Assembly: GCA_903907985.1 (NCBI GenBank)
Contig: CAIVQG010000044.1
Coordinates: 1-38,259 of the forward strand
Direction of reading: 5' to 3'
DNA: 38,259 nucleotides
Source: an uncultured delta proteobacterium
GTDB taxonomy: Bacteria; Desulfobacterota; Syntrophia; Syntrophales; Smithellaceae
Part shown: in pieces, positions 1 to 38,259 of the stretch
Layout: each line of letters opens with the position of its first letter
Numbering within the stretch: position 1 is the stretch's first letter
Position numbers and translations under genes: made by a program
Notes under the pieces: generated by a model
Databases searched by the model: none
Told to the model about the DNA's origin: nothing
Seen by the model: the letters and a program-made list of their open reading frames with translations, nothing else

Positions 1-234
1 AAAGTATCTTCGATAATCATGGCCAATAGCAGAGCAAATCATTGGCTTATAACCCATTTTGGTCAGGGAGTAAGCAATATTGCCTGCCGTTCCTCCAAAT
101 TTTTCCTGTATTCCATTCACTTGGAAACAGACATTTAAAACATGTATTTTTTCGGGCAGGATATGCTCCGAGAAGTGCCCCGGGAAATCCATAATCCTGT
201 CATAGGCCAGTGATCCTGATACAATTATATTCAT
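1..234 (-). CDS. PfkB-family carbohydrate/nucleoside kinase, N-terminal part
   Basis: The gene starts at an ATG at 234 and runs off the left edge, so only 78 residues are visible. The N-terminus MNIIVSGSLAYDRIMDFPG and the segment KFGGTAGNIAYSLTKMGY match the first beta strands and the sugar-binding Gly-rich loop of PfkB/ribokinase-type kinases (adenosine kinase, fructokinase). These cytoplasmic enzymes phosphorylate a sugar or nucleoside with ATP. The ATP-binding half and the catalytic Asp lie outside the window, so the substrate cannot be told. The GTAGN segment and the SGSLAYD start are most like the adenosine kinase/fructokinase-like subgroup. The small gene at 248-607 lies 13 bp upstream on the same strand, which suggests joint transcription. 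Confidence 0.85.
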   Translation of the reverse strand, partial: MNIIVSGSLAYDRIMDFPGHFSEHILPEKIHVLNVCFQVNGIQEKFGGTAGNIAYSLTKMGYKPMICSAIGHDYRRYF

Positions 235-247
235 TAATTCAAGCCTT

Positions 248-607
248 TCAAATTAATTCGAAATCATTATCGGTGAGGCAGCGCAACCAGTCTAGCACAC
301 GGGGTTCTGTCGATGCAAAAGCGCACATTTCTGAATCGTCGAGGATTTTATCATTTTTAACAATGCACACCGGCCAACCGGGGATACCAGGGGAGATGCC
401 GCAGTGATCGTTTATTCGATAGACATAGAATTCCAGATCGGTGCAATTAATCATGTATTTATTGCTGCGGTGCAAGATACGGACATTCTGGTTAAGCCAT
501 CCTTTTCTTTTAAAAACACGGATGAATTGTTGCAATACATCTACCGGTATTGTTTCTGCAGTCTGAGGATAAGGCGCATTTCCTGCGGTTGCATTGCTGC
601 TGTTCAT
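248..607 (-). CDS. small hypothetical protein upstream of the PfkB kinase
   Basis: This is an ORF of about 119 codons from an ATG at 607. A GTG at 625 would add six residues; the ATG is preferred because a weak GAG sits about 8 nt before it. The product looks soluble, with no signal peptide or membrane segment. It has a basic middle part (VFKRKGWLNQNVRILHRSNKY) and a C-terminal half that could pack as mixed alpha/beta (GIPGWPVCIVKNDKILDD, then RVLDWLRCLTDNDFELI). I do not recognise a family. It ends 13 bp before the kinase start on the same strand, so the two are probably co-transcribed. Position and lack of a competing gene support it; with no family hit it remains uncertain. Confidence 0.5.
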   Translation of the reverse strand: MNSSNATAGNAPYPQTAETIPVDVLQQFIRVFKRKGWLNQNVRILHRSNKYMINCTDLEFYVYRINDHCGISPGIPGWPVCIVKNDKILDDSEMCAFASTEPRVLDWLRCLTDNDFELI

Positions 608-863
608 CAGAATCTCGGAAGACACTTGATAAAAATCCCTTTTGTAACAAAAAATTCAGATCGATAACACACTGCTTTTTGATGAGCGGGTCGGAGTATA
701 AGGCAAACGGTTTTGTGTGTCAATTGAAAAGGATATGTATAGAGGGGTGAGATAGCTAAGTATTGAAAATGGCGATAAATGACTTACGCGATGCGTTAAT
801 CAACGCAAACGTCCATTGCAATCGTGTTGAGTGTTCCGGCAAGAAATTGCGACTGCCGTTTTT

Positions 864-2225
864 TCAGTGCTTTAAATTGTACTTTTTCAATTTGTAGCGC
901 AGCATCCGCTCCGACATGCCGAGAATCTCGGCAGCTTTGGTTTGATTACCCGCGGCTTTGCTCATCGCTTCATCAATTAATTGTTTTTCCAGATCTTCCA
1001 GTGAATCGCGCAAAGTGCCGGATATTTTTTTGTCTGCAGATTCAGGAAGAGATGATGATTTGAAGGGTAAATCGTCAGAGGTAATATATTCATTACGCGT
1101 AATTACTACAGCCCGTTCCAGGATATTGATCAGTTCACGAACATTTCCCGGGTAATTGTATTTCAAAAGCAGGTCGCGCGCCTCTGCAGTCAATTCTTTA
1201 ATATTTTTACCGTTTTCTTGAGAGAATTTTTCCAGGAAATGATGAATTAAAATGGGCAAGTCTTCTTTTCTTTCCCTCAACGGTGGTAACATCATAGTTA
1301 CAACTTTTAATCTATAAAAAAGGTCTTCGCGAAAATTACCCTCTTTAACCTGCACTTCCAGGTCACGGTTGGTTGCACTGATGATCCTGACGTCCACATG
1401 GATATTAACATTGCTGCCTAGGCGCTGGATTTCTCTCTCTTGCAGAAAACGTAACAATTTAACCTGCACTGTCGGGTTCAATTCTCCTATTTCATCGAGG
1501 AAAAGTGTGCCACCATCCGCCTCTTCAAATCGACCGATCCGGCGGGAAGTCGCCCCGGTAAAAGAACCTTTCTCATGGCCGAATAATTCACTTTCCAGCA
1601 GATTTTCATGCAAGGCGCCGCAATTCACCACGATAATCGGCTTGGATGCGCGGGGACTCAATTGGTGAATCAGTCTGGCGAGCAGTTCTTTGCCGGTTCC
1701 GCTTTCACCGGAAATCAAAACAGATGCCTGGCTTGCCGCAACCCGGCTGGCCATATTAATCAATTCGGTCATTTGCGGGCTTTTGTAAATAATCTTCTCG
1801 GCAGTAATACCCTTTTTGCCCAATTCTTCTTTTAATAGTTCGTTTTCCCGAATCAGCTTTCTTCTGTCCACCACCCGGTCGAGAATCAGCAATACTTCTT
1901 CCAAGTCCACCGGTTTGGTTATATAATCGATTGCCCCGACCTTAATGGCTTCCACCGCAGTTTCAATAGTGCCAAAAGCAGTAATAATAACAACATCAAT
2001 TTCCGGATTAATGCTTTTTACTTCTTTGAGCACCTGCAAACCATCCATCCCGGGCATTTTGTAATCTAGTAGGATCAGATCAAAATGACCATTTTGGACA
2101 ACTTTAATGGCGGTTTCTCCGTTTTCCGCTTCCGCCAGTGTGTGGCCTTTAGAACGTAAAAAATCCCTTAATAACTCTCTTTGGGATTTTTCATCGTCAA
2201 CAATAAGAATGCTTAATTTGCGCAT
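864..2225 (-). CDS. sigma-54-dependent response regulator (NtrC/ZraR family)
   Basis: The 453-residue protein has three NtrC-type parts. A receiver domain has acidic residues at D10/D11, phospho-acceptor D54 (LLDYKMPGMDG) and K104. An AAA+ sigma-54 activation domain has Walker A GESGTGKE (173-180), the sigma-54 contact loop GSFTGA (220-225) and Walker B LFLDEIG. A Fis-type helix-turn-helix ends the protein (KAAGNQTKAAEILGMSERMLRYKLKK). Phosphorylation by the kinase encoded 20 bp upstream should trigger assembly and ATP-driven opening of sigma-54 promoters. The only strong sigma-54 promoter I found in the window (4300-4315) lies next to this gene pair on the opposite strand, so it is a plausible direct target. 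The gene ends before a region of about 250 bp with no clear gene. Confidence 0.95.
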   Translation of the reverse strand: MRKLSILIVDDEKSQRELLRDFLRSKGHTLAEAENGETAIKVVQNGHFDLILLDYKMPGMDGLQVLKEVKSINPEIDVVIITAFGTIETAVEAIKVGAIDYITKPVDLEEVLLILDRVVDRRKLIRENELLKEELGKKGITAEKIIYKSPQMTELINMASRVAASQASVLISGESGTGKELLARLIHQLSPRASKPIIVVNCGALHENLLESELFGHEKGSFTGATSRRIGRFEEADGGTLFLDEIGELNPTVQVKLLRFLQEREIQRLGSNVNIHVDVRIISATNRDLEVQVKEGNFREDLFYRLKVVTMMLPPLRERKEDLPILIHHFLEKFSQENGKNIKELTAEARDLLLKYNYPGNVRELINILERAVVITRNEYITSDDLPFKSSSLPESADKKISGTLRDSLEDLEKQLIDEAMSKAAGNQTKAAEILGMSERMLRYKLKKYNLKH

Positions 2226-2245
2226 TGATTTTTTATCCCTTATGA

Positions 2246-4030
2246 TTAACTCTTTTCAGCAAGTCTTTCCCGGGGTAAAACAACTTCAAATGTTGTTCCT
2301 TCCCCTTTCCGGCTGATCACCCGGATTTCTCCGCCGTGTCCACGGATAATCTCACTGGCCAAAGGTATTCCCAGGCCTACTCCTTTTTCTTTAGTTGTAT
2401 ATTCGGGGCTGAAAATCTTTTCGATTTCTTCCGCAGTCATGCCGCAACCGGTATCGGAAATGCTCACAACGATGTAATTTTTCCCTTGTTTATCTGCCGT
2501 GATGGTAATTTTGCCATCCGCGGGCATGGATTCCAGGGCATTTTTAATCAAATTAAGAAAAGATTGTTGAAGTTTGTTGACATCCATAGGAATTATGGAC
2601 TTTTCCAGCCGCCATTGAGTTTCAATAGTTATGCCGCGTGTCGATGCTTCTTCGCGGACAAGGCTCACAATCTTTTGTAAAACTTCGATGACCGAAAAAT
2701 CGCTGAGCTGCAGCCGACGACTTTTGGAAAAGGAAAGAAATTCCTCTATGATTCCATTCAAACGCTTGATTTCATCGCGGATGACACCAGAAAGGTTCCG
2801 GAATTCATCAGCTTTGCTCTGGTCGGCAGGTACAAAATCCATTTTTAATCTTTGTGTAGCCATGCTGATGGCATTGAGCGGATTCCGAATTTCATGTGCC
2901 ACGCCGGCGGCAAGTTGTCCCAGTGATGAAAGCCTTTCGGCCTTTTCCAACCGCCGTTCCATTTCAATGATACCGGACAGATGCTTGTTTTGATCGTGAT
3001 ACAAAAGCCACATGGATAATATCGCGATGATAACTACAAAGATCATAAAGACAAAGATGTTCTGACGGTTTTCCGCAATAATCTTATCCATCGAGCCGCG
3101 ATCGAGGCCGATTTTCACAATTCCAACAATTTTTTTATCGATATACAAGGGTGCGGCCATATCCAGAATTTTGCTGTCGCCGTAATTCACTTTTCTGCTG
3201 ATAATTCTAGCTTTCCCCGACAGAATTTCCCGGCTGTTAAAATCATTACTGCTTAACCCACTCTTAAACTGGCCGATGCCGCTGAGCAGTTTGTTCTGAT
3301 CATCGATTATCTGGAGATAAGCTATACCGTGGCCTTCGCCGATTTTCTTTATCCCTCTTTCTACGGCAACCTTTAAACTCCAATAAATCAAACCCGGCTT
3401 ATCCAGATTGATGACGACGGTACCACTGCCATCCTTGCGCCGCAGGGCAACAAAACCAATCCCCTGCTTGGCACGTATTTTTTCTATTAGATCAATTGTT
3501 GGCAACTTGCGGCCGTCTTTTTGAAGTTCATTCCTGTCGAGCATATTCGTTTGTAAATGTCCGCTTTGATAAACAGCTTGTCCCTGGCGATTAAGAACGG
3601 CCAGATACCAGAACTTATTTTCAGCCGCCAGTTTCTGGAGATAATTATTATTTATCTTTCCTTTTTTCCATTCCTTATCTATTTCGCGGCCAAACTCGGT
3701 AAGTGCTTCAATAACCCATCTTTTAGAGTAAGTTGCTTCCTCCTGACTGGCTGTCTTTATGTTTGAGCCTTTGTTATCGGTCACGGCAATTATACTTTTT
3801 AGATTTTCTTCGGTTAAGCGTTGTAATACGCTAATCGTACTCAAGGCCTGATCTTCCATAAAACCGACAAGATTAGAGTCACTTCTTCTCAGATCGAGAA
3901 TCCCCATAACAAGGATTAAGACAACCAATACTGCAGAAACAATGGCAACGGCCCAAGGTTGTAAAAAAGTGCCGTTATATTTGGAGTTTTTCCGGTCAAT
4001 GCCCACTTCTTTTTTTCTGAAAGAAAACAT
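2246..4030 (-). CDS. membrane sensor histidine kinase partner of the sigma-54 regulator
   Basis: I chose the ATG at 4030 because GAGGG sits 7 nt upstream. A longer frame opens at 4135 but has no ribosome site. The 594-residue protein has a membrane segment near residues 26-45, an extracytoplasmic sensor region of about 280 residues (Cache/PAS-like, unassigned), and a second membrane segment near 325-344. A HisKA domain follows with H379 in VAHEIRNPLN, then an HATPase domain with N-box NLIKNALESM, G1 DTGCGM and G2 GVGLGIPLA. It should autophosphorylate in response to a periplasmic or membrane signal and pass phosphate to the regulator 20 bp downstream. The layout resembles ZraS/HydH-type kinases, but the ligand cannot be read from sequence. 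Confidence 0.93.
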   Translation of the reverse strand: MFSFRKKEVGIDRKNSKYNGTFLQPWAVAIVSAVLVVLILVMGILDLRRSDSNLVGFMEDQALSTISVLQRLTEENLKSIIAVTDNKGSNIKTASQEEATYSKRWVIEALTEFGREIDKEWKKGKINNNYLQKLAAENKFWYLAVLNRQGQAVYQSGHLQTNMLDRNELQKDGRKLPTIDLIEKIRAKQGIGFVALRRKDGSGTVVINLDKPGLIYWSLKVAVERGIKKIGEGHGIAYLQIIDDQNKLLSGIGQFKSGLSSNDFNSREILSGKARIISRKVNYGDSKILDMAAPLYIDKKIVGIVKIGLDRGSMDKIIAENRQNIFVFMIFVVIIAILSMWLLYHDQNKHLSGIIEMERRLEKAERLSSLGQLAAGVAHEIRNPLNAISMATQRLKMDFVPADQSKADEFRNLSGVIRDEIKRLNGIIEEFLSFSKSRRLQLSDFSVIEVLQKIVSLVREEASTRGITIETQWRLEKSIIPMDVNKLQQSFLNLIKNALESMPADGKITITADKQGKNYIVVSISDTGCGMTAEEIEKIFSPEYTTKEKGVGLGIPLASEIIRGHGGEIRVISRKGEGTTFEVVLPRERLAEKS

Positions 4031-4109
4031 TAATGCCCTCAAGAAACTGATTTTGCAGAGTATCTTAAGCGATTTCGAGTAAAAGTCAACGGTTATTGCG
4101 CAAGAAGAT

Positions 4110-4137
4110 CGACATTTTTGTCGAATGTCTGACAAAA
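4110..4137. promoter_or_regulatory. cluster of overlapping palindromes, candidate activator binding site
   Basis: Three inverted repeats overlap here: CGACA-TTTT-TGTCG (4110-4123), GACATT-N7-AATGTC (4111-4129) and TTTTGTC-N8-GACAAAA (4116-4137). A related TCGAC-N13-GTCGA pair lies at 4225-4247. The cluster is about 80-105 bp upstream of the kinase start and about 190-215 bp upstream of the predicted start of the sigma-54 transcript. That is a usual distance for an NtrC-type enhancer. It may serve both autoregulation and the divergent promoter. Binding by the neighbouring regulator is inferred. Confidence 0.45.
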
Positions 4138-4299
4138 TGCCGTAATCTGTATATTATTGCTTTTACTGATATTTTTTAATTAGACGAAATTGATTCCGAC
4201 ATTTATTGCCGCAAAATGAGTGCGTCGACAAGTGCAGATAACGTCGATTATTAATTATTTGTTATTAAACACAAGCACTTAGGCTGTGATGCATAAATA

Positions 4300-4315
4300 T
4301 GGCACAGTAACTGCT
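4300..4315 (+). promoter_or_regulatory. sigma-54 (-24/-12) promoter
   Basis: The sequence TGGCACAGTAACTGCT matches the sigma-54 consensus TGGCACG-N4-TTGCW. GG lies at 4301-4302 and GC at 4313-4314, which is the required spacing. With C4314 as -12, transcription would start near G4326. No ORF follows; an intrinsic terminator comes at 4418-4451. The promoter points away from the sigma-54 two-component pair and lies about 270 bp from the kinase start. Confidence 0.75.
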
Positions 4316-4325
4316 TAACATAATA

Positions 4326-4450
4326 GCAAATGTTAATTATTGTCGACTAAGCATAACGGGCATGATTGGCCGACAGCAAAATAACCAGGAAGGCAAAAGG
4401 CCTTCGCTCTTCAGACTAAGGGGTGCACTAACCAGGCACCCCTTTTCCTT
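4326..4450 (+). ncRNA. candidate sigma-54-dependent small RNA (about 125 nt)
   Basis: The segment between the -24/-12 promoter at 4300-4315 and the terminator at 4418-4451 has no ORF of useful size on the plus strand. It can fold into a 5' TGTCG/CGACA stem (about 4341-4375), a hairpin GAAGGC-AAAAG-GCCTTC (4389-4405) and the terminator hairpin. The 7-mer AACCAGG occurs twice, once in the single-stranded region before the second hairpin (near 4383) and once in the terminator loop (near 4430). Such a repeat could be a base-pairing seed. Sigma-54-driven sRNAs such as enterobacterial GlmY give precedent for the arrangement. I do not recognise a known RNA family. Confidence 0.5.
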
Positions 4451-4451
4451 T
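4418..4451 (+). terminator. intrinsic terminator
   Basis: A perfect 9-bp stem, AAGGGGTGC (4418-4426) with GCACCCCTT (4436-4444), closes a 9-nt loop. A pyrimidine-rich TTCCTTTTT tail follows. It fits the 3' end of the candidate small RNA starting at 4326. No protein gene on the plus strand ends nearby. Confidence 0.75.
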
Positions 4452-4454
4452 TTC

Positions 4455-4600
4455 AATAACTTCGAAAAATACCCAGAAGGGCACGCAAGTCCATATACTT
4501 CGTTGCGCTGCATTATTCGGCGTTGCGGCGTGCACTAAAAGTACGCCTCTCTCCTCATAACTTACGTGCCTTGTCTCTGGAGCGTTTTGTCGAAGTTATT
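4455..4600. repeat. 146-bp palindromic element downstream of rarA
   Basis: The ends are inverted copies. AATAACTTCGA at 4455-4465 is mirrored by TCGAAGTTATT ending at 4600. Similarity continues inward imperfectly, with GGGCACGCAAGT on the left against ACTTACGTGCC on the right. The GC-rich centre carries direct and inverted GCGTTGCG/GTACGCC motifs. There is no ORF. The size and end palindromes suggest a REP/MITE-like non-autonomous element. It fills the space between the intrinsic terminator and the rarA stop codon at 4619. Confidence 0.65.
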
Positions 4601-4618
4601 TTCTTCTTGGAAAGCAAT

Positions 4619-5971
4619 TTACTTGCCATCTTTAGCGGTAATCTTCTTCTGCTGCCAGATATCCATTCTTTCTTTAATCGTTATCTCATGACCGATTGCT
4701 TTCGGGTGATAAAATTTTTGTCCTTGCAACTTGTCCGGCAGATATTCCTGAGGAACGTAGGCATCACTATAATCATGGGCATATTTATAATCCTTGCCGT
4801 AATCAAGCTCCTTCATTAAATTTGTAGGAGCGTTGCGAATATGCAACGGCACTGGTAAATATCCTGTTTTATTAATTATTTCTTTAGCCCGGTCATATCC
4901 GGTATAAAGTGAATTGCTTTTATGTGCCGTGGCCAGATAGGTAGCGGCTTGAGCCAGCGCCAGTTCGCCTTCCGGCAGACCGATAAAATGGAAAGCCTGC
5001 TGGGCCGCAACGGCAATTGTCAGGGCCTGAGGGTCGGCATTACCAATATCTTCGGAAGCAAAGCGGATCATCCGGCGGGCAATATAAAGAGGATCTTCTC
5101 CGGCCATAAGCATCCGGCCCAGCCAATACAGCGCGGCATCCGGATCGCTGCCGCGCAGACTCTTGTGAAAAGCAGAAATTAAATTGTAGTGTTCCTCGCC
5201 ATCCTTGTCATAAAGAAGCGCTTTTTTCAGCAACGCCTCCTCGGCGAACTTTTTGGTAATTTTTCTTTTTTCGGCCGGCAGATTTTGCACTATAGCGGTA
5301 ATTGCTTCCAGATTATTTAAGACACTTCGCGCATCGCCGTCGGCTAAGCCTACAATGTAACGAATGACATCGGCATCAACCTTGATCGAAAGTTTTCCCA
5401 AACCTTTGTGTTCATCCTCCAGGGCATGTTTTACAATAGTTATTAAATCTTCCTCCGAAAACGGTTTTAAAAGTAAAACTCTTGTCCGTGATAAAAGAGG
5501 TGCGATCACTTCAAAAGAAGGATTTTCGGTGGTGGCGCCGATCAACGTAATCAAACCGCTTTCGACATGCGGCAAAAAAGCATCCTGCTGCGCTTTATTA
5601 AAACGGTGAATTTCATCGACAAAGAGAATGGTCTTTTTCTTTTTGCTTTCCCATAATTCCCGTGCATCTTCTATAACGGCCCGTATCTCTTTCACGCCGG
5701 AAAGCACTGCGGAAAAACTTGTAAAATGTGATTTGGTTTCATTGGCTAAAATACGGGCCAGAGTTGTTTTTCCGGAACCGGGCGGTCCCCAGAAAATCAT
5801 GGAAAATAATTTGTCTTCTTCGATGGAACGACGTAGCAGACTGCCTTCGGCTAAAAGATGAGACTGGCCGACATATTCTGTAATTGTTTTGGGCCGCATT
5901 CTTTCCGCCAGCGGCGCCGATGCTGCTACATCACTTTCGGTTCCCAGGCTGAATAAATCCAGTGTCTTCAT
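4619..5971 (-). CDS. rarA: replication-associated recombination protein A (AAA+ ATPase)
   Basis: The 450-residue protein matches RarA/MgsA, the bacterial relative of eukaryotic WRNIP1. It has Walker A WGPPGSGKTT (61-70), Walker B ILFVDEIHRF (115-123), sensor motif LIGATTENPSFEV (about 143-155), and an arginine-finger region SRTRVLLLKPF. The C-terminal half has the RarA signature DPDAALYWLGRMLMAGEDPLYIARR and RFASEDIGNADP. RarA is a tetrameric ATPase at stalled replication forks that links clamp-loader-like activity to recombination. The start ATG overlaps the stop of the small gene upstream by 4 bp, so the two are translationally coupled. Length is typical of the family. Confidence 0.96.
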   Translation of the reverse strand: MKTLDLFSLGTESDVAASAPLAERMRPKTITEYVGQSHLLAEGSLLRRSIEEDKLFSMIFWGPPGSGKTTLARILANETKSHFTSFSAVLSGVKEIRAVIEDARELWESKKKKTILFVDEIHRFNKAQQDAFLPHVESGLITLIGATTENPSFEVIAPLLSRTRVLLLKPFSEEDLITIVKHALEDEHKGLGKLSIKVDADVIRYIVGLADGDARSVLNNLEAITAIVQNLPAEKRKITKKFAEEALLKKALLYDKDGEEHYNLISAFHKSLRGSDPDAALYWLGRMLMAGEDPLYIARRMIRFASEDIGNADPQALTIAVAAQQAFHFIGLPEGELALAQAATYLATAHKSNSLYTGYDRAKEIINKTGYLPVPLHIRNAPTNLMKELDYGKDYKYAHDYSDAYVPQEYLPDKLQGQKFYHPKAIGHEITIKERMDIWQQKKITAKDGK

Positions 5972-6201
5972 TTTTTTGCTTTCGCTGATTCAATCAGTTC
6001 AATAATGCTTAAAAACTTATCCTTCGGTTGAAAATTAATAAACTTCTGCCATAATTCCGGTGTCAGTTCTTTTTGCAGGAAAGTCTCTATATCAAATACT
6101 GGAGACCAGCAACGCACAATTCGCGAACAGGGCAAATCAATGGACTCCTGTAAGCAATAGGATAAGGTTACTTCGTGTCCCAGACGGGGACAACGCATCA
6201 T
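5968..6201 (-). CDS. small Cys-containing protein coupled to rarA
   Basis: The best start is the ATG at 6201, with AGGA 6 nt upstream; a second ATG follows immediately, and a longer frame from 6249 has no such site. The 77-residue product begins MMRCPRLGHEVTLSYCLQES and continues LPCSRIVRCW. Its four cysteines in a CPRLG-x10-C...PCSRI..C pattern look like a small metal- or redox-binding fold. The C-terminal half is a charged helix. The stop overlaps the rarA start (ATGA), so it is in the same operon. Similar short Cys proteins occur in other Deltaproteobacteria from memory, but their function is unknown to me. Confidence 0.75.
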   Translation of the reverse strand: MMRCPRLGHEVTLSYCLQESIDLPCSRIVRCWSPVFDIETFLQKELTPELWQKFINFQPKDKFLSIIELIESAKAKK

Positions 6202-6233
6202 TTTTTGTCCTAATTCGCGATTCATTCTTGCAG

Positions 6234-6261
6234 CTTGACGAAAAAACAAACAACCGTCAAG
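6234..6261. repeat. perfect 7-bp inverted repeat upstream of the small Cys gene
   Basis: CTTGACG (6234-6240) and CGTCAAG (6255-6261) are exact inverted copies 14 bp apart. They lie 33 bp upstream of the start at 6201. On the minus strand the repeat includes TTGACG, which could be a -35 box, but the matching -10 is poor. An operator or a chance palindrome are both possible. Confidence 0.3.
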
Positions 6262-6313
6262 AGTTTTATTAAGGGAATATCCCGGCCACCTTTGAGATCG
6301 TGCCTTAATGTTT

Positions 6314-7504
6314 TTATGAAACTGCCAGCAGTAATCCTTTGAGATATCTTCCTTCAGGATGTCCCGGCAGGATAGGATGATCCGGCCCGGCCTCTAAGCG
6401 GGCCAGCACCCGCAGATCGACCACGGCATCCCGCGCCGCACCAAGGATAATCTTACAGAAGAGATCTTCTTCCATAAAATTGGAGCAGGAAAATGTCGCC
6501 AATACGCCTCCCGGAACAAGCCTTTTCATTGCCTGTAAGTTTATTTCTTTATAGCCGCGGGAAGCGCTGTTCACATCTCTTTTGGTTTTGGCAAAGGCCG
6601 GAGGATCAAGAATGATCAGATCAAAATTCTCCTGAACGTTGCGCAAATAATTGAAGACATCTGTTTCTACTACCGGATGCACCTCACTGGAATAGCCATT
6701 GCGCTGTATGTTTTCCCGGGCCGCTCCACAGGCATTCTTGGATATGTCCAGTGAAACAACACGTTTGGCCCCGCCGGCGGCGCAATAAGCAGAAAAAGCT
6801 CCGGTGTAGGAAAAACAATTCAACACATGGGCATTGCAACTCAGTGCCCCTATCTTTTCCCTGTTGATGCGCTGATCGAGGAAGAAACCGGTTTTTTGTC
6901 CGCCAATAAAGTCAACTGTAAATTTAAGTCCGTTTTCCTTTATTTCCACCATGCCGGATTTGTCAGTCCCGAGCAGGAAACAGGTATTATTTTCCAGCCC
7001 TTCCAGTATACGCGACCGTCCCTGGCTTTGTTCATAAATCACAGCCGGTTTTAATTGGGAAATCAGGGCATCTAAAATGCTTTGTTTCTGTTTTTCCATT
7101 CCGGCAGTCGTAATGGAAATCACCAGCGCGGAGTCATAGACATCAACAATCAATCCGGGAAAGCCGTCGCCTTCGGCATTAATCAGACGATAAGCGTTTG
7201 TCTGGGGGTTTATTATCTTTTGCCGCAGCAGAAAGGCAGTCTGGAGACGTCTATGCCAGAAATCCGGAGAAATAATTGTATCGCAGTTTCTGGTTAAAAC
7301 GCGAAAAGTTATACCTGTGCGGGGATTGAAGAAACCTAAGGCCAGCGGCTTACCTGTGAAGTCTCTGGCCAGAACAATATCGCCTGCGCCGGGTGCTCCT
7401 TTAGCTGCCGCAATTGCCCCGGAAAATACCCACGGATGTCCGCGCAACAGGGACGCTTCCCGCCCTTTTTTCAATGTTATTTCCGGATAATTTAAAGCTG
7501 CCAT
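6314..7504 (-). CDS. rlmI: 23S rRNA m5C methyltransferase, RlmI family
   Basis: The protein has an N-terminal PUA RNA-binding domain (ITLKKGREASLLRGHPWVFSGAI) and the RlmI middle domain. A class I SAM methyltransferase domain follows, with motif I LNCFSYTGAFSAYCAAGG, the acidic SLDIS strand, DPPAFAK, and the late FSCSN segment. E. coli RlmI methylates C1962 of 23S rRNA; this family member should do a similar reaction on the ribosome. The ATG at 7504 gives 396 residues and places the KGRE motif close to the N-terminus, as in E. coli. A TTG at 7540 would add twelve residues and reach a repeat element, so I prefer the ATG. It lies about 110 bp upstream of the small Cys gene and rarA on the same strand. 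Confidence 0.88.
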   Translation of the reverse strand: MAALNYPEITLKKGREASLLRGHPWVFSGAIAAAKGAPGAGDIVLARDFTGKPLALGFFNPRTGITFRVLTRNCDTIISPDFWHRRLQTAFLLRQKIINPQTNAYRLINAEGDGFPGLIVDVYDSALVISITTAGMEKQKQSILDALISQLKPAVIYEQSQGRSRILEGLENNTCFLLGTDKSGMVEIKENGLKFTVDFIGGQKTGFFLDQRINREKIGALSCNAHVLNCFSYTGAFSAYCAAGGAKRVVSLDISKNACGAARENIQRNGYSSEVHPVVETDVFNYLRNVQENFDLIILDPPAFAKTKRDVNSASRGYKEINLQAMKRLVPGGVLATFSCSNFMEEDLFCKIILGAARDAVVDLRVLARLEAGPDHPILPGHPEGRYLKGLLLAVS

Positions 7505-7543
7505 AGGGCTTTTTCTATCTGTTATCGTTTGAATTTGCAAGTT

Positions 7544-7672
7544 ATTCCCATTCCAATTCAGGCGCCACCTGTTTTGGCCAAGCCTGCCCCGGCGAAGGCC
7601 GAGGTCGTCTACCTCAACCTATGTATAATAAAATACGTCGCTACGGCATCGTCATTGAATTGGAAATGGAAT
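7544..7672. repeat. dispersed palindromic element, copy A (129 bp)
   Basis: The left arm ATTCCCATTCCAATTCA (7544-7560) is mirrored by TGAATTGGAAATGGAAT (7656-7672) with two mismatches. The interior is GC-rich, with a gcctgccccggcgaaggc-like hairpin and a downstream ctcaac. A second copy with the same arms and a closely similar interior sits at 36916-37063. No ORF is present. It lies in the divergent space between rlmI and the guanylyltransferase gene. The right arm contains TTGGAA, which with TATATG at 7683-7688 (17-bp spacing) could form a weak outward promoter toward that gene. Confidence 0.75.
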
Positions 7673-7738
7673 TACATCGCACTATATGCTAAACACGATA
7701 ACATTAAATTAGTTACCATCAAACTTGAGGAGCGTCGT

Positions 7739-8815
7739 ATGTATGCTGTTATAATGGCCGGAGGACGGGGAACAAGGTTTTGGCCGCGCAGTCGAGAAAA
7801 AAAACCGAAACACTTATTGGACATCATCAGTAATCGAACCATTATTCAGGAAACTGTTGACCGCATATTGCCACTGATTGAGCCGGAAAAAATTCTGGTT
7901 GTTACCGGCAAGAAACACGCCCGCGCCCTGATGAAACAACTTCCCGCAATCCCTTCCGCCAATATTATTATTGAACCGGAAGGTAAAAATACCGCACCCT
8001 GTATTGGCCTGGCGGCGTTGTATGTCCAAAAGAAAGCCGGCGATGATGTTATGGTTGTATTGCCTTCCGATCATGCCATTGCCGATCCCGTCAGATTCCG
8101 GCAAGTCATCAAAGCAGCAGCCCAAAAAGCGGCCAGTGGAGATGCGCTGGTTACTATCGGGATTAAACCCACGAGCCCCCAAACCGGTTTTGGTTATATT
8201 GAACAGGGAGATTCTATTGAAAGGAGAACAACAGAAGAAATTTTCCGTGTAAAATCAATTCGGGAGAAACCTGATTTCCAGCAAGCGTTGGAGTTTCTAC
8301 AAAGCGGCAATTTTTATTGGAACAGCGGTATGTTCATTTGGAAAGCATCCACTATCTTAAAATCAATTTCCCGCTGGTTGCCTGATTTATTTTCAGGACT
8401 CACAGCAATTAACGAAACACTGGGATTGCCGGGAGAAAAAGCTGCTGTACGCCGGATCTATAAAGATCTTGTTCCGATTTCCATAGATTATGGCGTTATG
8501 GAAAAAGCAGATAATATTTTTGCAGTCAAAGGAGATTTTGGCTGGAGTGATGTGGGCAGTTGGGATGCGCTTTGGGAAATATCGGCCAAAGATGAAAACG
8601 GCAATACCTTTATCGGCTGCAGTAATGTGATTTCCGCCGACAGTACCGGCTCTCTTGTTTACAGTCCGAGAAAGCTGGTTGCTCTTGCCGGTGTAAAAGA
8701 TTTGATTGTTGTGGAAACTGAAGATGCCCTGCTTATCTGCCAAAAAGGCAACTCCCAGGATGTTAAGAAAATAGTTGACATTCTGGAAGCAAAAAAAATG
8801 AACAAATACCTTTGA
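7739..8815 (+). CDS. mannose-1-phosphate guanylyltransferase (short, single-domain)
   Basis: The start ATG at 7739 follows GAGGAG by 6 nt. The 358-residue enzyme carries the nucleotidyltransferase signature MAGGRGTRFWPRSREKKPKHLL at its N-terminus, the PSDHAI metal/nucleotide motif, FGYIE, the EKP motif (SIREKPD), and the NSGMFIWK and FGWSDVGSW segments typical of GDP-mannose pyrophosphorylases. It makes GDP-mannose from GTP and mannose-1-phosphate for surface polysaccharide. It ends before the cupin domain found in bifunctional ManC/AlgA proteins, so it lacks the isomerase part. It stands alone on the plus strand, with the minus-strand selenoprotein gene facing it. Some members act on related sugar phosphates. 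Confidence 0.93.
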   Translation: MYAVIMAGGRGTRFWPRSREKKPKHLLDIISNRTIIQETVDRILPLIEPEKILVVTGKKHARALMKQLPAIPSANIIIEPEGKNTAPCIGLAALYVQKKAGDDVMVVLPSDHAIADPVRFRQVIKAAAQKAASGDALVTIGIKPTSPQTGFGYIEQGDSIERRTTEEIFRVKSIREKPDFQQALEFLQSGNFYWNSGMFIWKASTILKSISRWLPDLFSGLTAINETLGLPGEKAAVRRIYKDLVPISIDYGVMEKADNIFAVKGDFGWSDVGSWDALWEISAKDENGNTFIGCSNVISADSTGSLVYSPRKLVALAGVKDLIVVETEDALLICQKGNSQDVKKIVDILEAKKMNKYL

Positions 8816-8844
8816 AATATTTTTGAACAGGAGGAAATTCTATA

Positions 8845-8871
8845 GAAAAAACGGCAAGTCCATCGCTGCCG
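8845..8871 (-). terminator. probable intrinsic terminator of the selenoprotein gene
   Basis: Read on the minus strand, CGGCA (8871-8867) and TGCCG (8856-8852) form a 5-bp stem with a 10-nt loop. TTTTTTC follows directly (8851-8845). It lies 31 bp after the stop codon at 8903. The stem is short, so strength is uncertain. It also lies 29 bp beyond the convergent guanylyltransferase stop. Confidence 0.5.
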
Positions 8872-8902
8872 ACGATTGTAACAGGCCAATCCTATGCGCG
8901 GC

Positions 8903-9199
8903 TTACTTTAAATAAATTGGTTCGCCAGTGACTGTAAATTTCCCTTTTTTGAGCTCATTGATAATCATGCCGAGGGTAGTCTTCTCGTCATCAAAAGTAA
9001 CAACCAATAGATCATGTCCCTGATTCTCGTACTTATTCACTCCCTTAATTTTCTGCAGGATAGTACCTATCCGGGCATGGGAGTTTCAAGACGCACAACC
9101 GGGTACAGTCAACTGGATGATTCTCTCTGTGGCAAAAGCGGCAGAGGAAAAAGTCAAGAAAAACAAAAAACAAATAAATATGCCGGCAACCTTTTTCAT
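8903..9199 (-). CDS. exported HMA (MerP-like) domain protein with in-frame UGA, likely selenoprotein
   Basis: From the ATG at 9199 (GAGGTT 5 nt upstream) the frame reads a signal peptide MKKVAGIFICFLFFLTFSSAAFA and then TERIIQLTVPGCAS. It meets TGA at 9086-9088 and continues open for 60 codons to TAA at 8903. If UGA is selenocysteine (residue 38), the product is 98 residues. The part after UGA (NSHARIGTILQKIKGV ... LLVVTFDDEKTTLGMIINELKK) completes the beta-alpha-beta-beta-alpha-beta heavy-metal-associated fold, and the metal-binding CxxC becomes C-A-S-U. A hairpin with the layout of a bacterial SECIS follows the UGA. The protein should be periplasmic and bind a soft metal or act in redox chemistry. 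Standard gene calling would miss it. A pseudogene is the alternative, but the signal peptide, frame, SECIS, promoter and terminator all look intact. Confidence 0.8.
9039..9088 (-). promoter_or_regulatory. bacterial SECIS-like hairpin after the in-frame UGA
   Basis: On the minus strand, UGA (9088-9086) is followed by an outer stem ACUCCC (9084-9079) with GGGAGU (9044-9039). An apical stem GGAUA (9072-9068) with UAUCC (9062-9058) holds the loop GGUAC. The loop GGU begins 18 nt after UGA, the same distance as in E. coli fdhF as I recall that sequence. SelB recognises such a GG(U)-bearing apical loop. The element lies wholly inside the coding frame, as bacterial SECIS elements do. Confidence 0.7.
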
Positions 9200-9221
9200 T
9201 TTTAACCTCGTTTATTTTGTG

Positions 9222-9249
9222 ATTATATAATAACTTCAAATTACATCAA
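9222..9249 (-). promoter_or_regulatory. sigma-70 promoter for the selenoprotein gene
   Basis: On the minus strand TTGATG (9249-9244) and a perfect TATAAT (9227-9222) are 16 bp apart. Transcription would start near 9214, giving a leader of about 15 nt that holds the GAGGTT ribosome site. It is divergent from the maf promoter at 9270-9298. Confidence 0.55.
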
Positions 9250-9269
9250 GAATCAATCATAATTTGCAA

Positions 9270-9298
9270 TTGACAGGAAGTGCTAACTTTGAAATAAA
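9270..9298 (+). promoter_or_regulatory. sigma-70 promoter for maf-yggS
   Basis: A perfect -35 TTGACA (9270-9275) is followed after 17 bp by AATAAA (9293-9298), which matches the -10 at four of six positions. It lies about 33 bp before the maf start codon. The next gene, yggS, has no promoter of its own and should share this one. Confidence 0.55.
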
Positions 9299-9330
9299 AA
9301 CAAATAATCAAAAATACAAGGATAATAGTC

Positions 9331-9924
9331 ATGGCTATCAATATTTCCAACCCCTTTATTTTAGCATCCGCATCACCCCGCAGGCAGGAATTGTTACGAT
9401 CGGTGGGATTTAAATTTAAAACCATACCCGCTCACGTCAACGAAGACTATATTAACGGAGAAAGTCCGCGGGAACATGTCAAAAGACTTGCTCGGGATAA
9501 AGCACGGGCTATCGCTCGTAAATATCCTGGGTCTTGGGTGCTGGGTGCCGATACAATAGTTGTTATTGACGGGTTGATTTTAGGCAAACCAAAAAACAAA
9601 ACGCAGGCCCGGCAAATGCTGGAGAGGCTCAGCGGCAGAGAGCATAAAGTATTCACCGGTTTTACTCTCAGCCACGCGGCTTCCCGATCTATAAAAACAA
9701 AAGTTATCCAGTCGGCGGTGCAATTTAAACACATCTGCGCCGGAGAAATGGAATGGTATACAGCTTGCGATGAACCATATGACAAAGCCGGTGGCTATGC
9801 CGTGCAGGGAAAGGGAGCATACTTCATTCAGTCTATTCGCGGCTCTTATACCAATGTAATTGGCCTGCCGCTTTGCGAAGTATTGGAAGAACTGAAAAAA
9901 ATGGGAGCAATAAATTTCGGGTAA
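9331..9924 (+). CDS. maf: Maf-family nucleoside triphosphate pyrophosphatase
   Basis: The 197-residue protein opens with FILASASPRRQELLRSVGF, the Maf signature, and has the catalytic segment WVLGADTIVVIDG, followed by LGKPKNKTQARQMLERLSGREHKVFTGF and DKAGGYAVQGKGAYFI. Maf enzymes are cytoplasmic pyrophosphatases that remove non-standard or excess nucleotides (dTTP/UTP-, m7GTP- or pseudouridine-type depending on subgroup) and can restrain cell division. The subgroup cannot be set from sequence alone. Length is normal. The stop is 7 bp before the yggS start on the same strand, so the two form an operon. Confidence 0.94.
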   Translation: MAINISNPFILASASPRRQELLRSVGFKFKTIPAHVNEDYINGESPREHVKRLARDKARAIARKYPGSWVLGADTIVVIDGLILGKPKNKTQARQMLERLSGREHKVFTGFTLSHAASRSIKTKVIQSAVQFKHICAGEMEWYTACDEPYDKAGGYAVQGKGAYFIQSIRGSYTNVIGLPLCEVLEELKKMGAINFG

Positions 9925-9931
9925 TCATTTT

Positions 9932-10624
9932 ATGGTCACAGATATTGTTGCAAATATTACTAAAATCAGGCAGCGGATCGCGGTTGCCTGCGCGCGGTGC
10001 GGGCGCGATCCGCATTCCGTAAAACTAATGGCGGTAACCAAAACAGTACCTGGGGAGCTAATTTTGCAAGCCGTGGATGCGGGCATCAATCTGCTGGGGG
10101 AAAATTATGTCCAGGAAGCCAGAGAAAAAATAGATCAGCTAAACGGACGCGCCCAATTGCACTTAATCGGTCATCTGCAAACCAATAAAGCAAAATATGC
10201 CGTTAAAATTTTCGACTATATTCATTCTGTTGACCGTCGGGAACTGGTGCTGGAGCTGGATCGGCGGGCAAAAGCCGCCAGCCGCAAAATGAATATTTTG
10301 ATCGAGGTTAATGTCAGCGGAGAGCAAACAAAAAATGGTGTTGCAGCAGGGGCGGCTGTGGAATTAGTTAAAAGCATCGCGCAGCTAACGAATCTTTCCG
10401 TGCGCGGACTGATGACGATGGCGCCGTATTCCGACGATCCAGAAACCTCCCGGCCTTATTTTCAGGCACTGAGATGTCTGCGCAATGAAATTGCCCGTGC
10501 AGGAATTCCCGGCGTTCAAATGGAAGAGCTTTCCATGGGCATGACGGATGATTTCGAGGTAGCCATTGAAGAAGGTGCCACCATTGTACGCATCGGAAGA
10601 GCAATATTCGGCAACCGTCAATAA
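9932..10624 (+). CDS. yggS: YggS/PLPBP-family pyridoxal phosphate homeostasis protein
   Basis: The 230-residue protein has the fold-type III PLP lysine K37 in KLMAVTKTVPG, and the family segments LLGENYVQEAREKI, LHLIGHLQTNKAK, YIHSVDR, NVSGEQTKNGV and RGLMTMAPY. ELSMGMTDDFEVAIEEGATIVRIGRAIFG ends the barrel. YggS proteins bind PLP without known catalysis and buffer the free PLP pool, which affects amino and keto acid metabolism. The gene starts 7 bp after maf and is probably translated from the same message. About 290 bp without a gene follow. Confidence 0.95.
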   Translation: MVTDIVANITKIRQRIAVACARCGRDPHSVKLMAVTKTVPGELILQAVDAGINLLGENYVQEAREKIDQLNGRAQLHLIGHLQTNKAKYAVKIFDYIHSVDRRELVLELDRRAKAASRKMNILIEVNVSGEQTKNGVAAGAAVELVKSIAQLTNLSVRGLMTMAPYSDDPETSRPYFQALRCLRNEIARAGIPGVQMEELSMGMTDDFEVAIEEGATIVRIGRAIFGNRQ

Positions 10625-10810
10625 TCACCAGGCACAAAGTGGTCATGACCATGCTGTCCGATCTACTCAGGATAAAACTTTCAAAACATAACTGCACAAC
10701 GAGTACAGTCAATTTTACCGGTGCTGTTGTTTTTCCCAATTAGCCTTTTCATACTACATTTCACCCGCCAATAATCAATGGCTGAACTCTAACGTAACAG
10801 GTGGTACAAG

Positions 10811-10835
10811 TGTCGGGGACAGTGTGCCCCAGACA
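10811..10835. repeat. hairpin-forming palindrome just upstream of a promoter
   Basis: TGTCGGGG (10811-10818) pairs with CCCC-A-GACA (10827-10835), giving 8 bp with one bulged A and an 8-nt loop. It ends 6 bp before the -35 box at 10842. It has no T-run, so it is more like an operator or a remnant of a REP-type repeat than a terminator. Confidence 0.4.
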
Positions 10836-10841
10836 TAAATA

Positions 10842-10870
10842 TTGACATATGTGAATAATTTCTCTATGAT
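10842..10870 (+). promoter_or_regulatory. strong sigma-70 promoter
   Basis: A perfect TTGACA (10842-10847), 17-bp spacer and TATGAT (10865-10870; five of six) predict a start near 10877. The leader would be about 40 nt before the ATG at 10918. It is among the best sigma-70 matches in the window. Confidence 0.8.
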
Positions 10871-10917
10871 TTTACTAGCTACGAAGGAAATTATTCTTCA
10901 GAAGAAAAGAGAAAAAA

Positions 10918-12732
10918 ATGGTTTTAAGAAAAATCTTTTTTGTTTCTGTCTTATTAATTCTATTATTTCCCACGCTTGTATCAGCCGAAATTAAAGAATT
11001 TACTCATGAAGTTGAAGATGTTGTAGGGAAAGACCAATCTCAGGAAGCAAAAGAAAAGTATCTTATAGAAAGGGCCATGCGGCTTGCTCTGGAAGAAGCG
11101 GGTGTATACATCTCTTCAACTACAGTTGTAACGAATCTCCAGTTATCTGAAGATAATGTAACGGCAATGACGGCTGGCATCGCCAAAATCAAAACGCGCG
11201 ATATATCGCCCAGAATTGATGAAAACAAAAACATATATATTAAAGTTAAAGTAATTGTTACTGTGGACACAAGCATTCTGGATAAGCAAATTGAAAATCT
11301 GGCAAAAGAAACAGCAACAATGAAAAAATTGGAAGAAGAAGTAAAAAAGAGAGCCGCTCTGGAAAAAGAATTAGAAAGCTTAAAAAAAGATGACATAAAA
11401 AGGCTTAATCAACTCAACACTCAGGTAATAGCAATCGAAAAGGAGCGCCAAAAGCAAAGGATCTTTAGAGAAGAACAAGCTCTAAAGGCGAAAGGTGAAC
11501 TCAATAAGGTTCAAATTGAGCGGCTGAATAAAGAAAAAGAACTACAGGAACGTATAAATAAAGAAATTGCGGAACAGGAAAAGAAACGAAGGGAAGAATC
11601 AGAAGCGATAGCCAAGGAAAGTGATAGAATAAAACGAGCACAATTGGAAAATGATCAAAGACTGAGTGAACTTGCCAGGAAAGCAGATTTGAAAAAACAG
11701 GAATGGGTAACGGTTGATGAAAGCCTTTCTATTAAACAAATAATTGAGGAATCAAAAAACATTAAATCGGAAATCGTCAACATTAGCAGTCAACTGGATA
11801 TTCAATTCGAGAAAAACAAAGATAATCTGAACAATGTATTCAGCAAACAAATTGAGTTGACCGTGCCCCAATTTCCTCCTGATCCTGAGCCGAAAGGTGA
11901 TTTTGAAACAACGGCTGAATATGATAAAAGAAAGGCGGTTCATGCGGCAAAGATCGCCGAAATTGATGCGTCTAATCGAAGAAAAATTGAAAAGTTGAAT
12001 GCCGAATTAAATTATGAAATAGCAGAGGCGACGCTGGACTATCTTAAACAGACGGTTTCTATTCTTAAGGATTATGTAAACAGATTTAATGTTCTTCAGC
12101 AAAAGGCTTTTATCCTTCCGGATGAGAAAATAGAAATTGAATTAGGTCACCCGGATGCCGATAAATATTTATTTCCCATGACATTAAAACACGCCGGTTA
12201 TAACATAGAAACATCTTTAAAATATTCGGATCGCAGTAAAGCCGATGATTTAAGAAAGACCAAGCAATTCTTACATGCTGAGGGCACATTCAAAATTGCC
12301 GAAAACGTGAGCGTAAGTTACAAGACGCAGTCAATATTTAAATTAATCGGTTCCCTGCCTTCTCTGATCAGAGGTGGAAGCAAAGTAGGAAGTGGTGTTG
12401 CTAAAGCCAAGCTGTTTCGGGATAGTGACAAAAATGATGTAAGTTATAAATTGGTAAAAGTAAAAATTACTCATCCGGCGATGGATAAACCGCAAGAAAT
12501 AAACTTGCCGGAACCAAATAAATTCTCGGAAATAGAAATGTATGAAAATATTTTAAAAGAATCTATCCCGGAAGCGAAGCGGGATGCAGATAAAAAGAAA
12601 GAGCTTTTTCTGGCATTGGACAATGTTAAGAAACAAGATGCAATGAACATTCCTGCTGAGCCCGCCGAACAGAAAGAAAAAGCAGCGAAACAGCCCCCAA
12701 AAGCTAAAAAAGCAAAAAGCAAAAAGCAATAG
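10918..12732 (+). CDS. exported coiled-coil protein of unknown function
   Basis: The 604-residue protein has a clear signal peptide (MVLRKIFFVSVLLILLFPTLVSA, cleavage near residue 23). A domain to about residue 120 (RAMRLALEEAGVYISSTTVVTNLQLSEDNVTAMTAGIAKIK ... IYIKVKVIVTVDTSIL) resembles, by pattern only, the N-terminal domain of FlgT-like periplasmic proteins. A Lys/Glu-rich coiled coil covers about 125-260. A middle region includes PQFPPDPEPKGDFETTAEYDKRK, and the last 30 residues are Lys/Ala/Pro-rich. It should be periplasmic or attached to the outer surface; a structural or scaffold role is a guess. It is transcribed alone from the strong promoter at 10842-10870 and converges on the diguanylate cyclase gene 40 bp away. 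I do not recognise the whole protein. Confidence 0.85.
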   Translation: MVLRKIFFVSVLLILLFPTLVSAEIKEFTHEVEDVVGKDQSQEAKEKYLIERAMRLALEEAGVYISSTTVVTNLQLSEDNVTAMTAGIAKIKTRDISPRIDENKNIYIKVKVIVTVDTSILDKQIENLAKETATMKKLEEEVKKRAALEKELESLKKDDIKRLNQLNTQVIAIEKERQKQRIFREEQALKAKGELNKVQIERLNKEKELQERINKEIAEQEKKRREESEAIAKESDRIKRAQLENDQRLSELARKADLKKQEWVTVDESLSIKQIIEESKNIKSEIVNISSQLDIQFEKNKDNLNNVFSKQIELTVPQFPPDPEPKGDFETTAEYDKRKAVHAAKIAEIDASNRRKIEKLNAELNYEIAEATLDYLKQTVSILKDYVNRFNVLQQKAFILPDEKIEIELGHPDADKYLFPMTLKHAGYNIETSLKYSDRSKADDLRKTKQFLHAEGTFKIAENVSVSYKTQSIFKLIGSLPSLIRGGSKVGSGVAKAKLFRDSDKNDVSYKLVKVKITHPAMDKPQEINLPEPNKFSEIEMYENILKESIPEAKRDADKKKELFLALDNVKKQDAMNIPAEPAEQKEKAAKQPPKAKKAKSKKQ

Positions 12733-12772
12733 GTTGTGACCGAGTAAGTAACTGCATTTAATTTTACAAGTG

Positions 12773-13813
12773 CTATACTTGGGGATGCTGCATCCCTTTA
12801 TGCTCTTTTGCTCTGTACAGCATGGTGTCCGCTTTTTTCAGGAGTTCATTGACGTCGTTAATCCCCTCTTCCACGCAGGATATACCAAAACTTATAGAAA
12901 CTGAAATGGGAATGCCTTCAAAATCCAGGGGATTATCAACAAAAAAAGATTTCATCCGGAACGCCAACTCAGATGCCCTGCTAATGGTTGTGCTGGGAAG
13001 AACAACAATAAACTCATCGCCGGCGAATCGAGCTACAACATCACTTCCCCTGATCATGCGCAACAAATTGCCGGCCACATACTTCAGGACATGATCACCT
13101 GCTTTATGGCCATAGTGGTCGTTTACTGTTTTGAAATCATCTACATCGATGAAGACCACTGTCAGCGGAGTCGCGTATCGCACGGCCCGCTCAAATTCTC
13201 TCTTGAGTACCTGTTCCAGTACCCTGCGGTTGATTAATTCCGTTAGGGGATCTCTTGACGCTAAAATGTTTAGTTTTTCATGAGCCATAACATTGGACAG
13301 ACAAATGGAAACAATCGTTGCCAGTTGTTTGAGTAGGGTTGTATCCATTTCCGGTTTGTAGCGGGAATCAGAATCGTCGCCGTGATTAAGACTACCGATA
13401 ATTTCTCCATCCAGAGTCAGGGGAGCGATGGCCAGAGACCGGATGCTGTTTTTATACTTCAGGGGAAGCAATATCCGGAAAGCTCGCAAATTATCATTCA
13501 CCAAAATTGGATCTGTTGAACTATGAGTAATCCCCAGAAATGCTTCCCTGGTAATGAGATTCGTGCGCTCCTTGATGATTTCCGATGACGCTGATTTCAG
13601 AATCATGTCGGCTACCTCACTACTGTCAATCAGCGATATCCACACATAGGGGATGTCCCGTTTATTCTGGATTTCCGTCAACAGCTTTTCCAGAAAATCC
13701 TTGAAGTTCAAAATGGATAAAACGCTTGCTTCGATCTCGAAAAATTTCTGGGCAATTTCCAGATTTTTCTTCAATGTTGATATGATCTGTTCTCTGTCGT
13801 TCATGCACGGCAT
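12773..13813 (-). CDS. GAF-GGDEF diguanylate cyclase
   Basis: The 346-residue soluble protein has a GAF-like sensor domain at about 25-180 (VWISLIDSSEVAD ... IRSLAIAPLTLDGEIIGSLNHGD) and a GGDEF domain at about 182-346. The signature is AGDEF at 264-268, a common active variant. The inhibitory site RGSD (255-258) is present five residues before it, so product inhibition by c-di-GMP is likely. It should make c-di-GMP from two GTP under control of a signal bound by the GAF domain. An in-frame ATG at 13804 is an alternative start; neither start has a strong ribosome site. It stands alone between the exported coiled-coil gene and the lipid-type operon, so a functional link to either is only possible. 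Confidence 0.93.
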   Translation of the reverse strand: MPCMNDREQIISTLKKNLEIAQKFFEIEASVLSILNFKDFLEKLLTEIQNKRDIPYVWISLIDSSEVADMILKSASSEIIKERTNLITREAFLGITHSSTDPILVNDNLRAFRILLPLKYKNSIRSLAIAPLTLDGEIIGSLNHGDDSDSRYKPEMDTTLLKQLATIVSICLSNVMAHEKLNILASRDPLTELINRRVLEQVLKREFERAVRYATPLTVVFIDVDDFKTVNDHYGHKAGDHVLKYVAGNLLRMIRGSDVVARFAGDEFIVVLPSTTISRASELAFRMKSFFVDNPLDFEGIPISVSISFGISCVEEGINDVNELLKKADTMLYRAKEHKGMQHPQV

Positions 13814-13896
13814 CTTTCACTGGAAGGTTGACGAGAATTACAATATTTTATTAATTAAAACAATATTATTAAAAGCGGTGTAAAACAACATTCCTC

Positions 13897-13941
13897 TGTC
13901 CGGGCGAGTTTTTTCGACGCGGTCGAATTAGTCACCGGACA
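13897..13941. repeat. two-tier hairpin after the end of the biosynthetic operon
   Basis: TGTCCGG (13897-13903) pairs with CCGGACA (13935-13941). Inside it TTCGA and TCGAA pair around a 5-nt loop. The structure begins 48 bp after the radical SAM stop codon. There is no long T-run on the minus strand, so termination would need Rho or another factor. A role as an mRNA-end structure is likely but not shown. Confidence 0.4.
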
Positions 13942-13988
13942 CAACTTCTTCCCTTTCCTGTTGATCGAAGATCAATCCATGCCAGTTA

Positions 13989-15437
13989 TTATTTCTCCGG
14001 TTCAAACTGATTTTTTGCCGACCAGAAAGACGGCAAGTGACGCAGCAGATACAGGAGGCTTTTACGGTGCTGCCACAGTCGTTTGCGGAATTTTTTGCGC
14101 CAGCCCCAATCCGAATAAAAGCGCTTCACATGCTCGTTGTAAAGTTGATCGAGCCTTTCTTTTGATTTAATCCCTTGCGGAACGAAAACAAAATTCAGGC
14201 AATTCATCAGCCGCCAGTCTTCATTAAAAGTTCCTTCATTCCTGATTGTCCCCCAGAGCGGCGCGCCAAGGAAAGGTGTGAACTTGGCCATGTTCATATC
14301 GTCGAGCCCCAGCGAAATGATAAAGTCCGAAGTAAGTTGAATTGATTCCTCCGTCTCTCCCGGGAGCCCCATCATGAATAATCCTTTGGCGCGCAAGCCC
14401 GCTGCCTGAATGCGCCTCACGGTATCGCGCACATCAGCGAGTGACACGCCGGATTTGTGCCGGTTAAGCATTTGCGGGTCGGCAGATTCGATGCCCAGTG
14501 AAACCATAAGACAGCCGGCATCTTTGAGCATTCTCAGAAGATCATTATCAGTATAACCGACACGTACAGCGCAGTTAAAATTGATTCCTAAGGGGAAGCG
14601 GGTGAGTTTATCGCAAAGCTCCACAATGCGCGGACGGTTGGCTGTAAATAAATCGTCATAAATATTGATGTGCCCTACTCCGAATTGAGTTCGCAGATGC
14701 TTCATGTGCTCATAAATGTATGTGGCCGAATTATAGCGAAACCCTTTTTTGAAAACGGAGCGGTCACAATAAGAACACTGATACATGCACCCCCGCGACG
14801 TAATCATCGTTGAACCGGGCGTATTTACGTAACTGAACAGGGGGAGATGATAATCGTGAGGAAACCCGTCCAGCTTTTCGTAGGCCGGAAACGGCAGGCT
14901 ATCCAGGTCGGCAATCTGCGGACGCGGTTCATTAGTAATTGCTTCAGTCCCCTTGTGCCAGATGAGCCCCTTAATTTCTGCGGGATCAATACCGGCGACA
15001 AGCTCCGTCATCGTGAGTTCGCCTTCTCCGGCGACAAGATAGTCAAATGAAGGATAATCATCGAGCAGTTTACCTTTCAGCGCGGAAACATGGACGCCGC
15101 CGCAGACAGTGACAATATGGGGAGAGATTTCTTTGATCTTTTGGGCTAGACTCGCAGCGTCAGGAAAAGAAGAAGTCGTTGCCGAAAAACCAACGATCAG
15201 GGGCTTACATGCCAGAATTGCCGCGGCCTGTTCGTTCAAATCAACCGGCGCATGGGGGCCGAGGCAATCGAAAATAAATACTTCGTGACCTTCCTGTTCC
15301 AGATAGGCAGCGATAGATAGCAATCCCTGAGGCACCATCCGGTTGGCGATATCCGTAATATCCGTTTTTCCGGGGAACCAGTTAAAGCCGCGCGGATGGA
15401 CAAGAACTATTCGTTTTTTTTCATAGGATAATATCAT
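13989..15437 (-). CDS. radical SAM protein with B12-binding-type N-terminal domain
   Basis: The ATG at 15437 overlaps the preceding stop by 4 bp (ATGA), so I use it rather than the longer frame from 15611. The 482-residue protein has a Rossmann-like N-terminal domain (KKRIVLVHPRGFNW ... GLLSIAAYLEQEGHEVFIFD, GEGELTMTELV) as in cobalamin-binding radical SAM enzymes, though the usual DxHxxG base-off motif is not evident. The radical SAM cluster CMYQCSYC gives C217, C221 and C224. The lines VSLGIESADPQMLNRHKSG and KGLFMMGLPGETEESIQ are typical of the family. These enzymes methylate, cyclise or rearrange unactivated carbons using a 4Fe-4S cluster. As the last gene of the ketosynthase operon it probably tailors the acyl product. 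Confidence 0.9.
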   Translation of the reverse strand: MILSYEKKRIVLVHPRGFNWFPGKTDITDIANRMVPQGLLSIAAYLEQEGHEVFIFDCLGPHAPVDLNEQAAAILACKPLIVGFSATTSSFPDAASLAQKIKEISPHIVTVCGGVHVSALKGKLLDDYPSFDYLVAGEGELTMTELVAGIDPAEIKGLIWHKGTEAITNEPRPQIADLDSLPFPAYEKLDGFPHDYHLPLFSYVNTPGSTMITSRGCMYQCSYCDRSVFKKGFRYNSATYIYEHMKHLRTQFGVGHINIYDDLFTANRPRIVELCDKLTRFPLGINFNCAVRVGYTDNDLLRMLKDAGCLMVSLGIESADPQMLNRHKSGVSLADVRDTVRRIQAAGLRAKGLFMMGLPGETEESIQLTSDFIISLGLDDMNMAKFTPFLGAPLWGTIRNEGTFNEDWRLMNCLNFVFVPQGIKSKERLDQLYNEHVKRFYSDWGWRKKFRKRLWQHRKSLLYLLRHLPSFWSAKNQFEPEK

Positions 15438-16459
15438 AAAATTGTTGCAGCCGCCACCAGAGCCTGTTTTCCGGAACCATGACAATTGTAATGGACATAA
15501 AGGGCATTTCCCGAGCCTTGCATGGCGCGGGCAATGCCAAAGGCGGCAGCCGTCGGAGAAATGCCGCAATGAGGCAGATAATCTTCCATAATCCAGCCCT
15601 GACGCCGCCATAATTCTGCATTAGTGTCCGGCAGGCGGAAACCGACCAGCAAGGTTGGCTTTATGCCTTTTAAAGAAATTCCGGCATTTCCGGCAACTGC
15701 CGAAAGAAATTGGGCGCAATTCTGTGCGATTTTTTCGTTTGCCGAAAGATATTGCGGGGACACAGTCTTATTGTGAAATTCCACAGCCAGGATATCACCC
15801 AATTTTTTCTTGCCGTTATTGCCAACCAGCAGCCAGGAACTGCCTTCGCCCATTGGCAGCAGGCGGGCATTATCCGCGGTCAAGTTCATCCGTTCGCGGT
15901 AATCCGCAACGGTCGGCGTAAAGACATCACAGCCGCCGACCAGAGCCAGATCAATGTCACCGCTCTCGAGGTAGCTTTGCGCCATCCATAAAGCCGATTC
16001 AAAAGATAATTCTTCCTGCGAAATGGTGAGCACCACTCCCTTGACTTCACAGATTTTAGCCAGAAAAAAAGCGGCGGCGTTGCTTACGGAATTGGCAAAC
16101 TGATTCGGACTGGGAAATCCGCCATCATGCTTAAATACCTGCTTAATAAAGGGCAGGATTTCATCGACATTGCCTAATCCTGTTGCCAGAAAAATTCCAA
16201 TTTTTTTGCCCTTTAAATCTTCCGGTGGCACACTTTTCAGGCAACTCAGAGCTCCGCAGCAGACCAGTTTGATAAACCGTCCGGCCCGCCGCAGCGGCTG
16301 GCCCATTATTTCCTGCACCAGATCATCGGCGGATAGCGGCAACAAGGCTTCCTCCCACGCTCCGTCCCGATTGGGTGTGAGCGCCGGACCGAGATAGCTT
16401 GCCGCAATTACCGGCATTGCCGTTGTGCCATTTTCTTTTTCGTTTCTCATTTGCGTCAT
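15434..16459 (-). CDS. ketosynthase-like protein without catalytic Cys (chain-length-factor-like)
   Basis: The 341-residue protein has the thiolase-like layout of beta-ketoacyl synthases: IGIFLATGLGNVDEI, FANSVSNAAAFFLAK, GDIDLALVGGCDVF and a late glycine turn NCHGSGKQAL. The nucleophile loop reads TISQEELSFESAL (145-157) where active enzymes have TIS-x-A-C-S-S. The Cys position is Glu150 by alignment, and no HGTGT motif is visible. It is therefore unlikely to condense by itself. It may pair with the active ketosynthase encoded upstream, as chain-length factors do in type II PKS and aryl polyene systems. The start at 16459 lies 9 bp from a palindromic insertion, and no ribosome site is clear; M15 (16417) is an alternative. 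The radical SAM gene overlaps its stop. Confidence 0.82.
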   Translation of the reverse strand: MTQMRNEKENGTTAMPVIAASYLGPALTPNRDGAWEEALLPLSADDLVQEIMGQPLRRAGRFIKLVCCGALSCLKSVPPEDLKGKKIGIFLATGLGNVDEILPFIKQVFKHDGGFPSPNQFANSVSNAAAFFLAKICEVKGVVLTISQEELSFESALWMAQSYLESGDIDLALVGGCDVFTPTVADYRERMNLTADNARLLPMGEGSSWLLVGNNGKKKLGDILAVEFHNKTVSPQYLSANEKIAQNCAQFLSAVAGNAGISLKGIKPTLLVGFRLPDTNAELWRRQGWIMEDYLPHCGISPTAAAFGIARAMQGSGNALYVHYNCHGSGKQALVAAATIL

Positions 16460-16467
16460 TTCTGATT

Positions 16468-16843
16468 TGTCATTCCCGCGCAGGCGGGAATCCAGTCTCT
16501 TTATTTTATAAACCTAAATTATTTCGTTATATAAGTCTTTCCATTCCGGATTATTTTCTTCAATACAACGTATCTTCCATTTCTTCATCTGCTTTTCTCT
16601 TAAAATTGCGTCTTCTACATCTCTGTGTGCTTCATAATATACGAGATTGTGGATATTATATATTTTTGTAAATCCATCTACAGCGCTTTGTTTATGTTCA
16701 AGAATTCTTTTTAATAAATCACCGGTAACACCAATGTACAATGTTGCATTCTTTTTGCTGGCAAGAATGTAAAGGTAATAATTTTTTATCAGTCAAGCTT
16801 AATTACCTTTTGTTTCTGGATTCCCGCCTTCGCGGGAATGACA
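16468..16843. mobile_element. 376-bp element with 28-bp terminal inverted repeats around a GIY-YIG gene
   Basis: The 28-bp ends at 16468-16495 and 16816-16843 are inverted copies differing at one base. Each is itself a palindrome: ATTCCCGC and GCGGGAAT around a 4-nt loop (16472-16491, 16820-16839). Between them is the minus-strand GIY-YIG reading frame. The element fills almost the whole 422-bp gap between the ketosynthase gene and the ketosynthase-like gene. It looks like an insertion into a once-tight operon. No direct target duplication is obvious to me. Confidence 0.65.
16514..16789 (-). CDS. GIY-YIG nuclease-domain protein, start codon degenerate
   Basis: The frame reads KNYYLYILASKKNATLYIGV at its N-terminus, the YxYIL...LYIG form of the GIY-YIG motif. 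It continues with DLLKRILEHKQ, VYYEAHRDVEDAILREKQMKKW and a C-terminal NPEWKDLYNEI, as in the short stand-alone UvrC-like family of about 90 residues. The codon where relatives start with ATG is ATA at 16787-16789. A TGA lies two codons further up. Translation would need CTG at 16792 or ATA, or the internal TTG at 16741, which loses the first motif strand. The gene may be newly decayed. It is enclosed by the inverted repeats of the element at 16468-16843, and DNA nicking at such palindromes is a possible role. Confidence 0.7.
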   Translation of the reverse strand: MKNYYLYILASKKNATLYIGVTGDLLKRILEHKQSAVDGFTKIYNIHNLVYYEAHRDVEDAILREKQMKKWKIRCIEENNPEWKDLYNEII

Positions 16844-16881
16844 GCGTGAAAGGGAGAATGACTACAAAACACCTCTTCGTA

Positions 16882-18051
16882 TTACTCCTTTATTACTAAA
16901 TAACTCGTACACGTTCCGCCGAAGCCGAAGTAAGTAAAAAGGTACGCGCCATCGTCGGCTGGAGTATTGACCTGCGCTGGCGGAAAACCTATTTCGGGAT
17001 CGACTTCTTCAAACCCGAAACTGCGGGGAATTATTCCTTCTTCACAGCAGGAAAGCCAGACCGCTGTTTCCACCGCACCGGCTGCGCCCAGAGTATGTCC
17101 CATAGCGCCTTTGAGGGAAACGACCGGAGGAAGTTTTGCCCCGAAGAGCTTCAGCAATCCCCGGCCCTCAGAAAGATCATTGTCTCTGGTGCCTGTACCG
17201 TGGGCTTTAATGGCCACAATATCATCAGCTGATATTTCTGCTTTATCAAGAGTGTGCAAAATGACATCTTTAACCAGTTCGCCATCAACACCCGCCGATG
17301 TAAGACTGTTTGTATCGTTAAATAAATAGCCTCCGGCAAACATATATTTTGCCTTGCTGGCAGAAGACGTTTCATTTTGTTCCAGAATCACCGCCGCTGC
17401 TCCTTCTCCGATCTGCATACCGGAGCGCTTATTACAAAAAGGTCGGCACTTATCATCGTCATATAAAAGCAGACTGGCAAAACCGTGTAAAGTAAGGTTT
17501 AAAAGCGGTTCATAGCCGACAACGATGGCCCGGCGGATTTTCTTTTGTTCCAGAAGCTGTGCAGCAACTACTAAAGCATGCGAGCTGGAGACGCAAGCCA
17601 TGCTGAAGGTCATCGCCATGCCCCTTATGCCATACTTTTGGCTAATCCATTCGGATACCTCGCCGGGGCCGCGGTTGCGGCAGGCAATAGACGGTGACTC
17701 CTTGTCCGGATTATTGCGCACCGCTTCTGTAAACTCGTATTCGTTACGAATAAAAAGACCGCCGGTTGTTCCGACAAGCAGGCAGGATTCGGCAATCTCC
17801 GCCGAGGTCAATCCGGCACGACTGAACGCTTCCGTAAGAACGCAATCGAGCATTGCCCAGGATTTATCCATAGCGTTGCCTTCATGTGGAACTTCAAAAG
17901 CTTTATAATTGTGACTGATCAAATGTGAAGAACGGCCACAGGCGGCAGGCGAGGCAAGACCGGCAATCAAATTTTTTGCCGATACTTCGGCGCTCCAGCC
18001 TAAAGTTGTTACTGCTCCCCAACCGCGAATGCAGATATTGCTCTTGGTCAC
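16882..18051 (-). CDS. beta-ketoacyl-ACP synthase (FabF-type)
   Basis: The 389-residue protein has the full catalytic triad of elongating ketosynthases: Cys153 in FSMACVSSSHAL, His284 in KAHGTGTRDND, and His319 in LKGAMGHTLGAAGA. The closing Gly turn is FGFGGTCTS. It should condense malonyl-ACP with an acyl chain carried by the ACP encoded immediately upstream (4-bp overlap). Two features separate it from housekeeping FabF: its place in an export/tailoring operon and a shorter length (389 against about 412). The N-terminus is MTKSNICIRGWGAVTTLGWS. An element insertion separates it from the Cys-less ketosynthase-like partner downstream. Confidence 0.93.
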   Translation of the reverse strand: MTKSNICIRGWGAVTTLGWSAEVSAKNLIAGLASPAACGRSSHLISHNYKAFEVPHEGNAMDKSWAMLDCVLTEAFSRAGLTSAEIAESCLLVGTTGGLFIRNEYEFTEAVRNNPDKESPSIACRNRGPGEVSEWISQKYGIRGMAMTFSMACVSSSHALVVAAQLLEQKKIRRAIVVGYEPLLNLTLHGFASLLLYDDDKCRPFCNKRSGMQIGEGAAAVILEQNETSSASKAKYMFAGGYLFNDTNSLTSAGVDGELVKDVILHTLDKAEISADDIVAIKAHGTGTRDNDLSEGRGLLKLFGAKLPPVVSLKGAMGHTLGAAGAVETAVWLSCCEEGIIPRSFGFEEVDPEIGFPPAQVNTPADDGAYLFTYFGFGGTCTSYLVIKE

Positions 18052-18359
18052 TTTTTAACCTTCGGTGCAGAGATGACAAAATCGGCCAGAGTATCAAAGG
18101 ACTGCATTGCGCTGGCCGCAGTCGATGCATTTTTCAGTTCCACCCCAAACTGATACCTCAGCTCCATGGCTATTTCCATGGCATCAAGGCTGTCGAGTTT
18201 AAGAGGCCCCGGTCCGTTGATGAAAGGAACATCAGTGGGCACATCTTCCGGTTTTACATTTTTTACTTCACAGGCTTTAATAATCATTTCTTTGAGCTTG
18301 AAAATTAACTCTTCCCGTGATGATACATTCAAATCTTTTAAATTCTGATTTACATCCAT
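18048..18359 (-). CDS. acyl carrier protein
   Basis: The 103-residue acidic protein has the phosphopantetheine site at Ser57 in LKLDSLDAMEIAMEL, and helices typical of an ACP. An N-terminal extension of about 18 residues precedes the usual fold, and the C-terminus ends in a basic KVKK. It holds the growing chain for the ketosynthase encoded downstream. Its stop overlaps the ketosynthase start (ATGA), and its start overlaps the end of the ABC permease gene by 10 bp. It is a dedicated ACP rather than the fatty-acid AcpP, as shown by the DSLDAM variant and its position. Confidence 0.93.
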   Translation of the reverse strand: MDVNQNLKDLNVSSREELIFKLKEMIIKACEVKNVKPEDVPTDVPFINGPGPLKLDSLDAMEIAMELRYQFGVELKNASTAASAMQSFDTLADFVISAPKVKK

Positions 18360-19471
18360 TTAATTCTTCTCCCTGCAACATAAAAACAAATCAGCGCAAA
18401 AATCGTCAAAATAACTAACTTGGATAAAACATAACTAAATGACGCTTCGCGCAAAAAAACATCAAGATAAGCCTGATGCGCCCAATACATCGGTGAAATC
18501 ATTGCCAGCGTCTTCATGAACTGCGGCATGACGACATGCGGTACCATGATCCCGCCGAACACACCCATAAGAACAGCGCCAGTCGCGGCCAGTGTCGATG
18601 ATTGCTCCGGCGTTCGGGCCATTGCCGCCACCAGCACTCCGAACCCTGTGGACGCTGCAGCTGTAACAATAGTTACCGGCATCAGTTGCCATGGATGTTC
18701 ACCCAGATTAAAAGTCAGCCCGGTGAGCTGCGGTATCACATAAAAACCGACTGCCAGCATTAAAACAAACTGAATCAAATTAATTAAATAATAAGGTATA
18801 AGCTTTCCCAATGCAACTAAATTGGCGCTGACCGGATAAGTAAAAAGACGTTGCAAAGTCCCGATATTTTTCTCCCGCAAAAAGCCGATCGACATGGGAA
18901 TCGCTATAAAAAACATGGCAAAGATAGACCAGCCTGGAACGCTGTGCTGCAAAGGGCTGGGGAATTGGGTGTTTTTCTTTGTTTTCTCCACAACAAAATT
19001 GGCGACCAGGACATCAATATCATCTACCCCCAGAACAACTTCTGCGGCAAGGCTGGCAATAAGCGATCGCAGGGCCATCTTGTATCCGGCATCGAGCACC
19101 GGATCAAAGTGGATTTCGACAGGCTTTGTGCCGTCGTCAAAGCCGTCCGGAATTAAAACAGCGGCATGCGCCTTGCTATATTCAAAGAGCTTATCGTTGT
19201 CATAACCCTTGGGCCGGGCGATGAGGCGAATTAATTTATTGGCGCCTATTCTCTTTTCGAGTTGCAGTGCTTTGGGGGCACGACTGGCATTTTCCAGAAC
19301 TAAAGAAATCTGATGGCCGGTAACCTTATCCACATAGACGCCCTGCAGTGCCAGTGACAGGAAAAAAATCAGCGCCACCGGCATCAAAAAAAGCAGGGGA
19401 ATAGTCTGGCGATCGCGCAGCAAAATCAGCAGTTCTTTGCGGATCAGTTCTTTTAATTGCCGTAAAATCAA
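18350..19471 (-). CDS. ABC-2 type transporter permease
   Basis: The 373-residue membrane protein has an N-terminal segment (LLFLMPVALIFFLSLALQGVYV), a large external domain of about 130 residues, and five more membrane segments in the last 200 residues. It includes the ABC-2 motif PISANLVALG-like YPVSANLVALGKLIP and a long final pair of helices ending FYVAGRRIKWM. It should pair with the ATPase encoded upstream to export a lipid or hydrophobic product across the inner membrane. The gene begins 174 bp after the ATPase stop; that gap holds a palindromic insertion. The end overlaps the ACP gene. Confidence 0.92.
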   Translation of the reverse strand: MILRQLKELIRKELLILLRDRQTIPLLFLMPVALIFFLSLALQGVYVDKVTGHQISLVLENASRAPKALQLEKRIGANKLIRLIARPKGYDNDKLFEYSKAHAAVLIPDGFDDGTKPVEIHFDPVLDAGYKMALRSLIASLAAEVVLGVDDIDVLVANFVVEKTKKNTQFPSPLQHSVPGWSIFAMFFIAIPMSIGFLREKNIGTLQRLFTYPVSANLVALGKLIPYYLINLIQFVLMLAVGFYVIPQLTGLTFNLGEHPWQLMPVTIVTAAASTGFGVLVAAMARTPEQSSTLAATGAVLMGVFGGIMVPHVVMPQFMKTLAMISPMYWAHQAYLDVFLREASFSYVLSKLVILTIFALICFYVAGRRIKWM

Positions 19472-19519
19472 TTTAAATTCAGCTCCATATGTTTTTCAAA
19501 TTATTTCCGTAATCTGTAT

Positions 19520-19637
19520 AAATGGATTAGCCAAAGCAGGGCGAGGCGGCAAGGCGCAGGCCCCGCAGGCGTATGTTTTGATACGACGAGGACGCCTGCA
19601 CCGCGGCCAACAAAGCCATGCACAGGATAATCCATTT
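19520..19637. repeat. 118-bp palindromic element between ABC ATPase and permease genes
   Basis: AAATGGATTA (19520-19529) and TAATCCATTT (19628-19637) are exact inverted ends. The interior is GC-rich, with ggcgaggcggcaaggcgcag on the left and gacgcctgcaccgcggcc on the right, which can pair in part. No ORF is present. It is a different family from the elements at 4455-4600 and 7544-7672. It lies within an operon whose other genes overlap, which suggests insertion. Confidence 0.65.
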
Positions 19638-19645
19638 GATAATAC

Positions 19646-20365
19646 TTATTCATCGCGCAAATGATGCCCCGTCTTTTCCAGAAATAATTTTTCCAGATTA
19701 TCAATTGCGGCCATTCCTCCTGTAAAAACAACCGCTCCCCTATCCATCATCGTCACGCGGGAACAGAGGCGTTGCGCCTCATCCATAATATGGGTACAAA
19801 GCAATATCGTCATTCCGGTCGCGTTGAGGGCGGTGAGCGTTTCGTAAATATGGTGGCGGCTCTGAGGATCAACGCCTACCGTCGGTTCATCCAGGAGCAG
19901 CAGTTTGGGCTCATGCAACAGAGCAACGGCCAGATTCAAGCGCCGCAGCATTCCACCCGAATATGTAGAAACATTTTTATGCGCGTATTGGACAAGTCCT
20001 GTTTCTTCCAGGACGGCAACAGATCTTTCTTGCAGTTTTTCTGGGGTCAATCCGGCCATAACGCCGAAGAACCGCAGATTTTCATAAGCGGTGAGGGCTG
20101 TAAATACAGAAACCGGTTGAGGAGCATAGCCGATATTTTTCAGGCCAGCGGATTGGGACGCGTTATCGCCATAGATGAACACCGAACCTGCGTAACCACG
20201 CAATTGCCCGGTAATCACACGCATCAGGGTGGTTTTCCCCGCACCGTTGGGGCCGAGCAGAGCATGTATTTCACCACCGGCAACGGACATGGAAAAGTTT
20301 TGTAGTGCACATTCAGTGGCAAGATCATAGGAAAACGTTATGGCGGAAATGTCCAGTGCTTTCAT
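19646..20365 (-). CDS. ABC transporter ATP-binding protein
   Basis: The 239-residue protein has Walker A GPNGAGKTT (38-46), signature YSGGMLRRLNLA, Walker B LLLLDEPTVGVD and the switch His in LLCTHIMDEAQ. It belongs to the drug/lipid-exporter ATPase type (CcmA/DrrA-like), in keeping with an ABC-2 permease partner. It powers export through the permease encoded downstream. The start ATG overlaps the stop of the BtrH-like gene by 4 bp. The last residues (FLEKTGHHLRDE) end just before the palindromic element at 19520-19637. Confidence 0.94.
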   Translation of the reverse strand: MKALDISAITFSYDLATECALQNFSMSVAGGEIHALLGPNGAGKTTLMRVITGQLRGYAGSVFIYGDNASQSAGLKNIGYAPQPVSVFTALTAYENLRFFGVMAGLTPEKLQERSVAVLEETGLVQYAHKNVSTYSGGMLRRLNLAVALLHEPKLLLLDEPTVGVDPQSRHHIYETLTALNATGMTILLCTHIMDEAQRLCSRVTMMDRGAVVFTGGMAAIDNLEKLFLEKTGHHLRDE

Positions 20366-21396
20366 GCCTTGAGTTTCCTAACAACAGAACGGAGATTTCT
20401 GAATAGTTCCTCTTCACGTTCCGCGCAAATCATCATCAATCCTCCCGCTTTATCGAAATTATCTTCTGACTGGCCTCTTTGCTTGATGATACGTGCGGAA
20501 ACTATGGCAAATTCCCTCCAGATGTCGCCTATAGCAGTCATTTCTCCGGATAAAAGGACAAGATCATCCGAACCGAAGAGTTCTGCAGCTTCTTGAAGGA
20601 AAGCAGCGTACATATAGCGGAATCCTGCGCCGCCTGTGCCTACCTCCTCCTGCATTCGGACGATACTGGACAGTTCACGGCAGGCTCCCTGAAAACCAAG
20701 TTTATCGGGACTGTGAATAACTTTTTTAGCCAAAAAACGCATCCCCCGGATGCCGAAAATCGGCAGAGGAATCCTGAGCATCATATTACAGGTATCTTTC
20801 ATGCCTTTTATACAGGCGTTACGCAGGTCGGGTTTAAGTACGATTGATTGCGGGTAATACATAAAGCCGTGCGGTTCCAGAGGGCCATGGGCGAATCGCG
20901 CCCGCTCCAGGTCTTCCGTTGGACAATCCACCGGCCACTCAAGCATCGGATCGCTCACGCGGAAACCACCCTCAATTTCCCGCAGTGCAATTAAATTATG
21001 GCCGTTGAACTGAAAGCGGAAACGGTTGGGAAAATAGGAAAGCCAGTAAATATTGGTTGTCAACCCGACTATCTGTCCCGTCTTAAGGACGCGCCTCAAC
21101 TCATCCATGCCTTTTTGAGGATTGCGGAACCGTGAGGTAATAAATTTACCACCCAGTCGTTTGGCTGATTTGCGAAAGACGGCTCCCGGCTGAGACCGGA
21201 ACGTGCTGATAGTCACACCAGCCATTTTCACAAATGGCAAATGGCCGAAAAAAATGCCGCTGCCGATTCCGAAAATCATTGGTTCGGAGATTTCTACGCC
21301 TTTGTCCCGAAACAAAGCGGAGGTAACACCACTTTCACAATGGGCGGAATGCCGATGGATAAAAGGTTTTCCGCCTGCCGTTATTTCTGTGCTCAT
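20362..21396 (-). CDS. BtrH-like protein (BtrH N-terminal plus DUF4872-type C-terminal)
   Basis: The 344-residue soluble protein begins PFIHRHSAHCESGVTSALF, which matches the N-terminal cysteine motif of the BtrH family, with Cys20 as the likely nucleophile. GIGSGIFFG, GQIVGLTTN and WPVD segments follow. The later helical half, with FRYMYAAFLQEAAELFGSDDL, is like the DUF4872 region. In butirosin synthesis BtrH transfers an acyl chain from a carrier protein to an amine. By family it may therefore take the chain off the operon's ACP and form an amide or ester, but the acceptor is unknown. It overlaps the ABC ATPase gene by 4 bp and follows a small unknown gene by 20 bp. Confidence 0.82.
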   Translation of the reverse strand: MSTEITAGGKPFIHRHSAHCESGVTSALFRDKGVEISEPMIFGIGSGIFFGHLPFVKMAGVTISTFRSQPGAVFRKSAKRLGGKFITSRFRNPQKGMDELRRVLKTGQIVGLTTNIYWLSYFPNRFRFQFNGHNLIALREIEGGFRVSDPMLEWPVDCPTEDLERARFAHGPLEPHGFMYYPQSIVLKPDLRNACIKGMKDTCNMMLRIPLPIFGIRGMRFLAKKVIHSPDKLGFQGACRELSSIVRMQEEVGTGGAGFRYMYAAFLQEAAELFGSDDLVLLSGEMTAIGDIWREFAIVSARIIKQRGQSEDNFDKAGGLMMICAEREEELFRNLRSVVRKLKA

Positions 21397-21416
21397 CTAC
21401 TGAATGTTACCTTTCC

Positions 21417-21812
21417 TTAAGTTGGTACGGTTTTTAATTCTTTTCGAGTCACCGCCAGCGCCTGCGCATAACGGTCTAAAACAGATGTTTTAAGTTTGGC
21501 AAAAATCTCGGGACGCAAATGCCTTTTGAGTCTGAATTTGGCGATGCCCGCTGTTTTAGCCAGAATCTCCGGTGTCATCTGACGGAGCTCCATGTGATAG
21601 CAAAGCGGACTTTTCGAGCCGGCTAAAACCGCCTGTCTGGTTACTTCCAGACTGGCTGCCATTTCGTCAACGGCCAGGCCGTTGACCACAGCTTCAACAT
21701 CCCAGCCGGAACTGGGGACGATGACATACTTGCCCTCGTCGTTGAGCGCATAACAGGCGCGTTTTTTGCCTTCATAATAAGTAATGTCCTGGGGTACCTC
21801 GTTAGCTTTCAT
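21417..21812 (-). CDS. small conserved-looking protein of unknown function
   Basis: This is a 131-residue soluble protein. Its first half has the segment YALNDEGKYVIVPSSGWDVEAVV, and VDEMAASLEVTRQAVLAGSKSP reads like a helix-turn-helix or small helical module. The second half is basic and helical (KFRLKRHLRPEIFAKLKTSVLDRYAQAL). It sits between the acyltransferase and the BtrH-like gene, with 20 bp to the latter. I do not recognise a family. It could be a small partner of the BtrH-like protein or a regulator, but the sequence supports neither. Confidence 0.7.
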   Translation of the reverse strand: MKANEVPQDITYYEGKKRACYALNDEGKYVIVPSSGWDVEAVVNGLAVDEMAASLEVTRQAVLAGSKSPLCYHMELRQMTPEILAKTAGIAKFRLKRHLRPEIFAKLKTSVLDRYAQALAVTRKELKTVPT

Positions 21813-21915
21813 CTTCAGCCCTGCCCCTGATCATATTTGTATTACTGATTATTCTTATACTAATTTTATTGGAGCTCAAAGAAAAATCTATTTTGTCGAG
21901 TATTTTTCAAGGGTA

Positions 21916-22840
21916 TTAATTTTTTTTGCCGAGAAACGGTTCGAAATGATGCCACTCGAAGGGATGGGCGCTGGCAAAACGGGCGAGATCGTCGGCATAA
22001 ATCTGTGCCGATTCTTGCACTGCCTTTTTCCGCTCCGCACGCGTGGCGGCGAAAACCTTCCGGCCCGGGGAAACTTTGATATGATAGGTTCCGGCAATAT
22101 CCGAATAAACGAAAAAAGTCAAAAGCGGCGCGCCCGTCATCAGAGCAAACAAATGCGGTGTGTCCGGGAGTTTCGCTTCATGACCTAAAAAGTCAACCAC
22201 CACATGACTTTGTTCACCCCAGAGACGGTCACCCGTCATGGATACAATGCCGCCTTCGCGCAGGAAATTAATTCCTTCGAGCAGAGCAAAAGGCGACTTT
22301 TCGCTCTCGGATGTCGCTACTATGCGAATGCCGCTTTTGGCGAGCTTGTTCTTTTGAATACCCTCAACCTGCTCTTTGTGTTTGGCTCCGAGGTAGAGCA
22401 TAATCGGCAGTCCTTTGCGGTTGAGCATTTGCGCCGCCAGTTCCCAGTTACCGATATGCGACATAATCACAATCGCCCCGGTTTTTTTTTTCTACCGCTT
22501 CATCCAGATATTCCCAGCCGTCTTTGACAAATTCAATCTCGTCTTCGGCAAGCCTGACAAAACGATGGAGATAGACATCGGTGAAATTATGATACTGTTT
22601 CCACACGCAGTATAGATGATAGAAAAAGCCGCGCCCGGAAAAAAGTGCGCGGTAGAACTTCAGGCTTTCGGCCACCCGCATCGGAAAAAGAAAAAAATAA
22701 CCGGTTGCGATGCACCAGGAAAAAGCACGGAAAAACCAGATACCCAGGTGCCGCGATAAATAGACAGCTAATTTATATGAATATTTTTTCATAAAGCAAT
22801 GGATATCCGTTAAGCCGTTGTTCAATAATAACTGCAGCAT
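21916..22840 (-). pseudogene. LpxL/HtrB-type lipid acyltransferase with one-base frameshift at an A10 run
   Basis: The first frame (22840-22448; a second Met at 22792 is an alternative start) encodes KLAVYLSRHLGIWFFRAFSW and WKQYHNFTDVYLHRFV, typical of the lipid A acyltransferase N-terminus. It ends EAVEKK at a run of ten A residues (22482-22491). If one A is removed, the frame continues as TGAIVIMSHIGNWELAAQM and on to 21916 (EPFLGKKN). The catalytic HxxxxE motif HIGNWE falls just after the run. The total is about 308 residues, normal for the family. Members move acyl chains to lipid A or similar envelope lipids; some act in aryl polyene-type clusters. An indel in the assembly, true decay, or slippage on A10 that restores some full-length product are all possible. 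Confidence 0.85.
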
Positions 22841-22973
22841 TGTAATATAGTAACCGGCATAAGGGACCGTAACAAAATGGTCTTGCCATAACCTGATAAC
22901 CTAACCACATGAAGGTGGCGCGAGGTCGCGAAAGGTCACAAGACCCGCAGGGGTGATTATTTCGTAACGGCCC

Positions 22974-24035
22974 CTAAGAGGTATGCCTCTCGTGCTGAAC
23001 CAGTAATGTTCTCGTGGGGTAGGCAAATTCAATTCCGGCCTCTTGGAAACGGCGGAACATTTCCAGATTGATCGCTTGTTGTATGTCCATATAAACATTA
23101 TAGTTCTGGCTTTTTACAAAATATACAACTTCATAATTGAGAGATGAATCACCATACTCTTTAAAATGAACGCGGTCAAATCGCACCTTTTCCTGTTTCA
23201 GAATTATCTCCTTTAATATATTGTTGATTAGCGGCAATTTTTCCGCAGGCGTCTGGTAGGTAACTCCGAAACCAAATAGAATGCGTCTTTCCACCATCCG
23301 TTTAAAATTCTGTATGCGGCTCTTGAGCAAATCATTGTTAGAAAAAATAAGTTGTTCACCACCCAGGCTGCGCAGCCGGGTGGTTTTCAGGCCTATGTGT
23401 TCGACGGTTCCCTTCAACTGATCGACAACAATGAAATCTCCTACAACAAATGGTTTGTCAATGACAATGGATAAAGAGGCAAACAGATCGCCTAGGATAT
23501 TCTGGGCAGCTAGAGCTATGGCAATACCGCCGATTCCCAACCCGGCAACCAGACTCGTGATATTGACACCCAGATTATCGAGTACCAGAAGCAGGACGAT
23601 CGACCACAACAGAAGCTTGCTGATAAAACCGAGAACGGAAATAGTGGTGGTGCTGGCGGCGTTATCCGCCATACGTTTTCTTACGTTTACGCTGATGACA
23701 AAACTGATTCCCCTGCCCACCCAGAAGGCAATCTGGATAATCACCACAACAAAAAATATTTTATTCCCTGCTTTAAGTATATTCGGCTGCAGGACAATAA
23801 ATTTTGAACCAATATAAACGGCTACAAAGAAAAGGAATAATAGGTTGGTTTTAGAAAGGACGGCCAGTAGTAGGTCGTCGATTTGCGTTTCGGTCCGTTT
23901 GGCCAGGCAGGATAAACGCCGCAGGATGATTTTTTGTATAAGTATCAATGTCAGGAAGGCTACACACATCACGCCCAGAGCGATAAGCCAGGTTTGTAAA
24001 GTATTGCCGAAGAATATATTTGTCAAAAACGTCAT
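22974..24035 (-). CDS. MscS-family small-conductance mechanosensitive channel
   Basis: I start at the ATG at 24035, which follows GAGGAG by 6 nt; the longer frame from 24071 overlaps the upstream gene and lacks that site. The 353-residue protein has four to five membrane segments in its first 170 residues. The pore-lining segment SLVAGLGIGGIAIALAAQNILGDLFASLSI follows, then the beta domain (KPFVVGDFIVVDQLKGTVEHIGLKTTRLRSLGGEQLIFSNNDLL). A cytoplasmic alpha-beta domain ends the protein. It relieves turgor on membrane tension. It starts 11 bp after the exporter-methyltransferase gene and probably shares its message. Whether it acts with the product of the operon is unknown. Confidence 0.93.
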   Translation of the reverse strand: MTFLTNIFFGNTLQTWLIALGVMCVAFLTLILIQKIILRRLSCLAKRTETQIDDLLLAVLSKTNLLFLFFVAVYIGSKFIVLQPNILKAGNKIFFVVVIIQIAFWVGRGISFVISVNVRKRMADNAASTTTISVLGFISKLLLWSIVLLLVLDNLGVNITSLVAGLGIGGIAIALAAQNILGDLFASLSIVIDKPFVVGDFIVVDQLKGTVEHIGLKTTRLRSLGGEQLIFSNNDLLKSRIQNFKRMVERRILFGFGVTYQTPAEKLPLINNILKEIILKQEKVRFDRVHFKEYGDSSLNYEVVYFVKSQNYNVYMDIQQAINLEMFRRFQEAGIEFAYPTRTLLVQHERHTS

Positions 24036-24046
24036 GCTAATCTCCT

Positions 24047-27000
24047 CTATGATTTCTTTCCCACAAACCATTTTTCTTCCACACCGGCCGTTGGTGATGC
24101 GGAAACGGTAACATCATATCCGGCCCTTGTCATGAAAGCAGCAATCTCTTTTTCATTGCGGAAACGTTCCGGTGTGTGAGCATGTCTTAAGCGGAATGAT
24201 TCGATCCAGCGTTTCCAGGGTACTTTTATGTCCGAAGGAACAGTTGCGCGGATGAGCAGAGTACCATTTGCCTCCAGTTTTTCATTAATCCGACGCAATA
24301 CCGTTTGCAGTTCATCATCGGAAATCAAATGCAGCATATCCAGCATGATAACGTAATCGACTTCACCGTCAACAGAAGGCAAATCGGGAGCTCTACCCAC
24401 TTCCGCCTTGCCGCGGTCACCGATAACCCGAGATGCTATACGCACTCTCTCCTCATCCGGTTCCAGACCATAGACTTTTGCCGCGGGATAAATTTCCAGC
24501 AGCCATACTGCCGGAATTCCATAACCGCAACCGATATCTATTATTCTGCGGGGTTTGCGCACATACTTGTCCAGTTCTTTAAACATCGGATCAATCTTCA
24601 TTTTAAACCGGGCAAATAGCCTGGGATAAGCTTCCAGATGACGGTAACGCAAAATTGCCCGGCGCAAATGCTTTTTTGAACCGGCCTCAAGAGGTCCTGA
24701 CGGAAAGGTAAACGGCGCATATATTTTTTTCATCAATGAAGGCAGAATGAAATAAGCTCCAGTGATGGAATAACCTATGCCCAAAAGAGAGGTAAGCCCA
24801 ATGCTGTGCAGAAGGGAGTGCGAGGCAAAGGCCAGTACTCCAAAGCCGATCAGTGTTGTGAAGGAGGCGAGAAACATCGCCATTTTAATTGTATCCAGTG
24901 CCGGATGGTTTTCATCGCGATATCGCTGATAGAAACAAGCATAATAAATGGAGTAATCAATCCCCATTCCCATAATGACAATCCAGAGCATGATACTCGG
25001 TATGTCCAGCGGATGCCCGATAATCTTCAGTGTCCCCAGTGTTGACACCAGAGCAAAAGCGATGGGCGCAAGCACGGCCAGTGACAGGAGCCAGTCCAGA
25101 TAAAATAAAAATACGACCAGCACAATGCCAATGCTGGTAATCAGCGCAATTTCGAGAAAGATTCTCTTAAGGGAGTCCCCCAGTCTTTTGTTAAATAAGC
25201 CGACATCAAATATCTTGGCCAGGCCAGTAGGGACAATACGGGAGACGAAATCATCCGCATCATAAATTTTACCGGTTGCCAGTAAGCTCAGTTGGGTAAA
25301 ACCGGCCGGTCCCTTTGTAATTCCGAAAAATTCAAAATACTTTTCCGGTATTTCTCCGGGTTGCGGATTTTTATTGTTGATGATTTCCCAGAATGGATTA
25401 AAAGCGCCTGAGGAAAAACCGGTCTCCCGCGCCGCCGCATTAATATCAAACTTCAGTTTGGCCAAACGTTTCGGAGTCCAGAAATTGCGCCAGGCTTCGA
25501 AGTTCTCTCGGCCCCGCTCGGGAGAGGGGAACAGCAAAGAAGGAAGAAATGCGGCAGATAGTTTGCCTGCTTGCACATCTTTTGTTAATAGCGGCAGCAA
25601 CTGATCATTCTTCTGCTGCAATTGGGAAATATCCGGAGCCTGCAAGAACACATAACACTTGCCGGAAAGATCACCCCATGTTTTCTGGATATTATTTTCG
25701 GCCGTTATGGTCTCTTTGCTCAGGGAGTTCATCGAGTTGATATCGACGTTGAACACCGGCCGGGCAAAGAAAAGCATCACCAAACCAAAGGCCAGCGCGG
25801 CAATCAACTTCCATCTTGCCGGGGCGGCAATATTTTTTATAGTATTGAACAACAAGAGATTGCTCAGTCGCTGAGCGGGAGGCATTGTGGGAAATATTAT
25901 GGGGAAAATAAAATGAACAAATAGCAATGCAAATGTTACGCCGAGTGCGGAAAAAACGCCGATTTCCGCCAGTATTTTAAAATCACTGATCAGCAGCAGA
26001 AGAAAGGCGCCAACTGTAGTCAATACAGCCAGAAGTTCCGCCGACCACACTTCCCGCGCTACCTGTTTGCCGTAAGTTTCTTTCGGCTGATCTAAAAAAA
26101 GTAAATAGGTAATTCCCAGATCCACTGTAAAGGCCATAATGGCTCCGCCAAAACCAACAGCCAACATGGACATGGATTTAAAGAAAAAAGAACAAACAAA
26201 CAAAGCAGCAATAGCCCCCACAGTTGATGGCAGAAGAGCCAAAAGGCCAATGAGTGGCCGGGGAAAGGCAAATAAAAGTAAAAGGGCAATACCCAGAGTG
26301 GTTAAGACAATGGCGATATGCGTATCACGCTTGGCGGTAGTTTCATTATCCAGAGCAGCACGGTAGGCGCCTACGGAATTGAGCGAATATTTTTCGCCTT
26401 TTAATGCCGGAACTGACGGCAATTCCTTCTCTATGTCTTTAAGAAGCGCCGATATTTTGGCACCGATAGCAGTATCCGTTCCCGATCCGGCAATTTTCGC
26501 GATAATGAGGACGTGTCGGCCGTCTTCTGAAATTAATTGACCCTGATAGAATTGGGCCTTACTGGCAGGCATAAGTGCGGATAGTTGCCGCAGGACAATT
26601 CCGGAAAAACCGAGTGGATCACTGGCGATCATTTCAGCTCGGCCGATTCCTTCGAGTTGTTCCAGGCTCTGTTTGTTGCGGATAAAAGCCTCTTTAATCC
26701 GGTTCGTCTCCAGGAGTGGTTTAATTTCTGCTTCCAGTTTTTCAGCATGAAAGAGAAGCGGGAGACTATTTGTAACATGAGTCATCAACTCCGGGAAATA
26801 CCTGGCCTCGTCATTAATTCCCACTTTGGCAAAAAGACCGCTTTTGTTGAGCTTGTCTGTGATGATTACAGCCGCCCCGGCCAGTTTGTCTCTATCCGCA
26901 TCAGCCGACTCATTGCTGAGATCAATAAACAACCGGTCCTGAATGGGTAAATGTTTGATAATCTGGCGGGCATCGGACAGTACCGGATCGCTTTGCGGCA

Positions 27001-27121
27001 TTGATTCCAGAATGTCGGTTTCAATTTTGAGATAGTTGGATTCCCAGACAAATAACAGCGCCACGGCAAAAGCAACTATTACAACTATCGGCCATTTTAT
27101 TTGATATTTACGTAGTGACAT
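24047..27121 (-). CDS. MMPL/RND-type exporter fused to a SAM methyltransferase domain
   Basis: The ATG at 27121 (a TTG at 27130 is less likely) starts a 1024-residue protein. Residues 1-795 are an RND/MMPL transporter, with a first membrane helix, an external domain, and two blocks of membrane helices. The first block includes SMLAVGFGGAIMAFTVDLGITYLLFL and the second WIVIMGMGIDYSIYY; both carry the Gly-Asp proton-relay type motif. From about residue 795 comes a linker, then a class I methyltransferase with motif I RRIIDIGCGYGIPAVWL (about 858) and YGLEP, and DYVIMLDMLHL. The last part ends at the stop 24047. MMPL exporters move lipids or polyketide-type products to the periplasm. Encoding a methyltransferase in the same chain suggests modification on the cytoplasmic face during export. 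It is the first gene of the long operon. Confidence 0.9.
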   Translation of the reverse strand: MSLRKYQIKWPIVVIVAFAVALLFVWESNYLKIETDILESMPQSDPVLSDARQIIKHLPIQDRLFIDLSNESADADRDKLAGAAVIITDKLNKSGLFAKVGINDEARYFPELMTHVTNSLPLLFHAEKLEAEIKPLLETNRIKEAFIRNKQSLEQLEGIGRAEMIASDPLGFSGIVLRQLSALMPASKAQFYQGQLISEDGRHVLIIAKIAGSGTDTAIGAKISALLKDIEKELPSVPALKGEKYSLNSVGAYRAALDNETTAKRDTHIAIVLTTLGIALLLLFAFPRPLIGLLALLPSTVGAIAALFVCSFFFKSMSMLAVGFGGAIMAFTVDLGITYLLFLDQPKETYGKQVAREVWSAELLAVLTTVGAFLLLLISDFKILAEIGVFSALGVTFALLFVHFIFPIIFPTMPPAQRLSNLLLFNTIKNIAAPARWKLIAALAFGLVMLFFARPVFNVDINSMNSLSKETITAENNIQKTWGDLSGKCYVFLQAPDISQLQQKNDQLLPLLTKDVQAGKLSAAFLPSLLFPSPERGRENFEAWRNFWTPKRLAKLKFDINAAARETGFSSGAFNPFWEIINNKNPQPGEIPEKYFEFFGITKGPAGFTQLSLLATGKIYDADDFVSRIVPTGLAKIFDVGLFNKRLGDSLKRIFLEIALITSIGIVLVVFLFYLDWLLSLAVLAPIAFALVSTLGTLKIIGHPLDIPSIMLWIVIMGMGIDYSIYYACFYQRYRDENHPALDTIKMAMFLASFTTLIGFGVLAFASHSLLHSIGLTSLLGIGYSITGAYFILPSLMKKIYAPFTFPSGPLEAGSKKHLRRAILRYRHLEAYPRLFARFKMKIDPMFKELDKYVRKPRRIIDIGCGYGIPAVWLLEIYPAAKVYGLEPDEERVRIASRVIGDRGKAEVGRAPDLPSVDGEVDYVIMLDMLHLISDDELQTVLRRINEKLEANGTLLIRATVPSDIKVPWKRWIESFRLRHAHTPERFRNEKEIAAFMTRAGYDVTVSASPTAGVEEKWFVGKKS

Positions 27122-27230
27122 GCAAACCAAGAAATTTATGCAGTTTTTAGTCTAAAAAGCTGTCTTTCTAAACCATATTTCCCGCCTTGCCGCAAGCTAA
27201 AAGAAACTTCATTAATTGTTTCTGCTGCTA

Positions 27231-27264
27231 CTGTAAAGTTTACAGTCTATTATTACATTGCCAA
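27231..27264 (-). promoter_or_regulatory. promoter/operator region of the biosynthetic operon
   Basis: A perfect 15-bp palindrome CTGTAAAGTTTACAG lies at 27231-27245. A matching half-site CTGTAAAGT occurs at 27284-27292, 53 bp away, close to five DNA turns. On the minus strand TTGGCA (27264-27259) and TAAACT (27242-27237) make a 16-bp-spaced sigma-70 candidate that the palindrome overlaps. This is 110-145 bp upstream of the exporter start. Repression by an unknown dimeric regulator is a reasonable inference. Confidence 0.5.
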
Positions 27265-27300
27265 TCATACAGGCGGAAATTCTCTGTAAAGTAACTATCC

Positions 27301-27760
27301 ATTTATCATGCATTCCCGATCGATGATAATACCGTGGCGTCAGTGAAACTCCAATTCTACAAGCGAAGCATATAACCTAAAGGTCACCAGTCGGAATTGG
27401 TAAGTTGAACTAAAGAAATTTTACTAAAATGCCGATTACAGTATCAAACGGGTGATCTGGGGTGTTTGTGAACCGATCATAAAGCGGAATCGAACAAAAT
27501 TAAAATTACAGCGGTTTACCACGGGTTTTGTCCTGTCAAACCGAAATAAATTATTTCGCGATTCCAGCCATAATGACCTAACGGCACTTACGGAACTCGT
27601 AACCTCTCGGGGTGTTTCTCCGGGGGGTATTTTTTTGCTCCTTGCGACCACATATATATTTTTTATAGTAAAACCCAGAAATGTGATAATATATAGATTA
27701 CTAATAACTGGCGAAATATTATGCTTTAGTTAATGAGTCACGATTAATCGAGAACTGCCA
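27301..27760. other. non-coding stretch with tandem hairpins upstream of the REC-TPR operon
   Basis: No protein-coding gene is convincing here; two short overlapping ORFs on opposite strands (27452-27733 plus, 27436-27651 minus) have no recognisable family. The stretch holds an inverted pair CCAATTC/GAATTGG (27351-27357, 27394-27400), a hairpin CGGTTT-N20-AAACCG (27512-27543), and directly after it a palindrome CGAAATAA-A-TTATTTCG (27542-27558). An extended -10 candidate TGTGATAAT at 27682-27690 lacks a good -35. The DNA could be an RNA leader or an old element remnant. Confidence 0.5.
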
Positions 27761-29392
27761 ATGAAACCTGATCCCCAACAGAAAATCAGTCTGAAAAATA
27801 AAAAAGTGCTCGTTGTCGATGATTTTTTTAATTTTCGTCTGACATTGAAAAATATGCTTCGTTCCTTTGGAGTTATGTACCTTGATGATGTTGCCACCGG
27901 AGAAGAAGCAATCGGGAAAATGTCCGTACGCAGATATGACATTATTCTCTGTGATTACAATTTAGGACAGGGAAAATCAGGTCAGCAGGTTCTGGAAGAG
28001 GGCAAATTTCGCGATTATATTCATTACTCCACGATTTTTATTATAGTTACGGCGGAAAACACTCTGGAAATGATTATGGGTGCGGCAGAATATCAACCGG
28101 ACGATTACCTAATGAAACCTTTCCCCAAAGAACTCCTGGAAAAGAAGCTAAAACATCTTATGGAAAAGAAGGAAAATCTTACAGACATTGAAAAGGCTCT
28201 GGCTGTAAACAACTATGCCCAGGCGATTTCACTGTGTGACGATCTGATAGCAAAGTCTCCCCGCAACCTTTCGGAAATAATGAAACTCAAAGGTGAAATT
28301 CTGCTGAAAAATGGTGCATATTATGAGGCCGCAGAATTTTATGATAAAATTCTGCTGATGGGAAACGTGGCCTGGGCAGCTCTAGGGCGGGGCAAAACCT
28401 GCTTGATGACCGGACAATATCCGGAAGCTAAAAATATCTTTGAGGGCATTATTGCTAAAAATGATAAAATAATGTCTGCTTATGATTATCTCGCCAAAAC
28501 ACTGTTAAAAATGAATAACCCCGTAGATGCCCAAACAGTGCTGATGAAAGCAACGACCATCTCGCCGCACGCCATCCTGCGGCAAAAGAATCTGGGAGAT
28601 ATTGCCTATCGTAACGAAGACTATTCCATTGCCGAAACCGCCTATAAATCGGCAGTCAAACAGGGGGAACATTCCTGTTATAAGAGTCCGGGAGACTATA
28701 CCAATCTGGCCAAGTCTATAATCCACGGTGACAATCCGGAAGAAGGGTTAAATGTTCTTGCTCGTGCGCGGAAGGTTTTTCCGGAGGATAATGAAGCAGG
28801 GCTGAATATCACCATAACAGAGAGCTATGTTTATAAAAAACTGAACAGGGATAACGAAGCTCGCAGCGCGATGACCGCAGTGCAAAAAATCGTGGAAGAT
28901 TTAGCCGGAAATATTCCTGTCGATCTGAAACTCGAAATGGCCAGAGCTTATATTATTAACGGCGATTACAAAAAAGGTACGGAAATTATCAAGCATGTAG
29001 TCCAGGATAATCATGACAACAACGAAATGCTGGACAATGTCCGCATGGTATTTCGGGAAACCGGCATGGAAGATAGCGGCCGGAAAATTATCGAAGATAG
29101 CAGGCAGGAAATAATTCGGTTGAATAATGAAGGTGTCAAACTGGCAGCAGACGGCAAGCTGACGGAAGCTATTGCTTACTTTGAGAGAGCTGCCGCGCGT
29201 TTGCCGGAAAATAAAATCATTAATGCTAATGCGGCGCAGATTCTTATGCGTTTCATGAAAGAAAAAGGCGTCAGTGAACAAAGCTTGAATAATGTCAAAA
29301 CTTATCTTGACAGAGTAAGAAAAATTGACGAAACTTTTAAAGATCTTCCGATGCTCCTGGCAATGTACAATGAACTGGCTCCTGAGGATTAA
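27761..29392 (+). CDS. receiver-domain response regulator with TPR array
   Basis: The 543-residue protein has an N-terminal receiver domain with the acidic pair DD (20-21), phospho-acceptor D65 in ILCDYNLGQG and K119 in YLMKPFP. No DNA-binding or enzymatic output domain follows. Residues about 150-520 form tetratricopeptide-type repeats (for example AAWAALGRGKTCLMTGQYPEAKNIFEG, and a last one IIRLNNEGVKLAADGKLTEAIAYFERAAARLPE). It should act through protein-protein contacts that change on phosphorylation. The histidine kinase gene starts 2 bp after its stop, and a TPR gene follows, so a private signalling unit is likely. Confidence 0.93.
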   Translation: MKPDPQQKISLKNKKVLVVDDFFNFRLTLKNMLRSFGVMYLDDVATGEEAIGKMSVRRYDIILCDYNLGQGKSGQQVLEEGKFRDYIHYSTIFIIVTAENTLEMIMGAAEYQPDDYLMKPFPKELLEKKLKHLMEKKENLTDIEKALAVNNYAQAISLCDDLIAKSPRNLSEIMKLKGEILLKNGAYYEAAEFYDKILLMGNVAWAALGRGKTCLMTGQYPEAKNIFEGIIAKNDKIMSAYDYLAKTLLKMNNPVDAQTVLMKATTISPHAILRQKNLGDIAYRNEDYSIAETAYKSAVKQGEHSCYKSPGDYTNLAKSIIHGDNPEEGLNVLARARKVFPEDNEAGLNITITESYVYKKLNRDNEARSAMTAVQKIVEDLAGNIPVDLKLEMARAYIINGDYKKGTEIIKHVVQDNHDNNEMLDNVRMVFRETGMEDSGRKIIEDSRQEIIRLNNEGVKLAADGKLTEAIAYFERAAARLPENKIINANAAQILMRFMKEKGVSEQSLNNVKTYLDRVRKIDETFKDLPMLLAMYNELAPED

Positions 29393-29394
29393 TC

Positions 29395-30087
29395 ATGACT
29401 GTTAAAATGGACTTTTCGGACATTCTGGCTTCGACGCTGCATGACACCAAAAATTCGCTGGGGCTTCTCTTTAACAATCTGGAAGACATAATTGCCAATT
29501 GTCGTGAGCAGAACTGTCCTTCTCATGTCGAATTCTACAACCTGCAATATGAAATTAAACGTTTAAATAACAGTTTAATCCGCTTGCTTTCCCTTTACAA
29601 GGCGGAAAAATCTCAACTGGCCATTAATATCGACTATCATTCGATTCGGGATATTCTGGAAGATGTCTCCATCCAGCATGAAGCACTTTTGAATGCCCGG
29701 GGGATAAAAATAGAAACGGATTGTGACCCGGCCCTTTTCTGGGCCCTCGACCGCAGCCTTATTGCCGGAGTTCTTGATAACGTTATCAATAATTCCTTCC
29801 GCTATACAAAAGAAAAGGTTAAGATCAGTTCCAGTGTGGAAAGCGGCTACCTTGTGATGCGGATTGAAGATGACGGTGCCGGTTATCCACCATCTATGCT
29901 TTTTAATGAAAAAAATAATCCGAAATTTAAAAAGGGAATAGATTTCCAAACCGGCAGCACAGGACTTGGAATATATTTCTCCGAAATGGTTTCCGCTATG
30001 CATGTGAAAAACGAAAAAAATGGTTTTATATCCATTGTCAATGGTGGCACGCTAAACGGCGGAGTTTTCTCTATTTACATACCTTGA
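29395..30087 (+). CDS. small cytoplasmic histidine kinase
   Basis: The 230-residue protein lacks membrane segments. The H-box is at its N-terminus, with His16 in TLHDTKNSLGLL. A helical dimerisation part follows, then an HATPase domain with N-box NVINNSFRYT, G1 DDGAGYP and G2 GSTGLGIYFSEM. It should phosphorylate the receiver-TPR protein whose gene ends 2 bp upstream. With no sensor domain of its own, input may come from the TPR proteins on either side. Length is near the minimum for a histidine kinase. Confidence 0.88.
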   Translation: MTVKMDFSDILASTLHDTKNSLGLLFNNLEDIIANCREQNCPSHVEFYNLQYEIKRLNNSLIRLLSLYKAEKSQLAINIDYHSIRDILEDVSIQHEALLNARGIKIETDCDPALFWALDRSLIAGVLDNVINNSFRYTKEKVKISSSVESGYLVMRIEDDGAGYPPSMLFNEKNNPKFKKGIDFQTGSTGLGIYFSEMVSAMHVKNEKNGFISIVNGGTLNGGVFSIYIP

Positions 30088-30102
30088 ACTGGGCAAAGAC
30101 AA

Positions 30103-30921
30103 ATGGCTGCAAAGATATCCAACATCAGTGAACTTTTCCGTCGCTTTCATGCGTGTGAATTGTATGTTAAGCAAGGCAAGATTGCGGCCTGCTTAATTTC
30201 CTTTAAAGAAATCATCGATCGCATGCCCGCTATTCCCATGACCGACAAGGAGAAGAAAGAGCTCCATGAAGGCATCGAAGGATTTCTGAAAAGTCTTTCC
30301 GCACATAAAAAATTCAAAGAAATCTTCGGCGAGTTCACCTTTGGAGATACCGATCTGGCTACAAATCTGGAATTCATAAAAAGCATGATTGTTGCCCAGG
30401 AAGAGGAAATTGTACAAAAAATAGAAAGGGACGAAGAGGCCGCCGAAGCGCAAAGACTGGAAATGGACCGGGAAAAAGAAGCCAAGCAAGAAGAAATGCG
30501 CAAAAAAATCGAGCAGGCCATTGTGTTCATCGATCAGGAAAACTTGCCGTCGGCGCTGGAGATCATCAAAGAGAGTGAAGAAATTCGGGAAGCCGTCGCT
30601 CTTCACTATAACGACGCGGGCATGCAGTACCGAGCGACAAAATCATATAATGAAGCCGTCAAGAACTATTCCAGAGCACTGCTTATCTCACCGGAGGATG
30701 AAAATCTGCATTATAATATGGCTCGAGCCTATTTTGAGGAAGGCAAGCGAGACAAGGCAGAAGAATTCCTGGACAAGGCACTGAAATTAAATCCGGAATT
30801 TAAAGAAGGTAAATTGCTTTATGAATACCTGCTGAAGCTGGATCAGGCTCAAGCTAATAGTAGTGGCAGCGGGAAAAAATCAGGAGGGTTTTTCCAAAAG
30901 CTCTTTTCTTCAAAAAAGTAA
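30103..30921 (+). CDS. TPR-repeat protein
   Basis: The 272-residue soluble protein has a helical N-terminal part (ELFRRFHACELYVKQGKIAACLISFKEII). A charged coiled-coil section at about 105-145 (EEEIVQKIERDEEAAEAQRLEMDREKEAKQEEMRKK) follows. Two or three tetratricopeptide repeats lie at about 185-262 (LHYNDAGMQYRATKSYNEAVKNYSRALLISP, then LHYNMARAYFEEGKRDKAEEFLDKALKLNP). The end is Gly/Lys-rich with KSGGFFQKLFSSKK. It starts 16 bp after the histidine kinase gene on the same strand. A scaffold role in the same signalling unit is likely by position, not proven. Confidence 0.9.
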   Translation: MAAKISNISELFRRFHACELYVKQGKIAACLISFKEIIDRMPAIPMTDKEKKELHEGIEGFLKSLSAHKKFKEIFGEFTFGDTDLATNLEFIKSMIVAQEEEIVQKIERDEEAAEAQRLEMDREKEAKQEEMRKKIEQAIVFIDQENLPSALEIIKESEEIREAVALHYNDAGMQYRATKSYNEAVKNYSRALLISPEDENLHYNMARAYFEEGKRDKAEEFLDKALKLNPEFKEGKLLYEYLLKLDQAQANSSGSGKKSGGFFQKLFSSKK

Positions 30922-30936
30922 ATTACTTGCAGCCTT

Positions 30937-31689
30937 CTAGTAGGACCAGAATTTTTTATTATGCTTCTTCATTTCGGCAATTGCTCTATAAAGCTGGAGA
31001 GAGTCGAGCATGCCCTGCTCAATAAAATATCCCCCTATTTGCGGCTGAATGGTCCGCTGGCGGTCGAGCAATAACAATAATTGATATTTAGAAATGTAGC
31101 CGCGGCGCAGCGCACACTCGCCGAATTTCTCGCCGTAACGGCGGGAACGCAGAACATCCAGAATATCAGCACCCTCTATCCATCCCCAGCTTGCGGCAAT
31201 GGAGCCGACGGATGGCCGCTGCAATCTTTGCCAGACAATTGCCTTAATCATGCTGGCCAGGGAAATATGCCCGGCATAGTAAAGATATTGGCCGAACAAA
31301 AGTCTTCGCGACGGCATCCTGCCCCGATACGAAGGCTCGGTTTTGGGACTGTGTGTTTTCCGGCGAGCGGCCGGCTTCACTGGAGACTGCCTGCGTTTAT
31401 AGATTGCACCGGTTTCATCGAGAGAGTATTTCCAGGGGCAACTCAGAAATTCCTGCAAAAGCTGGTAGGCCAGGTTGATCTCTTTAAAACGTGTTTCCAT
31501 GAAATCCGCCTGACCCTCAAGTAAAACAGCGCGATCAGGGTGAGTCTCCAGCGCCTTTTTCCGATAGGCCGCTTTCACACCCGCTGGCTTCAGGTAGCGG
31601 AGAAACTCGACAGATACGTCGATATCCGTCCCGAATAGAGATTCGCAGGCCTTAAATAAATCATCTCTTGATACTTCGGCAGCGTCCAA
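30937..31689 (-). CDS. J-domain protein with unassigned C-terminal region
   Basis: The frame starts at a TTG at 31689; a stop codon lies two codons upstream and no ATG is near. AAGGA sits about 9 nt before it. The 250-residue protein has a DnaJ-type J domain in its first 85 residues, with HPD at 50-52 (KKALETHPDRAV). A basic linker follows (KRRQSPVKPAARRKTHSPKT). The last 125 residues form a conserved-looking helical region (RRLLFGQYLYYAGHISLASMIKAIVWQRLQRPSVGSIAASWGW). J domains stimulate DnaK-type chaperones, so this protein should bring a DnaK to a specific client. It converges on the TPR gene 15 bp away. Confidence 0.85.
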   Translation of the reverse strand: MDAAEVSRDDLFKACESLFGTDIDVSVEFLRYLKPAGVKAAYRKKALETHPDRAVLLEGQADFMETRFKEINLAYQLLQEFLSCPWKYSLDETGAIYKRRQSPVKPAARRKTHSPKTEPSYRGRMPSRRLLFGQYLYYAGHISLASMIKAIVWQRLQRPSVGSIAASWGWIEGADILDVLRSRRYGEKFGECALRRGYISKYQLLLLLDRQRTIQPQIGGYFIEQGMLDSLQLYRAIAEMKKHNKKFWSY

Positions 31690-32018
31690 TACTTAGTTTC
31701 CTTTTGCCTTTGTGGGAAGTTTATTAACGGTTTCACGATAATCCATGATATCACTCTGTCATTCATGAAATTGTTATTGAGATTATTTATATCATATAGG
31801 GGTGAATTTACACAAGCTGGAATGTCGCTGCAGTCGCGTTGTAATATGCCGGTAAAACACGCCTCCGCAACTGCCGTTCCGGAGAAGAGACTATGTCATA
31901 ACGGCATTCTTTAGACGAAAAATCTTCGGCTTTCCATAAATTGGTTTTAATAGACTCTTAGCGGAGCCTGTCCTGAATCCAGCGAAGGATTCAGAATTAC
32001 CTTAAGTGAATATTTCTG
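31690..32018. other. non-coding stretch between J-domain gene and livF
   Basis: I see no gene here. A perfect 8-bp hairpin CTGAATCC-AGCGAA-GGATTCAG lies at 31973-31994, just 25 bp after the livF stop, but has no T-run. A second inverted pair TGCCGTT/AACGGCA is at 31872-31878 and 31900-31906, around a 21-nt spacer. The first may stabilise or end the liv transcript. The stretch also must hold the promoter of the J-domain gene, but I found no good match. Confidence 0.5.
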
Positions 32019-32726
32019 CTAAATCCCTAAATAAGCTTTTTTAACATTGCTGTCAGTCAGTAAAGCGGCAGCTTTGCCTTCCAGGATGATTGATCCGTTT
32101 TCCATCACATAGCCGCGGTGTGACAGCTTCAAAGCCATATAAGCGTTTTGCTCTACAAGAAATATCGTCATGTGCTGCTCAGTATTGATCTTTTTGATCA
32201 TTTCAAAGATCTGATTAGTCAGCAGCGGTGATAAGCCCAGCGATGGTTCATCCAGCAGCAGTAATTTTGGCCTAGCCATCAGTGCCCTGGATATAGCCAG
32301 CATTTGTTGCTCGCCGCCGCTTAAAGTGCCGCCCGCCTGATGCCTGCGTTTATTCAGAATCGGAAAGAGGTCAAAAACATATTCCATGTCTTCTCTGGTT
32401 TTCCGGGAATCTTCGCGCAGGAATGCGCCCATCTCCAGATTTTCCAATACGCTCATTCCGGGGAAAATTCTTCGGCCTTCGGGCACCTGCGAAATTCCGG
32501 CAGCGACGATTTTATCCGGGTCGGTTCTTTCAATGCGCTGCTGATTGAAAATAATCTGACCGGAGCTCGCGGCAACAATGCCGGAAATAGACATCAGGGT
32601 TGTGGTTTTCCCCGCACCGTTGGCGCCGATAAGCGAGACAATTTCGCCTTCGGCCACGGTGAGAGAAACGCCCTTGAGCGAGCGAATATTGCCGTAGCAT
32701 GTTTGCACGTCAATTAATTTCAGCAT
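32019..32726 (-). CDS. livF: branched-chain amino acid ABC transporter ATPase LivF
   Basis: The 235-residue ATPase has Walker A GANGAGKTT, the LivF-type TDPDKIVAAGISQVPEGRRIFPGMSVLENLEMGA, signature GTLSGGEQQMLAISRAL, Walker B LLLLDEPSLGLSP, and the C-terminal AAALLTDSNVKKAYLGI ending common in LivF. It is one of two ATPases that drive the LivHM channel. Its start lies inside the end of livG (17-bp overlap), so translation is coupled. It is the last gene of the operon. Confidence 0.95.
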   Translation of the reverse strand: MLKLIDVQTCYGNIRSLKGVSLTVAEGEIVSLIGANGAGKTTTLMSISGIVAASSGQIIFNQQRIERTDPDKIVAAGISQVPEGRRIFPGMSVLENLEMGAFLREDSRKTREDMEYVFDLFPILNKRRHQAGGTLSGGEQQMLAISRALMARPKLLLLDEPSLGLSPLLTNQIFEMIKKINTEQHMTIFLVEQNAYMALKLSHRGYVMENGSIILEGKAAALLTDSNVKKAYLGI

Positions 32727-33507
32727 CTGTTTCCACTCCCAGGTAGGCTTTAATGACTACCGGATTACTGGCTATTTCCTGAGGTGTTCCACGGGCAATC
32801 TCTTCTCCGTAGTCGAGAACAAATATTTTCTGCGCCAGATTCATGACCAATTTCATGTCATGGTCAATGAGCAGTATGGAGAGATGACGTTCCTTCCGGA
32901 GCCGGACAATCAGCCCTTCGAGTTCTCTGGTTTCCTGGGGATTCATGCCTGCCGCCGGTTCATCCAGAAGGAGCAGCTGCGGGTCGCAGGCCAGAGCCCG
33001 GGCGATCTCCAGACGGCGCTGAGCACCATAGGGCAGATTTCTGGCCAGATCATTAACATACTTGGTGAGCCCGATATATTCGAGTATAGAATAACTCTGG
33101 TTCACGATGTCATTTTCCTCGCCGCGTGTGCTTTTCGGAAGGAATATGGCGCCGGCAATCCCTGACTTCGTGCGGCAGTGGCGTCCGATCATGACATTCT
33201 CCAGAACTGTCATTCCCCCGAAAAGACGGATGTTCTGAAAGGTGCGCGCCAAACCCAGTTCTGTAATCTGATTGATTTTCATTCCATTGATCCGCCGTGA
33301 TTTTCCCTGCGGCGGATGCACGATAATGTCACCTGCGGTAGGCGTGTAAATTCCGGTCAAGCAGTTAAACAACGTGGTTTTTCCTGCACCGTTGGGGCCG
33401 ATGAGAGCGACGATCTGATTTCGTTTAATTTCCAGGCTGACGCGATCCAATGCCTTGATGCCGCCGAAATTCATAGTCAGATTTTTTACTTCTAAAACAT
33501 TACTCAT
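32710..33507 (-). CDS. livG: branched-chain amino acid ABC transporter ATPase LivG
   Basis: The 265-residue ATPase has Walker A GPNGAGKTT, the LivG-type LGLARTFQNIRLFGGMTVLENVMIGRHC, the signature region LPYGAQRRLEIARALACDP in which YGAQRR replaces SGGQ as usual in LivG, and Walker B LLLLDEPAAGMNP. The switch is LLIDHDMKLVM. It pairs with LivF on LivHM. Its start overlaps the livM stop by 4 bp and its end overlaps livF by 17 bp. Confidence 0.95.
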   Translation of the reverse strand: MSNVLEVKNLTMNFGGIKALDRVSLEIKRNQIVALIGPNGAGKTTLFNCLTGIYTPTAGDIIVHPPQGKSRRINGMKINQITELGLARTFQNIRLFGGMTVLENVMIGRHCRTKSGIAGAIFLPKSTRGEENDIVNQSYSILEYIGLTKYVNDLARNLPYGAQRRLEIARALACDPQLLLLDEPAAGMNPQETRELEGLIVRLRKERHLSILLIDHDMKLVMNLAQKIFVLDYGEEIARGTPQEIASNPVVIKAYLGVETDAEIN

Positions 33508-34730
33508 AAAACATCCCGCTTAATTGTCCGGCTGTCTTCTGTTTTGTGAAATTCATATTTTTTACGCATATCAGCCAGAATGCCCTGAGGACGAAAAATC
33601 ATCATCATAATCAGAGCCGCGCCGAATAAAATCATCCGGTAATCGCTGAATACTCGTAAATATTCAGGAAGAAGAATCAGAGCCAGTGCGGCGATAATGA
33701 CACCGGCAATAGACCCCATGCCGCCTAATACTACAATGGATAAGATCATTGCCGATTCCAGAAAGGTAAAACTGGCCGGATTGATAAAAGTTGTTTTGGC
33801 GGCAAAAATAACTCCGGCCATTCCCGCCCAGGTTGCTCCGAGCGCAAAGGCAGTGAGTTTGGCTTTTGTTTTATCGATACCCATTGCCTGGCAGGCGAGT
33901 TCATCTTCGCGCAGGGCAACCCAGGCGCGTCCAATGCGCGAGTGTTGCAGGCGATGGATAATAAAAATCGTCAGCAGACATAAAAGGATTAATAAAAAAT
34001 ACATGTAAATGGCGGATTGTTCCGGCGTCAGATTTCTGCCGAAAAAGCCCGGGCGCGGAATATTGGATATGCCGCTGGGGCCGAAAGAGAAGGCATTCCA
34101 GTTTTCCAGAACCAGACGGATGATTTCCGCAAAGGCCAGCGTAACGATGGCGAGATAATCGCCGCGCAGACGCAGCACCGGAAATCCGATCAGAATGCCG
34201 AAGATGGCGGCGAGCAGTGCTCCGACAGGCAGTGCCGTCCAGAATCCCAGACCGAAATGATAATTAAGCAGGGCGTAGCTGTATGCTCCGACAGCGTAAA
34301 AAGCTACGTAACCCAGATCCAGCAGGCCGGCCAGTCCTACTTCTATATTCAACCCCAGCCCCAGCATAACATAGATCAGGGCGGTGGTCATGATATTGAT
34401 CTGATAGTGAGAGAACACAAACGGGAAAATCAGAGCGGCGAGACCAATGATGATCAGGGCGGGGCGATAGAGACGCGGTTCGTTCATTAAGCGGTTTAGT
34501 GGTGACAGACCTGCCGGGGCGATAAGTTTTGTGCTGCTTTTTTTGTTCAGGAAGATCTGCCAGCAGAAGGAAAACGCAAATGATCCCAGGCCAATGAGGA
34601 TGATATTGTGCCAGCGCCAAATGACGATATTTTCAATCGTATTGACCTGAATCACCATGATGGGAAAAGTGAGCAGGATAAACCACGAGGCAATAAAAAA
34701 TGATTTTTTTAATTCTTCGGCAAATTTCAT
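33504..34730 (-). CDS. livM: branched-chain amino acid ABC transporter permease LivM
   Basis: The 408-residue membrane protein has an extra N-terminal pair of membrane segments, as in long LivM forms, and then the permease core. That core includes VMLGLGLNIEVGLAGLLDLGYVAFYAVGAYSYALL and the coupling segment ALREDELACQAMGIDKTKAKLTAFALGATWAGMAGVIFA. The late IVVLGGMGSIAGVIIAALALILLPEYL is also typical. It forms the transport channel with LivH. The C-terminus (YEFHKTEDSRTIKRDVL) runs into the livG start with a 4-bp overlap. Confidence 0.94.
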   Translation of the reverse strand: MKFAEELKKSFFIASWFILLTFPIMVIQVNTIENIVIWRWHNIILIGLGSFAFSFCWQIFLNKKSSTKLIAPAGLSPLNRLMNEPRLYRPALIIIGLAALIFPFVFSHYQINIMTTALIYVMLGLGLNIEVGLAGLLDLGYVAFYAVGAYSYALLNYHFGLGFWTALPVGALLAAIFGILIGFPVLRLRGDYLAIVTLAFAEIIRLVLENWNAFSFGPSGISNIPRPGFFGRNLTPEQSAIYMYFLLILLCLLTIFIIHRLQHSRIGRAWVALREDELACQAMGIDKTKAKLTAFALGATWAGMAGVIFAAKTTFINPASFTFLESAMILSIVVLGGMGSIAGVIIAALALILLPEYLRVFSDYRMILFGAALIMMMIFRPQGILADMRKKYEFHKTEDSRTIKRDVL

Positions 34731-34744
34731 CGTTTTCCCCGGGG

Positions 34745-35647
34745 TTACACCTTTTGCTGGGAGGAACGCCCCAGAATTCCCTCCGGCTTTAAAATTAATA
34801 TCAGGATCAGCAGGGCAAAGGCAAAAACATTTTCATAATCGCTGGAAATATAACCTGTGGCAAAGCTTTCCGTCAGCCCCAAAACCAGTCCGCCCAGCAT
34901 GGCGCCGGGAATGCTGCCGATGCCGCCTAGGACGGCTGCGGTAAACGCTTTAATGCCCGCACCGAATCCGATATAAAAGTTAATTCTGCCGACATGGGAA
35001 GCAATCAGAACACCGCCGATAGCAGCTAGCACCGAGCCGACAATGAAGGTGCGGGAAATGATCCGGTTGACGTTGACACCAAGGAGCATAGCCATCGTCC
35101 GGTCCTGCGCCACAGCGCGCATGGCTTTACCCATTTTGGTAAATTTTAAAATCAGCGTCAGGCCAAGCATAAGCGAAGCTGCTGTAAGAATGATCATAAA
35201 TTCTGCCGGGGCGATCCAAGTGTTCAGAAATGCTGGCAGTTCAACGTTCTGCAGCAGGTTGGGGAAGGGCAGAAAATCGGATGTCTGGGCCAGCATAACG
35301 TAATTCTGCAGGAAAATGGACATGCCGATAGCGCTGATCAGAGGCGAAAGCCTTGGTGCCTGCCTTAGCGGCTTGTACGCGATTTTTTCCACGGTAAAAC
35401 CGTAAGCCGCGGCGTAAAGGACAGCGACAACGGTTGCCAGAACAAGTACGGCCGGGCCGGACAAACCCTGCATTGTTAGCAGAGAAGCCGCGATCAGAGC
35501 GGTGAACGCACCAATCATGTATATTTCGCCATGGGCGAAATTAATCAGCTCCAGGATGCCGTAAACCATGGTGTAGCCCAGAGCGATTAGAGCATAAATG
35601 CTGCCGCGGGTAATGCCGCCAAGAAACAAATCCCAGAAATAATTCAT
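34745..35647 (-). CDS. livH: branched-chain amino acid ABC transporter permease LivH
   Basis: The 300-residue membrane protein has the LivH pattern GGITRGSIYALIALGYTMVYGILELINFAHGEIYMIGAF at its N-terminus. The coupling segment MGKAMRAVAQDRTMAMLLGVNVNRI and the late GFGAGIKAFTAAVLGGIGSIPGAMLGGLVLGL follow. Six to eight membrane helices are visible. It makes the channel with LivM, whose gene starts 15 bp later. The gene begins about 70 bp after the binding-protein gene. Confidence 0.95.
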   Translation of the reverse strand: MNYFWDLFLGGITRGSIYALIALGYTMVYGILELINFAHGEIYMIGAFTALIAASLLTMQGLSGPAVLVLATVVAVLYAAAYGFTVEKIAYKPLRQAPRLSPLISAIGMSIFLQNYVMLAQTSDFLPFPNLLQNVELPAFLNTWIAPAEFMIILTAASLMLGLTLILKFTKMGKAMRAVAQDRTMAMLLGVNVNRIISRTFIVGSVLAAIGGVLIASHVGRINFYIGFGAGIKAFTAAVLGGIGSIPGAMLGGLVLGLTESFATGYISSDYENVFAFALLILILILKPEGILGRSSQQKV

Positions 35648-35715
35648 TGTTTAATTGCCTGATTCCGGAGCTCCTGCCTGCAAGAGGATATGATCTTCAG
35701 TCCTCAGTCTTGTTT

Positions 35716-36843
35716 TTATTTTATCTCCACATACACGCCTTTTTGCACCTGATACATGGAGAAGCCTGCTCCGATGGCATCCCCGTCTTTATTAAATCTA
35801 ATTTTTCCCAGAGGCGTATCTGCCTGATATGTTCGCAAAGCTTTAGCAACTGCATTATGTTCAGTTGATTTGGCTTTGTTCATAGCATGGAGAAGCGCCT
35901 GGGTGGCCGCATAGGCGTTAAGATAAAACGCTCCGGGCTCGGCACCGTATGTTTTCCTGTGCTCGGCGATGGCTGCTATCGCCAGGGGATTTTTTGTCGT
36001 ATCTTTAGGGCCGGAAGCATAGACACCTTCGGCATAGGATGAGGCCACTTTAATGAAGGTTTGGTCTTTGACGCCGTCATCGGAGATGAAGGCCGTTTTC
36101 ATTCCTTTCTTACGCATCTGCTGTACAATGGAAGCAGCTTCGGGATGGTAGCCGCCATAAATCACCGCATCTGCCCCGGCATATTTTATTTTCTGGACGA
36201 TAGCCGAATAATCAACTGCGCCTGGAGTAACACCCTCATAAAGCACCACCTGAGCTTTTCCGGAGCCTTCGATGAATTTTTTGGCATACTCGGCAAAACC
36301 TTTGCCGTAATCGCCTTTGTCATGAATGATGACGATTTTACTTAACTTCAGCGTTTGCAGCGTGAAGTCGGCGACCAGTTTGGCCTGTGCGCTGTCGGGG
36401 GCGATTGTTCGGAAGAAATTAGGATATTGGCCGGAAAAGGTGAGTTCAGGGCTGGTTGCCGATGGGGAGATGACAATAATACCGGCATCTTTGTAAGTGC
36501 GCAAGGCAGCTTTGGTCGCGCCGCTACAGATATGGCCTATGACGGCGTCGACTTTGGCGGATACGAGTTTTGTGGCGACGTTTGTTGCCATCTCTGGTTT
36601 GCAGGCATCGTCCTCGATTATCAGCTCTACTTTCCTGCCGGCAACGCCGCCTGCAGCGTTGATGTTTTTAATGACCAGCTGGGCCGCTTTAACCGTGGGC
36701 TGTCCGTAGGAAGCCAGATCACCTGAATGAGCTCCGGCAATACCGATTTTAATCGTATCGGTTGCTTGCGCCGTTAAGGTAGTTATGAACATAAGGGACA
36801 AGAGCATTCCGATGAGGTATTTAATAATGAATGTACTTTTCAT
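35716..36843 (-). CDS. livK: branched-chain amino acid ABC transporter binding protein (LivJ/LivK type)
   Basis: I use the ATG at 36843, where AAGGAG lies 6 nt upstream; the longer frame from 36933 extends into a repeat element. The 375-residue protein starts with a signal peptide (MKSTFIIKYLIGMLLSLMFITTLTAQA) and continues TDTIKIGIAGAHSGDLASYGQ, the start of the type I periplasmic binding fold. Key segments are VIGHICSGATKAALRTYKDAGI, ISPSATSPELT, RTIAPDSAQAKLVADF, and YGGYHPEAASIVQQMRKKG. It captures leucine, isoleucine, valine or related compounds in the periplasm and hands them to LivHM. It is the first gene of the five-gene operon, under the promoter at 36874-36902. Confidence 0.95.
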   Translation of the reverse strand: MKSTFIIKYLIGMLLSLMFITTLTAQATDTIKIGIAGAHSGDLASYGQPTVKAAQLVIKNINAAGGVAGRKVELIIEDDACKPEMATNVATKLVSAKVDAVIGHICSGATKAALRTYKDAGIIVISPSATSPELTFSGQYPNFFRTIAPDSAQAKLVADFTLQTLKLSKIVIIHDKGDYGKGFAEYAKKFIEGSGKAQVVLYEGVTPGAVDYSAIVQKIKYAGADAVIYGGYHPEAASIVQQMRKKGMKTAFISDDGVKDQTFIKVASSYAEGVYASGPKDTTKNPLAIAAIAEHRKTYGAEPGAFYLNAYAATQALLHAMNKAKSTEHNAVAKALRTYQADTPLGKIRFNKDGDAIGAGFSMYQVQKGVYVEIK

Positions 36844-36873
36844 ATTGGACTCCTTGCTAAAAATGGTTAAATT

Positions 36874-36902
36874 TTCATACTTGAAAAGAGCTATGACGTC
36901 AA
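36874..36902 (-). promoter_or_regulatory. sigma-70 promoter of the liv operon
   Basis: On the minus strand TTGACG (36902-36897; five of six) and TATGAA (36879-36874; four of six) are 17 bp apart. The leader would be about 24 nt, with the AAGGAG site of the binding-protein gene. The left arm of the palindromic element at 36916-37063 ends 14 bp upstream of the -35. Confidence 0.6.
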
Positions 36903-36915
36903 GACTGAATCCATT

Positions 36916-37063
36916 ATACCACTTCCAATTCAAGCGCTACCTTTGTTGGCACAGCCTGCACCGGCGCAGGCCGGGGTAGTCGGCATCCTCAACGTATTGG
37001 CATATTCGCCTCCGGTGCCTCCTCCTTGCCGCCGCGGTATCATTATTGAATTGGAAATGGAAT
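36916..37063. repeat. dispersed palindromic element, copy B (148 bp)
   Basis: The left arm ATACCACTTCCAATTCA (36916-36932) is mirrored by TGAATTGGAAATGGAAT (37047-37063). The right arm is identical to that of copy A at 7656-7672. The interior shares the gcctgc-accggcgcaggcc hairpin and the ctcaac segment with copy A, but is about 20 bp longer. No ORF is convincing inside. It lies between the liv operon and the divergent HD-domain gene; the 180 bp from 37064 to the HD gene hold nothing else I can name. Confidence 0.75.
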
Positions 37064-37242
37064 TATTCCTGATGTAAAACAACGGTGCACAATGTGTTCG
37101 TGTACTTGCGAAATCCCTGCTCCTACCTGAGCCAGTGAGTTTCTTTTTTCCCAATTCAAAAAAATATATCAATCGGGAATGATCGAAAAATGGCTGAACT
37201 CTGACTTCACTTATGATACAAACACCGCGTGGAAGGTAAAAT

Positions 37243-37818
37243 ATGAAACTCGCTCCTGCATCTCTGATGGATAGAATTCCTACGCCGGAGGAATGCCATG
37301 AACTCATGGAAAAATATTGCATGTTGCCGAATATCATTGCCCATTCTCAACAGGTGATGCGTGTATCTCTGGTAATAGCAGATAACCTTAAAAACAGGGC
37401 ATCCATAAACAGGAATCTGGTTATGGCAGCGGCACTGCTTCATGACATAACCAAGACGAGATCTTTAAAAACAAGAGAACCGCATGATCAATCCGGTGGA
37501 GAGCTTTTGCGAGAGCTAGGATTTGGGCGAGTCGGCGAGATCGTAAGGCAACATGTATTCCTTCTTGATTTCAATCCGCATGAAAAATTGGAAGAACGAG
37601 AGATTATACACTACGCCGACAAGAGAGTGATGCACGACAGGATCGTAAGCCTCGCGGAACGAGTGGAAGATATCATTCAGCGATATGGCGCAACTGAAGA
37701 GATTAAGAACCGCATCCGGCAAAACGAAAGTAAGGCCTATGCCATTGAAAAAAAGATCGCGAGTTCCATGGCAGTTGACCTGGATAAAACTATTCAAATA
37801 ATCCAGCATGCGAAATAG
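37243..37818 (+). CDS. HD-domain phosphohydrolase
   Basis: The ATG at 37243 follows GGAAGG by about 6 nt. The 191-residue protein has the HD metal-site pattern: His34 in IIAHSQQVMR, HD at 67-68 in ALLHDITKT, His81 in HDQSGGELL, and His104 in VRQHVFL. A helical C-terminal part follows. HD proteins hydrolyse phosphoesters such as nucleotides or cyclic nucleotides. The short single-domain type, close to predicted HDIG/YedJ-like proteins, has no sure substrate. It stands alone between the palindromic element and the reductase-like gene. Confidence 0.88.
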   Translation: MKLAPASLMDRIPTPEECHELMEKYCMLPNIIAHSQQVMRVSLVIADNLKNRASINRNLVMAAALLHDITKTRSLKTREPHDQSGGELLRELGFGRVGEIVRQHVFLLDFNPHEKLEEREIIHYADKRVMHDRIVSLAERVEDIIQRYGATEEIKNRIRQNESKAYAIEKKIASSMAVDLDKTIQIIQHAK

Positions 37819-37937
37819 CGTGTGGGATTGGTCTGAACAAAAATATTGCCTTCTTCCTGCTATACACACACCGGTAGAGTCAGGAAAAGTTGCTGATTTG
37901 AAGCGATAAGCAACGTCTGACGGTGGCCAAGATTCCC

Positions 37938-37967
37938 TTGACACACAAGGCCGTGTTTGCTTATACT
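37938..37967 (+). promoter_or_regulatory. sigma-70 promoter of the GrdB/PrdB-like gene
   Basis: A perfect TTGACA (37938-37943) and TATACT (37962-37967) are 18 bp apart. Transcription should begin near 37974, about 65 nt before the ATG at 38040. The region between the HD gene (37818) and this promoter holds nothing else I can name. Confidence 0.7.
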
Positions 37968-38039
37968 TTCCCCATCAAAAAGCAATGCTTCATCAATTGT
38001 TTTCATCAAATGTATTAAACAGATTCCAAGAGGATGTCC

Positions 38040-38259
38040 ATGTATCAACTTCTCAAATACCGTTCGTTTGTCAGCTACATCGATCGTAGCAGGGAATATT
38101 ATGCCGCTCAAGGCTATACCAGACCATATGAGTGGCCTCACTATGATGACGTTCCTTTTACGCTGCTTACGAAACCACTTACAGAATGCCGTGTGGGATT
38201 GGTAACGACGGCGGGCAAGGCAAAACCTCCCGGAGCGGTCGCGGCAATTTTGGCCAAGA
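38040..38259 (+). CDS. GrdB/PrdB-like reductase component, N-terminal part
   Basis: The ATG at 38040 follows AGAGG by 6-7 nt; an ATG two codons earlier overlaps that site. The gene runs off the right edge after 73 codons. The visible part, with YAAQGYTRPYEWPHYDDVPF then LLTKPLTECRVGLVTTAG, matches the start of the glycine/sarcosine/betaine reductase component B and D-proline reductase PrdB family, cytoplasmic enzymes that reduce amino acids with selenocysteine. The catalytic Sec/Cys region lies outside the window, so the substrate and Sec content are unknown. Assignment is from recalled family pattern only. Confidence 0.6.
   Translation, partial: MYQLLKYRSFVSYIDRSREYYAAQGYTRPYEWPHYDDVPFTLLTKPLTECRVGLVTTAGKAKPPGAVAAILAK

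Follow-up and report, generated by a model that had tools for sequence, protein, structure and literature searches.

A predicted exported selenoprotein of HMA fold in an uncultured delta proteobacterium and its relatives

A reading frame on the reverse strand of a 38,259-nucleotide stretch of DNA from an uncultured delta proteobacterium (analysed whole, and here called the window) raises the question of whether its one internal TGA ends a short peptide or is read as selenocysteine (Sec) within a metal-binding domain and, if the latter, what the resulting protein might do. Standard gene callers would cut such a protein at residue 37. The frame (8903-9199, minus strand) holds 98 codons plus a stop and translates as MKKVAGIFICFLFFLTFSSAAFATERIIQLTVPGCASUNSHARIGTILQKIKGVNKYENQGHDLLVVTFDDEKTTLGMIINELKKGKFTVTGEPIYLK. 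It contains exactly one internal TGA, codon 38 (9088-9086, minus strand), in the motif V-P-G-C-A-S-U; read as selenocysteine, this codon gives C35-A36-S37-U38. The TGT codon of Cys35, the first residue of the CxxU, lies at 9095-9097 (minus strand).

The signals around the frame lie on the same strand. A GAGG ribosome-binding site (9206-9209), read directly, stands 6 nt upstream of the ATG. Residues 1-23 resemble a classical signal peptide, with cleavage placed between SSAAFA and TERI and an AxA-like cleavage motif in 74 of 78 members; the product is probably exported and periplasmic, to judge from its N-terminus, and one HMA domain makes up the remainder. Downstream of the gene, an intrinsic-terminator-like hairpin, CGGCA...TGCCG followed by TTTTTT, occupies 8852-8871 (one found, 0.4 expected in shuffles). 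The promoter-like site TTGATG-16-TATAAT (a -35/-10-like pair at 9222-9249) is a consensus match only, and it adds little because chance alone often yields sites as good (the 561-base stretch held 5, with 1.9 expected). The preliminary description of this locus had proposed a single TGA at the second Cys of a CxxC, giving C-A-S-U, with a signal peptide ahead of it and a promoter, ribosome site and terminator framing the gene. The frame bears out the position of the TGA and the N-terminus is signal-peptide-like; all three framing elements are present, although the promoter match is of chance-level quality.

Decoding of codon 38

Of 99 genomes from the same family and order, 73 carry a homologue of the window protein, and almost every homologue repeats the frame with its one TGA; conservation of the frame in so many genomes indicates that the open frame is more than a product of chance. 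Among 78 distinct aligned sequences, the codon-38 position is TGA in 75 and TGT in three, and Cys35 is likewise kept in 77 (Tyr in one), being lost in distant relatives. The preliminary description had stated that relatives with neither Cys nor Sec at the TGA position, or a genome lacking selA, selB and tRNA-Sec, would speak against it; with 75 Sec and three Cys among the 78, the first of these was not what we observed, and nor was the second, as described below. A query built only from the residues after the Sec, and thus blind to Sec versus Cys, matched 24 genome loci, all with TGA, in records assigned by title to Syntrophaceae, Smithellaceae, Smithella and unclassified Deltaproteobacteria. 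The three Cys copies are nested within Sec clades of the tree (starred support 95/84 around L050 and L099, and 100/93 for L093), a placement implying that Cys replaced Sec at least twice. Estimates of dN/dS over codons +11 to +59, downstream of the hairpin described below, range from about 0.03 to 0.4, both against relatives and among relatives. Such purifying selection past the UGA indicates that the protein beyond it is made and selected.

Two further matches call for separate mention. A viral-contig sequence was rejected as a homologue, since it aligns by chance over 15 residues and then runs into unrelated sequence. At another locus, G368:C1:55419-55708, a Sec-HMA relative has its match split over two frames past the Sec codon, by sequencing error or decay.

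Beginning 11-12 nt past the UGA, at 9056-9074 (minus strand), is a SECIS-like hairpin with a stem of 6-7 bp (GGATA/TATCC core) and the loop GGTAC, supported by covariation and folding. The family form is AGGATA-GG(T/G)NC-TATCCT, about 12 nt downstream of the UGA, and it shows two hallmarks of a SECIS element: a covarying stem, at columns 15-33 of the alignment (numbered from the U of UGA), and a G in the apical loop, GG(T/G)NC. Among the 68 gapless Sec members in which pairs were counted (67 CxxU and one YxxU), all six core pairs form in 65, whereas synonymous recoding under the codon usage of the family gave a mean of 7 and a maximum of 17 in 2000 trials. Changes on both sides were seen in six of seven stem pairs, with a covariation score reached by none of 500 shuffles (36 sequences picked for diversity), and RNAalifold recovers the same helix unaided. 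The Ile at codon +6 is ATA in 52 of 52 sequences; elsewhere in these genes ATA is the rarest Ile codon. One outer pair is broken in the window copy (C opposite T), and its hairpin still folds; in all three Cys copies the hairpin is broken.

The 3.4 Mb source genome (83 contigs) encodes tRNA-Sec (77.4 bits) together with selA (607 bits), selB (368 bits) and selD (370 bits). Its selD (G000:C66:16328-17257) itself has an in-frame TGA and is likely a selenoprotein. More widely, tRNA-Sec was detected at a strict threshold in 60 of the 73 homologue-bearing genomes and selB in 10 of the other 13, so that 70 of the 73 have one or the other; the remaining three are assemblies 68-85% complete.

Taken from sequence comparison, UGA codon 38 is almost certainly decoded as selenocysteine, and the gene is accordingly almost certain to be that of a selenoprotein. 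A highly improbable alternative, namely that the TGA ends translation or that the gene is a decayed MerP, leaving only a 37-residue peptide, can draw on the standard code, where TGA is a stop, and on a Pfam HMA match under the gathering score, but it has against it the exact TGA kept by 75 of 78 homologues from many families of the order, purifying selection that continues past the TGA, a hairpin conserved beyond amino-acid need and the full Sec machinery of the genome, and we reject it on conservation, selection and hairpin.

Fold, known relatives and genomic neighbourhood

An AlphaFold2 model built from 25 aligned sequences has a beta-alpha-beta-beta-alpha-beta topology with core pLDDT above 90, and the top solved structures returned by Foldseek are HMA domains (HMA7, oxidized MerP, Atx1 and CopZ), with TM scores over the target of 0.80 for MerP 1osd and 0.84 for CopZ 2qif. 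Profile matches in the PDB point the same way (CopA 1e-14, MerP 2.5e-10, CopZ 1.7e-8), and each of the 20 scanned members matched the MerP profile TIGR02052. The Pfam HMA profile PF00403 gives the window protein an E value of 0.0017 and 19.1 bits, under the gathering threshold of 24.8; membership in the HMA family is supported by the predicted fold and profile comparison, the Pfam match alone being weak. The window protein falls under every NCBIfam cut-off. A completed HMA fold after the TGA had been anticipated in the preliminary description, which had also called for a search of HMA/MerP profiles, and the modelled topology, the Foldseek matches and the MerP, CopZ and CopA profiles agree with it, the Pfam score excepted.

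MerP (TIGR02052; PDB 1osd/1afi), likewise an exported single HMA domain of the same fold, is the top-scoring NCBIfam family (E 2e-9). Yet the window protein reaches 37.8 bits against a curated cut-off of 92.55, and it has PGCxxU where MerP has GMTCxxC. MerT was found in 0 of 49 relatives, the source genome included, whereas the same search, as a positive control, was positive in 13 of the 247 genomes scanned from the phylum; in several of those MerT-positive genomes, from other families, MerT has beside it an HMA homologue whose frame is free of internal stops. We therefore rejected assignment to the MerTP mercury operon: the Sec family resembles MerP in its fold without being the mer-operon protein. 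CopZ and CopA HMA domains also match the present protein in fold and profile. They carry CxxC and are cytoplasmic. Cys-type HMA proteins also occur in the source genome, on a separate contig (C63).

Two NCBIfam families come closer in their use of selenium. The UxxU metal-binding (seleno)protein NF041115 is related (E 0.0037 for the window protein; matched by 13 of 20 members), but the window protein scores 17.4 bits against a cut-off of 95, and NF041115 has two Sec per protein. NF045683, a MerT/CopZ fusion-like heavy metal transport selenoprotein, gives weak matches through its CopZ-like part (4 of 20 members scanned); it is a MerT/CopZ fusion, judging by its name, whereas the protein described here comprises one domain, probably secreted. 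The suggestion that the class may already be known was thus sound, and it extends to an earlier metagenomic survey. The 2008 GOS study lists 'Mercuric transport protein MerP' among Sec-containing families, with two sequences (PMC2398784, Table 2); the table gives it neither Cys homologues nor a Sec motif, and gives CxxU for other families. That entry is also a MerP-annotated selenoprotein and, compared by table entry, possibly belongs to the same subfamily. A 2026 review of 119 families includes a Sec 'putative mercuric transport protein' (PF02411), the UxxU metal-binding NF041115 and a Sec cation-transporting ATPase (PMC13188914); a single-domain CxxU HMA/MerP protein is absent among the 119 (PMC13188914). 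While Sec-containing proteins of the MerP/HMA kind were known before, what appears new here is an order-wide, mostly single-locus, MerT-less and probably secreted Sec-HMA family, a well-supported and widely conserved addition to the bacterial selenoproteins.

The selenoprotein gene stands alone in a gap between two plus-strand genes, both named from sequence: a divergent maf-like gene (9331-9924) and a convergent mannose-1-phosphate guanylyltransferase-like gene (7739-8815; start MYAVIMAGGRG), each in the same arrangement at 55 of 77 loci. Both neighbours are present at 51 of the 77 loci and one side at 8 more, in several families, and this conserved order across families indicates vertical descent at one locus. 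With its conserved neighbours on the opposite strand, the gene looks monocistronic. No metal genes were found near the conserved locus, and the ten neighbours of non-syntenic copies that were inspected held no recurring metal partner. An operon-based guess at function was dropped, since neither maf nor the guanylyltransferase, both on the opposite strand, suggests a pathway for metals. The distance between tRNA-Sec and the selenoprotein gene is only 11.5-18.4 kb in 14 genomes, which belong to two related genera. Two of the 14 were worked through, and in these tRNA-Sec lies towards maf and on the other strand; in the source genome it is on a different contig.

Metal binding and its alternatives

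How might the protein act? The account we favour, and hold to be somewhat probable as a whole, is that of an exported Sec-HMA selenoprotein serving as a stand-alone periplasmic soft-metal binder or carrier through Cys35 and Sec38. SelB and tRNA-Sec would insert selenocysteine at codon 38 as directed by the hairpin about 12 nt downstream, a step for which comparison argues strongly. The N-terminal signal peptide would direct export and leave about 75 residues as the mature protein, which fold and profile comparison predict to adopt the HMA fold of MerP and of the CopZ and CopA domains. Sec would then take the second Cys position of the metal-binding CxxC, where the first helix begins, and the Cys35 thiolate and Sec38 selenolate may together bind a soft metal ion such as Hg(II), Cu(I), Ag(I) or similar. 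By general chemistry, Sec would bind soft metals more tightly and stay deprotonated at lower pH than Cys. The protein would probably act alone; no MerT having been found, it does not serve a mer operon as its MerP.

Differences in the motif among relatives bear on this account. Among the 75 Sec members, 67, the window protein included, have CxxU, seven have CxU and one has YxxU; the motif reads PGCxxU in place of the canonical GMTCxxC. In the seven CxU variants the UGA comes one codon earlier, with the hairpin region at an unchanged codon position. Five Sec relatives with PSGGU, PGVVU or GYDSU lack the first Cys and are possible mono-selenol HMA proteins. The CxU and Cys-less relatives count against the metal-binder reading, the latter fitting poorly with an obligatory two-ligand site, as do the loss of GMTCxxC and neighbours that point to no metal pathway. 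That Sec is near-constant while its Cys partner varies suggests that selection keeps Sec rather than a Cys pair. A tentative extension, to which we give limited credence, is that the HMA domain was rebuilt around Sec as its sole essential residue, so that the protein would act in the periplasm through one selenol, as a soft-metal trap or a nucleophile, instead of as a two-thiolate metallochaperone. The family offers a natural experiment, in which Sec is retained across the order, reverts to Cys in paralogues that have also lost the hairpin, and persists where the Cys has gone, and through which the role of Sec in a metal-binding fold can be probed outside the thioredoxin world.

The main rival to metal binding, a redox role that the preliminary description had set beside soft-metal sequestration, would have the Cys-Sec pair form a reversible selenenylsulfide, the protein being a periplasmic redox carrier or reductase with the HMA fold only a scaffold. 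Many selenoproteins use CxxU as a redox motif (PMC13188914), and relatives that keep Sec after losing the first Cys are better matched by a nucleophile than by a metal site with two ligands; those same relatives, however, would need another resolving thiol, the fold is HMA and not thioredoxin-like, and a thiol-disulfide partner gene is absent from the conserved neighbourhood. We regard redox function as possible but doubtful.

Less probable still, and in our view decidedly unlikely, is a metal-binding role specific to mercury, with the selenoprotein feeding or protecting the HgcAB mercury-methylation route. MerP is the closest named family, and the source genome encodes HgcA (471 bits; G000:C57:86908-87897), making the organism a predicted mercury methylator; across the 99 relatives, HgcA occurs in 44 of 73 genomes with the selenoprotein gene against 5 of 26 without (Fisher p = 0.0005). 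Outside the family of the window, with phylogeny thereby roughly fixed, the figures fall to 9 of 23 against 5 of 25 (p = 0.21, not significant). Moreover, fifteen family genomes, some of them incomplete assemblies, have the selenoprotein gene without detected HgcA, and in the source genome HgcA is on a separate contig with no linkage. As the association is not significant once that family is set aside, we rejected the link to mercury methylation. The wider setting of the soft-metal binder that we favour is one of anaerobes, several of which also carry hgcA, the source being a syntrophic bacterium.

Elsewhere in the window, genes for ketosynthase, acyl-carrier, acyltransferase, MMPL-type transporter and ABC transporter proteins follow one another at positions 13989-27130; on visual inspection of the list of open reading frames, this run resembles an aryl-polyene or related lipid-type cluster.
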